Positions 1 to 64,000 of a stretch of DNA of 64,000 bases are shown here, piece by piece. The notes below the pieces were generated by a model. It had not been told where the DNA came from. It saw nothing but the letters and a program-made list of their open reading frames with translations, and did not search any database. A program made the position numbers and the translations under genes. Every line of letters starts with the position of its first letter. Positions within the stretch are counted from its first letter, which is position 1. Source of the stretch: Kappaphycus alvarezii (Eukaryota > Rhodophyta > Florideophyceae > Gigartinales > Solieriaceae); NCBI GenBank assembly GCA_002205965.3, contig NADL03000659.1, forward strand, positions 744,001-808,000, written 5' to 3'.

Positions 1-1052
1 GACCCTTGGTTAGAAGTGCTGTGTCCAGCTGGACCTGCAGCACGGGATGTTGGAAGCATTTGGGCAGGAGTTGTGGGAAGAGAGGGAGGAGGCGGGGAAA
101 ATGTGCATTAAAAGGAGGGGAATGGGGTCAGGAACTAGGTTGAGGTATTGGTGGAGGTCATTTATACAAACTGAAATATCGGCAAAATGGCACGGAGAAA
201 TTGCGGTCTGTGAACCGAAAGTGGATAGGACGAGTCAAATTCATGGATTTGTTTAAATTTGTGCGACATTACGAGATTATGGCCCATTATGTAGTGGCAG
301 AGTGGGTGGGTTAATCGCAAAGCATAAGATGCAAACGTTAAGCAGCTGGAAAAGACTTGAAAGCAATCGAATTTGTGGGAGATAGTGTGAGATACGTGAA
401 TTGATGGAAATGGCACAGATGGAATAAGAGAAAGTAACGTTTTTTCACAAACCAAAATTATTCTCGTGACAGAAGCGCAGTTTCACAAAAGCGCAGTTTG
501 CATTCGGTTGAGAAAAATATTAATCAAAACGAGAGCGCCAGAGAGGCAACTGGGGCATTGGAAGTTATCAATCGGGCGAGAGGGGACCTTTTTCTAGATA
601 CAAGTGTTTAAAACTTATTCAGTCTCACCCTGGCAAGTCTAAGAGTGATTCGAACTATATGCGTTGCCATTTGAAAAAGTAGCGTAGGATGGCAGCAGCA
701 AATGATACAAATATTTCGATGTATCATCGGCCGATGAATGCGTCATAACTCATTCTGTATCTGAACGTGGGTCGGTTTCGTCGAAAATATTCGACCTGGA
801 TACATGGAGAATCTCGCTAATTAGAGCGCAAAAACTTCAGCGAACTGCTGGTCACTTTCTTGTAATGTCAAGATGTGATGAAATGAAGAAGGGAACAAAT
901 TATTCAAGCTCCAACGTTTACCGCTCATTGGAATCGACCGATTTTTTATCAGAGAATCAAGGGTCGTCTGGTATTGAGACACACTATGATTTGGACAAAT
1001 CAGAGAGGGGCGCAGATCGGAATAATTCTATGAATAGGATTAGAGTTTTTCC

Positions 1053-1418
1053 ATGGCTGTCGAATGGTTTCTACCAAATGAGCAAGATAATTGGGACTCC
1101 GCTGAAGGCGAAGAATCTGACAAAAGGGAGGGGAATGTGACGTACATTTCGGCACGTGCACAGGCAAAAGACAACGAAGTGAGGAGAATGGTAGATCTGC
1201 TAGACTTGTTTGAGCGTGGGAATCTGAGACATGGAAAGGCTACAAAGGCTCTCAGAACGCGTGCCGTCGAGTCGCAGTACAGTTACGACCGGATTGTGGT
1301 TCATATTTGCAGACGAGCAAAGGTGAAACGAAGAAGTATACCAATTTACCGCCACGAGCATAGTGATTTTTTCCCGAAGAGGCTGCACGGAGCCTTTCCA
1401 AGCGGCAGAATTAGGTGA
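1053..1418 (+). other. unrecognised ORF upstream of tnp2 remnant
   Basis: An open frame of 121 codons rich in basic residues, with RRAKVKRRSIPIYRHEHSDF near its end, lies directly upstream of the tnp2-like remnant on the same strand. It could be part of that element's N-terminal coding region, but no family motif is visible. The frame just before it (865-1140) is equally anonymous. I cannot show that either is a gene. Confidence 0.15.
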
Positions 1419-1559
1419 GGACGTCCCTATGGACATTGGCTGCAAATGCTGGTACATATTGATTTTTGAAGCGATCACGGCAATTTGTCGTGAACCCAAA
1501 TCCTGTGCAGAGTTTCTGGCTGAATCTAAGAGTTCAGCTTAAGCTTTTATGGAGAAGAG

Positions 1560-4063
1560 TAAACATTTAATGTTTTATTTTATGATGGGTCACTGTTCAG
1601 GAAAAAGTTTGGACAAAGAATGCGCAGATGCAATTTGGGCAAACAGTTGTATGTATTCTTAACAATGTCAGCGAACGGATTTCCAGTGTTACGAAAGCGA
1701 AGGGTTGCTGGAAACGCCTGGCCTGATGCGTTTATTTTTCTGAACTTCGAAGTGCGAAATCGTACAAAGGCTTCAAATACGATAATTGCATAATTTATAC
1801 CCGACAAGCACGATTCGGAATCTTTTTACTCTTTTTGGCTCCTATAGTCGAAGATCTACTGAAATTTGAGAAAGGGGTTATTACTAAGTACGCAGAAAAG
1901 GCTTTCAAGACGATTTATTGCTTTGCGTTGTTTTTAACTTTTGACTGGTTTGTAGCGAGTAAAGCCGTGGTTATGTAGATCATAACGGAAAGAAGCCCTG
2001 TCGGCACTGTCACAAACTCTCCTGTAGGCTCCGATATTGTCGTGGAAATTAACTCGTTCCTGATGGGAGGGGGGAGCTGCTAGAGGCCGCGCTTGATATG
2101 TCCACTGCTGTCGACAATGACGATTGGCTCAATAGAGAGTGTCAGAAACTGCGAACATATGAAGAGATCCTAGAAACCTGGCAAGAGGTTGCTGATGAAA
2201 TGGAATCAGGGCAAGGAGATCGGATGTATAGGATGGAAGCCATTGTTCGTAACACCGGGCATCAATAGATTTACAATTGTACCTAAATTGTCTATCTATT
2301 TTGGACGCACAGTCCCCTATGATCCGATGCGTAGCGTTTCACTAGGCTGGGTAAGACATATCATCAACCTCATCACTGGCTTAAACCTAAAAACCTTAGA
2401 GTTCATACCTCTTTCTTCATTGATGAAAATTTACTAGATGATATTAACAGTCAATTGACGGTTCATTGGAAGGCTTACCATCGTACTGGGGGAGATTCTA
2501 GTAGCCGACAGAAGATTTGCGGACATGAAAAGTCGAAGAATTCCAACTTTTTGCTGTACATATAAGTATAGTTTTGTTCTAAGGGCCTGCAATTGACGAT
2601 GGAATCAAATATTTGTGGTTTATAACAGCATAAATTATGCAAAACGTCATTGATCCAACGCCAACGCACTCAAATGAACAAGAACTACGCTCGGTAGCAG
2701 GATACGCTCATGCGCTATTTACGGATGTTTTCTTTTTAGAAAGCAACCACGCCTCTTGCTCTACTCCATTAACGCACACCATTCTTCATCTACCAGAAAT
2801 GATAGAGGGCTGCGGTCCACTGATCAAATTATCTCAATTTGTCGTTAAAATTTTAGTTGGAGAGAAAGCAATGTTGGTGCAATCGAGACGCAAGCCTGAG
2901 GTTAATTTGATGATGAAGATTCGCATGCTACTCTGTTTCAGACTCATGATGGAGGATAATCAAAGCTTGCATTGATGGGCGCGATTACGATCCAAGTGAT
3001 GCAGATAAACAACTTGATTCTTTTGACGGTAATGAATATGCACAATGCAGTACTGGATCTTATCAGCATCTGAAAGCTACATTGCTTGGGAAGGGGCGTT
3101 TTTTACGTTCTAAGGAACGCATGAAGGACGCGGTGGAATATAAGAAGAATATTCTTCCGACAACTGTACGCAACATTCGCGTGACAAGCATCAAGTCCTT
3201 TTCGAGCGTTCGTCTGGGAGGCAAAGAGAATCGCTTCGATATCAACACTTTGGAAAAGTACGAAAAGAGAGCAATAATGGCTATAACTAGATGAAAACGT
3301 GCTGGATTGCCGGTCATTTTCGTCCAGAACATGTAGTGTCTTATAGTGGGTCAGGCTTTTTCGCCGATTTGAATGCGGTATATTATGGATGCATAATAGA
3401 TATTTGGGAATTGAAGTTCTCATATCGCAGTTCCACCGAGCAGTTTACGTGTACCAAGGTATTTGCTGCAGAGAGAATAGACTCGCAGAATGGTATGCAT
3501 CTCGACGACTAAGGCAACCATACGCAATTTTTAACACGATGGGGCGACGCGGTAACATCAATGACAAACGGCGAAGCATTGAGTCACTGGGATGTATCAA
3601 TCTACCATTGTTGTTCTTTTTGCCAATAGTTAGTTATGGACGTTACTGCCAGCTTTTCATTAAAAAGCTGCATTCGCACTGAAATCGAACAGGAATTGAG
3701 AAGGAGAGGCAAGGCGTAACAGGGTGGGATGTTGCCTTTCGTTATTCGTTTTTAGTGATCTCGAGCAATTTTGGGCACTACCATCCAAAATACTAGAGTT
3801 TTCTGTACTTCAAGTCTAATCTTAGCTCAGGCATTGCCATTGATGTTGATGTTAACACACCGACAGAGAGTCTACTTTGCAGACTCAATCAAAAACTGTA
3901 AATGGATCTACAGGGAACGGCTTGCATATAAGAGGATTGAATTGACGAATCTTGAAATTTATGGGGAATATGGATAGATCAGCGAGGTCTAGTGCGAGTG
4001 ATTGTGACAAATGTAGACGATATTTATGGGACGGGTAAATTAGTGCAGACGACGCTCGGATTA
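1560..4063 (+). pseudogene. tnp2-family (CACTA/KDZ-like) transposase remnant
   Basis: Broken transposase spread over all three forward frames. Around 1718-1790 one frame reads FIFLNFEVRNRTKASNTII, and from 1829 the next reads LFLAPIVEDLLKFEKGV, followed by FDWFVASKAVVM. This is the order seen in tnp2/Plavaka-type transposases: a 'NLP..R' stretch, then 'P.v.eLl.l..G', then 'D.PA..K..G'. A Cys-His patch KKPCRHCHK follows near 1990-2020 in another frame. At 2760-2930 the frame reads LTHTILHLPEMIEGCGPL and then VQSRRKPEVNLM, matching the downstream 'H.llHl.d.I...GP' and 'SRR.P' blocks. The C-terminal part, RVYFADSIKNCKWIYRERLAY (3868-3930) and VTNVDDIYG (near 4010), fits the family tail. There are many stops and frame changes, so it is dead. 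I could not define the N-terminus or the element ends. Assignment is from remembered family blocks, not a search. Confidence 0.6.
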
Positions 4064-7000
4064 TTAGTAATGGAGTAATAGGCAACTTAAGATTTGGATT
4101 CCGCGCAAGTTGAGGCCCTCTTGAAAACATACAGAGGGAATTTTTAGGAGCCGAGTCGATGAGAACAATGGAAGGCGGAGGCTGGTGTGCAAGGTAAAGA
4201 GAGAGCAGGCTTTGCACTGAAGGGAAATGGATCGTAAGCGATGGTCCGATTAATGGAAAACTTCAGGGAGCCCCAGTGGCCAAATGAGTCGCGTAAGTAG
4301 GGCAGGTGCGGCCCCCAGGCTAAGTGATGGCGATATGATACTTAAAATATACTGTAAAGTAATTCTTACATGCTCTAGGAGCATACTCTGCACTGTAATG
4401 TAAAGCCACCGCAGCACTGCGCAAACTCCCTATGATCGCCGTATCCGCTCCTAAACTTAATTTAAAACTGCGCAGAAACTATTCCAACTTTTCTCCAATA
4501 ATTCACGTAACAACCCCGAATTACTTAATCTTTGGATAAATTGCCGATATACTGTCGCGTATCTTTCATATAAATATTGTCATATTTCAGAGTAGCTTAA
4601 AAAGAGCAACTGTAGGGGTTTTTGAGCAAATTCTACATATCTAATGCAGAAATTCCGAAAAGCCACATTTGGGTTATTTTTAGGTATCTTTTGGAACAAC
4701 ATTTATCTTTACTAGGTATGCAGCCACGCCTTTATAGTGCTTTTTTGAGGTAAAAAGGACGTGATCTTATCAAATCCGTCGGTTGCGGGTTTTCGTTTAC
4801 CGCTACCATATTTTCTAACGATAATGCTCAGAAGACGCGCACCGTGATCAATATTGTCATTTTTGCTATGTCACGATAATATTTAACCTCAAAATGCCAT
4901 CTCAAACACACTGAGACCAATAAAGGACTTCCATTCCTCTCTTTCTGCTCGGGGGACTCGTCTGGATCTTTCTACTTTAATAAATAGTACTTCCCATCAC
5001 GTATCTAGGAAATAGACTGCTAATGACATGTGAATGCAACACTCGCTGCTTCCGAAAGCTTTTGGTTCTTCGCATAATAAATATCAAAATCATCCCGTCA
5101 TTGCTTCTAAATGCCATAAAAGGCTTTACAGGTAACAATTTATCGAAAAAGGGAGGTTCTATCTCGGTATGTTAGCGAGTCGCTCGAAAAAAGAGCTCGG
5201 CTCGCCATACTTTGAGACATAAGCGCATACCACGGCATGATATTGAAGTACTTTTGGAATTTGTTCTTTCTGTACTTCCAGATCGAATGCATGTTAAGAC
5301 CATAAATACTTTCCTCTACCTCTCCTTTCTGTGTCACGTCCAGGATTACATGGCAATACCATATGTCAAAATATTCTCACCCTGAGACAGACTTGACATT
5401 CCCGTCGGAATTGTAGCAGTACTTAAAGGAGCAGTAGACCTGATTCTAGCTCATAACTGACACAAAAATCAACAGAAAGTCAGAGAATAAAAAGCAGATG
5501 TCAAAGATGAAACAAGTATCCATTACATATTTTTCTATTGAAAAATAGATCGGGATAGAGGGGCCCTTTCCAATTACGTACCCATTCAATATAATCAGGA
5601 ATTGAAAATATTCATTGGTAACATACAATAATCACCTAAGCGTAGCACCATTAATAAAATTAGGTCTACATGATTTGGTTTTATGCATCTACTGAGAAAA
5701 AAAAAGTAAATTCAGTGTGTTTCTGAGAGAACTTGCTCGGCTTTGTGGAATAGATAATACTGCAGCCTATTTTTGGGTGACATGTTGACGTTCACCCAGC
5801 GTAAATTGAAATGGGTTAGCTTGGCATTTATTGAAAATGGAAAATTACTTGCTCCCATTATTAAAAATGTTTGAAGGTAGAGCTGAGTAAACGAAAATAA
5901 TATTTGCTTGGGGTGTTTCTGTGAAACAATATACATTCAATTCTATTCTATAATTGTTACAAGTGCGATTCGTGCAGTCTGAATGTCGAATGGAGATAAC
6001 CCTATGAGGCTCTCCTTGAGCATCTCTGGTTTTCCTTATCAATTTTCTCTCTTTATGACATCTTACCTACCAGAATTACTGAGATATGTTCCTAAACTTT
6101 TTTTAAAAAGGTAATATTCTCAAGAAACAATAAAATGGTGTTCAAATCATAATCATTTTAAAGAAATTGTAATAACTTCAAACCAAATCAAGTCATCCTC
6201 CATTTCTGTAAATATTTATTTATATATCTGAAATAAGAGAAAAGATGACAAAAAGAACTGCCAGTATCCGAAAAAGGCGATATCGATCAACTTTACACTT
6301 CTATTATAATTCTTCTGAATGAGTGAGTGATATGATTCCTGTAGTTTCACTATTATTTCAGATTTAAACAAGAACCGGAAACTCCTCACTGAGGTATTTA
6401 GAAAACATAATGGCCTCTTTAATGAAAGTTAATATAATGAAGTGAGTCTTGAACAACCTAGAAACAAAATCTGTGCAACAAAAGAAGCGTTTTTATAAGA
6501 AATTGGTTAAAATCATTTCCGCTTCCAAAATAAGTACTTTATATCCTGATGTCCTTTTCAGTGGCGTATAAGCGGAGTTGCGTAGGCTAATCGTTACCTG
6601 GCTCACTCTTTGATTTAAATACGGGGAAAGCATGCAAGAAGTAAAGATGAACATATTTGCAGTACAATTGTCCAGAAGAACGCAGTAGTGGCGAAATTGG
6701 AGGTCGCGAGCAAATGCAACTAAAATTTTGTTGATTCAGAACGTTTTAAAGGAGTCCAATAAAGTCGCAGGAAGTCTAAGGATCCATTGGGTGAGATTTT
6801 CTGGTTCTCCTGATATTGTGTTTGTCTTTGCTGAAGTTTTATGAAAATCGCTCTGTTTTGAGTGGCGGGAAGCTTACTTTTCTGGTTTATTGGGCAGAGT
6901 AACTGAAGTATGGCGAGTAGACTATTTGTGATTTTTGCTATTTTAGAATATTGTATTTTTCGCGCGAGCTACTATATTCATTCAATTTTTCATGGCCGCT

Positions 7001-8600
7001 ATAATCACGGTAAAAATATGTAAGCTCTGGACCGGCTGCGTACAGGATATATAATCGGGAAAGTAAAATTCGGCTGGGTTCTGAAACGGTACAAGCATTC
7101 TATACATTAGAAACACGAGATTTCTTCGAAAGCTAGACTTTCTTTTCAAGCAGCCGTGAAGAAGCCAGCTGGTATTAGAAGTTCCCAAAAGGACGTGAGA
7201 GAGTTTCCAATTATTCTAATTGTATTAACAGTTTCTATGTATGCTTCCTATTATAGTGAACAGCTGCATCGTAGTATTAGCTTTTCAGTTATTTTAGAAA
7301 TTCTTCAGTTAGTTCTTGATCATTAGAATCTCGTGATGTGAGCATCCAGAAACTTCCACTATCTTGGCGAGCGTCTATAGAGATAGTACCGACTGCAAGA
7401 TAGAGAGAGAGTGGAAGAGAAATGCTGACACTGAATAGGCCCTCTCCTTCTCTAATTTTATACACTATTTATCTAATTTCCTCTTTGAATGCACCATGTT
7501 ACTTTTAGGAGAAAATCTCCGTCTGATACGTAATATGTTGCCTTCGATGACGTTACCAATTTTAAAACTTCTTCTCTCTCTACATAAACGTACTAAAAAA
7601 TTGTAACTGTAATGAATATAGGACGCTTTGAACTTTTGAGCATCTATTCTGTAAATCCTTTAAGTTCTGATATGAAAGAATGGTAGACAGATGGAAGGTT
7701 GCCAAAGAAGCAAATATCAAGGTCGTTTTGAAGGATAATTTTCCAAAATTTTCCTGAGAATGCAGAACTGCAATTTGTTATCTGTCAAGCTATAGATCAG
7801 ATTATAAATTGATGATAAAAGGATTACTTAAAGAAATAGGAACGATTGAATGGGAAAGATAAGTTTAGCAATACTGTAACATGTTTTTGGCACAATGGAA
7901 TGTGTTGATGTTTCTAAAATTCTCGCTTTGTATTCATACTTTTTTGGCGCCGCTCGGTAATTCTAGGGCTGAAAACTGTAAAACAAGGTGAAATTAAGAA
8001 CTCGTAGATCAATGCGCAGTAATATATTTCATTTCCTTAGTAGTAAAAAGGGTTGAGGAATGCAAAAAGTACAATAACATCAATAAAAGCCATCGAGGGC
8101 AGCACGAGGATTAGTTGGACCCTCCATAAGTATTGAAGAAAACAGAAATACTTCTTGTACTAACACTGGTTGTACCAAGCCCATCGAAACCCCCACAAGT
8201 AAGCCAGACTCTATGATTGGTTCCAAAAGCTCAGGCCAAAAAAATATGTACTGAAAGGAGTTTCGAATAGCTCCCCGATTATCCAGACCTTTCGTGTGGC
8301 TGTATATGACAACAAAAATTAACCGAAACCAAGATAACCGGCAGATTTAACAGAGTCTACGCCGATTACCGGATTTAGATTGGGTGACAAAATTAAGATG
8401 GGGGAGGAAATAGATCAGGTCATTCTAATTAATGAACGCCCCCAAGGAAGTTTGTTTCTCAAACCAACACTACGATTACTATCAAAAGCACTGTAAGGAT
8501 AATTTTCTCAACGCTGGCGAAACAAAGTCCGGCAATAAACCCTGATGATACCCACCCCACCCTTCCCACAACCGTCCACTTCACACAAGCACCGTCTTAC
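4064..8600. other. AT-rich stretch, nothing recognised
   Basis: Only short ORFs (at most about 75 codons) occur on both strands, with no recognisable protein motif and no clear repeat. The base composition is strongly AT-rich. It is probably old, decayed repeat DNA. Confidence 0.5.
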
Positions 8601-8989
8601 ACAACAAAACGTGAAAAATGCCCACGAAGGGACCGATCCGAAGAGCAATTGCTTGCAGTTCTCGCCCACCGCAAAAAACCGATACGTCTAACAACGACTC
8701 CCCCTCACCGCTTTATCACAACAAGCCACAGAAACAGCGAACAAAAGCAACGCCGTTGAAGACGATCACACTCCATGCGCACGACGCAAGGTTCATGTTT
8801 GCACGCTTGCCGACATATACACAGTAACTAAGTGGATGGTAGACTCGGAAAAATCCGATGGACTAGAAAGTCTCATGTCCAGAACAGTACGCCACTTTCT
8901 CCAGTTCTTCTCGGGGAACGAGAAAGTAAACCTTCAAAAAGCAAGTCTATGGTAAAAGAAACGCCATCAAATGATCTATCTCAAAACAG

Positions 8990-10070
8990 GTTCTGCTCGA
9001 GGGAACAGAATAACAGGAAAGACAACGAACGGAATGAAAAGAACAAGATTCAAGGCATTAAAAGATCGTGGACGGAAGCGTTCTCGATAGGTAGCGGCAC
9101 TCTTTGCGGAACTGTTGAGTGAGTTTGATAGACTTCACAAGTGAAGAGTTAAAATTTAGGCGACAGTGCTTCAAATTCATGCGAAGAAAATTGTCCAGCA
9201 GGCGAAGACTGGGAGCATCTTGCACAATCTAACGGTTGAGGAGGGCTTCCCCATCCAAAGAAGGATTTCAATACGATGGGTACAGCATTTCATGAATGCA
9301 AACCGTATCGTACTCCGCGCAGAGACTGGAGGGCTGATTACGAGCCCTGAGAAAACAAAATACATCGAATAAGCAATAGAATTTCATTTGGGAGAATTGT
9401 AAAGGTGTTTCAAGGCCAAAAGTCTTGACTAATGCAACATTTTGAATGCAGATGAGACACATTTCGTCTTTAATATGGACAACGGAAGACTCTCGGATTC
9501 AAGAGAGAAAATAATGTGAAGTATGTGGACGTTCTATCTGGAGGAGAGCCGATAAAGATGATGGTAGAAGTGACTGGTGGAGTTAATGCTCGGATTTAGT
9601 TGCCAATGCTCAATTTAAAGAACCGTAATCGGTCACTCCATATCCAAAGTTTGGTTGAAAATGTTCCACGAGTTTTTTACAGGTCCGGGCTCAAGGGATG
9701 GACAGACAAAGAGGTCTTTAAAGCATGGCCCGCAGAGCTTGGGGCTATCACGGCGCTCTAAAATGGGCAACAGAGATTTCTATTTGTGGATACTTGCTCT
9801 GGGCACGTAATGAATGACGAGACGCGACTCTGTCTGTCAAGGATTGGAGCTGTTTTAAAGATGCTGCCACCCAATACCACCCAATTGATTCAGCTTGCGG
9901 ATTCATTTATAATTCATAAAATGAAAGATGCATGGCGCATGAGGTGGAAGGAGTATAAATATGAATGCATTCATTCCAATTTACGGACGGAAGTCAGTGG
10001 TAAGTTTGGTAATACAGGGAAGAGTTTTTTTTTTAAGTTTGGCGGCTGTTGTTTGCACGATTGAATCATC
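8990..10070 (+). pseudogene. Tc5/jerky-like DDE transposase remnant
   Basis: Transposase of the pogo/Tc5/CENP-B-like superfamily, which would cut and paste its element through a three-aspartate active site. Reading forward across several frames one sees GRKRSR and LLSEFDRLHK near 9070-9145. Then comes a CENP-B-type DNA-binding block, ISIRWVQHFMNANRIVLRAE (9268-9328), followed by SPEKTKYIE. NADETHFVFNMDNGR (near 9450-9486) carries the first catalytic Asp. VDTCSGHVMNDETRLCLSRI (9787-9846) carries the second. MLPPNTTQLIQLADSF (9861-9908) supplies the third, with the usual Q-P-A-D changed to Q-L-A-D. Downstream MKDAWRMRWKEYKY matches the family tail. In-frame stops (for example after GGVNARI and after GAITAL) and a frame change near 9495 show it is inactive. 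Terminal repeats were not found. Confidence 0.7.
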
Positions 10071-10099
10071 AGAAGGACAACAATGGCATTCAATGCGCG

Positions 10100-13000
10100 A
10101 GAATCGCTGTTGATTTGCACCGAAATATCTTTAAATACAGTATGCTCTGGAAGAGGGGAAACTTAGAGATGATTTTCAGCAAGGTTTGCCTGGAAGAGTA
10201 AGTATTTTGAGGTAGGGAGGTGACGATGAGAGTAGGTACATTAATGGCGCATAAAAGCTTTAATTTTCTGCTTATATATATGGCACCTGCAGTGTTCCAT
10301 TGGCCAGCTCCATTTTTTCAAGGAATTAAAATACAATGGGTGTAAAATTGGATTTGGCCAAATAAGTGCGTATAAGCCTCAAAGATGAGATGTGAAATGG
10401 AATGGCCAAACACAAATCCGATAATCTGTTTTGTGGAGAAACTACACTTCATTCATCCATAGCTGGTTCGTTTTGCAATCCGGTTAGTACTACAGGTGAA
10501 AAAGAGCCAGCGTTCTCAGTTCCAGTACCGGAATTATAGTAAGCTGAACACGCACAATTTAGTCACCCGATTCAAACTGATTTATAGTGACTTCGCATTG
10601 CTTCAAGAAAATCATAAGTGATAAAAGTACTCAAATCATGAAAGCCATACTAAGCTAGAGAATATGGCCAGTGCGAGATAGTTCAGAGAATTTCGCTTTC
10701 TTGCATGCATACAAGTGGATTTGATGCTTACTTGCTAGTCTGAAAATATTCTACTTGGATCAATAACCTCAGACCTTTACAATTAAAAAGTAACGGTACG
10801 AGCTTCCATTTCGCACGTGGAAGAGTTTTGCTCTGCGTAAATCATACTACGGCTCCGTATGAAACTTGGTATATAATTCTATATTCTTTTATCGGCGAAT
10901 ACTTTCCTCTCTTGTTGTTCTTCTAGTTCACAATAAGAATATGGATGCAAATTCTTCCTATAGTTAAAAGGGGAGCTGACTTTACACCCGCTGCACTTAT
11001 TAGCGGAGTAATATCGGAGTGCTCCCATAATTTTTTTCGGGTCATTATTGCCTAAATCAGTTCTTTTTTTCGAACGAATGACCTACTCAACAACGAAGTC
11101 GGTATCAGACAGCCTTAATTGCAGGAAATAGGCCTGATTTTTTTCTCGAATAATCCTTCTTTTCTTTTTTTCCACCACACTGGATGCTATTTTGCTTTCA
11201 GCTTTGCAATATATAGACCTCAAATGGCATATTTTCGCAAAAGTTACAATGGTGATTGAGTCGTAAATTCTTCTCTTATCAGGAGTGGCCAAAGCTGTGG
11301 TGACCATGATAAGAGAACAGAACAGGATTTTCTTTCTTTTCAAACGAAAGAACAAGGCTATGAAATTGTATCTGAATATCTATTCTTCTATTTACAACGA
11401 GAGGATTCAGACAATAAGGTTTTCTGGAAAGATGTTACATCGTGCCCTCAATTTTATTTGAGCAAAAAAGGAATGGGAGCGAAATACTGCCAGCTGTACT
11501 CCGTTTTATGGAAATAGGATCAATAAATACAATTAAATTCAAATGGAATCCTTTCGAAACCTCCACATTATATTGACGATATTACATCATTTACGAAGGA
11601 AAAGTAATAGCTGCAATTGATGAATTAAATATTTTAAAAGCGAGGAAAGTCTTGGAGTACTGTCGAAAGCAGTTTTCTTCCATATTTCCCCGATCATTTT
11701 AAGGATTCAAGTTCTCTTTTGATCAGGAGACTGACTCTCAAACCTTGAGTGATATTTTTTGAGTCTTTTCATTCCAAGACAACACGTTCAACATAATCAC
11801 TCTCAACAGATACATATTTTTCCGACTTTAAATGAGACCCTCTTGAGCTGCCAATTTTTCGTAATAGAACTTTAACGCAGGGCTACGTATATATCTGGGG
11901 ATGGATAAAGTATCCTACGCACTATATGTTTTGGTAATCACTTGGATTTAGTAAAATATTGTCATATATCTAAGCATGGAAGGATTAAGCACAATAACAG
12001 TTGTTTAAATGAGAAGTGTGACATAGAAATGAGCTCTACCGCTTATGGAGACTGGGATATAGTAAGCGTTTTGTGGAATTTTCTTGGACTTTTTATCGAG
12101 ATGGTACCTTTTTAATAGTCACTTAATTTAATGAAATGAATTATTCAAATGTTTATAATGCAGCGGGCTATTTGATTACTTAGAGCAGTTATGACATGAA
12201 AATTTTCATGGGATTGTGATAACATCGAAAATAAAATTAGGCCGCCATTTATGCATAATGTCCTTGCTTACAAGCACCCGCAGCCGATCTTTGAGGTTAT
12301 AATTTTCGACGAGTAAGGCTTTAGTGCTGGCCCACTGCTTCTGCTTGTACTATTCGCGACCCCCTAAAGATCCTCCGACCTGACGTGCATTGGCATCATT
12401 AAGATAAATCTCTATTTTATGACAACTGATCCGTCTACTGGTTCAAAAGTACATTACATATATGTCTCTGGGCCTGGAAAGGCCATCCGTTCCAGAGGAA
12501 CTTTCTAGCTGGTTAAGATTAGTTCTCTCTGGCGTCGGGAAAGTTAAAATAGCACAACTTGTCGATTCATGTATTTCTTCTAGTATCTAATCTGTGATCT
12601 CTCTCTCGCTAAAGTAGTATTCAAATAAGGAAAAAAACTTTAAGCCCGTTCTTTAGAGTGAGCACCAGTAAAGGCTTGTGCGAAAAATTTTTGCAAATGA
12701 AGACATCACGGTCAGAATACGTTCGTTCTGGATCTTCCGCGCAGACGATATTTTAAAAAATATTCAAGTCACGTTTGGAGACTAGCTATCCCTTTCTCAT
12801 AATTTTGTCGCATTTAAAATAACTAAATACAGTCAAAATCGCGAAATATCTCGAGCACGTACTGTCCAAGAGGTTTAACTATTTCATAGCCACTAACTGG
12901 TCATTTCCTTTAAAAAATAGTTTTGGGTAACTCTCAACGAGATTTCAGTCAAGATATCCGGCAAATACTTACCCTTTTGTGCGCTTTGTAAGGATTATGG

Positions 13001-15880
13001 CAGGATTATTAAAGTAAACCTCTCTTTGTTTTTCTATCTGTTCCAGAAAGCAGTAGAGTAGAGGATACTGTAGAGGACGTGAATAAATTCCCTTTTTGAC
13101 ATTAATGGATGATATATAGCCCAGAGTGATCACTTAGAACCAGAACTGATTGAACTTACCGATACAAAAATTGAGAAGTACATTATTAGTAGTCTAGCGG
13201 CCCCTTTGGGGGACCAACGTAATTAGATGCATCTTTGCTTCTTCTCTTAACTATTTGTGGTACATATTTGGGGTGAAAACGACGATAGCAGCTTGGCCTC
13301 AACTTTTTGATCAGAAAGAAATATTTACAACATGAATGAGATATACTTAACCGTAAATCACCTATAGGTAGCCGTTAATACAACTAGGCCAAACTTCGCA
13401 GAGAGATATTGTACAAAAGAGACATGGGGCGGATTTTGGAGTGGTTTCAAGTTGGAAGATTGTACTATGGATGGGTCGTCTTTTGATATCAGGTGATGTG
13501 AAGATGGAACATTTTGTAGCTTTTTATGCCGGACGTAAAGCAACATTAGATCCACCGGATTATTCCCGCGATATAAATGGACGGGGAAGTATCGCCGGCA
13601 CCTCGGCAAATTCTCAAGGGAACTTCGCGTTTAAAATTGAGAAATTTCTAACCTTGGCTTTTTGTGCGTTAAATTGATTCCTCATATTCTGGTCGGATGA
13701 TTAATTGATCAGGCTTGATACCAATTTATCCGGCAGTGATAACGCTCCCAATGCGCTTTACTTCATTTGTTCGGTTATTTCGTGCGTCATTTTTTTGATT
13801 CTTCTAACGCATCCGATGCCTGAGATGACTTCGTCACTGAAAAATACTTTTTCCTTTCCTCCAAGACTCTGAATCACTTCTGCTTTGCATTAAAAACTCT
13901 TAGGGTTGACGGTCACCTTACGGTCAAGTTAGACCAAAAATTCCTAAGACAGGTTAACAGCGACGCCCTATATCGTTGAGAGTGACTCTTTCGCCTGACA
14001 TTTTAAAAATCGTATTGTGGCGTGACTTGTACGATTTGAATAGAGCAGGTGTCACCCAGTTGTAACAATCTCTTGAAAATATGTTTATCCTAATTGAGAC
14101 GGAAGATCGTCGTTGCTACCGAATCGAAAGGCTGATAATTAGATGTTTCTCAGCATGTTCGGTTCGGATTTGCCTATCTTCAGTCATAATCTAATATATA
14201 TATTAATTGATGGATCTACTCGAAAGATTAATAACAGAAGGTCTCTTTGACTCATAATTGAAATTTCTGCGATCTGAGTTACCTTCAGAATTAAAAGAAA
14301 ACAGGACGGGAGCGAATTGAACAAACAAGTGAGCTTCATTAAAATTGGTCCCTACTTGTTGAAATATGCATCAATCTATAGGCGTTCCAGCTTCCATATG
14401 TATGTTTTCTGGTAAAAAGGAATTCCCTCGCCATTTTGATCAAGGAAGAAAAAAGCCAAATCAGGTAGAACACTTACTTTTTATGACGTATCTAATCTTT
14501 CCTTATTATTTTTGGATTTCGATATGAAGTCCTGGTCGCCACAACCCCAGGGATCATTGGAAAAAGCACTTCTATTTTCATTTATCAAACATTTTATAAG
14601 GATTTAGTAGATGACCGGTCGATTCGGAGTGCTTTTATCCATACCTATTCGCTATGGTGCTTATCAGGGGCCAAAATTTATAGTCAAACTGCGTTGCACA
14701 GACAGTAGAGAGATTTTAGCAACTTGACACACTGTTTATATCTTAGATCAAATTATTGGACTGGATTCACGATATATTCATCTCTTACATGCAGTTTCGA
14801 CGAGTAGAGATAATCTGGACGGTTTTTAGAAGTCCTTAAAACAAAGCCAAATATTATACCTTCTTTGAGCAGTAAAGGAACAACCTGAGGTTGTATACTA
14901 GACGTTGAGTGTACCTTTAAATGTTCAATTTTATCATATTGACCTCTGATCACATATACGTCCTTGTACTTTATCTTAAAATTAATTGATTATTATATTT
15001 CCATCATAAACCAGCCAAGTGGTGCATGCTTACCCGAACATATTTCTTTAAAAATGACTTTGAATTTACCGCATTCCAAAAGGCTCCTAATTTATGGTTT
15101 CAATGCTTCATTCATTTTCTCACACCCGGCTCTTTCGTCGTCTCATTTGAGTATCACTTTGACCAATATTAAATCACACCTTGGTAATTGAGCTGGTGTC
15201 TGCAACTTTCAAGTTGCGTCAGAGAAAAATTTCTTTACTTGGGAAAAAAACTAAAGGACTGAATGACACAAACTTATAGAGTCATGAGAGATATAAACAA
15301 GATTGCGTGTTTAATCAATATTACCCACCTCAAACGACCGCAGCTACTCTTTAATTCGTATTTAAAGTTGATTCCCTTTCCCAAACTAAAACTTAATATC
15401 CTGTTTGGTGACTGTAGTCCACACAGGGTGGGAAAGCTTGGTAGATTTTCCTCTAAATACGCGATATGGCCATCTGTGGTTTGATTTCTTTACGGGCTTT
15501 TTCAGCATTTCAAACACGCCGATAAAGAGTAAGGTGTAGTTAAAGGGTATCTTCGGGTTCCTGAAGTTGGGTAATCTCTTGAAGGACCAAATTTGAGCTT
15601 ACTAAACCTTTAAGACCCGCAGTGTCTTTCATGGTTTCAAGAATGGAAGCTAAAGCGATATTTCATTAAGTTATAGGTTTATTTTGCATTACAGGTCACA
15701 CAATGTTGTGAGGAAGGTAGAGTATTTTTGCTGCTCACAAACTCCGTTTCAATGCGTTAAAAATTATATTTATTAATAAAAATATCAAATTCACGTCAAA
15801 ATCTGTTTAATATAACCTCATTTTTTTTGAAAACCAGACAAATTTGCTAAATCCGAAATCGTCGGAGATCTCAAACCAGA
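10100..15880. other. AT-rich stretch, nothing recognised
   Basis: The longest open frames are the reverse-strand 11083-11355 (basic, no motif) and overlapping frames at 13358-13677. None resembles a known protein to me. The stretch is AT-rich throughout with no clear tandem array. It is best read as degraded intergenic or transposon DNA. Confidence 0.45.
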
Positions 15881-15887
15881 ACAGTAT

Positions 15888-16118
15888 ATGAACTGGTGCT
15901 TACCAAAATCCAAATCATTCCTTGATGCTGAAAACCTTATCAAAGACTTCCGCATACGACCCAATACGGAAGTACTCATCCAAGAGCAGATGGAGGCGGC
16001 CCAGCAACCAGAAAAAAGAGGGATCGCACCGTTGATGTACACTAGTACTTCAAAAAAACGACTGCAGGCAACGAAGCTCGTAGAAAATCTGCGCGGTTCC
16101 AGGGAACATACAGTGTGA
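15888..16118 (+). other. unrecognised ORF upstream of hAT remnant
   Basis: A 76-codon frame with a basic, glutamine-rich middle (VLIQEQMEAAQQPEKRG). It lies 130 bases upstream of the hAT transposase remnant on the same strand, so it may be part of that element's N-terminal region. I see no BED zinc-finger cysteines or histidines to support this. Confidence 0.15.
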
Positions 16119-16243
16119 ATAGTGGCACATCGATATCGCGCTCTCACCTTCGTAAGCACGAGTTTGTATTGATACTGATGCAAAAGAAGATTCATGATTG
16201 ACGGATAACTACAGATTATACTGGAATTATCAAAGGAAGAACA

Positions 16244-17692
16244 AAGTTAACGGCTTATTAACAAACTTGGTACATGGTTTGTAGATGCAGGGCTTCCTTT
16301 TCTGTATGCCGAAAAGCCCGAGTTCCAAAAATTTTTGTCAATGCTCAATGCTGGTTTCACAATCTCTTCCCGTGTTAGAGTAAGCCGAAGGATTAAGGAC
16401 GTGAATATAGCTAAGCGGGTACAAATGAAAGGAATAATCTCTACAGTACCTGGTAAAATCAGTTGAAAAATTAATGCATGATCATCAAAGGTGTACAAGG
16501 GATAAATTGTGATGGCAGCACATTTGATGGTAGATGACTGGAAAATAGAACCTATTCTGTTATATTTATGCTAATTAATGACCATCATCACAGGTTATTA
16601 AACATGTGACCCTTCGTTTGATGGGATAGGGTCATGTGATCTCTGATGTAAATTAAGGGCTATAAAATCAGATAACGCCAGTGATGTCTGCAGAGGTGTA
16701 TGGAAACTTTTCAGCCGACTGGTGAATGATGACAACACAATCACCGTTTATAAAACATTATCATTTGCTCTGTAAAGCTCATTTCACCATGCTTGCTGTT
16801 AAAGAGTGCTTGGGCTTGATTCTTGACGAAGTTTACACCATTCGGGTTCTTATTATTTCTATTCGTGCATCAGTGAAACAACGAGGATTATTCAACAGTA
16901 TTTAATGGGAGCTTGGTGGTAATGCCATTCTTCCGGCTTTGGATGTCGACGAAAGATGTTCATCCACATTTAAAATGGTTAAGGATTCGTTTTACCACTC
17001 TTCTTTTTTCTACGGTTGTGTGCAAAATAATTTCTGCAAGACGCCGTGATTTGTAACTTCAAAAAATCTGCCGTAACTGCTAGTGAATTGCAATCTGGTT
17101 CGATGTACGTAACACTAACCTTGTACGTTAGTGTGTTTTTATTTTAAAAGGAGTCCTGTGCAGCGTGTAATGGATCTGTGCAAGCAGTTTTACCAATTTG
17201 AACAGCGTTTTATCGGAAGTTGGAGTTATATGAAAGACTTTTTTGCACTGATTTAGCTCGCCCGGCCGAGGTGCTTGATCCCCTTTTTGCAAATTATTCA
17301 ATTACAGATTCTGATCTGCTTCGGAGATATGTATAAATTCCGCAGTCCCCGCACTAAATGGATGCAAGTGATGTGGCTTAAGGAACAGACTCACGTTCAG
17401 GGAAGAGGTGCTTAGAAAGTTCATTGCTTGACCAGCTTTAAGATGATAATTTCTTTGATTGCCGATATTTTTATGAAATTAAGGGCTTTTCAAGGTTTTG
17501 TTCTTTTTTAACGTTTTAATTGATCCAATTCAATGTTGGAAAGAAAATGAAGATCGGAATCCTAATATTTCGGTTGCTAAAAATAATTTATCATCTATTC
17601 AGGCCTCATCCTTGGCCATCGAAACTACTTTTTCTCATGCCAATCAAATGCCCTATGAGTCACTTTTACGACTGAATTATGAAGGTGTGTAG
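16244..17692 (+). pseudogene. hAT-superfamily transposase remnant
   Basis: Decayed cut-and-paste transposase with an RNase H-like core and C-terminal dimerisation domain. In order: TWFVDAGLPFLYAEKPEFQKF (16268-16333), the conserved 'lPF..ve...F..f' entry block; HLMVDDWK (near 16521-16545), the position of the first catalytic Asp; AIKSDNASDVCRGVWKLF (16660-16713), the second Asp in the 'tDnA.n....' block; a Cys-His segment FHHACC near 16780; LDVDERCSSTFKMVKDSF (16939-16992), equivalent to 'lDv.tRWnSty.ml' with the Trp replaced by Cys; and, after stops, CWKENEDRNPNISVAKNNL (17532-17591) and SLAIETTFSHA. The last two are the hAT dimerisation region, with the conserved Glu before 'FS' kept. Stops and frame changes are numerous. 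I did not find 8-bp target duplications or terminal inverted repeats. Confidence 0.72.
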
Positions 17693-17699
17693 TCTTCTA

Positions 17700-19590
17700 T
17701 ACTACTTTAGTATTGTAACAGGTCCAAGTCAAGGTTAAATTGGCTTAGAAAGCGCCCACTTTTCTCCAAACTACTTTTTTTGAAGTTACTGTACTGCATT
17801 GCGCAGAAGTAGAGTTGAGGGGACTGAGAGACTTTATTAAGGTGCGTAAGAGGACATTTAGAGCTCTTAATGTTGAAGACTCTCGCGATTTTAAATAAAA
17901 GAGCTCAAAAAGCATAAGAAGATGGCGTTCCACTAAATGACTTTTGACTCAGCGGAAGCAATGGAGTCAGAAATATGATGAACTCAACAGTATAACACGG
18001 CATCTTGAGTTCATTACGACCACGTAGAAGGACATTGCTTCTGTTTATTGGAAATGTTGGTAACTGAAAAGTTATCAGTTTCTGCCCGTTTGGTGTATTC
18101 GTTTGATCTTGTTATGACTTCTTGACCATTCCGATAATTCTGGGATTCTATCCAGTATAAATCTCGTAGTAAATATTCATTTTTTGCTCCACCTAAAAAA
18201 CAGGTCAACACACCAGAAGTTGATCCACTCACTCATTGATGTGTCCACGTTGCATAGATCTCCGGAGTACTTGCCGTATGCTGTACCAAATGGGTTCAAA
18301 ATTGGAGAGAGAAATGTTGTTTTACTGCAAGCTGTTAAATGGTTGGGGTCCTATAGGTGTTTGACGTCCTATAGAAATAAATTTAAAGGATATAACTGGA
18401 CCTACGAAAGTATAACTAATTCAGTCATCAAACTATCCAAAGCCTCAATTAATGGCTCCCAGAGGCAGTATGGCTGGAAGTTCCGCCTTTAGTCTACGAT
18501 TTTTAATTGTTAAGCACTCATATTAGGGACATAATCGTTAATCTGGGCGAAATAGATGCGTTCTATTATCTTTCTGGAATCTTCACTTGTATTGAACTTC
18601 TCTTTTGTCCGCCTTTGAGTAAAGATCTTGGACTTGAGGACCTATAGTCCTACATATGTTGCTATGAGTGTAAAAGTCTACGGGGAGGATATGCGAGGAC
18701 ATTGAGGCCGTATTTTTCCTTCTTTGGTCGGTCTACATCTTCCATGAAGTCGCTTTCTACCCCTAGTAGGTTTGCGGAGCACGTTTTGTGCTTATTAGTG
18801 GGAGAAAGAGATAAATATTTCCAACTTTCGGTTTAAATGTTTTGTTTTCTATCACTTTGTTCAACAAACAGATCAGAGCGTAGGTTTAGATCGCCAGTAA
18901 GGTATGTTCTGTCGAAATTGCATTGAAATTATGGGTGAGCTCCACCCTATAAAATGTGTTTGAAGATTGGTTGCTTACTTTCTAGAGGAATCTACGGCTA
19001 TTCCCCGAAAAAGAACGGGGAGCACCGACGTGCCTCGATCGGATTCAATCGGGGATGATTAATAAGATTATTTCAATATTCTTTCAATTTTTCTGGTGTG
19101 TCAAGTACTAAATCTCCTGTAGACGCTTGATTGCTCTCTTGCAAAGTATATTCATCTTCCACGAACACTGAACGTGGAATATATTGACTCACACAACTTC
19201 ATGACCCAAGAAAGCCATTGAAAATTAGAACTCCATCCTAAAAGATTCAAAGTGACATTTTAGTTTCAGTTCTAATCTTTCATCTCCAATCAATCCATTG
19301 AAAATTATGCAGTAAAACTTCCGGTGGTCGACTGCTTTACAAATGTATTAGTACTACTTCACCACAGTTAGCTGGAAGTGGAAATAATAATCGGTTTATT
19401 TTTATTGATGTACGCGGGTTTACGATATCATCTGAAGTATGAACATTATTGGTTACGGTCTGATACTGCGCATTTTTCAAGAAAAACAGAACATTTTTGA
19501 AAAAAGTTTGAACCTCAATTGCGAAAAATTAATTCTCATGTTCTTTGTTTGAAAAAAATTCTGGAATTTCCAAACTGAACACATGAATTC
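17700..19590. other. intergenic, nothing recognised
   Basis: Includes an open frame of 102 codons at 18184-18492 (+) with no recognisable motif. The rest has only short ORFs. No repeat structure was seen. Confidence 0.4.
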
Positions 19591-19598
19591 AGAAAGCA

Positions 19599-20123
19599 GT
19601 GGATCACTCTCAGCAGAAAGAAACAAATAAATCCTTATTTACCGTTCAAGACAGTCCTATTGCCTCGGGCAGTGGCTTCAAGACACTTAATGTCTTTCTA
19701 TCAATCTTAGCACTCCCAACACTGCTACTCGAGCCCCTCCATACAACATTACATTCCACTCCCGCTGCTAATTGTACTGAAGAAACCTGAGGTACTATAC
19801 TCCGAACACCCCTGGGAGCATCGCACTCCAACTCCCCCTCAAGGAATTGCACTCCAAACCCCACCCTCCGGACACTGCGCTTCGGCCCCCCATACGCAAT
19901 GCATGCCAGCCGCCACCGAAACTGTATTACAGCCTCAAACAATGCCAACTACTCACATACTCTACTATTCTGTCACCCCTCCAAGGCAAAAATAGCCCTG
20001 GTGCGTTTGGCAGAAGCAGTCGAAGAACGGAAGAAAAAATTCCGGAAAGGCTGCATCCGAAAACAATTCGAGAACTCAGATGAAGGAACAGGCAAACAGT
20101 CCCCATTTTTTTATCCCTTTTAA
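19599..20123 (+). other. C-rich patch with overlapping ORFs
   Basis: A stretch unusually rich in C on the plus strand, holding loosely repeated 'gcactccaa' and 'cccc' units (about 19800-19900). Overlapping open frames in two registers follow; one ends in RLAEAVEERKKKFRKGCIRK, a charged helical-looking segment. It might be the degraded gag-like or N-terminal portion of a mobile element. No family can be named. Confidence 0.15.
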
Positions 20124-20129
20124 GATAAT

Positions 20130-22400
20130 GAAGATTCAAATAATATTCGCGAAATGGCGAATTTTCGACGGCCAAGTTTACTAGTATCTGAGATCAGATA
20201 TCTTCCTTTATCTGTGGCAACTAAAATGTTTCCAGGGGACGTAGATCTCAGTTCACACGGAAAGATGAAATATTTATGACTTTGAAAACGTAAAAGCATG
20301 GGGCTGCATGGGATTTCTCGGGAAAATATTGGGTATCAGGGGTTCGAATTTTGAGAGAACATCCTTCAGCTTTATTTTTCTAATATCTGAGAACCTCAAT
20401 GATTGGTGCTTTGGTGAGTCTTGGGGAAGAATGGACAACGGAAAATGTATAAAGTAAGGGAACATGTTAAAAGGCTTTCCGTACTCACAGCATTCGACGT
20501 AAATTGATTTTCAACAATGAAACGGGACAAGTGGAAATATTGAAGAAGGAAAAAATCACTTCAGTAGTAAACACAAGATTTATGGTCTTAAGGTAGATTT
20601 TCTAAATTCTACTGGATTTTGTGATTTATTTCAGTTCTAGATACCCGGGTTCAGCTTCTAAGTTCATATTTTCACCAAATGCTTAATGTTACAGGTAAAT
20701 TGCCGATAGAGGAAACTGGGATGTACACAGAGAATTGAGTAATTGGCTTTACCGATTACAGTGAATTCTGGGCTATCGTTGCGGAACTTTATAAATATCA
20801 ATGGGCTTTTTTTGGGCCGTTCATCTGCATCAAAGACTGCGAAATGGAGAGATTCTCGCGATAATAAGTCGCTTTAACAAACAGTCGCTACTAATCGGAT
20901 AATTGTGGAATTATTATTATAATTATTTTGGGCGTCTTTGTGGGCTGTGGGTTGTGATTTCGACAAATTATCAGTGAGACAATATAATTTATTGCGTGAT
21001 ATTCAGACTGCGCATGATTTAACGAATATCACATTTTGTGGCTCCCGCTTCGTGCAGGGGATCAGTTTCTGTTTAACTGACTCAAAATTCAGCAAATAAG
21101 ATATATTAAAACGCGCAATGACTCCGGTAAAGTATCGAAATAAGCACTGAAAAAGTGTGCACGTACATATAGATATATTGAGCATGTGCATCAACTTTTT
21201 GATGCGAAAACTGTGAAAGATTGATTTGTACTTAGCTTCTTGCAGTGCATCAGACCACGTCTTGGTCTGTAAAATCGTATTGTTTTTTGGAAAATAACTT
21301 AATTTCGTAGGAAAAGTGAGAACCTCTGAAAGATAATATTTTTATTACAGTTTATCCACTATAATTGGAGATTGATTAAATCCGTATTTATTAGAAAACT
21401 GCATATGAGATCTACTGGATTGATTTAACTTATCTAATCGTAAAATATTTGGATAGTTAACAAGCGACCAAGTTATCTTATCGTTAAAGGGCAGGCAGGA
21501 GCAAAGTGCCTAAATGACAAGTAGAACGTATCTTTAAAATCTCGGCACCACAGAGAGCGATCCCACAAAGACATATAGTAGTATTTTTTCTTAGTTTCAG
21601 GTTCAGATTGAGAAGTGTATGTACGACTATGATTCTTACAGAATTTCTCTTTGGTCTGATTAAATCCATACCCAGTTTTGAACTTCTGTAGCACTATGAA
21701 CTCGCTGATCACCTGGCTGGATCGGTTTGAGTTGGAGCTACTATGGCAATTGCACTTATCAATGCCGGGAGGCGTGCTGTACTACGGATGATGGAGGGCT
21801 AAATGCTTCGGGACTAAGTGTAAGGGACTCTAACAGTGAAGCCTTGGTAGAGCGCGAGATCCCCTCTGGGTGAAGGCTCTTGTGAAGTTAAGGCTTCTCT
21901 AACCAAACCAAGAGCGAGGGATTCTAAGAGTGAGGGCTCGGTAGGTAAAGTCTAAAGTGTGAAGTACCCTTGATTTGAAGCCTTTTTTTCTTTTTGATTA
22001 GTCGCGAAATCGTGCAGTGGTACCGAGCTGTCCGCTACTGTTCACAGTACAGGCGAAACCAGCCGCTTGATACCTTATTGATTTTGCTCAGACTCTCCCG
22101 AGAGCACCTCGTACCTACGGCGCATCCAGGTGCATAAGATAGCGCTGAGGAAGGGAATGAAGGAAGCACACTGGGAGTCCTAGAGGGAAGACCGACATTT
22201 TGACTGTTTTCTTTTTTTTTTCCTGTGCTCACCTGAAGCTTACACTTTACCCTTAAAAGGCTTTCCACGTTTTCTATCTCTCTCTCGTCTAGCTACGGCT
22301 TATCACAAACCGTGTTGTGTATTCTTCAAAGCACACAAGATATTACACTTCTTTCGGTTTATCATGTCTCAGTTTGGTTTACATCTGCTGATCTCACGAA
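20130..22400. other. AT-rich stretch, nothing recognised
   Basis: Only short frames on both strands. A fragment at 20280-20420 (+) reading VKAWGCMGFLGK is faintly Tc1-like but too short to call. The region contains no supported gene. Confidence 0.4.
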
Positions 22401-22405
22401 TTGGC

Positions 22406-23048
22406 TCATTCATAAGCCTTAGAAAGACTACAAAACGCACATTTCCTGAAAAGCGTAGTTTCTCCTAGACTGATTTGTAGCCAGGTCTCGCTCCGCCTGA
22501 TACCTGCCAAGGTGTAATATAGTGGGTCTCCCGCAGGTTTGAGAACCTCGAATGTGTGACCAGAATCCATATCGAGGAGCCTCTGTAAGCCTATGGTTAT
22601 GTAGGGATCCATGCTGGAAGAGGAGTGTGCATTGCTTGCCTGGTGCTGAGATGTGTCATACAGAAGATCTGGAGTCCAGCCAGAGATCACTGCAAGTGTT
22701 GCGGATGTCAGTACAGCCTCAAGAGTTGTCGTAGGAAATAGTGGGCACGCAAGTTCGGAGTTTAGTGACGTGAGCTCGCGGCTCACTATCGTACGCATCG
22801 TCCATAAAATGACATCAGAAGCCCAATGAATGGATGTAAGCGATCCTAGCGGAGATATCCTTTACAGGACATTGTAGTGGTAGATCCTCTTTGGTTATAG
22901 AAGATCGAGAACCAGTGGTGAATAAGTAAAGAGGCAAGCAACCTGGGAAAAGCATCTTGACCCTAAACTTTGACCGCGTCTTCAAGCCTTCGGCACCGAC
23001 CTGGCTTATTAAACCCAAGCCGGCTAGCCCAACGCCCACTGAACGCAT
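22406..23048 (-). other. two adjacent unrecognised reverse ORFs
   Basis: Reverse frames 23048-22815 (77 codons) and 22798-22406 (130 codons) lie end to end in different registers, in a patch with less AT bias than its surroundings. They could be one coding region with a frame break near 22810. The second frame contains LLDMDSGHTFEVLKPAGDP and a Ser-rich segment. I recognise no family. A forward frame pair (22957-23167) overlaps them and is equally anonymous. Confidence 0.15.
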
Positions 23049-23049
23049 T

Positions 23050-24060
23050 GAACGCCTTGCTTCCTCGGCAGTTCGTAACCCTTTTGTTTACTTGCTCCTT
23101 TATAGGTTCATTGGCTCTACCAATTGCTGCAGACGAACCATTTAATAGGGTTTTGATCTTACACTAAAAAATTTCGAGACCCTAGTTTCCATTTTCACCC
23201 CGTCACCTTTGATTCTCTTGATGTGCCATCCCGGGATACATTCTGGTTTCTTAAAGGGTATATACCGGGCATTGCGGCTCGCTATCATACCATCGCGGCT
23301 AAAATTCAAACACGCATCTACCAGCGCCTTAAATAGGCGTTACGGTCATCGGCGGCTGTAGCAGTCATCCCTCGGGCTCCACTGCACGTGATCGACATGA
23401 AATATCCAGTTAGGTCTTTACTAAATAGCCGGTCGGCCATTGTACACTTCAGAGAAATTATGAGTGAAAATGAATGTTGTGGTTGAATCCCATATTTTCT
23501 TTGAGTTTGGTTTACGAAAAACATTTTTAGTAACCACAGCAGTCTGGGCAATCCAGCAATGACATCATGTTTGGTCACTACAGTTCTGCACTTCGCAGAG
23601 GCTCGGCTTGACAATACACCGTGTCATTCTTTTAGACCATTTTGGGATCGTTTTCATGTTGACCAATACAAAGCAAAGGCGTGCTGTGTATTTTATTGCC
23701 AAGCAATATTATTTTGGCCCTTCATATGGTTTTAATGCTTTAATTGCTCTGAGTTTTAAAATTCTCGTATAAATTCAGTCGGGGTCATTTATTTCTCCTT
23801 GAGGTGTACAGCACACTTTTCTCCAGAGTATGAAACATTACTCTTTTCCTAACACATTTTGTACTGATAAATCCATTCGTATAACTTGGTTTCAAATTAC
23901 ACCAATAGATTTTGAGTTAGCCCAGATCAGCACCCTGTCGTATACTTTCAAGCGGCATTTTATGTTGCCAGATCTCTGAGTTAAAGGGGCTGAAGGGCTG
24001 CGTCAACTTGTTTCAAGCCAATCAGGAGGAGAGTTGGAAAGTGCAGTACAGGAACATACA
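23050..24060. other. intergenic, nothing recognised
   Basis: Contains a 98-codon reverse frame at 23318-23614 ending in GARGMTATAADDRNAYLRRW, with no identified family, and otherwise AT-rich sequence up to the TACAGTA-type motif at 24067. Confidence 0.3.
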
Positions 24061-24092
24061 TCACTGTACAGTAAATAAAGTATAAAATTGTA

Positions 24093-26172
24093 CAGTGGGG
24101 CCCACGCAGTGCTACTATTCTGTGCCAAAAGTACACAAAACGCACTACTTTGAGTTGCCCAAAATTTGAAGTTGAACCGAACAAATCATCCAATTCACAT
24201 CATAAGCTCAATTATGAGCATTTGACATTTCTTGTTAGAGAATTAACTACGCTTTGCTCGATGGGGGGCTTCCTTCGCCCTCCTCCGATAAATCACAGCA
24301 TCTGAACATCCGCTCTCGACAGCTATCTGCTCGATGCTCTGGAATCGAGAGTGAATATCCGGTTCTGCATGCAGTGGGACAAAAAATCCATCGCCTTCAT
24401 CACTGTTGCATTCACCACTTCTTCTTCTTCGTGTCCCTCGCCTTCGCTCACACATTTGGGTGCATCTTCGACCATGCCTTGAAAAATATCCTTATCGTGT
24501 TCAAGGTTCAACTAAAAGTTAATATCTTTTTCTCCCGTCGCGTTTACACACTCATCGATAAAGTGATAACTTCCAACATTATAAAGGCACAAAGTCTGTT
24601 AAGCAGAGATCATATCCTTAAAACTGTTATTTCCACTGTGCACACATGACATTTTCACTTCCACTGCAGTTATATATGCAGCATAAACTACAGGAAAGAT
24701 ATGGGCTTTCATCCAACATCGCGCAATGGTTGCAAGAGTGATTTTATTCCAGCTAGTAGCGACCAGTTCACATACACCCAGCATATGAGGATCAAAACCA
24801 CCTCATAACCATCCTGCAAACCACGAATTATTCTCCTCGCAGTTAAAGAAAATCTCTTTGCTTTCACTGGTCTCCGAGTCGCTCACAATGGTGCACAGCA
24901 GTAATAGGAGGTATCTGGATTTGAACGCGGCAATTATTACGATGTCAATCGGCTGATGAAGTGCTGTACAGTTGGGGGGCAGAGTTAATATATCTACTTG
25001 ACCTCTCTTATCCGATAGGTCAGTTACGCTTGAGCCACAGTTATCCATCAGTAAGACACAGCGTCTAGAAGTGAACTTTCCAATGAATGGGAGAAACAAT
25101 TCAATGAACCACCGACGAAATGTGGCGGTATCCAACCATGCATACTTTTTTCTAAAGTACGGCACTGGCGGAGATTCCAACCGAAAGCATCTAAGATGTT
25201 TTCTCGTACCAATCGGAGCCTTTGTAAATTTGGCAGAGCCGTCTGCGTTCGTGCATACGTATGCCGTCACCTTGTCCTTTGCTTTCATTGCTCTCGTTCC
25301 ACGCACTAATTTTCGATATTCGAAACAGGCCAAATGAGATCTTCGAGGCAGCAGTTTGTAGAACAGTCCTGTTTAATCGACGATAAAATACAGTCAAGGC
25401 CGTAATCCTTCACTATTTTCCTTATTTGAGTAACATCTGCTGCAAAATGTACTGTAGATGCAAAACAAGCATTTCAACACAATGAACAGAACGCAATAAG
25501 TGACGCCTATCAACTCTTAACACCCAGCTATTCGTGGGGGATGTTTTGCATTTTTTGTTTCTGTGGTTCACAGGCGCAAGTTTGAAGAGGATCGTAGCGA
25601 GTCACGAGTGCTTTCTGTTGGATAATCTAATTGGTTACGAGCATCATAGCTTATTTTGCAGCTTATAGAAAGTTGAGAACATTCTTCTCAATGACCTGAA
25701 ACGGTGACAAATGAATTTTTTTTGATTCAAGTGAGATGTGCTGGTTTTGGCTTTGTTGCAAAAAAGTGCTTGCGCCACGCTTAATCTTTGTGACAGTACG
25801 GTGAGAAATTGAAAATGGCTTCATTAAGGTGGACGCATTATAACCGCTTGACAACAGAAGAGCAATTGCAATTTGGTTGCCGATATTAAGCCTGGATCTT
25901 TTTGTGCGTAAAGTAAACGGTCCTACTGTCATCGTGATGCTTTAGTTTTCTCGGGTAGATAGCAAAAGGCGCCTAGTAACGGTGCAAAGACAACTGTGTG
26001 GTAGTAACTGTAATAGGGACGTTCCTTGAGGAGTGATCTAATCGGAAGCACGGCAGGACCCCATCAATGTTTCCTACCACATCGCTCAAGATGTGCCACG
26101 TGAATACGGGTGGCACTAAATAGAGGACGGCACCTGTTCAAAGTAGCACTATTGCGAGGCCCCCATATACTG
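24093..26172 (-). mobile_element. pogo/Tigger-like DNA transposon
   Basis: A 2.08-kb element bounded by imperfect terminal inverted repeats. The left end begins CAGTGGGGCCCACGCAGTGC. The right end, read on the other strand, begins CAGTATATGGGGGCCTCGCA, and both continue into a shared 'tgctact' block. Each end is flanked by TA (24091-24092 and 26173-26174), the target duplication expected for pogo and Tc1/mariner elements. It encodes a reverse-strand DDE_1 transposase, described separately. The ends are clear and the coding region is only moderately damaged, so this is one of the younger insertions in the window. Confidence 0.8.
24243..25932 (-). pseudogene. pogo/Tigger-like DDE transposase (inactivated)
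   Basis: Transposase of the pogo element, read right to left. The N-terminal part (25932-25663) has a helix-turn-helix-like segment NIGNQIAIALLLSSGYNAST. The catalytic core continues in another frame: D-stop-TGLFYKLLPRRSHLACF (near 25379-25322), where the usual 'NADETGLF' motif has its Glu codon replaced by a stop. Then KAKDKVTAYVCTNADGSAKF, LLMDNCGSSVTDLSDKRG (second catalytic Asp, near 25050) and LTLPPNCTALHQPIDIVII (third Asp in 'P-I-D', near 24960). The C-terminus (24784-24243) is in two registers and ends in an acidic then basic tail. The nonsense codon beside the first catalytic Asp, plus frame changes, mean it cannot make a full enzyme. It lies entirely inside the terminal repeats at 24093 and 26172. 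Confidence 0.8.
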
Positions 26173-26189
26173 TAGGCTTTAGACTGGGC

Positions 26190-26208
26190 TACTGTACTGT
26201 ATACAGTA
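26190..26208. repeat. TACTGTA/TACTGTA/TACAGTA footprint-like cluster
   Basis: Three heptamers lie at 26190-26196 (TACTGTA), 26195-26201 (TACTGTA) and 26202-26208 (TACAGTA). They sit in the 51-bp gap between the TA of the pogo-like element and the TA of the Tc1-like element. The sequence matches the footprint left when a TA-CAG...CTG-TA transposon excises. Confidence 0.7.
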
Positions 26209-26227
26209 AAATATTACTTAGCTCCTA

Positions 26228-27761
26228 CAGTGCCGGAAATTCAATTACGACACCCACCCTATTTGCACTAAAAAGATAACCAACCCAGGAAATAGCGCGA
26301 AACTTTGCCAAACGTATTTTTTATATATTATTTAAAGCACCAAAGTTTCGTAAACATTTGACAATTATTTTTTTAAAAATATCAAAAAAGGCTACCAGAG
26401 TGGGGAAATCTGATTACGACAGGGAGTGTCTTTAGTACATTATCATCAAGGAAACACACGTGTTAGTATTTCGTCTTCTTTCCCCTATTCTCAAGCACCT
26501 CTCTGCACCGACTGGTCATGCTTTTGACAAGGTTGTAACGTAATTCTTGCCCCAACTGACCCCACTCAACAAGAATGCAACGTTTAAGTTCAGCGACAGT
26601 GTCAAACTGCCTTCCACCGCAGTAAACTTTCCTAGAAAGCACCCCCATATGTTCTCGATAGGATTTAAATCTGGAGAACGAGCAGGCCATTGCAATATTC
26701 AAATTTTTTGACGCAAACCACTCCAACGTCAACTTAGCCTTGTGTATAGATGCGTTATCTTGTTGAAACTGCCAAGGCCCAGAGAACATAGAAGCTGCAA
26801 ACGGCATTAAGTAGCTCTCCAGCGTTTCGCAGTACTTTGTAGCGTTCTGCCGGCCTGAAAGAAACGCGATTCTCGAATAACCCCCTCGCAAAAAGCAGCC
26901 CAAACCATCACCCCTCCACCCCATTCTGACGGCGAGATAAAATCGTTTCTGGTGTCGTAAATCATGCCAGTATGATTGGCAACCATCGGGCCCATCCAGA
27001 TTCCACTTCTTTTCATCCGAAAATACCACACGAGCCCATTGGTTCCTTGACCAGTTGTGCCTCTCCCGTGCCCACTCTAGCCGAGCTTGCATATGAGTTG
27101 GCGTCAGCGGAAGGGACAGTTTAAGCTTCTGGAATCGAAATGTGGAGCCTCGGACAACAACTGGCGGATGCGGCGGCTCGTAACTGGTAGGGAGAGGTCG
27201 TTCTTGAGTTTTGTTGAAGTTGTCAGTGATTTGGAGGCCTCCCGGTGGAGTCGACGCAAGGCAGAATCAGTGATTTTGCGGTTTTTGCGCCTTTTTTTCG
27301 AATCCATATTTTTTGGGTCCTTAAGAAACAATGAAATGCAAGACGAGACCGATTGACACGCCTCGCTATCTCTGCGACAGGTAGCTTTAGCTTGTGAAGC
27401 TCGAGGATGCCGCCCTTTTCTCGTTCAGTCAAACTGGGCTTGCGACCCATGGTGTGTGCCGTGTTTCGCGGTCAGGGTCAATTCGGAAGTATGCTGCAAT
27501 GGTATGCAGTATAATAAAGCGTTGATATTGGCGGGAACGTCGCAATACTGTTGAGTATTGCTCAACTGTCGTAATCGATTTCCCCCTTTTTGGTAGCCTT
27601 TTTTAGATTTTTTAAAGAAATAATTGGCAAGTCCCTCCGAAACTTTACTCCTTTATATATATCATATAAAGAGAATGGGTTTCCCAGATTTGTTGTATTT
27701 CCTTGGTTTGTTCTCTTTTTAAGGTAAAAAGAGGGGTGTCGTAATTGAATTTCCGGCACTG
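26228..27761 (-). mobile_element. Tc1/mariner-type transposon with IR/DR ends
   Basis: A 1.53-kb element. The outer terminal repeats are near-identical: both ends read CAGTGCCGGAAATTCAATTA and on to 'cgacaccc', flanked by TA at 26226-26227 and 27762-27763. A second inner copy of the same motif occurs at both ends: 'ggaaatctgattacgacag' near 26404-26422, and its counterpart 'ggaaatcgattacgacag' near 27567-27584 on the other strand. Each is preceded by a shared 'aaaaggctacc' block. Long inverted repeats of about 200 bp with paired direct repeats are the IR/DR arrangement known from Sleeping Beauty-like Tc1 elements. The encoded transposase is on the minus strand. Confidence 0.88.
26463..27450 (-). 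pseudogene. Tc1-like DDE transposase (frame-broken)
   Basis: Reads right to left. The start MGRKPSLTEREKGGILELH (27450) opens a paired-like helix-turn-helix. A second frame gives [20 protein letters not shown] and the second helix-turn-helix up to about 27135. A third frame carries [19 protein letters not shown] into the catalytic core. That core has [16 protein letters not shown] (first Asp), [15 protein letters not shown] (second Asp) and, after a one-base register change near 26706, [16 protein letters not shown] (Glu). Register returns near 26640 for [10 protein letters not shown]. The Asp-to-Glu distance is consistent with the Tc1 DD34E signature if one base is missing. All catalytic residues survive, so the copy is recent even though at least four frame changes prevent a full product. 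It ends at 26463, inside the element. Confidence 0.85.
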
Positions 27762-27763
27762 TA

Positions 27764-28182
27764 GGAGCACTGTCGTAGCCAAGAAGGGACGGATATACAC
27801 CTAGCATTACAGTGTAAACTGACATTAGCCCTATCACCGAGTGGAATTGCGAGAGGGACAGTACAGTACGGTACCGTGGCGCCAATGGAGTATTCCGTAC
27901 TGTACTGAAACCTTAGTCGGATACTGCACTCAAATTGATACAGGGTAGTGGTAGTGGACGAGATCTGTATCTACATTGCTGTTGGCATGAGAGCTGGAAA
28001 ACACACTCTACCAACCGCTTTAGCAGAAGTTCGTCGTCAGTCAAGGTCGGGAATTTACATTTTTTTTTCGTTTAGAGACGTGTTGTAGACTCTCTAAATC
28101 GTCACTCTGATCCACATTACTCCCACACCCTCAACCGGGTTGTACATTTAATGACTTTCACCGAGATCTACCGGTTTAGGCT
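27764..28182. promoter_or_regulatory. upstream region of the pseudouridine genes with TGTAC motifs
   Basis: A 420-bp gap between the Tc1-like element and the glycosidase start. A cluster of palindromic TGTAC-type motifs at 27858-27908 includes TACAGTA at 27862-27868 and TACTGTACTG near 27896-27908. No TATA box or start-site motif is secure. A promoter role is inferred only from position. Confidence 0.3.
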
Positions 28183-29151
28183 ATGACTGTGATGGCTGCT
28201 CCTCCGCCGACCCCTGTGCTTGAAAAGAGGCTCAAACCTGGTCAGCTGTACGTACACCCAAAAGTAGCCGACGAACTTCGAAAAGGACGCCCTGTTGTTG
28301 CTCTCGAGTCCACAATCATTGCGCATGGTCTGCCCTACCCCGACAACATTCAAACTGCGCAAAAGCTCGAAGAAACAGTACGCGCCCACAATGCTACACC
28401 AGCCACCATCGCCGTTCTTGATGGTGTCCCGTTCGTTGGACTCACACCCGGACAAATACGTCAAATCGCCTCCCCCCGCAAGCGTGTACAAACTAGCCCG
28501 CCGCGATTTGCCCCGTGCTTTGCACTTCGTCTCACAGGGGCAACCACAGTATCAGCAACCATGGAGATTTCTGCTGCGGCAGGCATCTCTGTGTTTGCTA
28601 CAGGAGGCATAGGAGGTGTTCATCGCCATGTAACAGAGTCGTGGGATATATCAGCAGACATCACAGCCCTCGCGGAGATATCGCAGCTTGTCGTCTGTGC
28701 AGGCGCTAAGTCTATTCTGGATGTACCCAAAACCCTCGAAGCCCTCGAAACAGCATCGGTTCCAGTCCTGGTCCTTGGCAGAGACACTACCACGTTTCCA
28801 GCGTTTTACACACGAGGAAGCCTCCCAGCACCAGGTCTCGTCGAAACCACGGAAGCCGCAGCAAGGGTGTTTCAACTAGGTCGTGAATCGCGTTCAGCGA
28901 AAGGCATACTGCTCGCTGTCCCAGTTCCGAGGGAGTTCGAGGCGGATGCCGCAGTCATTGAAAGTGCGACCCAACAAGCGATTTCAGAGATAGATGAACA
29001 GAGACCGCCTTTGCTACCTCAAGAAATCACTCCCTTTTTACTGAAAAGGATAGCGAAAATCACTGATGGTGCATCTTTGAGGGCAAACGTCCATCTTGCA
29101 CGAAACAATGCTGCTGTAGCGCACATGTTGCAAACCATCTTTGCGCAATGA
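28183..29151 (+). CDS. psuG: pseudouridine-5'-phosphate glycosidase
   Basis: Cleaves the C-C glycosidic bond of pseudouridine 5'-phosphate to uracil and ribose 5-phosphate (PsuG/IndA family). The 322-codon frame spans the whole domain. VVALESTIIAHGLPYP (Glu42) is the conserved entry motif, TGGIGGVHR lies at 140-148, and VVCAGAKSILD carries Lys176, the expected Schiff-base lysine. The C-terminus NVHLARNNAAVAH is typical. Residues 97-117 do not fit the family, but the +1 register over the same bases reads SVYKLARRDLPRALHF, the conserved 'K.sRRDLP' block. So two compensating one-base shifts, one in a run of six C near 28471 and one near 28525, displace a conserved lysine-containing stretch. The first Met gives a length close to bacterial PsuG. 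No targeting peptide is obvious. It overlaps the kinase start by four bases (ATGA), so it may be half of a bifunctional protein. Confidence 0.88.
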   Translation: MTVMAAPPPTPVLEKRLKPGQLYVHPKVADELRKGRPVVALESTIIAHGLPYPDNIQTAQKLEETVRAHNATPATIAVLDGVPFVGLTPGQIRQIASPRKRVQTSPPRFAPCFALRLTGATTVSATMEISAAAGISVFATGGIGGVHRHVTESWDISADITALAEISQLVVCAGAKSILDVPKTLEALETASVPVLVLGRDTTTFPAFYTRGSLPAPGLVETTEAAARVFQLGRESRSAKGILLAVPVPREFEADAAVIESATQQAISEIDEQRPPLLPQEITPFLLKRIAKITDGASLRANVHLARNNAAVAHMLQTIFAQ

Positions 29152-30363
29152 GTAACTCTGCCAGTTGTGAAGCTGTAGCGCCCCCCAGAAAGGCGAAGCG
29201 TGTCGAATTGTCCAAGACGCCTCCAAAGCCAGAGGTTCTCGTTGTAGGTGCCGTTGGCCTCGACATTCACTGTGATCCGATCGCGGCCGCAACTTGCAAA
29301 TGGGGGCATCAATCAGGGGCAAATTCGCCAGTGCCTAGGAGGTGTTGGAAGGAACAGCTGATGCGGCATCCCGTCTGGGCGGGGCGCGTGTTTCATTCGT
29401 CTCTGCGGTTGGCGATGACTTCATCGGCGAGAATGTCATTGATAGGTTGAGAAACTCGGCGATGGATGTTTCTGGAGTTCGAACGTTTGCCGGAAGACGC
29501 ACATCCACGTACTGTGTGGTTCATAACGAGAAGGGAGACATAGTGGTAAGTTGAGAAAGCTAAAGAGGGCTACTATCCAGTTTAGAGCTCGCGGCTGTCG
29601 CGACCGCAAAAAGGCGCAAACCCGTTACGCAAGTACTGACGGAACGCGTTTGCGAATCGTCCCTGGGATACGCGTTGGAAGCGAGTTATAATCAGATTGG
29701 CATTGGGGATATGGATGACATTTTTTGTTCCGAGTCACAGTCTCTCGTTCGGGAAAGTCATGGCGTGATCGAATCGGCATTAGAGCATGTGAACATTTGC
29801 TGCATAGACGGTAATCTTTCCCTACAGACATTCGCTTAATTTCTGAAATGTGCTGGAAAAGCGATGTTCCGTGCTGGTTTGAACCCACCACTCCCCAAAA
29901 GAGCACGAGAGTTATCGACGCGGGCGCGTTGCAGTACATGTCATATTTATCTCCAAACCTCCAGGAGCTTTCTGCAATGGCTGGGGCTCTTGGTGGCTCA
30001 GTAGAGCACCTAACTGTGGCACAACAATCATGGCGTGTCTTGGAACAAGGAGGCGGTGGCAAGCGAGGTCAGTGCTTGCTAGTCACATGCGGGAGCGAAG
30101 GAATACGACGGTTCAAATTGCGGAAGTATCCTAGTTCCGGAAGGGACGTGACATATCTTTCGGAGACACAATTTGAGCCAGTAACGGTCGAGGTTACGGG
30201 AAATACGACAGGTGCAGGTGACACCTTTGCAGGAAGATGCATAGCTGCGCTAGCGCTCGGTGTTGATGAAGAATATGCGGTCCAACTTGGAATGGAAGCG
30301 GCTGAAAAGAGTTGCCAGGCAGTTTCCCACACCGGCCATGAGACAGGGAAGGCAAAGCTTTGA
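29148..30363 (+). CDS. PfkB-family pseudouridine kinase (frame-broken)
   Basis: PfkB carbohydrate kinase, by context the enzyme phosphorylating pseudouridine for the glycosidase just upstream. Segments in order: PEVLVVGAVGLDIHCDP (frame of the ATG at 29148); after a shift at a run of five G near 29302, NQGQIRQCLGGVLEGTADAA and VSFVSAVGDDFIGENVIDRL; then, past a possible 42-bp intron (GTAAGT at 29546, AG at 29587), GIGDMDDIF and NICCIDGNLSL; then, after a one-base shift near 29826, CWFEPTTPQKSTRVIDAG. The PfkB signature EVTGNTTGAGDTFAGR, with the catalytic Asp in 'GAGD', lies near 30189-30236. Fused glycosidase-kinase proteins are known in eukaryotes. The gene is either a pseudogene or suffers sequence errors, since conservation resumes after each break. 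It ends tail-to-tail with topoisomerase I. Confidence 0.78.
29546..29587 (+). other. possible short intron in the kinase gene
   Basis: GTAAGT at 29546 follows codons for EKGDIV, and two AG acceptors are near (29579-29580 after 'atcc', and 29586-29587). Using the second keeps the downstream frame that contains GDMDDIF. This is a 42-bp intron by inspection only. A sequence error is the alternative. Confidence 0.3.
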
Positions 30364-31022
30364 GTGAACTGATTATCTACGCGATTTGTGGCGTAATGGT
30401 AACAACTGCGGGAGGTATGATGTCTTAACTGCCCGTGAGGAAATCTGGAAACAACATGCTACGAAGTTCAAGGGGTTTTCAGTTGTTATCTGCGTTTGTT
30501 TTCGATGAGAACAAACTCTTCACTCAAGTTGTACCGTTGTTTTCTAGAACGAAAACGGGATTAGCAATAAGAAAAGGACTGATTTTTCTTTGGACTCTGA
30601 CTTTTTACTTGCTCGGTCGTTCCGAATTCTCATTTTCAGTCCAGTCGATCTGCAACGCAGTATGGACTGCTGGGACAAGAGCTCCATAAGCACATGGTCG
30701 TCGGGATTACTCCCCATTACCTTCTCCGGGAGATTTCCTATTCTCGTACACTGGTATATTAATGAGCTGCACTAATTGCTTTCTTATCCCATTGCTGGAC
30801 CTCGGTTCTAAACGGCCCACGTTGTCAGACCTTGCCAATCTCTCCATCAAAATTGCAGCGACTCTCGTTTCGTAGCATTGTCGTGATCCAGAATGCGTCC
30901 ACTGAGGCACTAGAATGGGACCCTCTGAACCGGAACTGTGGAAACTCGTAGTGAAATGTAGTAATCTCTCGCCTCCAGCAAAGTCTATGCCGCCGCACTC
31001 TTTTGTTTTACACGGCTAGATC
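30364..31022. other. convergent intergenic region
   Basis: The 3' ends of the kinase (+) and topoisomerase I (-) face each other across about 660 bp. Short frames exist (30435-30689 +, 30707-30910 -) but show no family features. Probably 3' UTRs and spacer. Confidence 0.4.
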
Positions 31023-33912
31023 TTACTGATTTCGACTTTGACGCGACGCGCTCCTTTCCTCTCGTTCCTCGAACAGCCCTTGGTTTCCATTCACCGGCTG
31101 GTTTTCGAACTCCGTATCACATTCTTCCTTGCTTTGTTCCTCTTTCTGCCTGCGCTTTTCTTTCCTTGTCTCTGCAGCATCAATCAGCGGCAAGGCTTCG
31201 TTGAAGGAAACATCGAGAACGTTGAATTGGTCCTTGTTCAGAGACACATATGTCCCATTATGAACAACGTACGGCCCGTATGGTCCGATGGCAGCCCTTA
31301 TCTCTTCGCCGCTCTTTGGGTGTCGGCCAAGAAGCCGAGGTAAACTCAGAAGTTTTAGAGCAAGGTCCAAACTTAGATGCCTACATCCATGCCAGGGAAC
31401 AATCCGCAACGCTTAGGCTTCGTGCCCTTCGGTGCGTCTTCGTCTCTCCCTAGCTGCACGTAAGGACCGTATCTAGATGTTTTCAAAAGCACAGGTAATC
31501 CCGTGATCGGATCTATGCCGAGCTCTGGATCCTCTGCAAGTTGCAGGACGTCGCCAAGCCGATCAGGCGAGAGATCATCAGCAAGCGTAGTCTTTGGAAG
31601 GGAGGCCACTACCTTTCCATCCCGTTCAATGTAGGGGCCGTACGAGCTCACGAGGACCTTGTTTTGGACCAATCTGCGGAGGGATCACCATCACCTTCGT
31701 TCGTTCCCTAGCAACGCGATGAGCTTTCCTCGCCGTAGTACGCCCTGAATCCTCCCAGTGTTCTTTGGCGCCGCCTCGGACAGCTTGCCAAGGTCAGCGT
31801 CTTCTGCGCTGCTTGCGGGGCACTTTGCAACATTTCGAGAGGCATGTTTGGAAGCAAAACCTGTTTGTACATTCCTGGATCGATTTCATCCTCAGACCTC
31901 CTGACAGAATCAGCCAGCCCTTCGTCCCCACAATAGTAATTAGTTAAGTATTTGGTCCGTTCTGCGCTTCCTGCCGCAATCTTATCGAGAGCCTCTTCCA
32001 TTCTCGCGGTGAATTCCGCATCTACAAAAGATGGAAATTGCTCGGTGAGCAGTTTGTCAACGGTAAACGCAGTCAAGCTCGGAACCAACGCCCTAGGGGG
32101 AACACCCTTATCTCCGCCGAGCATCGACCACGGAAAATATACCCTCTGGTTATTAGTTTTTCAATGATGCTGGCATATGTGCTTGGTCTTCCCACACCGA
32201 GCTCCTCGAGCTCTTTCACCAACGAAGCATCGTTATAACGAGCAGGAGGCTTCGTCTCATGATCCAGAATCGAAACTTGCGACCCTGCCAGCCTTTCGCC
32301 TTCCTTTACAATCGGAAGATAACCATCCGAGACTTCCCCAAGTACTCATCGTTGAGATAAGCTTGGAGAAACCCCGGCTCAACCACCACACTCCCAGTGG
32401 CCTTAAATTCTGCAACCTGACCAGGACCTTCTTCCAAAAGCGCACTTCAACCTTGATTGCTGTTTGATCCAGCTTGGCGCTGTTCATCTGAGAACAAATA
32501 GTGCGCCTGTAAATCAAGTTGTAAACAGACCTTACCTCCGGTTCCACATCAGGCAACTCTTCTGGTGTTAAAAATTTACTCCCGGCTGGTCGAATCGCCT
32601 CATGGGCTGCTTGTGCCCCTTTGGCTTGGCCCCGCTCCTCCCTCCGTCCCCTTTCCAGAGAAACTGTTCCCCGTACAACTTCGACACGGCCTCGCGGCAA
32701 GCCTTTACAGCCTGCTCACTCAAAGATGGATTATCTGTGCGCATGTACGTAATGTATCCGTTTTCGTACAACTGCTGCGCGATCCGCATCGTCTTCCCTA
32801 CGCCCATGCCAAACTTATTACCACACTCCTGCTGCAAAGTAGATGTTATAAATGGTAGTGGGGATTCCTCGAGGTCCGCTTCTTCCACACTCTTCACAAC
32901 TGCGTCCTCCAGTTTCATCCTTTCACAAAAGGCCTCAATGCCTTCACGGTCAAATCTCCAAGCCTTTTCGGCGACAGAGTCCTTGAGATGACCAGTCTGC
33001 GGGTCAAAATCGGAGCCTCTCACGAGCCTCTTCCCATCCACAGCACTCAACGTAGCGACAAGCTCTTCCTTTGTACCAACCGGGCGCTGCATCCACAGAA
33101 TTTTGCTTTCCGAAACTGGAGCCTTTGAGTTTCCCTTTTCACAACGACAGACATGGCGACGCTTTGAACGCGCCCCGCACTCAACCCACGTGCAATTTTC
33201 TTCCACAGCAACGGGCTCATAGTATATCCCGCAAGACGATCCAAGACTCGCCTCGTTTCCTGTGCCTCAACCAGCCTCATATCAATCTCGCGGCAATGCT
33301 GAAACGCATGTTCGATAGCATCCGGGGTGATCTCATGAAACACGGCGCGCTTTACGGGGACGGCGGGTTCAATACCTGTGTCAAATGCCACGAGATGGCC
33401 TCACCCTCCCGATCCTCATCAGTAGCCAAAATAAGCTCTGCGCATTTGCGCAATTCTGACTTGAGCTCTGTGATGATGGCCTGCTTGCCCGAGATGAGGA
33501 CGTAGAGTGGCTTGAAATTGTCGTCGACATTGACACCCAATCGAGCCCATGGTTCATTCTTGTATTTGGCAGGTATTCTCTTTGCAGAGGATGGAATTTC
33601 ACGGATGTGACCGACGCATGAGCGGACTTTGTAGAGGGAGGCGGGAAGGAATGATTGGATGGTGGCGGCTTTTGCGGGACTCTCGACAATGACCAGAGAG
33701 GAGGGATGTGCAGGTGTAGAGGGGACGGGTTGATTGAGGTGGAGGTGGTGAGGGTGCATGTTGTCGCGGTGATGAAGGGGAGATGGCGTGGGTGGTGAGG
33801 AGGGCGGAACGGAAGGGGAGGGAAGAAAGGTGAGGGAGACTGATTTTGGCACGTTGGGCATTGTGGCGGAAAGGATGCAGCGAATGGCAATCATGTGGTG
33901 CACAGACAGCAC
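31023..33912 (-). CDS. topA: bacterial-type DNA topoisomerase I
   Basis: Type IA topoisomerase relaxing negative supercoils by transient single-strand breaks. The first frame (33912-33352) has about 72 Ser/Pro/His-rich residues, then Toprim: LVIVESPAK (Glu77) and ATDEDREGE (Asp165, Asp167, Glu169). Next come [14 protein letters not shown] and [20 protein letters not shown] (33391-33047); [15 protein letters not shown] with the catalytic Tyr (33206-32568 frame); [14 protein letters not shown] (from about 32640); [17 protein letters not shown] (near 32200-32150); and [16 protein letters not shown] and [14 protein letters not shown] (32124-31708). Two C-terminal topo repeats, [11 protein letters not shown] and [12 protein letters not shown], finish it, with a charged tail to the stop at 31023. 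The full domain order is present, but about seven register changes occur, several at homopolymers. In eukaryotes this enzyme usually serves plastids or mitochondria. The Ser-rich leader fits targeting but is not proof. Confidence 0.87.
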
Positions 33913-34660
33913 TTGACGCTACTACACACTTTTAGATGTGGGGGTATCCGCATCAACGAGCAATTCTGGTGCGATCAGATCAATCCGACAAATCTCGAAA
34001 TCTCCAGGTCCTCAAATGACCATGACCTGCAACCTGTCCACAGTGGGAAAGGAGAGATTCGGTTCACTGCAGCGCCACGGGGATTTGCAAACCCTCAGGG
34101 CTACCCGTCCCGATCGAGCTCATTAAATTACTGTAACCTCAACTCGTACTGTACAGTGCATGTATTGTACAGCACGGTACAGTAGAGAAGAATATTACAG
34201 TACGGAAAGTGTCGTACTGTTCCTCGGAAGCCATTGCATCCCCATGATTCGATCATTGATAAGCTTGATCTAATTTTGTATTGGCTTGACACTTCTGGAC
34301 TATCCCACAGTTCAGTACTGCATGTCCCATGCAGCACGACGGTCCTGCGGGCCGACCTGCGGGTAGGGGGGTAGACGAGGAAGTTGGCGGGCCGGAGTTC
34401 GGCGGAGGTCGTGGTGCCTGTGAAGGCAGCCGAATCCTTGCGAGAAATAGTCAGCCTCATAGTCTCACCAGGCATCCTGGGGCTTATGGCATTGTTGGCA
34501 GCGAATTGAGAGGGGGTCGGCATAAACAGCTAGGCCGAGATGGCGTTGTAGAGTGAAGGGCCAGTTCGCCTTAGGGACCGACGCGGTTGCAGGTTGAGCA
34601 GTGAGGAGGGCAGCGGGCGGACGGCGAAAGGACTGGCCACGAATTCGGAGACGGGCGGCT
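33913..34660. promoter_or_regulatory. topoisomerase I upstream region with TGTAC cluster
   Basis: Between the topoisomerase start (-) and the reverse-transcriptase remnant (+). At 34145-34222 there is a dense cluster of palindromic motifs, including TACTGTA at 34147-34153 overlapping TACAGT, then 'tgtacagcacggtacagta', 'attacagtacgg' and 'gtactgttc'. No other regulatory signal is clear. G/C-rich sequence from 34330 on probably belongs to the decayed retroelement. Confidence 0.3.
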
Positions 34661-34664
34661 TAGG

Positions 34665-36066
34665 TTGAGTGGCGTGAGGAGATACTCGAGTTTGCGGTTC
34701 GCCGCATCTCCCGCAAAACGTCTGCTGGACCTGACCGCACGCCGGCGCCTTGTTGTCAACTCCTCGTCCAGACTTGAGCCAACCCAAAAGCTAGAGTCAC
34801 GGGCGAGGGGGTCCTCACCCGACTCGTCGCTTGGATCGCCAGAGGCGACCTGCCATGCTCTGTCCTGCCTCTCGTGGCTGCTGCAGCTCTGCTTCCGCTT
34901 CGGCCAAAGCCATACGAGATCCGGACCATTGCTGTTGGGTCGGGCCTCCGTCGCCTGGTTACGAAGATGCTACTCCCTGCGGCAATCGATAACATCCGCG
35001 ATTCCTCGCCCCTTTCCAGACGGCAAATGGAATCAGGCCTGGAATGGACGCGTTTGTCCACGACACGCGCACCCTACCCGTCGTTTCTCCTGCCGCTTTG
35101 ATACTATCACGGTCCCCATTGACGCGCACAACGCCTTCAACCAAGTTGATCGCCAGTCAATGCTCGACCACCTGCCGTCTTTGACCTGGACAACAGGTAT
35201 ATTCGCCCAGTTTATTAACATGGTTTACGGAAATACGCAACCTCGGTTGCTCGTCCGAACCGCCACCACACGACCATCGCGAGTGCCCAAGGTACACGGC
35301 GACCCGGTCAGCATGCTCCTGTTTTCCCTCACTGCCCAGCCGCTCATCCGCCAGATCGCAGAGGAAACAGGTGTCGTCATGAACCATTGGTATGCTGATA
35401 ACAGTACGTTCATCGGGTCCCTCGTTGACCTCCGAAGGGCCCTCCGCCAACTCCGTGACGAAGGGCCCGCAGACGGCTTGCAACTCAATGCTGAGAAAAC
35501 GCGCATCTATTGGCCAACTGTCCCGCGGCCAGCGCGCGAGGCTTTTCTCCGTGAGTCCCGCCTCGCCCATTGCTCCTCCGACAAGTTCGAACTATTGGGC
35601 GCTCCAATCGGCAACCGCCCGTTCACAGACTCGTTCCTGCAAGCCAACATCGATAGCTGCCTCCGCACCCTACAGCTGCTTCACAAGGTCGACGACCCCC
35701 GCGCGCGCTACCACATGCATGGCCTGTGCGCAACGGCCTGCCCAGTCAGCTTGCCTTCAAGCTCGCCGACCCGACAGACGCACGTCCCGTGCCGAGGTGT
35801 TTGACTCCCTGCAAGGGTCGTTGTTCGCGGATCCTAACGGTGTCACGCTCACGGATAAAGTATGGTTGCAGGCTACCTTGCCCTTCCGACATGGTGGCCT
35901 GAGCATCACACTTGTCAAACTGTTCGACCATGGTGGTGTTGCCTTAAGTTTCTTTGACGCGGAACCGGCCCGTGCGCCTCTGGAATCATTGGCAAACACC
36001 GGCATGACACGCTCCGCGACGTCATTGCTTGCGGTATCGCCCGTGCAGCATGCCTGGGCCGCCTGA
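34665..36066 (+). pseudogene. non-LTR-type reverse transcriptase remnant
   Basis: Reverse transcriptase fragment in a strongly GC-rich, three-frame patchwork. LPLRPKPYEIRTIAVGSGLR (34889-34950, one frame) is the 'rPI.vg..lrRl' finger block, and ANGIRPGMDAFVHDTRTL (about 35025-35080, another frame) the 'G...G.e..vh' block. The long frame then gives VPIDAHNAFNQVDRQSML (35115-35168), which includes the motif A Asp. GDPVSMLLFSLTAQPLI (35300-35350) is motif B. MNHWYADNSTFIGS (35380-35421) is motif C, with the expected second Asp changed to Asn. LQLNAEKTRIYWPT (thumb) follows. After another shift, TLPFRHGGLSITLVKLF (35877-35927) matches a 'LP...GGLG' block seen downstream in such proteins. Endonuclease and RNase H domains were not seen. 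It lies between two intact-looking cellular genes. Confidence 0.72.
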
Positions 36067-36099
36067 TGGAGATCCCGCTCCTCGTGCCCGATCGCGTGC

Positions 36100-37363
36100 A
36101 ATGTCACCGTCGTCTCACCGTTCAAGGATGACGTACGATCAAAGGCCACGCGGGAAGTGGGCGGTGCTGCTGCAATTGCGTACCGCAACAAGGTGACCGC
36201 GGCGCAGCGAAAATTGTCGCGCCGACTCCCCCCCTGCCCCTAGACAAGCCCAGAAAGGCCTCCACTTTCCAGTTCCAACCATTGGCCCTCGATTCCCTCG
36301 GTTCGCCGTGCCCTGCTACCATCCTGTTCAGAGAGGGTCTCTTGCTGGGCTTTGCGGAGAAGTTTAACACCTCCGGTGAATTTGTCCGGCACGCACATCG
36401 ACCGGGCATTATTAGTTGCATGGTAGTCTGCTGTTGCACAATTTATTTTTTGGGCATGTCGCAGCACGTGGCCGACGTGGACCATCCGATTGGAGGCATT
36501 AGCAACATATATTCGGACACCCTTTGCACTAATGCCGTAGAATATGGCTCATGTGATGCGCCAGTGCAATTCGGTTCGGCAAGTCATCATTCATGAAGCC
36601 TTAAAACCTGACTTGTCGCAGTATTGATATGCTTACATCGGTACAGAACTGTGCCGTTACGTGCATAAATGTGCAAATGCATTTAGGTACAGTAGGGGGT
36701 CAGTTAGTGGTGTTTAACACTCGTACAGTACAGTAGTAGCCTGCTGTACCGTAACAATACAAAGCAGATCGAATTAAAATTCAATTATGATGCTTACAGT
36801 TGGAAGAGTATCCAACTTTTTGCGCTCAGGTGGCAGAAATTGTGACAAGCTCATCCACCGTAACTTTACCAGATCGGCATTGGATCATTGATGATGTTAT
36901 CCAACGAATTGGTTACCACTTGGCGCGCGTCTTGTCCAATGAGATTGCACAAATTCGCATGATGACAGGGATTGGAATGCCGTTGCCAGATCGCCATCCT
37001 GAAAGTTTTTGCGAGTCATCCAGTGGGTGGCACATGCAAGGCGCGATCCTCCATCTACAAGCGCCAAACCATGCATGCGTCTCGTGTTTGGACCCTTGCG
37101 AGCAGTGATCAGGACTGCACACCTACTGACTTTTCACATATGCACCATCTCACACTCTTGTCGGCATACCTCGGGTTCACCGCACAGTCCAAGTTGCCTT
37201 TCGTATCGAATCGTTATCCGTACTAAAGTCACCGAAAGGCAAGCGCAGATATCGTTTCGACCAACTCTTTTTAACCTACCGCATGACACAACACACCTGT
37301 AAACCAGCCGAACTACCACCCGTTCCCCATACTCGTCGCACTTTCCACGAGGCCGGTTTAACC
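36100..37363. promoter_or_regulatory. intergenic region upstream of the SPFH gene
   Basis: Probably the tail of the reverse-transcriptase remnant up to about 36.6 kb, then upstream sequence of the SPFH gene. A TGTAC-type cluster occupies 36686-36760, with TACAGTA at 36724-36730 and 36729-36735 fused in a 5-bp step. A 102-codon frame at 36800-37108 has no recognisable motif. Confidence 0.3.
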
Positions 37364-40300
37364 ATGCCACGTCGTCGAACCGCATTCAACATCCCAGAGG
37401 ATGTCGAAGACGACTACACCGAAAACTCTCGCCTCACGCACAAACACTCACTCCTCCGGTCTTCATGCCTCCGAGCGTCACTCGCGCCATCACGACCTAA
37501 AACACTCCGTTCTACCGTAGAGGGAACCCGACGATCTTCCAAATCGAGAAAACATCGCTCCAAGAATCCCACAAGGAACATCGCCATCATTCCCGATCTC
37601 GAGAAAGGATCGTTCCTGGGATGACGACGACGAAGGTGACGAAGACCAACACAGGGCCCCGAGGGAACACCGCAGTCATCGCCATCGCACCCACAAGGAC
37701 TCCCATAGACATCACTCCCGCAAGCATTCACACCGTTCAAGCATCACCATTCCTCAAGTCATCGACGACATGATGATGATCATGAGGGAGGACTATTACG
37801 ATGATGTCGACGATATGGCCAGGGAACCTGCCCCCGGTCGCAGAATGAGGCATGAGGTCTCGCGAAGGTATCGCTTTACGCACAAGGGCCACACATGCCG
37901 ACGAAGACGAAGACGAAGACGTCGAAGACCACTACGTGTCTGGTAGTGGCAGGATGCGGTCGCACAGCCATGGAGGTCGTCGCGGCGAAACATTGGACGC
38001 TATGTTCGAACGTCACGCTAAGGCATCCCCGTCTCTACCGCGGTGAACGCCTCGACGACCAAAACTACGCCGACGAGGCGACCCGTTCCCGGTTACAACG
38101 GTCGCACCTCGGGTCCGCAAGCAGAGATATACGCCCAACGTACGGACTATCGTGAAGAGGAGGGGGACTTGGACCAGGAACGCGGCGTCGGAGATCAGTC
38201 GTCGGCGTTCATACCGTGGTGTCGGGCTACGGAGGAGCGTGAGTCTTTCGTGACCGTGGGCTTGGCGCCGTGGGGAGGGTAGTACAGTGGATGCACGTGG
38301 TGGGTATGAAGAGGCGGACGACGTTCGTGATAATGGTCATGATGACGATATGGGGAATGGGTTCACAGGGAGGGGTATGGGGAAGACCATCGTCGCGCTC
38401 GAAGCCGCTCCAGTCTCGGCGCCGCTCGAGGGGACGCTACGGTGATCGTCAGGAGGTTTTTGAGGAGCAACGACGAGATTATCCTCACACAAATGTAGGA
38501 CGTGGCTATGGAAGGACTGGAATGTCTCGCGATGAGGGCTATCCCGAGGGTACAATCTTGAGTGAAGAGGGCAGGTTTCACCGGTCCGCGGGATGGAAGC
38601 CATCGCACTCCTTCCGGGTATCCATTGGATGACCCTCCGTATGATATGGGTATTCATGGTCGGGGAAATGGACCTCGTTTGCTGCGAACGCGCCTAGATG
38701 GCAATCTCGACATAGTGATGGTCTTGGTCAAGGTGCACACAACTTCCGCGTTCCTCCGTACGGGTACAATGTGGGTCCCGGATCCGTGCGACCAGGTGGG
38801 GGCAGCTTTGGGATAATCGGTGTGTCCTGGCTATCGCATGAATGCTTCTCAACAGTTGCATCCCAACGATTTTGTCGAGGAGGATTTTGAGCACCGTTCC
38901 GAGCTGAGCGACGACCTCGAACGGCGGAGATGCATGCCAGAATGGTTCGTCGCGCAAGAAGGGAGAAGGAGAGATCACGCAGGCACTATTATAGTCGCAG
39001 ATCTCGCCACCACAAACATAGACGCCATGGCCGTCATCGTCACTCTAAACATCGATCGCACCGCCGTCATCGTGGAAGTCACTCGTCGTACTCAAGGAGG
39101 CATCGAGATCTGACCCGCACGTTATCGGAAGGTAGCCAACTGTCCGAGGATATGGATGAAGCAGAGTACTTTGATGAAAATGCAAACGCCGAAATGGACA
39201 ACCGACAGTTTCCTTTGGAAGGCGGGGCAAACGCTGAGGAGTACGAGGGAAACCGCTTTGATGTTGCTGGAGATTTTGAGGAACAGAGCGAGCCGAGAAA
39301 AAAGATCTTTACGAAACGGAATGCTGCGAAGGCCGGAATGATTGCTCTTGCCGCCATTGTGGCTGGGCTACTTGCCAGAAGAATAGCGAAGAAGAGAAAA
39401 GCAAAGAAGCAGGCTGAGGAAGAGTGGAGCGATAATGAAGAAGCAACAGTGGACGAAAATGGTATGCCCATTATGCCGTCGTTCAGATCACCTCCTCTCC
39501 CTGTTCCGGGGATGTTCAGTGTCAAGGTCCCGCAGAATCAGGCTGTCATCATCGAAAGAGGAGGGAAGTATCATAGAAAGCTAGATGCTGGCAACAACCC
39601 CATTACTCCGTGCGTCGACAAAGTGGCATATTGCCACTCTTTGAAGGAACTGAGGGTACCTATTCCCTATCAACAATGCTACGCGAGGGAAAATATCCCA
39701 CTCAGAGCAAATGGCGTTCTTTTCATGAAGATTGAAGATCCAGTCGCTGCGACATATGACGTTGATAACCCATACCGCACCGCTGTCCACCTTACGCAGA
39801 CGTGTATTCGAAATGAGGTAGCAAAGATGACAGTACAAGAGGCGATGGAGGAGAGAACAGCCATAAGTGATCGAGTACTAGACCGCGTCAATGACGCCTG
39901 TCGGCCTTGGGGTGTGAGATGTATGCGATTCGAGCTGCAGGATCTTGAGCTGCCAGAAGACATGAAAGATTCAATCGAAAAAGAAGCAGAGGCTGAAAGA
40001 CAGAGGCGACTGAAGGTACTTGAATCAGAGGCGGAACGGGAAGAAGCCATCAACCGTGCTGAGGGGCAGCTGCAAGCGCAAATGAGAATGTCCAAGCGCG
40101 GCAGCTAGATATAGTGAATCAAGCAATTGGCGAAGCGCATGCAATTGAGGAGAGAGGTCAAGCCGTAGCGCATGCGATGCGGGATGTGTTGGAAGTGATT
40201 CGAGAGCCGGGTGGGGAGCAGGCTATGCAGATGAGAATTGCTGAGCAGTATATCAATGCATATACCAACGCAACGAGGGAGCCATCGATTCGTCCGCCTG

Positions 40301-40633
40301 AACCAAATAATATGGCCGCAACAATGAATAATGCATTGGATCTGCTGACTACCCTTGGGAAAACGGAAATATCGCCCAGATACCGCTTGCCGACTTACCG
40401 GCAGAAAATCCGTTTGACTCAATTTCCGAAGGGCAGGTGCTGCTAATGGGAATGGTTCTAACGCAGAAAGACTGAATGGGGCCGTAGAAGGAAATGATCA
40501 TGAGAATGGTCACCTAGGGAATAGCGGGCCGTCAACCCCTCCCGGACTAAGACCGAACGGGAACAGTGGCCCCGTCAGGCCGACATTTGGAACACCAGTT
40601 CCAAACCAGCAGGCAGGGGGTATCGGAAAATAG
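37364..40633 (+). CDS. SPFH/stomatin-like membrane protein with Arg/His-rich N-terminus
   Basis: Band-7 (SPFH) scaffold protein, closest in feel to mitochondrial stomatin-like protein 2. The frame 38930-40108 holds an Arg/His-rich stretch (residues 16-60 of that frame), an acidic linker, a hydrophobic segment AKAGMIALAAIVAGLLARR (about 133-151) and then the SPFH domain. That domain includes VKVPQNQAVIIERGGKYHRK, VAYCHSLKELRVPIP, IPLRANGVLFMKIEDPVAA, ERTAISDRVLDRVND and EAEAERQRRLKVLESEAERE. After a shift near 40085 the tail continues with QLDIVNQAIGEAHAIEERGQ and AEQYINAYTNA. It ends in an Asn/Gly/Pro-rich C-terminus at the stop 40631-40633. The start MPRRRTAFNIPEDVEDDYTE (37364) and a second Arg/His stretch (HRSHRHRTHKDSHRHHSRKH, near 37667-37730) lie upstream in other registers, so the N-terminus is less certain than the core. 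Confidence 0.8.
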
Positions 40634-40913
40634 GAAAGCAGGTCTGCGGCTCTTATCGACGCCGATGGGTTTGGCCCCACGGAAACCTGAAATTGATATT
40701 CATGGGACGTGCAACCATCAGCGGGTATGCTCCCATCATGATTTATTCACATGGTTTGAATTGTGACGTTGGGTTGTAAGTTAGACTGCAGTTGCGTTAG
40801 TCACTAGTTTAAGAAACAAATGCTTGTCAATCCTGTCGAGATCAAAATATGCTGGTGCCGCGGGTTGTGATTCCATGAAATAAAAGAATCCAGCACCTCC
40901 GCAGACAGGGCCC
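40634..40913. other. convergent intergenic spacer
   Basis: The SPFH gene (+) and the ThuA-domain gene (-) end 280 bp apart, tail to tail. No signal is recognised beyond presumed 3' UTRs. Confidence 0.4.
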
Positions 40914-42089
40914 TCACGCAGTCAGATCCGCCATGGCCTCCCGCCATCGATCCCTAGATGATGCCGTGCCATCTGCGGCCCACTCGACTCCGAGAGCGAT
41001 GTGCAGCTGAAACAGGCGCGCATACAATTCGTCACTATTATACATTTCACGCGTATGCCCCAAAACCGTCACCCACACCCTCGCTTGACTCGGGACAATA
41101 AATCGCGTCCAGGTTACGGGATGTACGTTACCATGCGCACCGCCCTCGTACGAAGTTTCGTCGACGGTCATCAGTACGTTCTTATCGTCGACACCAAACG
41201 GTTCTACAAAATTATATATTTCATCCAACAGTCGCCAGGAGGACGGCAATGGCTCCGTGCTTGAATGATTGGATTGCGAAACATTGACGGTCGCCCATTG
41301 CACAGGCGGATGGCCCGCCAACACGGCACCGAACAACTGCTGATAGAACGGCCAACCACGATGTGTATCAACTGCGGAATGGACGCCAACCACAGCACCA
41401 CCCTGGCGCACAAAAGTCTCAAAGTGTGTCATTTGCGCATGGGAAAACACATCGCCCGAAGTTAACAAAAACACAACGACATCAAACACACGCAGCGATT
41501 CCATCGAGTCAAAATACTGGGTCACATTCGACGAAACGGTGAGACGCCACCGGCGGTTGAGGGCATGTGTGCGGAGGAGTGCAGTGGCATCGGGAATCGA
41601 GTCGTGACGCCAGCCGGCGACGGCGGTGAGCGCTAGGACGACGGGGCCGGGGGTAGGGGAGATTGGAGCGGGGAGTGGGGTGGTTTGTTCGGGAGTAGGC
41701 TCGATGTCATCAGGGGTAGGCGCGACTGGAATGGTGACAGGCGAAACGGGAGCGGTGTGAGGGGCGGGTTGAGTATGAGCGGGGTAAAAAGTGGGACGAG
41801 TGAGAGGAGGCGAGGGCGACGCGGAACGCGCCGACAGGGCGCGGCGGCATGGACTGCGGTTACGGGGGGTGTAAGCTGTAGCACGATGTGCTGGAGGGTA
41901 GGAGGGGGGGGAGAGGGCATGGTTGTGGTGTGGGGGTGGGTGTGAGGTGGGGAGGGGATGGCGGTGATGTGAGGGTTGCGGGGATGGGGCGGGGGGTTTG
42001 GACCGCGGGTGGGGTGTGTTTTGTGCGGCGGTTTGTTGGATGTTGTTGCGGGCGTTGGGGTGGAGAGTTTGGGGCGGAAGGTGGGGCAT
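40914..42089 (-). CDS. ThuA-domain protein with proline-rich N-terminus
   Basis: The C-terminal 240 residues are a ThuA-like domain (class I glutamine amidotransferase-like fold; in bacteria linked to trehalose use). Features are GPVVLALTAVAGWRHDSIPD, FDVVVFLLTSGDVFSHAQ, FETFVRQGGAVVGVHSAVD, GWPFYQQLFGAVLAGHPPVQ, LLDEIYNFVEPFG, VHPVTWTRF and ARVWVTVLGHTREMYNSDEL. The central His of 'GVHSA' and the 'HPVTW' and 'LGHT' motifs are those expected. The first 150 residues are almost all Pro, Ser, Thr and His. The frame opens at 42089, but an overlapping register (42247-41633) is equally Pro-rich, so the true start probably lies further upstream with a frame change. The enzymatic activity of eukaryotic ThuA proteins is not established, and I name only the domain. 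The stop is at 40914. Confidence 0.78.
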   Translation of the reverse strand: MPHLPPQTLHPNARNNIQQTAAQNTPHPRSKPPAPSPQPSHHRHPLPTSHPPPHHNHALSPPSYPPAHRATAYTPRNRSPCRRALSARSASPSPPLTRPTFYPAHTQPAPHTAPVSPVTIPVAPTPDDIEPTPEQTTPLPAPISPTPGPVVLALTAVAGWRHDSIPDATALLRTHALNRRWRLTVSSNVTQYFDSMESLRVFDVVVFLLTSGDVFSHAQMTHFETFVRQGGAVVGVHSAVDTHRGWPFYQQLFGAVLAGHPPVQWATVNVSQSNHSSTEPLPSSWRLLDEIYNFVEPFGVDDKNVLMTVDETSYEGGAHGNVHPVTWTRFIVPSQARVWVTVLGHTREMYNSDELYARLFQLHIALGVEWAADGTASSRDRWREAMADLTA

Positions 42090-42247
42090 GGCGGGTTTGG
42101 AAGGGATGGTGTGACTGGGCCGGTTGGTGGTGGGGTTGGGGTGGGGCCGGGTGGGAGAGGATGGGGGCCCGTTTGGATTGGGTATGGCTGGGCTACGAGT
42201 GCGTAATGCGCTGAGGGTGGCGTGGTGGGGGATGGCTTGGAGTGCAC

Positions 42248-43268
42248 GGGTTGGCGTTTGTCAAGTGGAGGAATGTTAGGTGCCGATGTCGCTACACTCT
42301 CCTCAACTTGCTTTCGAAAGCGGGGTCGTGGGCTGGTTGATTGCGGCTCGAGCAGTTGGCTGGCCGGTGGATGGGGGCCGGTTGCGGGGCAGGGCGCTTT
42401 GAGCTAGGGTTGTATAATATTACGCCTTAGAGACGGTTTAAGGGAACCACAATTGGGCTTACCGAATGCATGATGGAGGAAATGCCCCTCTTTGAGTTTG
42501 CAAAGCTATTCGACTTGAGACTCCCGAAATAGGGAGCCTTGAAGAGGAACAAGAAAAAATTGCAGGAATTTGTACAGTACAGTAAAGTACAGGACTGTAC
42601 AGCAACAGTACCAGTGCCGCGTTGGCTGCGTTGAGCAGCACTGTACGATCCCTATTCGAATCATGGTTCAGTTGTAATCATCACCAGCAAAGCCAGTCGC
42701 TGACACAAATTAGCTTACTTTTATGATTTCTTCTATTTTCTCTTTCCTTTATCCCACCTTACTTGTCCACGAATGAAATCATGGTGTAAGCTGCTCTATC
42801 ATCATTACTGTAAACCCAGTTTTACCTTTACTGTACATCTATTATTTGCTGATTCCAATAGGGACAGATATTCAATCGCCCGTCAACACACCGAGGAAAA
42901 TAAACGAACCAATTTCGCATTGAATTTCGGCGCAACGAACATCTCCATTGTCATTTTTTCTCCACCTGGCAAATTCTGAATGGTTGTCGTGCCTAGTACG
43001 AAATTAGTGGCCATCAGTGCCTTGCGCCATCATTCCAAAGACACCGACGTCTAGCACTGATCGTACTATTTTCGATGCTCAATTCACCTCTCATCACCCT
43101 CTATTGCCCGTCGATCTGCTTATTGTATCTGCGATAGCACACTCCTCTCTCCCCGCACCTTCTTGAACTCCCCTCCCATCATCGTCGACTGCATTCCATT
43201 TCCCTCCACCGTACTCGTAGTGACATCTAGTAACCCGCTCCCCGATCACCGCCCCTCCCATCATCACC
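42248..43268. promoter_or_regulatory. divergent intergenic region with TGTAC cluster
   Basis: Shared upstream region of the ThuA-domain gene (-) and the phosphate carrier (+). TACAGTA occurs at 42573-42579 and 42578-42584, followed by 'agtacaggactgtacag' and 'cactgtacg' up to about 42647. Pyrimidine-rich sequence directly precedes the carrier ATG (43080-43268), consistent with a leader. A 68-codon frame at 42773-42979 shows no motif. Confidence 0.35.
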
Positions 43269-44408
43269 ATGGTGTTCACTTCATCCCCGCTCTTCACCAA
43301 TGCCGCCACCGCGAGCGCCACGCTCGCCTCGGCCGTCAACCCGAATCCAACCTTTTCAGCCGGTCTTTCCTATCGCCCTTCCTTTAGCAGCACTCCGGCC
43401 CCCGTTCGTGAAACCGGGCCTTTGGCCGTCGCTTCGCAATCCTCGCTTGCGCGCATCGTCGCCTCCTCAGTTGCCGATCCTACTGAAAAGTGGGATTCCC
43501 GTCTGAGCCATGCTGTTCCTCATGATAATGTCTATTATGGAAAGTGCATGATCGGTGGCGCACTTGCTTGTGGCCTTACTCATGCTGCTGTTACTCCGCT
43601 AGATGTCACAAAGTGTAACATGCAGGTCGATCCGAAAAAGTATACCGGCTTGTTGTCGGGCCTTCGTGTCATTGTTGCGGAAGAGGGTGCCGGTGCAGTG
43701 TGGAAGGGATGGTTGCCCACCTTGATCGGTTACTCTATGCAGGGGCTCTTCAAGTTTGGATTGTACGAATATTTCAAGGATATGTACTCTAACATGGCAG
43801 GAAAGGAAAAGGCAAAGGAGTACAGGGGTCTCATCTATTGTCTTGGATCTGCATCTGCCGAGTTTTTTGCTGACATTGCCCTCTGCCCCATGGAGATGGT
43901 CAAGGTAAAGGTTCAGACCGCCCCTCCGGGCACCTGGCCGACTGCCTTTGGTCCTGCACTCGCGAAAATGTCTGCTAATGCCGCAGAGACCCGTTTCCCC
44001 TTCGGTTCCGTTGTCCCGCTCTGGTCACGTCAGATTCCGTATACTGTCGCCAAGTTCTATTTCTTCGAGAAGGCGGTCGAATTCTTCTACGATAAGGTCT
44101 TCACACAGCCGAGGGAGTCGTACTCAAAGAACACGCAGCTCGGTATTACCTTCCTGTCGGGTTACACGGCGGGTATTATTTGCGCCATTGTCTCGCATCC
44201 TGCCGACTCGCTCATTTCGCAGATCGGCAAGGCATCCAACAAAGGCAAGTCCCTCGGTACCATTGCTTCCGAGGTTGGTATTATGAACTTGATGACCCGA
44301 GGCCTTTCCACCCGTATCATTATGATCGGAACACTCACCGGTCTGCAATGGTGGATCTATGACACATTTAAGACCGCCACCGGTCTTGGAACCAGTGGTG
44401 GCAAGTAA
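43269..44408 (+). CDS. mitochondrial phosphate carrier
   Basis: Inner-membrane SLC25-family carrier importing inorganic phosphate into the mitochondrial matrix for ATP synthesis (SLC25A3/MIR1 type). The intact 379-codon frame has three carrier repeats with their signature motifs: PLDVTK (110-115), PMEMVK (207-212) and HPADSL (310-315), the last being typical of phosphate carriers. Other family blocks are VDPKKYTGLLSGL, WLPTLIGYSMQGLFKFGLYE and RQIPYTVAKFYFFEK. About 85 Ser/Ala/Pro-rich residues precede the first repeat, plausibly an import presequence as in animal carriers. The ATG at 43269 follows a pyrimidine-rich leader and lies in a CACCATGG context. There are no introns or frame breaks, in contrast to its neighbours. 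The downstream neighbour is convergent. Confidence 0.95.
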   Translation: MVFTSSPLFTNAATASATLASAVNPNPTFSAGLSYRPSFSSTPAPVRETGPLAVASQSSLARIVASSVADPTEKWDSRLSHAVPHDNVYYGKCMIGGALACGLTHAAVTPLDVTKCNMQVDPKKYTGLLSGLRVIVAEEGAGAVWKGWLPTLIGYSMQGLFKFGLYEYFKDMYSNMAGKEKAKEYRGLIYCLGSASAEFFADIALCPMEMVKVKVQTAPPGTWPTAFGPALAKMSANAAETRFPFGSVVPLWSRQIPYTVAKFYFFEKAVEFFYDKVFTQPRESYSKNTQLGITFLSGYTAGIICAIVSHPADSLISQIGKASNKGKSLGTIASEVGIMNLMTRGLSTRIIMIGTLTGLQWWIYDTFKTATGLGTSGGK

Positions 44409-45151
44409 CTCAGCGTAAATGAGTTGCCTATTGTATCGTCTGTAGGTGCAAATTCGAGCGGTTTCTTTATTGCGATTTTGTTTCCTAGCCTAGGGTATCT
44501 GATGCTCCGGTTCTCTGAGCGACGGTTTCGATTGTAAGGTAAAGAGTACGAGGGAGACGACTCCGACTCGCACGTAGGGTCAGCAGGGAAAGAAAATGTG
44601 CTGACTCTTTTGAATTTTGATGTCTATTCAAGAACTGTGTCCGGCCTCAAGAATGGTGTCATATGTGCTAATCCGCCCCAACGGCTGCACGGGTAGCCTT
44701 CACTCATTTCACATACGTAAACAACTCAACCGAAGGATATCCGCTGCACCCCAGCGGCCGTTATCCTTTCGAAATTTGCTGCTGAAACATTTACTTAGCT
44801 GCTCTACACTTAAGATCCGTTCCTCAACTGCGCTCACTCGTCCAAGTCCGTACACTAAAGAGATTTCCAAACGTCAACGCGAAAGCTTCCTCCCCAGCTA
44901 TTTGGTCATGAACGGACCGGCCACACATTAACTACGTTAAGCTTGAACTATGCCATTTGCTAGCTCCACTCGATGGAACAAGTTTGCCAAACCGATATTA
45001 TCGTCGGAGGCAGCGAGACATGGTCGCGGTTTCTAGCGCCATTCAGTATCATCTTCGCTTGAGGAGCCGTGCCCGCCATCATACCCCGTACCGTCATGTT
45101 GCCTTTGATCGAGTCGCTCATAGCGATCCTCCACCAATACAGCCCCGTCAC
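44409..45151. other. convergent intergenic region
   Basis: The phosphate carrier (+) and the P4-ATPase (-) end about 740 bp apart. A 104-codon frame at 44617-44931 (+) and a few shorter ones lack motifs. Nothing further is supported. Confidence 0.4.
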
Positions 45152-48100
45152 TTACTGCTCTTCTGTGGGTGGCATTCTCAGGCATGTTGACGCTGTCACG
45201 GCCTTGGCCTCTAGGGGAAACCATTTGAACATCATCATCACGATCCTGATGGCCTCGCCTCCTTCGCCCCCTTGCGGGACTTCATGGCCATCAAGGTTGT
45301 CTCCATAGTAGCTTTCCCCTTGAGTTTTCACCCATTCGTCTGTCATCCGACTTACATAGTCGGAGTTACCAATTCCCGCGGTCTTTACTCCTTGCACGTC
45401 CAACTCAGTATCACTGCCGGCTCGTCGAAGAACTCGCATGCGCTTCCTTCGAACGCCGCGGAATGAGTGAAACGCATGACGAAGCACAGCACCACTTTCA
45501 CCGGCGTCAAAGTTGAAACCGGAAAACTGATAATCCCTCTCACCCTTATGGAATGTCACGGGCCTGAAGGAGTCCCTGGATGTTTCGGGTCATAGCTTGG
45601 CACCCTAAACAATGGCTTTTGCGGTTGCCCTGTGATTTCTTCTCTAGTCTTCCCAGATCGGAGCAGTTCTTGCACCAGCATTTTAACATTGGGGCGGTTT
45701 CTGCGCTTGCGGTATTTCCATAATAGGCTAGGGCTCACACACAGCACAGGAGCTAGCAAAATAATGAGCCAAAATCGGGCGTCTGCAAACACTCGATGAA
45801 CAACTGCGTAGAGAGGAGGAGAGAGCCTACCATCCAGAGCGATAACTCTCCATGAGAAAAGCGGACCGATGATAAACCAGGATATGAATGAAATCGCAAA
45901 CAACCCGAGAGTAAGTTTCGTCCAAGAGCTTTGGTAAACCAACAGCACCGCGTGGACAGTACGATAACAGCCGAGTACACTACGACGCCGAAAGGCCACA
46001 TTCCAAGCATTCGGCCATCACTGCCAGGATTGTCACCAAATCCCCACAGGGTCACGTAGTAATAACAGCGGACTGCCAAAGAGCTGCAACAAGCCAACTG
46101 ACAAAAACTCTAAAGTTGAATGCACTATTCCGCTGCCCTTTTGCGTATATCTCAGGAAAGCCAATGCGTATTCGGCCACAAGCTCCTGATCGAATATTCC
46201 TAGCACAATAGGCGGAATTGAGGTGAGAAATAAGTTGTACAGTCCTCCCATCCACGGATCTAGCAGTGGTTGGCCTGAGTACGCGGATGTTGTAGCCCAG
46301 TACATCTCGCACAATGTTAACGTCGCGTTCTTGTAAATTGTGTAAAGAACCAATTTGGACAAACGTTTGTAATTCCAGCGACCATGAACAAGCATCAGCC
46401 TTTGCAGAAAACGAAACTGCCCTATTGAGAAGTCTGAAGCCAATTTCGCTTCTTGCCCCTCCAGTCCAACGATTCCTACCCCGACATGAGCTGCTTGGAT
46501 CATGCCTACATCGTTAGCGCCATCCCCAATTGCCAAAGTTACCTCGTCCTTCTCATGGTTTCGAACAAGCTCAACAATCTCTGTTTTTGCTTCGGACTGA
46601 CTCTGCAGGCAATGACCGACCTTGCCATCCTAGCGACAACAATGAGCTTCTTTTGCAGCTCTGGCTCGAGTGCGTAATGAAGGGTCTGACCGTCTATCAC
46701 CAACCCCAGTTTCCGCTCCATCGCTGGGTCCGTCCGCATGGCGCTCCACCTCCCTAAAGCTCGATCTATCTGAGCAGCAGTATCCTCAAGATTATCCTCA
46801 TTGATAATGACAACATCCATGCCCTCGTCAATTGCACCGCAAGAGAGACCAATATTGATAGCTGTTTCTTGCTTGTCACCAGTTAGTACCCAAACTTTAA
46901 CCCCCGCTTGCTCCAGCTTCTTTAAAGTTTCTGGCACACCTTCCTGTAGTTTATCCTCGATTGCTGTCGCGCCAAGTAGCGTGAGATTGCGTTCAATATC
47001 GTCCACGACTTCGGCAACGGCTTCCTCTCTGTTAGTAATCTTCGAGCTTGCCTGTCGGTATCGTCGGCGCCAGTCTTCAAACCACTCGTCACTGAGGTTT
47101 GCGTACGCCAAACATAACGTGCGAAGCCCCTCAACGGCAAATTCATGAAGGTGTTGCTCCGTGACCTCGGGGGATTGATTGGGGGCTAGTCTTTCAAAAA
47201 TAATTGCGTCTGCACCCTTCGTGTAAATGCGAACCTGCCCATCGGGGTCTCGGGTGATCACACTCATGCGTTTCCGAGTTGAGTCAAACTCGATCGTCTC
47301 GAGCAGCTCATGACATTCCTGGCGACCGAAGACATCAATTACAGTGTCACGGTTCGACGGGACAAGTAAGTGAAGCCCTGCCGTCGCGCCGCATTCACAA
47401 GGGCAGCCTCATCAGGAGAAGATGCCTGGTAGCTAATGGTTTCTGAGCCCGCCCCATTCCCGTTGAGAGAGCTTGGTACCGTTGGTCGTCCTCACCCGCG
47501 CTCACTCCCGCGGAGTGCATAGAGGAGGACTGGCGGTTCCTTCCTTGAAAGGCGCCTTATCAGTGGTAATGCTAAGCCGGCCGGTTCGAGTTCGTCACCG
47601 CTCTCTGGAGCAGATTTATTCCGCCGCTTGCGTAAGCGACGTCTCCTCAAAATCGAGCTTCCTGTGCTCATTGCCTCATCAGTCGTCCCGCTTCGGCTTC
47701 CATCGTCGTCAGTTGAAGATTCCGCCACAACTGAATGGCATAGGGACAAGAGTCGAAATGCAGTCTCAGCAGCCTCAAGCTCCTCAACTGCAAAGGACCG
47801 TACCGCTGAAGACTCTGGGCCTGCTGCATAGCTTCTTTAAGTTCTTGCATACTCGTTGCTCCTGCCGTCGGGATGTTGTCCATCTCATACACTCTGCCAG
47901 CGATTGAACACTTCTTGAACTCCATTCGATTTGCAGTGAGGGTACCCGTCTTATCAGTGAAAACATGGTGTATGACTCCAAGCTCCTCATTAAGATTGAA
48001 GTTCTCACCTCCGTCTTCACACTTGTTTCAGGATCAGTGATAAGTTTGTCATGCTCAATAAAGTAGACTTGAAACGCGCGCACGATTTCCATTGATACAT

Positions 48101-49674
48101 ACAATGAAATCGGGATAAGGGCCGAAAATGTTATGAAGAAGGTGAACAATCGGAGGAAAGAATCAACTCCACCACATTGCTCTGGTGAAAGCAGATACCA
48201 TGCGAATCGACGATCGCCGTCGAATAAGTCTGAACAAACCTGTGCCGAGCGTATTGTAAGCCCGACTACGATGCAAACCTGCAACGCGAGCGTTATGAAG
48301 TAATGATGATTGGTCTCCCTCTCGAGGCGCGAATTCTTTGCTGGTCGTGCCTTCACATTTTGCATGAGCTTCGTATCTGACCCGGTATTAACGACAATGC
48401 CCATTACCCAATCTGTGTTGCGAAGCGAGGATCCGCGATTAGCAGGTTTTCGGGACCAAGGGATATGGGGGAATTCAATTGCACTGCAGGGTCACTTTCT
48501 CTGGCATCGTCGTCTGTGTCGCCATCTTTCTCACCACCGTCCAATTCATGGCCCGCTGAAACTGTGGAGGGGACTGATTCAACGATTATCCGACCATTGA
48601 ACTTGTACAGGCGATCATTTGGTGTCTCGCATTCGATTCGTCCCTTTGTCAACAGTACCATTGAGTCTGTCTGAAATGCGGAACTAATGGCATTTGGTAC
48701 AACCTTAACCTTGAGATTACTCTCACCGTCCAATTGCTTCGTCTCAATGTAGGCCAAGCCATCGTCATTTGAGGAGGCGATGAGAACCATATCTGCTGGA
48801 AGGTGCTCCTTCTCAAGCACTTTGATGATATCTCCTACTTTCACATTTGCCCATCGGTCGCCCTTGGCATCACTACCAACAACATGGGTGATGGCCCCAT
48901 TAACACGGCGATCTTCCCGGAAGCGATGATAATCTTCAACAGCTTCCTTGACAGCGGAGATGAGAATGACAATGGCCAAGACACCCAACGTTGAATAACG
49001 ACCGACAGTAACAACCGGAGACACGGCATCGATAGTGTACCCAATGCCCACGACTAAAAAGTAAGTGTTGCTAAACCTCGAAAACTGTTCTATCAAAAAT
49101 TGAAACACGGCCTTCCAGGGCTTGTACTTGGTGGTCGACACATAATTAGAAGGAAAGTGAGCATTCAATTCATCGTTATTAATATGAACGACACGAGTAT
49201 CATCAACCCTTCTCCTCGGTCTGCCCAAGCCCGCAGACAAGCGATGTGGACTTCTACCACCATTCGCGGCATCCCCCCTCCTCCACTATCCTGAGTATCC
49301 GCCGGGGCGTGTTTGCCAAATCCCGCCAAGGTCGCCAACGAAGGTAGACGACCGACGCGCTTCGCGGCGACAGCGGCCGGTCGAAGCACGTTACGTTCCG
49401 TGAGTTCATGAACCTTGAGAATAGACTTGTCGGCCATGTCTGCAAATTCCCGGGCCGAAAACTTTGGAAAGCGTTGTTGCGCATGGTCGTCGCCGTGTGC
49501 GGGATGGGCGGCGGCGGCAGCGGCGGCGTGAGCTCGACCGGGCATTTGCTCGGCATCGGCATCGCGGAGCATCATGTAGGAGGGGTGGTTTGTTTCCGAG
49601 GCATCGTCGGGGGATATAGAGGGGGTTACGCGGAAGCCGACGCGGCGTCTGTCGCGCGGTTTGTCGTTGGTCAT
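45152..49674 (-). CDS. P4-type ATPase (phospholipid flippase)
   Basis: Integral-membrane ATPase moving aminophospholipids to the cytosolic leaflet (Drs2/ALA type). The Ala/His-rich N-terminus starts at 49674, and a shift at a run of G near 49277 leads into [20 protein letters not shown] and [13 protein letters not shown]. The actuator segment is [36 protein letters not shown] is the TM4 region with the P4-typical 'PISLYV'. [20 protein letters not shown] (near 47990-47930) carries the phosphorylated Asp. A Ser/Arg-rich insert follows, then [41 protein letters not shown] and [20 protein letters not shown]. The P4 C-terminal membrane domain includes [21 protein letters not shown] hydrophilic tail runs to the stop at 45152. 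Register changes occur near 49277, 48404, 47995, 46538, 46050 and 45560. All catalytic motifs are intact. Confidence 0.9.
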
Positions 49675-51680
49675 TGTGGATGGGGGTGGGGAGAAGGGGT
49701 TGGACGGAGACAGTGGGGAGGGGCGGTTGGGTAGGGACGGGATGTGGGGGACGAGAGGGGTGGGTTGAGAGGGTAGGTGTCAGGAGAACTTGAGATGTTG
49801 CGAAACGAGCCGCAGTTGAGCTTGTTATTTCGCGAGAGGAGAGGGCATCGGGGGTGACAATTGGGGAAAGTTGATTGTTGGTGTGAACAAGAGGGCAGTG
49901 GGTTTGACTTGGGGAGACCGAGCGGGCTTATGGAGGAAAATAAAAAGGTGCCGGCAGGTGAAAGGAAAATATGGACGAAAATTGGGACAGCGCACCGGGA
50001 TTGCTGTTTTGAGACCTTCCCTGCTGGCAATCGTTGTATTTGTCTGCACGGGAAGGGACACTGGACGACATTTAACTACATACCGTACAGCCGCTTTCAG
50101 CTGGGGTATATTTTTCCAGAAATTTTTGCGGATGTTGCTCTTCCTTACAATGGGTTTTCTTGACATAAGCAGGATGAACGATTTTTCGTCCTTTTTTAAA
50201 ACATGCACAGTACTGTACAGTATGGTACAGCACTACATTTGTTTTCAAGAATAAACAAATACTGTGCTGTACAGTACAATTCTGATGCAGCACTGTACAG
50301 TAAAGTACTGTACTGAAAATCAACGTACTGTACTACTACAAAAAGTCCAGGCAAGCCGGTTGTGGCTGCAAAGACTCTCAATGCGGTCCAAAGCGCATCA
50401 ATAACAGCCAAAAAAACTGCAGCACGAAGCCATCGTAAAGTACAGTACAGTACAGTACCGTACAGTCCATCATTCATAGTTTTAATTGCAGACTCAATCC
50501 TGATTTAGCGGTTTAAGACAGCGCTGATGCCTCTTCTAGCTAATCTCGAATAAGGATGCAGTGCCCCTGACAGTCAGTTGCCTGTGTTACAGTAAAGTGC
50601 AATGTGTACTGTGCTGTACAGAACTGTACGCTTCTTACGTAGTAATAAATTTTTACTGTACCTGTACCGAACAACATTGCACAGTACAGTACAGTACAAT
50701 ACAGGAAACGTTTATCAAGTGCTTGTTGCTACTGTAATCACAGCCATTGAACTACAACCGCGAATTCAATGGCTCTGCCCTGCATCGCAGTGCCGATTTA
50801 CCGCATGTGGCACTAGACGATAATTGTAATAATTTTCCATCCATTCCCAATCAATTGCAAGTTGAAATCCGTTGCAGAGGCTCTCTTCACCGTGAGACTC
50901 CGCTTGCGATCCTGTGGCCATCACGTACTGCAGTGTTCTGCCAAAGGCCTCACCTGCCTGGCAACACATGCTCTCTGCCCCTTTCATCCGCACTCGTTAC
51001 CATCGAAAACTATTGCAAACTGTTGCTTTCGGTGAGAAACTGGCACTTGCTTGTCGTCCACCCAAGGCCCTGCGTCGCGGAATCGCTTGCCAAGTTACTC
51101 ATCAAGTCATCAAGTATGACCTTTGTCTCAAAGCCGAAACGGCGATCCGTTCCACCCTGTACTAAATGACATAAAAATAATCGTAGCCATGACCGTGCTG
51201 TCAACAAGTCCCATGACAGCCGTTTTGCCCCCCTGCGCCCCTGCGGGTAAACGTCGTCAGCCATATCCAGATCGACAACTACCTTGTCTCAGGAAGATAG
51301 GGTGGCAGCTCCAGCAACTATTTTACCTTGTGCCAACTGAGATAGTATGAGTAGTCATGAACCTCGATGGGAACGTTTGCGTTCCTGCGTTCAACCCTCT
51401 CAAGAAGCTGCTAGTGCCAGAAAGAGAAACCCTGGTGCCTGCATTCATTTTTTCCCTTCCGAAAACTTGATGTGAAACCTCACCTACTCAGTCAAGGCAT
51501 CCTCTTCTCCGATGTCTCCATCCCTTTCCGTCCGTTCGAAGATTGTGTGGCACAGAGAGGATAAAAAGGTGTAAACCGAAACGCGAAATGTGGTACAGTA
51601 CGTACCAATATCGACAATTAAACTGGTGGTGCATCACGATGGTTATCGGGGAGGCGACTGCCTTCGCACTGGTTCTCTCA
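49675..51680. repeat. upstream region rich in TACAGTA/TACTGTA arrays
   Basis: The densest TGTAC-type arrays of the window lie upstream of the flippase start. 50206-50340 begins with TACTGTA at 50211. 50436-50466 has TACAGTA at 50441, 50446 and 50451 in exact 5-bp steps. 50585-50705 has TACAGTA at 50685 and 50690. Overlapping frames at 50747-51350 show no family motif. No promoter element was recognised. A regulatory role and a transposon-footprint origin are both possible. Confidence 0.55.
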
Positions 51681-51689
51681 ATCCCGGAG

Positions 51690-52045
51690 GTTTATATTGC
51701 ATTACAGTCATTTCATTGTCATGACTTACTGTAAGCATTACTGCAATAGGTCTCTGTGCGGCTTAAACGCCCCGTGCCGACTGGCTTCACCCCTCACTCC
51801 TTCCGACAAGACGCAATAGGGAAGTATCCGCTGCGTAGACAACACAAGTCCGTAGCCCCGCCGAAGTGTTCAGCCTCGGCCCTTCTCTTTCAATAAAGTT
51901 CATTACTTAAACTATCCCCGTTCCCTACGCTGCATACTTTATATAACAATGCTCCTGATTTTACACGAGTGCAATTGGCGTGCGTCGAAAGTAGTAGACA
52001 CGACAATCTGGATTCGTTTGCTGCTCCCGCTGCAAACTTTCTTGC
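51690..52045 (+). repeat. LTR-like direct repeat, left copy
   Basis: About 350 bp that reappear in the same orientation near 61045-61390. The best-conserved core begins gcaatagggaagtatccgct at 51813 and stays identical for 33 bases. Weaker similarity runs through 'ttcagcct/cggcccttctc', 'ataaagtt', 'ccctacgctgcata', 'gattttac' and 'cgaaagtagta'. The spacing of about 9.36 kb and the retrotransposon remnants between the copies suggest long terminal repeats. Exact borders and target duplications could not be fixed. Confidence 0.6.
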
Positions 52046-52049
52046 ACTT

Positions 52050-54040
52050 TACACTTACGCGCTATCGTTCTTGATATAATCGATCCAAGAGAATGGCTCG
52101 TGTTATTTGTTCCTAGTTCAGGGTCACCGTTCACAAGGGTTTGAAGAAATTCAATGCGTCTTCTTTCGCCGATGGGCCTGCGGTTTCGATCTTGAGTTCC
52201 ACAAATTCCTCTTTGGAATTCTTTTATTCGTCTACAGGAACATGTGGATCGACTTCTAATGCTTCTTTCAGTCCTCCGGACCCAGAAGAAGTTTACTTTT
52301 ATCTCAATGACCCTTTGCCACAGCCGAGCCAGATATTTACCGATTCATTCTTCATCATGCCTGTTTTTGCCATCTCTGTATTGGTTAACATGGCAACGCT
52401 TTGTGTGTTTAGTGAGCGGTCACCCGAACTTGCGACTTTTCTAGCTGCGGAAGACCTAAACAACAATAAATAAGGTCCAAATCACTGATTTGCTTCTGTT
52501 CATTTATTAAAATTGGATTAAGCTTTGCAAAAAGCGTCGTGGATAAGTATTTGGCAAAAAAGGCTCTGCAAATCATTATTTTTAACTGAAAAAAAAATTC
52601 GAAGAACGTCGATCACAGTGCGCACTAGGACTACAATCTCGGGTACGCCACGTATTCATCGATATTAGCCGGAAAACTGATCAGACCACGCATACACGGC
52701 CGGTCCCGTTCTGCAGTCGAAGGAAATTAAGGATTTTTTGCACCTCTTTTCCGAAGGCCATGCGGCAAGGAACCATATTTTCCAGGCCGAAGTCGGAATC
52801 CAAATTCACCATCACACACAAAAATGCACTGCTCAAAACAATGGAAACTAAGGACATAATGACTAGCGTAAAGCAAGCTAAGTTCAGCAAATGTTTAAGG
52901 AATATATAATTTTCGGGAGAGCTGTATCTCTCAAGTTTCAGAAGGACGGTTCTTCGTACATGTCTCAGATGATAAAGCGCTCAAGTTCTATTTCGAGAAC
53001 TTCTAATAATGCCTGAAGTATGCCGCCATTGCTGTCTGAAGTATGCTGAAAATTTTGAGGTAATGATGATTGAATACATTTCCGATGCAAAGCTGCTTCA
53101 GGCCAAGGAGACTTTAGAGACACTTCGCTTGAAGTCATTTCTGCAAGAGAAAGAAAATCTTGAATAAATCTGAAGGATTCACTGACTTGGTATCTCACAT
53201 CACTGAACTTATACCTCAGTATCCTCCGTACTCGCGCTCCGGTTCCAAAAAAGTGGATTAACAACGTAAGGCTGTCACTGATTTCCAAAACTGCTCTCTT
53301 TATCCGATTCAGAACATAAACCGCAAGATTATTCTTGCAATAAGTTAGTTAGGACTTTTCATGAGTCGATCCAAACCCTGTGCCAAATAAATCTTCTCAT
53401 CGGAGGGGAAGTGAAGTATCTGAAACATACGCTATAGAATATAACGGCGGGACATTTATCAAAATGAGAAATTATCGACTAGACCCACAAAATGAGGAAT
53501 CGGAATAATCTCGCTGTACCCATGAAAGTGGGCAAGCCAGTTGTAATGCTTTTTTGTTCGAAATGCCCTGCAGGCGCAAAGGATGCCACAGACGTCGAGC
53601 CTCAAACTGGAAAAAGAGCCAATTTTGCGCACCAGGATCTATAGAGATGCATGCCAAGCGCCGCATCCGAAATAAAGAATCAAATCCCCACGTTTCAGCC
53701 GACTTCATCAAGAGAGAAGAAACGAAGTCATGGAACGCTGACTATGACTTCGGTTTTGTTGAAACTACGCCAAATAGCGAAAAATTTGCCGATTTAGTCT
53801 CCAATTTTACGAGAACTGAACAAATTTTAGTGGAGCCTATCATCCTACGGTAACATTCTAATTCAAGCAGCAGATCATTATTTCCTTCTGAATCACATAT
53901 CTTCTCAAATGGAAAAATATGTAGCCATATTTCTTCGGATTTTCGACTAGGTGGCGGGTACGTTTAAATTCACCTCGTTGCAGTCAAGATAAAGAGGCAT
54001 ATTTGATCATAAGTGACGTTGAAGTTTTCATAAGCAATAT
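52050..54040. other. presumed retroelement interior, no identified domain
   Basis: Downstream of the left LTR-like repeat. Open frames occur at 52141-52473 (+), 52681-52890 (-), 52965-53288 (-) and 53554-53853 (+; basic, with scattered Cys). None shows a recognisable gag or pol motif. Probably degraded retroelement sequence. Confidence 0.3.
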
Positions 54041-54189
54041 ATTTGTCGAAAAAAGGAAGAAAGAGTGCCTCGTGTCCTCCAATTAGGGTTCCTTTGCGAC
54101 AATGGAGATCTGAAATCTGTCTTTTGTCGGAAGGAACTCAATCGAATCCTGGTCGCATTCGGATCACACAGCAGGAAGATACACCATCA

Positions 54190-55090
54190 TGGAAACGACC
54201 TTCTGGGATAGAACCCATTCCTTTCGAGTTGTATATAGTGGATTTCGATACTACCGCACTACTTGGAATGGATATCCTGGACAAAGAATTCTTAACACCT
54301 TGTAATGTTTCAAACAGACTCATAAATCAAGTAAATCACATCATTCCAACGCAAAATAAAGTCTACGTTGATGAATGGTATGCGCAGATAGTTAAATCGG
54401 CGAGTAAACAACTCTTCGCTCGAATGCGCTTTTCCACGTATCCGTATTTTCCTGCGCCCAGGTTTTCAAACTGCACAGCAACTTCTTCCATTCTTCTTCG
54501 ACGAAGCATTTCAATCTCTTCAAACAATCGTTCCCATAGGAAAATACGTCAGAAAAACTAAGGATTCTGCAAGGCATCTCGCGAAAATTTTACACATACG
54601 AAATTGGTCAATACGCGCCAAATAGATTTTGCGTGTCGCTAGGAAGCTGAGAAAGCTCGCTTCAAAGATCGTATACTACTCGACATTACGTATATAGACA
54701 GGGACCGGTCATACACATTGCTGATAAGGTAGCAAGGTTTTCGGGAGCCAACTTCGTAAGAATTATCTCTCTATATGAAATCTGGAAAACAAAAATAACT
54801 TTCTGGGCTGCAATTTACACGGGACCACCAAAATGGATCCTGATCGATCAAGGTTCTCCACTTAGAGACAAATTCATACACCTCGCCCTCTCCCCCAAAT
54901 TAGAAGTAACTTAAACTAGCGTGGAGTTCCACACTAGCCTCGGACTTGGAGAGCGATGAAACGAGCTGCCTCGTCGCGCACATTATTAAATAATGGAAGG
55001 TAAACTGAATAACAAAAAAAGAACTATCAATCTCATGCTCCAAGTAAGCAGTGAACGAAATACTTGCACCAGAAGACCTCGTTTTTCTGG
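54190..55090 (+). pseudogene. retrotransposon protease-integrase remnant (copia-like)
   Basis: Fragment of a retrotransposon polyprotein. PFELYIVDFDTTALLGMDIL (54215-54280) resembles the end of the retropepsin domain. FHSSSTKHFNLFKQS (54489-54533) matches the 'H.s..kl..LLkr' entry to the integrase zinc-binding region. From about 54678 to the stop at 54912-54914 comes the integrase core. It contains GPVIHIADKVARFSGANFVR (a catalytic Asp), FWAAIYTGPPKWILIDQG (second Asp) and, after the stop, VEFHTSLGLGER and, past two further stops, the basic NELPRRAHY where the conserved 'GlgERyh.plr' lies. Protease followed by integrase without an intervening reverse transcriptase is the copia order. Multiple stops and shifts show it is dead. 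Confidence 0.72.
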
Positions 55091-55099
55091 CCGATTCTT

Positions 55100-57320
55100 T
55101 CTCTAGATTAAAATTTCTATATATTTTTTAACAAGATATAAGGCAAGCTTTCTAACTGGTGGAAATCATGACAAAATGAAAGAAATTTTGGTTAATACAA
55201 TTCGGTTAATACTTCCTCGGCGTTACAATCTGAGTCTGCCCGGCTATTACTTGCGATTATAGTCATTTTTGGATTCAATGATTGGACTGCAGACATCACC
55301 ACCTACGCATATCTCCAAGTTTCTGGGCTTCTTTCTACATATATATTCAAAGGGAACCCCGTACTCTAGTCTGAACTCGAATAAAGCTCCTGCTCACACT
55401 ATAGGGTCGTTGCGACGCAGGATATCTTTGGCAAACGACTCTCCACGAGCATCACCAAGAAAACATGAGTATGAAAACTCTTCGCATGGGCCCAGCATTC
55501 TACTTTCTATTCAACGAAGGAATTCTGAAGGGACTCAGCGGAAGTTACCGTCGATGACTTTCTCCGCTCTGGTAATAAAGAATTTCGAGAGCTCTCTAAA
55601 CTTATAAACATTAAAATGAAAGAAAAATCTGCGCTACATTCAATGTTTACCGGCTTCATGCTGGATTAGAAGCATGAAACCTTAGTTGTTGACCAAATGT
55701 CGTACACGCGCAAGCTCTAGTGCCTACTGGCGGACGAATCATTCACGCGATTCAGATATGTGTGAATTCTATTAGCTTGATTGTCAACCTCCAGACCGGT
55801 CTGTCTATTCGAGATTGCGCAGCTACCGCAGGTTACCGAAAAGGTGTTCCACTCAACCCGCTCGCAAATACCGGCATGGAGGAATAAGGCAGTTAAATAC
55901 GCAGTCGGTACGCGAATTCAGCTGAAGATACGCAAACGGGATCTCAAGAAACTTCCTATTGTTGGTTTTAGGATTTATCGTTCGCGATCAATCAAGAATT
56001 CACATAACAGCTCTGAAATATCGTCTTAATCGCCGACGGTAAAGATAGAGTAGCACCCATTTCATTGAAGTCCTACAAGTATATACGAGTCAGTAGATCA
56101 GCAATTTATGAGAAAGTATTCAATTTTAGCGGAATGTTTGATATTGCGATTGCACCTTTAGAATAGTTGAAGATTATCTTGGAAAGGTCCGTTCTCGTGC
56201 ATGTGCACCGACAGCAAAAGCCTGTTTCACGTCATCTCAAAAGGATCGCGCAGAACCCAAAAGCGAACGATAATCTAATTTTTAGCTACCAGAGAAGGAT
56301 TCCGGGACAGAGTTATATCCAATATCGGCTCAGTGTGGAGTTGTGGGGGGTTAGACGCACAAGAAGAGATCTAAGTTGAGCTGTGGTTGGAACTTGTGTT
56401 AAATCAAGCTGGGTAAAGTCGATCGCTCCAAACCAGTACTTACATAGAACTATTTATAGATAATCATCGAATTGAAATGCAATCGCATGATAGGATATGC
56501 AAAGTTTCTCCCGTTAAAAAGGCCTGAATTTATTTGAAGTAGCTCTTTCGGACCTATTAATCGACACGAGTAACATAATATGACAAGGTGTAAGACTTAA
56601 ATAGCCCAGGTGGAATGGGATGGCAGGACAGCTTGCGATTGGTAAAGATTTGATGAAATATTGCAGTGTGCCACTAATCCGTAACTATTCCAAGTGTACC
56701 AATGGGTCAAAAGTTGTGTCAAAAACTGTAAGGAAAAGTTGTAACGAAAGCAGGGTGCCTAGTAGGGCCGGGTATAAGGTTACTGGTGGTTTTATTCTAC
56801 AAAAAAGTACAGTAGATGCAGTAAATCCGTGTAAAGATGTAAGGATTGCTAAACACCGCGTCAAAAGTAAGTTGGACCTGTGGAATACAATATGGACAGC
56901 CAAAATGTCGCAGAGAGGCCTAAAAATCAAAAAATCAAGCTCTTTTAGGAAACGTTATGATTAGAGAACATCTCGATATTCAACTTGACCAATGGATTGC
57001 TCGATCAAAAGAAAAACTTTGAACTATCCTTACTTGGTAACTTCAACTTTCTTTACTGAAAATGAAGCCCAAAAGATGTCGTACACACACACCTGCTACC
57101 CTCATGTCCGGTAAACAACTTCAACTATTTTACATTCAAATTGATCGCAAAGGTCTTGTAGTGCATCCAGGTTACCCCGTTTCCAACAGGCTATCAGTCA
57201 CTTTAGGTGTGCGCCCTTAGATCATGACTTTCATTTATATTCGAGGGGGCTCTTCATTTTACCAGCTAATTTGGATTCTACCATACAGTGGTCCAATACT
57301 GTCAGCTACGGTACACGTGG
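55100..57320 (+). other. degraded downstream pol region, weakly supported
   Basis: Frames at 55269-55607, 55781-56029, 56167-56379 and 56620-56964 are open but show no secure motif. By position after the integrase, the stretch should hold the end of integrase and the start of copia-like reverse transcriptase. SGNKEFRELSKL near 55570-55607 is reminiscent of the segment before reverse transcriptase in these polyproteins. This is inference. Confidence 0.25.
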
Positions 57321-57430
57321 ATGGTTTGTCGAAACAGGTCTATCCTTTAGTCTACGGTGCATGCAGCCGAAGCTGGACTCTTGGCACATGCCGTGGTGCG
57401 AGACTGTACTGTATGTGGAAAACCTTTTCC
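57320..57430 (+). pseudogene. possible copia-type reverse transcriptase fragment
   Basis: Across two registers one reads KQVYPLVYGA (57330-57361) and then AAEAGLLAHAVVRDC. Joined by position these resemble the 'l.kPLYG..eAG..W' block of copia reverse transcriptase. It lies downstream of the protease-integrase remnant on the same strand, where the enzyme should be. The match is short. Confidence 0.3.
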
Positions 57431-57538
57431 TGATCGGTAACTGCACTTGCTTCTACTTAATTTTAGTAATGTTTTGATTTGATGCCAATAGGCCATGTTT
57501 TATGCTTCATTTTAGATGGAATTCTTTACTACCTAGTC

Positions 57539-57582
57539 TACTGTACCCTTTCCTAGCTACCAACCTCTACAGTAAAGGGTAC
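57539..57582. repeat. short inverted repeat with TACTGTA-type ends
   Basis: 'tactgtaccctttc' at 57539 and its near complement 'cagtaaagggtactg' near 57568 form a short imperfect stem with a loop of about 16 bases. It is of the same TGTAC motif family as the arrays upstream of the genes. Confidence 0.35.
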
Positions 57583-58887
57583 TGTTGCTCGATCTAGTTC
57601 CCGGACCCCCTTTCTCAGAAACAGGCACCTCTGTCTTTGTGCTTTTCGCTTCTAGTTCTTCTCCAGTGCCCTCAGTGCCTCGGGATCTAAACCCACTTTA
57701 TTGCGTGAGTTCAAGATCAAAGTCCGGGTATCCTTTTTACAGTCGCAGATATCACTTTACCTCGCGCTGCCCAGCTCTACCAAGCTACCCCCTGTTGTCT
57801 CCGAACTTACGGCGTGACTCACCTTTGGATCTCCAGACTTCTCAAAGAACTGTCGTGTCTTCACAGCCCGGTGTGTTGTTCGTCATACTAATACGGTTAT
57901 GAAGGTTTTTTTGTTGGTCTGAGCGCTAGTTCGCGTTCCTTTTATTCGGAAATACAGAGTCGTTATGGTACGGACAGGGTCATCAGGCTTGCGCAGTTCG
58001 TATTCGGGAGTAACCTGGCAAGCTCCGCTATTGTAGATGCTTTCGCCGGATCTTTCTCTCTGTTATATCGTCATCTTCGCCTTTATGGCGATCTTTGCGG
58101 TGCCTGATCATGCAGTTGGAATATCTGGAGGGTACATACCCACATCCACAGTTGCAGTGCATCTCGATACTATACCTATGTCTACAGCTTTCGAGTCCGT
58201 CACTATGAGAAATTCCGGCTCACTGCCTCGCGCGTAGGGCTTTTTCCCTCAAACCGCTCCGATTTCAGTTGGTATGGCAGCATCGACACCGAAAAAATCT
58301 ATGGAAGAGCCCGGTCGTCGTTTGACTTTCTACTCTCTTAATTCAGCTCTTTAAATCCCCTCTTGATGAAGTCTCAAGGCGTTATGAGGTGGATCTTTCC
58401 GTTACCGTTATTTCCGAAGCTCCCGTTTCTTTTTCCTTCTTTACGACTGACCCCCTTATTCTCATCCAGTTTCGTTTAATCCCTTCTAACACCATAACTG
58501 GGAAAATACCTACCAGTACACAGCTACCACCTGTTGAGCCCCTTCCAGAGGCCCCTTTTGGCAATTTATGCTCCAACTGCTGCTGTGGTGACAGCTCCCG
58601 CTGCCTCTGTGTCTACATATTCGAGCTTACCACGTTCGAGAACTATTTAGGCTAGGCAATCCGGAGAAATCGTTACCACAATTCCGAGCAAGATTCCGCA
58701 CCCTCCAAAGATATAGGTTACAGCTGCGGACTGTTACCATGTTCCTGACTTTGAAAGCCGTCTAACTCGAGTCTTGATGGAACTCACGTTATATCATTCG
58801 CAAATGGTGATTCTCACAAGTCAGAGAGAGGAGCATGCAACACTCTTGCATGACTTGGCACCGTTTATCTGACCTAACCAAGAAGAC

Positions 58888-59710
58888 TTGTATCGCCTCT
58901 TGGAACGTGCATCGTTATTGCGTGAACCACAGGGCAATAATCGGGACAGCCTACCTGTTCAACCACCCCCCGTCGTAACATTCATACCAGAAGCATCACA
59001 TGTTTCTGCTGTTGCCACTTTTGCTATCATTGTTGTTTCTAAACCCCAGATAGCTGAAATAACCAGCCGCTTCGAGCGATTAGAGAAAGCCCTGCCGCCA
59101 AGCCCGACAAGCATCGAGAAGCTCTAATGAAGGAAATGGCTGATTCTTATTCTATTGGCCCGGGCGAAAAATCTCGAAAGGCTAATTCCTACAAGACACG
59201 TTCAGGGAAAGGAGAACGCGGAATAGGCAATCGCAAACTTGACAGTCGCAAACCAAGGCTTCATTACAGGTCAAATGAATAGTCATTGGATAGCAAGACG
59301 CCCTCCAGTTGCGAGCAGTTTGACGCAGAGTCGACTCCCTCATTGCCCGATCGGATCAGAAGGAAGATTTAGAGGCACAATGGGTTAAGGAACTCGAAAC
59401 CGGTTGATCCTCAGTTTAACCAGCTTATGTCGTATATTTTCTATTGCTTAAGAAATCTAGATCAAGCTCGCAATGGGCGCGACACAGGCAAGATGAAGGA
59501 CCACATACAGCTTTTAGAGTTGACGTTGGAAGATCTCGTATTTTTTGGGAAAGACCCGGTACAGATATTATACTTCCTATATTAGCTCACTGATGAGTGT
59601 GATACGTTGAAAACGTCCGAAGCGAAAGCTCTCCTCGGCGTACAAGAGGACCTTAAGGCTAGCATGGATGCATCTGCAGTTGGCACCGAAAATCATGATC
59701 ACTCACAAGC
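58888..59710 (+). pseudogene. retrotransposon gag-like remnant
   Basis: A first frame (58888-59127) ends in a helical stretch, AEITSRFERLEKALPPSP. A second, from 59391, gives NSKPVDPQFNQLMSYIFYCL and later LTLEDLVFFGKDPVQILYFL, an in-frame stop, and LTDECDTLKTSEAKALLGV. The 'L..l.F.GkDP...l.FL......D.l..sE..A' pattern is that of the capsid region of copia/Ty-type retrotransposon gag proteins I recall from fungi and protists. Upstream frames at 57585-58655 (Pro/Ser-rich) may be its N-terminal part. There is no pol region between it and the repeat at 61.05 kb, so this copy is internally deleted or belongs to a different element than the integrase at 54.7 kb. Confidence 0.5.
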
Positions 59711-61040
59711 ATAAAAGCCCAAATACCATCCTAAAGACCGAAGAGTACGTCGCAAGCCCCATCGAATCATTTTCCATGGATTAACGCTCTTTTGGGAAGC
59801 TTGCGGAAGCTTATTTGCAAGAGCATTGAACGCAGCGAAAGACCCGCCTTTATAAATTCTTTATGTAAACTGAGGCATCTTTACCGCATCTTATTACCTA
59901 ATATTCAGGTCATTCACCAGTTTCGCACTTAATTCCGTTCAAAAAGATGCTTGAATGCAGTCTTTGTGTTTGCTTGACACACAATGACTTTTCGGGTCAC
60001 TCTTTTTTTAATCAACTAACTTTTACTGACCAAAATGTGGCCCTGGGCCACCACTGATAACTGCCACCCAAGGATAGTCCCTGGAAAACCCCTTGACAGT
60101 TTAGGGTTGTTTTGGATTTTTTCTGTCCACGTAATTGGTATCGTCAACCTTGCAGAACCCTGGGATGCAATAAATCCTTTCGTTCCAATCTTTGATTTCC
60201 GTCGCAAATTTCTATACCTTCCTTGCAAGTTCAGAAATCGTTGTGGATTCTTCGTCGAAGATGTGATAGCTGGAGGGATCTGTTTTCCTCCCAGCTCTCG
60301 CGTACCACTTTCTAGTGAGAATTTTTAAAGTCCATTTCTTTCAAACCATCACTGAACATCACTGCGTATATCTCCCAAGCTCCATCTTCTTCCTTCCTTT
60401 TATTCACTTCCTTTTCAGTTTCCAGCTCCAACGCTACCCTGCCATTCTCTTCAACCTCACTGCCGACCATCTTATCGAAACCTTTCCGAAAATTTCATCA
60501 ATAAGCTCTCTAGAACTATCTTCATATTGTAACGGCGTCTTTGCCGAATAACCATTATCTCTATTCCACCTTCTCTGACGCTTGCCGTTCACGACTCCAG
60601 CCAGTCTTACACGACACCCAATTCGAGCAAGAGATAATTGTCAGCCTTAAGCTGGTCTTCAGCCACTGAATAAAAACCCCGACAAGTCAAGCAGAAGTCA
60701 AGGTCGATCAAAAGCGGGTCGTTGAGACTCACACCAACACACGAGGTTGTAAGTATATGTTTCTGACTGACCATCGCCATACCATGGCCTTCGAGATATA
60801 TTACCTCACTGCAATGTTGGAATCACGCAAAGTTTGAACGGAGATTTTTGATTTTGCCACTTTGCTACCCGCTAGTGGCCCAATTAATCATGGAGACTCG
60901 AAATTATGACTTATAATGCACCTCTCTCCTGATGAGAAAACTGCGATAAGCCAACATTTTTATCTTCTTGACCAGTAGAGGGTGCAAATTTTATTTATAT
61001 TAGACGGCGTGCATTTCACAGTAACCGCGTGTTTTGACAA
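59711..61040. other. presumed retroelement interior, nothing identified
   Basis: Between the gag-like remnant and the right LTR-like copy. A 97-codon frame (60035-60328 +) and a 70-codon reverse frame over the same bases have no family motif. Pyrimidine-rich sequence occurs at 60360-60480. Confidence 0.3.
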
Positions 61041-61044
61041 CGCG

Positions 61045-61390
61045 GGTTCTGTTGCTTTACAACAATTTAGTTCTAGTGATTTACTGTTGGTACTATTACA
61101 ATAAGTTCCCTTTCTTGCTTAAATTACCCGCGCCGCCTCGCCTTACCACTTCTCTCCTTCCCGGCAAGATGCAATAGGGAAGTATCCGCTGCGTAGACAA
61201 CACATGTCTGTAGCCCTGCAGAGATATTCAGCCCCGGCCCCTCTCGTTCAAGAAAGTTATTTACTTAACAAATTACTGCTCCCTACGCTACATAATACCT
61301 ATCAATAATACCCCGATTTTACGCGGGTAAGGCAGGCGTACTGCGAAAGTAGTAAACGCGACAGTTTATGAACCACCTGCAAGCATGTTT
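61045..61390 (+). repeat. LTR-like direct repeat, right copy
   Basis: Same orientation as the copy at 51690-52045. It shares the 33-base identical core starting at 61171, with diverged flanks. The divergence between the copies implies an old insertion or two different insertions. A fainter relative, beginning 'tttattgcattacagtctat' near 61801, may be a further, older copy. Confidence 0.58.
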
Positions 61391-61399
61391 TTCTCAGTA

Positions 61400-62930
61400 T
61401 AGTAGCCAGTTACAATACCTACTTACAGAGTTTACTTGCCCAAACCGTCGCCGCCGTTAGGGCCGCTCCTGTCGCTCGAACCTACAGAATAAATAGAGTG
61501 CCGCCGGGTGACGATTCCAGCACCCCCCTTTCGAAGGGAAAGAGGGTTCATTGTTAGAGTTCTACGAATAAGGTGGCTGGAACTTGCCACTGTTCGTTCA
61601 GCTTGGCCCTTGTTTCTTAGACTTATTTATCTAATTTCCGGCTATCTACGCTCTTTTACGCGACGCTATCAGACTAACTGCTCATACAATTTGACAAACC
61701 CATGTGTGAAAAGGTGAAAACGCGATATTTATGCACATAAGCTGAATTGATACCTTTCCCATTCAGTACTGATGATTGCAGCATAGACTGTAGATATGAC
61801 TTTATTGCATTACAGTCTATATTGTCGCCCGCTACTGTACACAATATAACGGTAGCTTCCCCGTGGGGTCTAGGAGTTGTGCAGATCTGCATCTCTCCCT
61901 ACCCTTCTATTCGATACAACAGGAGATTATTAGCTCGACAGAACCTTTCTGTTGTGCCACAAAGGTGTTTAGCCGTGTCTCCTTTTCACCACTAGAGTTT
62001 ATTAACACCCCTTGCTACCCATTTCTATCCCATTTCTATCCCTACTTCTCAGCTACCGCGCGCTATCCTCTATTGTCCATGTATACGGAATCTACACAGT
62101 GTGGGCAGTTAACGCGACCAACAGAAGTCATTTGCTGCTCCAACTACATGACTCCGCGCATTATTCCGCTTAAAGTGTACAGAGCTGAAGTATATCGATC
62201 GAATCAATCCAGTCAAATGCTCGCGTTTGGCCTCCGTTTTTCACTCTAAGTTCAAGTTTACTGTCGACAAGATTCTTAAATAAGTACTTCTTCCTTTTGC
62301 AATTAACCGGATGTTCCGATCTTAAACGCTGAAAAGTCTATGTTTGAATTCTCTTCAGAGCCTTCGAGACCAGTTGGATCAATTTCAACCATTTAATTTA
62401 TGCCCGGGACTCGGAAAATGTTGACGTTTTCCCTAAAGGGCCTACTTACACCGCTAAATCATGTATTCAGTGATTCATTTTCAACAAGCTAGTACTTTGT
62501 GAATCTTTATTGTATTATATCACAGCATTTTACGTATTTAGTGATTTTTGCACAAAGTTACCGCTTTATTGACTACAAAGGACCCTAATAAGAAGAAAGC
62601 GAGGTTGAAATAATTAAATTGATTCTGTTCATTTATGAAGATGGACCAGAACCACGCGGTACGTATCTCTGATAAATTAAAGAATGGCAGGCGCCATTCG
62701 AATCCGGCTTTTTATACGAAACTTTAGTGCAATGGACATAGAAAGCTTTATAAAGGTATCAATAAGAAGTGCCTAAGGTAATGAGCGAGAAAAAGGTCGA
62801 GGACCGTGCAACCACAGTGCGTCCGAAGGACCCTCTTTCTCTTTAAGCCCTATGAAAGAGAAATAGCTCGGAGTCTTTGGAGATGTGTGGTAGAGGCTCG
62901 ATGAGCTATAAAACACTGAAAGTGGCAAGA
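61400..62930. other. intergenic, nothing recognised
   Basis: Open frames at 61508-61717, 61747-61995 and 61863-62249 (+) have no recognisable motif. The rest is AT-rich. A weakly LTR-like stretch near 61800-62000 is noted with the direct repeats. Confidence 0.3.
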
Positions 62931-62935
62931 AGGAT

Positions 62936-63363
62936 GTGATGCCAAAAAAGAGAGCTGTGGGGACGGTCCGTAGGACTGAGGTAAAGCGGCGGAGCCTTGG
63001 GCACAAGAGCGAAATGGCAGGAGCTGAGCGCGCAGCGGCGGCCCAGGCTCTGCTAGATGATTTCGATCCTCCCTCAGGGGACGTCGGTAAGCCTGCGGGG
63101 TGTCGATACACGTCCTCGACGGGGAACGGACACAAAGCCAAAAGGCAAACAACAAGGTGCGCAACACGCGCAAAGGAAAGGGGAAAAGGGGCGAAGCTTC
63201 GGGAGTGATTAAGCCAAAAGACTACAAAGCGATGACCAAAGGGGATAAACAGACAATAGCCAGCAACTCGGGAGCCGCATTCGAGCTGGTAAAGGTGGGC
63301 GCGAGGGTGGGAGCGCGGTTAATAGCCAAAACTTTGGTAGCTGTTTACTTTGGGCGCTACTAG
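62936..63363 (+). other. GC-rich basic ORF pair, unknown
   Basis: Two overlapping forward frames in an AT-rich desert: 62936-63208 (starts MMPKKRAVGTVRRTEVKRR, Ala-rich helix AGAERAAAAQALLDDFDPP) and 63100-63363 (ends GARLIAKTLVAVYFGRY). The first reads as a plausible protein up to about 63085 and the second from about 63150, as if one coding region were joined by a frame change or a short intron (a GTAAGC lies at 63088). The composition, very basic with an Ala-rich helix, contrasts with the surroundings. It might be the first ORF of a retroelement or a small gene. I recognise no family. Confidence 0.3.
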
Positions 63364-64000
63364 TTGCCCGTTCATAAATACTAAGTTAGCAGTTAGGCTG
63401 CTCTAAAGTTCGGACACGCGTCAACCAATTAGCTACTGTACACTTAATAAATATCAGTGGCGTTTGCCGGCCATTGGCATGCTCCTATAGGTCCATGACC
63501 CAGTATACGCTTGCCCTTTAAGGACAGTGAGAATAGACGCCTTAGAGTGATCGAATTTTGATCGCAAAATGGATCATCGATCCTATAAAGTAGACTGGGA
63601 GGGTCATTGAACTACAGAGAGACCCTTCTTTTTCGCGGATAAAACAGGAAAAATATCAGAATCCGAAGTTTACCGCAAGTTTAAGTCACTCTCTGAGTGA
63701 AATTAGACTAGTGTCTCGTGCAACCACATCCACTATCATGCAATCAGGTATTACTGCAATGAGCGGGAAACAAGAGCAGCAAGATAGTCCATTCTATTGA
63801 GAACGCCCTCACATTCGCCGAGACAACCATTCATCTGAGTAATAGTGCAAATTGAGCAATGTTCAGCAGATGTTTAAGGGTTGTAAGTTCTCTGGAAACT
63901 TGCTCGAATATATTGCAAGACTCTACAGCTCTATTCACTTTGCCCGTCAATACCATCCATTCAGCACACAGAATAAATATTATCTCTTTCACGCCCTCTA
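63364..64000. other. intergenic to window end
   Basis: No open frame above background and no recognised repeat. The element or gene starting at 62.9 kb may continue beyond the window. Confidence 0.3.

What the first reader, a model, noticed from the sequence alone, without database searches (positions are those of the whole stretch)
26190..26208. TACAGTA/TACTGTA arrays look like stacked transposon excision footprints
Seen: heptamers TACAGTA and TACTGTA recur and fuse in exact 5-bp steps, as TA(CAGTA)n. Examples start at 26190, 26195, 26202; 36724, 36729; 42573, 42578; 50441, 50446, 50451; 50685, 50690; singles at 24067, 27862, 34147, 50211. Both complete DNA transposons here are inserted at TA and have ends CAG...CTG. 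Known: excision of Sleeping Beauty-like Tc1/mariner elements leaves TA + three end bases + TA, that is TACAGTA or TACTGTA. Inference: repeated insertion and excision at the same TA would add 5 bp per visit and build these arrays. A triple copy lies in the 51-bp gap between the two TA-flanked elements. If right, the arrays record past transposition and would be a new origin for a pentanucleotide repeat.
Basis: partly seen in the sequence, partly recalled or inferred. Interest (0 to 1): 0.78.

Follow-up and report, generated by a model that had tools for sequence, protein, structure and literature searches.

The report
Stacked jumping-gene scars that attract insertions
Short 5-base repeats strewn through this genome look like piled-up scars left where cut-and-paste jumping genes departed, and a young jumping gene now lands mostly beside those same scars.

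Summary
The window has 47 TACWGTA heptamers (7.2 expected). The 336-Mb genome has 236,177, against 48,188 for the reversed word. Two-unit steps number 41,390, and 40% of them mix CAG with CTG, which slippage alone would not give. Of all TA-NNN-TA words only CAG/CTG is far above expectation. Isolated 7-bp runs favour the TA-bounded phase (33 seen, 12.6 expected; the four other phases together 64 and 65.1). This is the signature of Sleeping Beauty-type excision footprints, and the window holds a TA-flanked, CAG-ended, Sleeping Beauty-like element. New here: a young Tc1/mariner family (T3) sits at the units. In 15 of 18 independent insertions a CWG touches the target TA (background 6.9%), and in 10 of 17 on both sides (background 0.35%). 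Homologous contigs differ at arrays by 5-bp units and by A/T flips. My reading is that footprints seed arrays, arrays attract further insertion, and arrays grow and turn over. Against it: T3's own ends are CAC, so T3 is not the maker by the simple rule; longer arrays are only mildly TA-bounded; slippage contributes; and no clean empty site was found at an isolated unit.

The parts
26190..26208 (.). Array TACTGTACTGTA followed by TACAGTA (three heptamers) in the 51-bp gap between the two elements
24067..24073 (.). single TACAGTA, left of element e1
24091..26174 (-). e1: pogo-like DNA transposon remnant (DDE_1, PF03184, 1.2e-21), left end TACAGTGGGG; right end uncertain
26226..27763 (-). e2: Tc1/mariner element, TA-flanked, perfect 20-bp TIR CAGTGCCGGAAATTCAATTA; broken transposase resembling Sleeping Beauty SB100X; 13 other listed copies at 93-97%
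27862..27904 (.). TACAGTACGGTACCG ... CGTACTGTACTG, inverted pair of decayed arrays upstream of the 28180-29151 ORF
34129..34202 (.). cluster of four heptamers and decayed units
36688..36735 (.). single TACAGTA and array TACAGTACAGTA
42573..42611 (.). array TACAGTACAGTA followed by decayed units, between the ThuA-like ORF (- strand) and the mitochondrial-carrier ORF (+ strand)
42806..42835 (.). two single TACTGTA in the same intergenic stretch
50211..50736 (.). densest cluster: 14 heptamers in 526 bp, with arrays at 50211 (TACTGTACAGTA), 50441 (three units plus TACCG) and 50685 (two units), upstream of the P4-ATPase-like ORFs (- strand)
56808..57574 (.). four single heptamers

Best explanation
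The unit TA-CWG-TA is the excision footprint of Sleeping Beauty-like Tc1/mariner elements whose ends are CAG...CTG. Excision leaves the target TA, three end bases with an A.A mismatch in the middle, and the second TA; repair fixes the middle base as A or T at random (the mismatch step is recalled knowledge of SB). TA flanked by CWG is itself a favoured insertion target for Tc1/mariner elements of this genome, as shown for the young family T3. New visits therefore fall on old footprints and add 5-bp units, so arrays grow as scar begets target. Slippage and repair of double-strand breaks inside these self-complementary arrays then lengthen, shorten and re-roll them. Shown: excess of TA-bounded singles, CAG/CTG specificity, mixed centres, elements sitting at arrays, T3's target preference, 5-bp and centre-base differences between homologues. 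Inferred: that footprints of CAG-ended relatives, not T3 itself, made the units, and that target preference drives the growth.
For: TACAGTA/TACTGTA leads all TA+1 to TA+7+TA words in the window (47 vs 7.2) and leads the 3-base class in 12 random loci (60 vs 13.8); TACCGTA/TACGGTA is at chance (7 vs 4.9 and 11 vs 9.4). Maximal period-5 runs of exactly 7 bp: TACWGTA 33 vs 12.6, the four other phases together 64 vs 65.1; of eight control units the nearest is TACWC, 19 vs 10.6. Two-unit steps genome-wide: same orientation 24,697, TACTGTACAGTA 9,195, TACAGTACTGTA 7,498, with controls 56, 26 and 17; random orientation predicts 2:1:1. On C1:1-264,871, 27 of 52 steps are mixed. SB leaves TACAGTA/TACTGTA (PMC4378557 and PMC3432063, passages). 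e2: CAG ends, TA-flanked, transposase like SB100X. T3 insertions: CWG touches the TA in 15 of 18, on both sides in 10 of 17; background 500 and 25 of 7,210 TA. Two of 14 e2 copies end on arrays of two and three units. C467 has GCTGTATGCC where C1 has GCTGTACAGTATGCC. A/T flips at 6 of 38 aligned CWG units against 11 of 1,241 other A/T sites. 0 of 47 heptamers lie in nine long ORFs, 9,072 bp; even spread would put about 7 there, chance words about 1.
Against: T3 ends are CAC...GTG, so its simple footprint would be TACACTA/TAGTGTA, which is at chance (17 vs 15). The CAG-ended families seen are small: 14 e2 copies and 11 other e1 rows, both lower bounds because 39 of 1,815 candidates were scored; exact e2 end words number 142 against 62 for the reversed word. 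The excess of heptamers is about 188,000. No clean TA versus TACWGTA difference was found at an isolated unit: none at 5 places in aligned repeats and none for two empty-site queries. The C1/C467 case lies beside another unit and its polarity is unknown. Among 7-bp runs the neighbouring phases ACWGTAC and GTACWGT are also up about twofold (13 vs 6.8, 12 vs 6.5), balanced by two phases below expectation. GTACWGTACWGT (34,426) is nearly as common as TACWGTACWGTA (41,390), so longer arrays are only mildly TA-bounded. Same-orientation steps are 60%, not 50%, and long uniform runs exist (e.g. C1:578144), so slippage acts. e2 copies touching any CWG, 2 of 14, are not significant (p 0.25).
Confidence: 0.6

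Rival explanations
1. TACWG is a hairpin-forming pentanucleotide microsatellite (like CAG/CTG repeats, with A.A or T.T mismatches in the stem). It expands by slippage, its centre base is flipped by quasipalindrome correction, and T3 merely uses it as a landing pad; the match with CAG transposon ends is coincidence.
For: Long uniform runs, a 10-bp duplication TACAGCTCAG between homologues, centre flips without length change, array ends only mildly TA-bounded, 60% same-orientation steps.
Against: It does not explain why isolated 7-bp runs are in strong excess only in the TA-bounded phase, nor why CWG and not CSG is enriched, nor a one-step TA to TACAGTA difference beside CTG, where slippage would copy CTG.
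Confidence: 0.23
2. TACWGTA is a regulatory motif (for instance a GTAC-core binding site) kept in promoter clusters; Tc1/mariner elements insert there because promoters are open.
For: Clusters lie between ORFs (e.g. 42573-42835, 50211-50736). A zebrafish Tc1 element prefers regulatory regions (PMC7913693, passages).
Against: In the flanks of 71 single heptamers only G at -1 (30 of 71) stands out by eye. Unit number and centre differ between homologues. The adjoining of T3 target TA to CWG in register is not predicted. Six singles lie in the first 24 kb, where no ORF of 200 aa was listed, but that is little above chance.
Confidence: 0.07
3. The arrays are the (sub)terminal repeats of a transposon family and spread with it.
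For: L010's array matches the ends of many T3 copies in a DNA search.
Against: Read copy by copy, T3 ends at ...AGTG and the flanks beyond TA differ in unit number and order between insertions; three of 18 insertions have no CWG touching the TA. The homologue C467 has the array without T3.
Confidence: 0.03

Closest known systems
Sleeping Beauty excision footprints (Tc1/mariner)
   Same: Identical heptamers TACAGTA and TACTGTA (PMC4378557 and PMC3432063, passages seen).
   Different: Here the heptamers are fixed in a genome in an excess of over a hundred thousand and stacked in 5-bp arrays.
Target preference of SB, ZB and Bari (palindromic ATATATAT)
   Same: TA target within a short palindromic context (PMC7913693, passages seen).
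   Different: T3 prefers CWG-TA-CWG, which is the footprint sequence itself.
Pentanucleotide microsatellites
   Same: 5-bp tandem units, length differences between homologues, some uniform long runs.
   Different: Centre base close to random, excess of TA-bounded singles, one unit in large excess of nine tested.
CAG/CTG triplet-repeat hairpins (recalled)
   Same: Self-complementary strand with A.A or T.T mismatches.
   Different: 5-bp unit, short arrays, tied to TA insertion sites.

Membership tests
Sleeping Beauty-type excision footprint | TA + CAG or CTG + TA, and no other TA-NNN-TA word in strong excess | tested here: met
   next 3-base words are TAAAGTA 20 vs 9.3 (window) and TAAAATA 49 vs 31 (random loci)
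Sleeping Beauty-type excision footprint | unit orientation random (A or T centre) | tested here: met
   40% mixed genome-wide (50% expected), 27 of 52 on part of C1
Sleeping Beauty-type excision footprint | 5-bp gain against an empty TA at the same locus | tested here: inconclusive
   one TA/TACAGTA difference beside another unit; none at isolated units
Sleeping Beauty-type excision footprint | a donor element with CAG ends able to excise | tested here: inconclusive
   e2 has CAG ends and 14 listed copies, but the window copy is broken; activity not testable
Tc1/mariner: T3 | TA target duplication, inverted ends, Tc3-type HTH and DDE_3 transposase | tested here: met
   (SB100X 5e-29); the copy read on C1 is frame-broken
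Tc1/mariner: e2 | TA flanks, inverted ends, Tc1-type transposase | tested here: met
   SB100X 3.1e-12; Tc3 HTH 25.2 bits above its cut-off, DDE_3 20.2 bits below its cut-off of 28.6
pogo: e1 | DDE_1 transposase | tested here: met
   77.5 bits, cut-off 22
pogo: e1 | TA-flanked inverted ends | tested here: inconclusive
   left end clear, right end uncertain
ordinary slippage microsatellite | uniform units, free phase, no excess of single bounded units | tested here: not met
   nearly free phase for arrays of two or more units

The most novel reading that the evidence does not exclude
A self-reinforcing cycle: Tc1/mariner excision scars are the preferred targets of the genome's own Tc1/mariner elements, so the elements build their own landing pads. 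The pads are self-complementary, so later excisions heal in 5-bp register with a re-rolled centre base; they seem to spare coding sequence and grow into a genome-wide pentanucleotide repeat class with no founding microsatellite.
Probability: 0.35. Interest if true: 0.9.

Novelty: new variant of a known kind. Interest (0 to 1): 0.74.

Why it matters
It would give a new origin for a class of simple repeats and a legible fossil record of DNA-transposon excision: the excess is about 188,000 heptamers against the reversed word, or 115,000-129,000 extrapolated from the 12 random loci against Markov models. It would also be a case where a transposon's target and a transposon scar are the same sequence, so that past activity steers future insertion. 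T3, most of whose listed full-length copies are 97-99% identical to the query copy, makes the target preference directly testable.

Tried and rejected
Slippage alone: rejected for the seed by mixed units and the phase of single units, kept as a contributor. Arrays as part of T3: rejected by copy-by-copy flanks and the C467 empty site. T3 as direct maker of the units: not supported, its ends are CAC and TACACTA is at chance. A general GTACNGTAC motif: rejected, TACSGTA is at chance. Empty sites inside repeats among 39 held sequences (241 kb): none at 5 distinct places. Two isolated-site queries from L003, up to 2 mismatches: no match; whether a homologue of L003 exists was not tested, so these are weak negatives. 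e2 family alignment: no gap of 5 bp inside 14 copies. Ends of older T3 relatives: wanted, not obtained. Literature: searches found no paper; one listed 5, 84 one, 119 seven, and 83 listed 10 of 84; none of the listed titles or abstract openings is about stacked footprints or footprints as targets. That is no proof of absence. Species: my guess of the red alga Kappaphycus alvarezii is recalled from genome size and was not tested (searches gave no help).

Full report
OBSERVATION. All coordinates of the finding are right. The window holds 47 TACAGTA/TACTGTA, against 7.2 by an order-2 Markov model and 10.7 by order-3; it is first of 420 words of equal composition. Twelve unselected 10-kb stretches of the same genome give 60 against 13.8 (order-2) or 18.8 (order-3), again first. 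The stretches were set by contig number and position; of the 20 asked for, eight did not exist. In the whole 336-Mb assembly TACWGTA occurs 236,177 times against 48,188 for the reversed word, and TACAGTACAGTA 24,697 times (both strands) against 56. Decayed units lie in 5-bp phase round the heptamers. None of the 47 lies in nine long ORFs (9,072 bp) that I picked from the 13; an even spread would put about seven there, chance words about one.

WHAT THE UNIT IS. Among TA-NNN-TA words only CAG/CTG is far above expectation; TACCGTA/TACGGTA is at chance. In the random loci a few longer TA-bounded words are also in excess (for example TAAATATCTA, 7 against 0.3), perhaps from repeats; not followed up. 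I asked whether single heptamers are shards of decaying arrays. Maximal period-5 runs of exactly 7 bp were counted by phase in the window plus 12 loci: TACWGTA 33 against 12.6 expected, the other four phases together 64 against 65.1 (66.3 in a second simulation). Of those four, ACWGTAC and GTACWGT are up about twofold (13 against 6.8, 12 against 6.5) and two are below expectation, so the contrast is strong but not pure. Of eight control pentamers none shows a like effect; the nearest is TACWC, 19 against 10.6. In the 12 random loci alone the figures are 21 against 9.2, and 26 against 41.6 for the other phases. Single units thus favour TA on both sides, as an excision footprint must.

MIXED UNITS. 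Slippage copies a unit; excision of an SB-like element leaves CAG or CTG at random. Two-unit steps genome-wide are 24,697 same orientation, 9,195 CTG-CAG and 7,498 CAG-CTG: 40% mixed where random orientation gives 50%. On C1:1-264,871, where the place lists cover both strands, 27 of 52 steps are mixed. The surplus of same-orientation steps and long uniform runs (e.g. C1:578144) show that slippage also acts. CTG-CAG exceeds CAG-CTG, which I do not explain. The genome-wide phase test is less kind: GTACWGTACWGT 34,426 and its mirror phase 34,448 against 41,390 for the TA-bounded phase, so arrays of two or more units usually have further, often damaged, CNG beside them.

ELEMENTS. e2 (26226-27763) is a TA-flanked Tc1/mariner element with 20 of 20 matching TIR bases beginning CAG, a broken transposase that matches Sleeping Beauty SB100X at 3e-12 and 13 other listed copies at 93-97% (a lower bound, 39 of 1,815 candidates scored). 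e1 (24091-26174) is pogo-like (DDE_1); its left end is TACAGTG in 5 of 8 aligned copies, its right end uncertain. By the SB rule (TACAGTA/TACTGTA; passages of PMC4378557 and PMC3432063) e2-type excision gives exactly the unit seen.

ARRAYS AS TARGETS. Searching the genome with L010 (a C1 array plus flanks) showed that the array adjoins a young Tc1/mariner family, T3. Of the top 19 full-length rows, 16 are at 97-99% and three at 94-96%. The transposase pieces match SB100X at 5e-29, Tc3 HTH and DDE_3; the C1 copy is frame-broken. I fetched the ends of these 19 copies and of the C1 copy; ranking by match to L010, which carries an array, can slightly favour array neighbours. They are 18 independent insertions, since C586/C631 and C9/C634 share one each. 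One search parsed 16 of the 20; the other four (C133, C506, C513, C792) I read by eye from its printed ends; for C506 the right end was not in the fetched piece. A CWG touches the target TA in 15 of 18, on both sides in 10 of 17; the background among 7,210 TA of the random loci is 500 (6.9%) and 25 (0.35%). C458, C17 and C792 have none. Of 14 e2 copies two (L024, L032) end on arrays of two and three units, one unit of L032 being CGG; counted as touching any CWG that is not significant (p 0.25). T3's own ends are TA|CAC...GTG|TA, so its simple footprint would be TACACTA/TAGTGTA, which is at chance (17 against 15). T3 is therefore a user of arrays and, by this rule, not their maker.

HOMOLOGUES. 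The assembly holds homologous contigs. C467 matches C1 in the same order at three places spread over 56 kb of C1 and 77 kb of C467 and lacks the T3 insertion. Three C1 stretches were compared; in the second only 371 columns aligned, and the part of L008 with one more array and two singles found no partner in the fetched piece. At the T3 site C467 has TACTGTACTGTACAGTAC and C1, T3 aside, about three more units. C467 GCTGTATGCC faces C1 GCTGTACAGTATGCC, a TA/TACAGTA difference with identical immediate flanks, but beside another unit (with an A/T change a few bases to the left) and of unknown polarity. Of 27 gaps in the alignments, 11 lie at units, among them all five of length 5 or 10. A/T flips at CWG centres are 6 of 38 against 11 of 1,241 other A/T sites (p 4e-6). 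Four of the six lie in arrays of changed length, where the alignment may mislead; two do not, one of them (L005:1356) in a single heptamer 3 bp from another. A 10-bp duplication of TACAGCTCAG looks like slippage.

MECHANISM. Chance re-use of the same TA would give few arrays: with some 190,000 footprints among very roughly 20 million TA (scaled) I expect of the order of one to two thousand two-unit steps, against 41,390 (my estimate). The T3 preference supplies a missing factor. I therefore propose that CAG-ended SB-like elements left TACWGTA scars, that TA beside CWG is a favoured target, so visits cluster and add units, and that breaks and slippage in the self-complementary arrays resize them and re-roll the centre. 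The scar and the T3 preference rest on the evidence above; that the same target taste belonged to the CAG-ended makers is inference. The main rival is a hairpin-forming microsatellite later colonised by T3; it fails on the phase of single units and on CWG specificity but fits the array ends and the flips. The decisive observation, clean TA/TACWGTA alleles at isolated units, I could not get: none at 5 places in aligned repeats, none for two queries.

NOVELTY. SB footprints, TA targeting and microsatellite slippage are known. I found no report of stacked footprints or of footprints as preferred targets in the searches named under Tried and rejected; these cover open-access papers only. I rate it a new variant of a known kind. 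On checking, counts and caveats were mended (e1 right end, lower-bound copy numbers, neighbouring phases, the single heptamer near another); none of them moved the odds.

Noticed in passing
window 34403-36490: Reverse-transcriptase element family with 15 long listed rows at 76-83% (RVT_1).
   Followed up: no
L043 and L044 (C749:155401-165400, C28:521093-531092): Two contigs 99.5% identical over 10 kb in opposite orientation: haplotypes or a recent duplication; the contig lengths seen hint at two size-sorted sets in the assembly.
   Followed up: partly
L065 against L010: C1/C467 homologues: a coding-like stretch shows almost no substitution by eye while the whole alignment with its non-coding part is 92% identical. 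Unexplained.
   Followed up: no
L014:9376-10000: Start of a high-copy repeat; 38 scored rows at 95-98%, with an inverted relative at 7095-7600.
   Followed up: no
L013:3189-3434 and 7968-8213: Inverted repeat at 91% about 5 kb apart, possible long-TIR element.
   Followed up: no
genome-wide: TACTGTACAGTA (9,195) exceeds TACAGTACTGTA (7,498), and single TACAGTA has G at -1 in 30 of 71 but C at +7 in only 17 of 71: an orientation bias not explained.
   Followed up: partly
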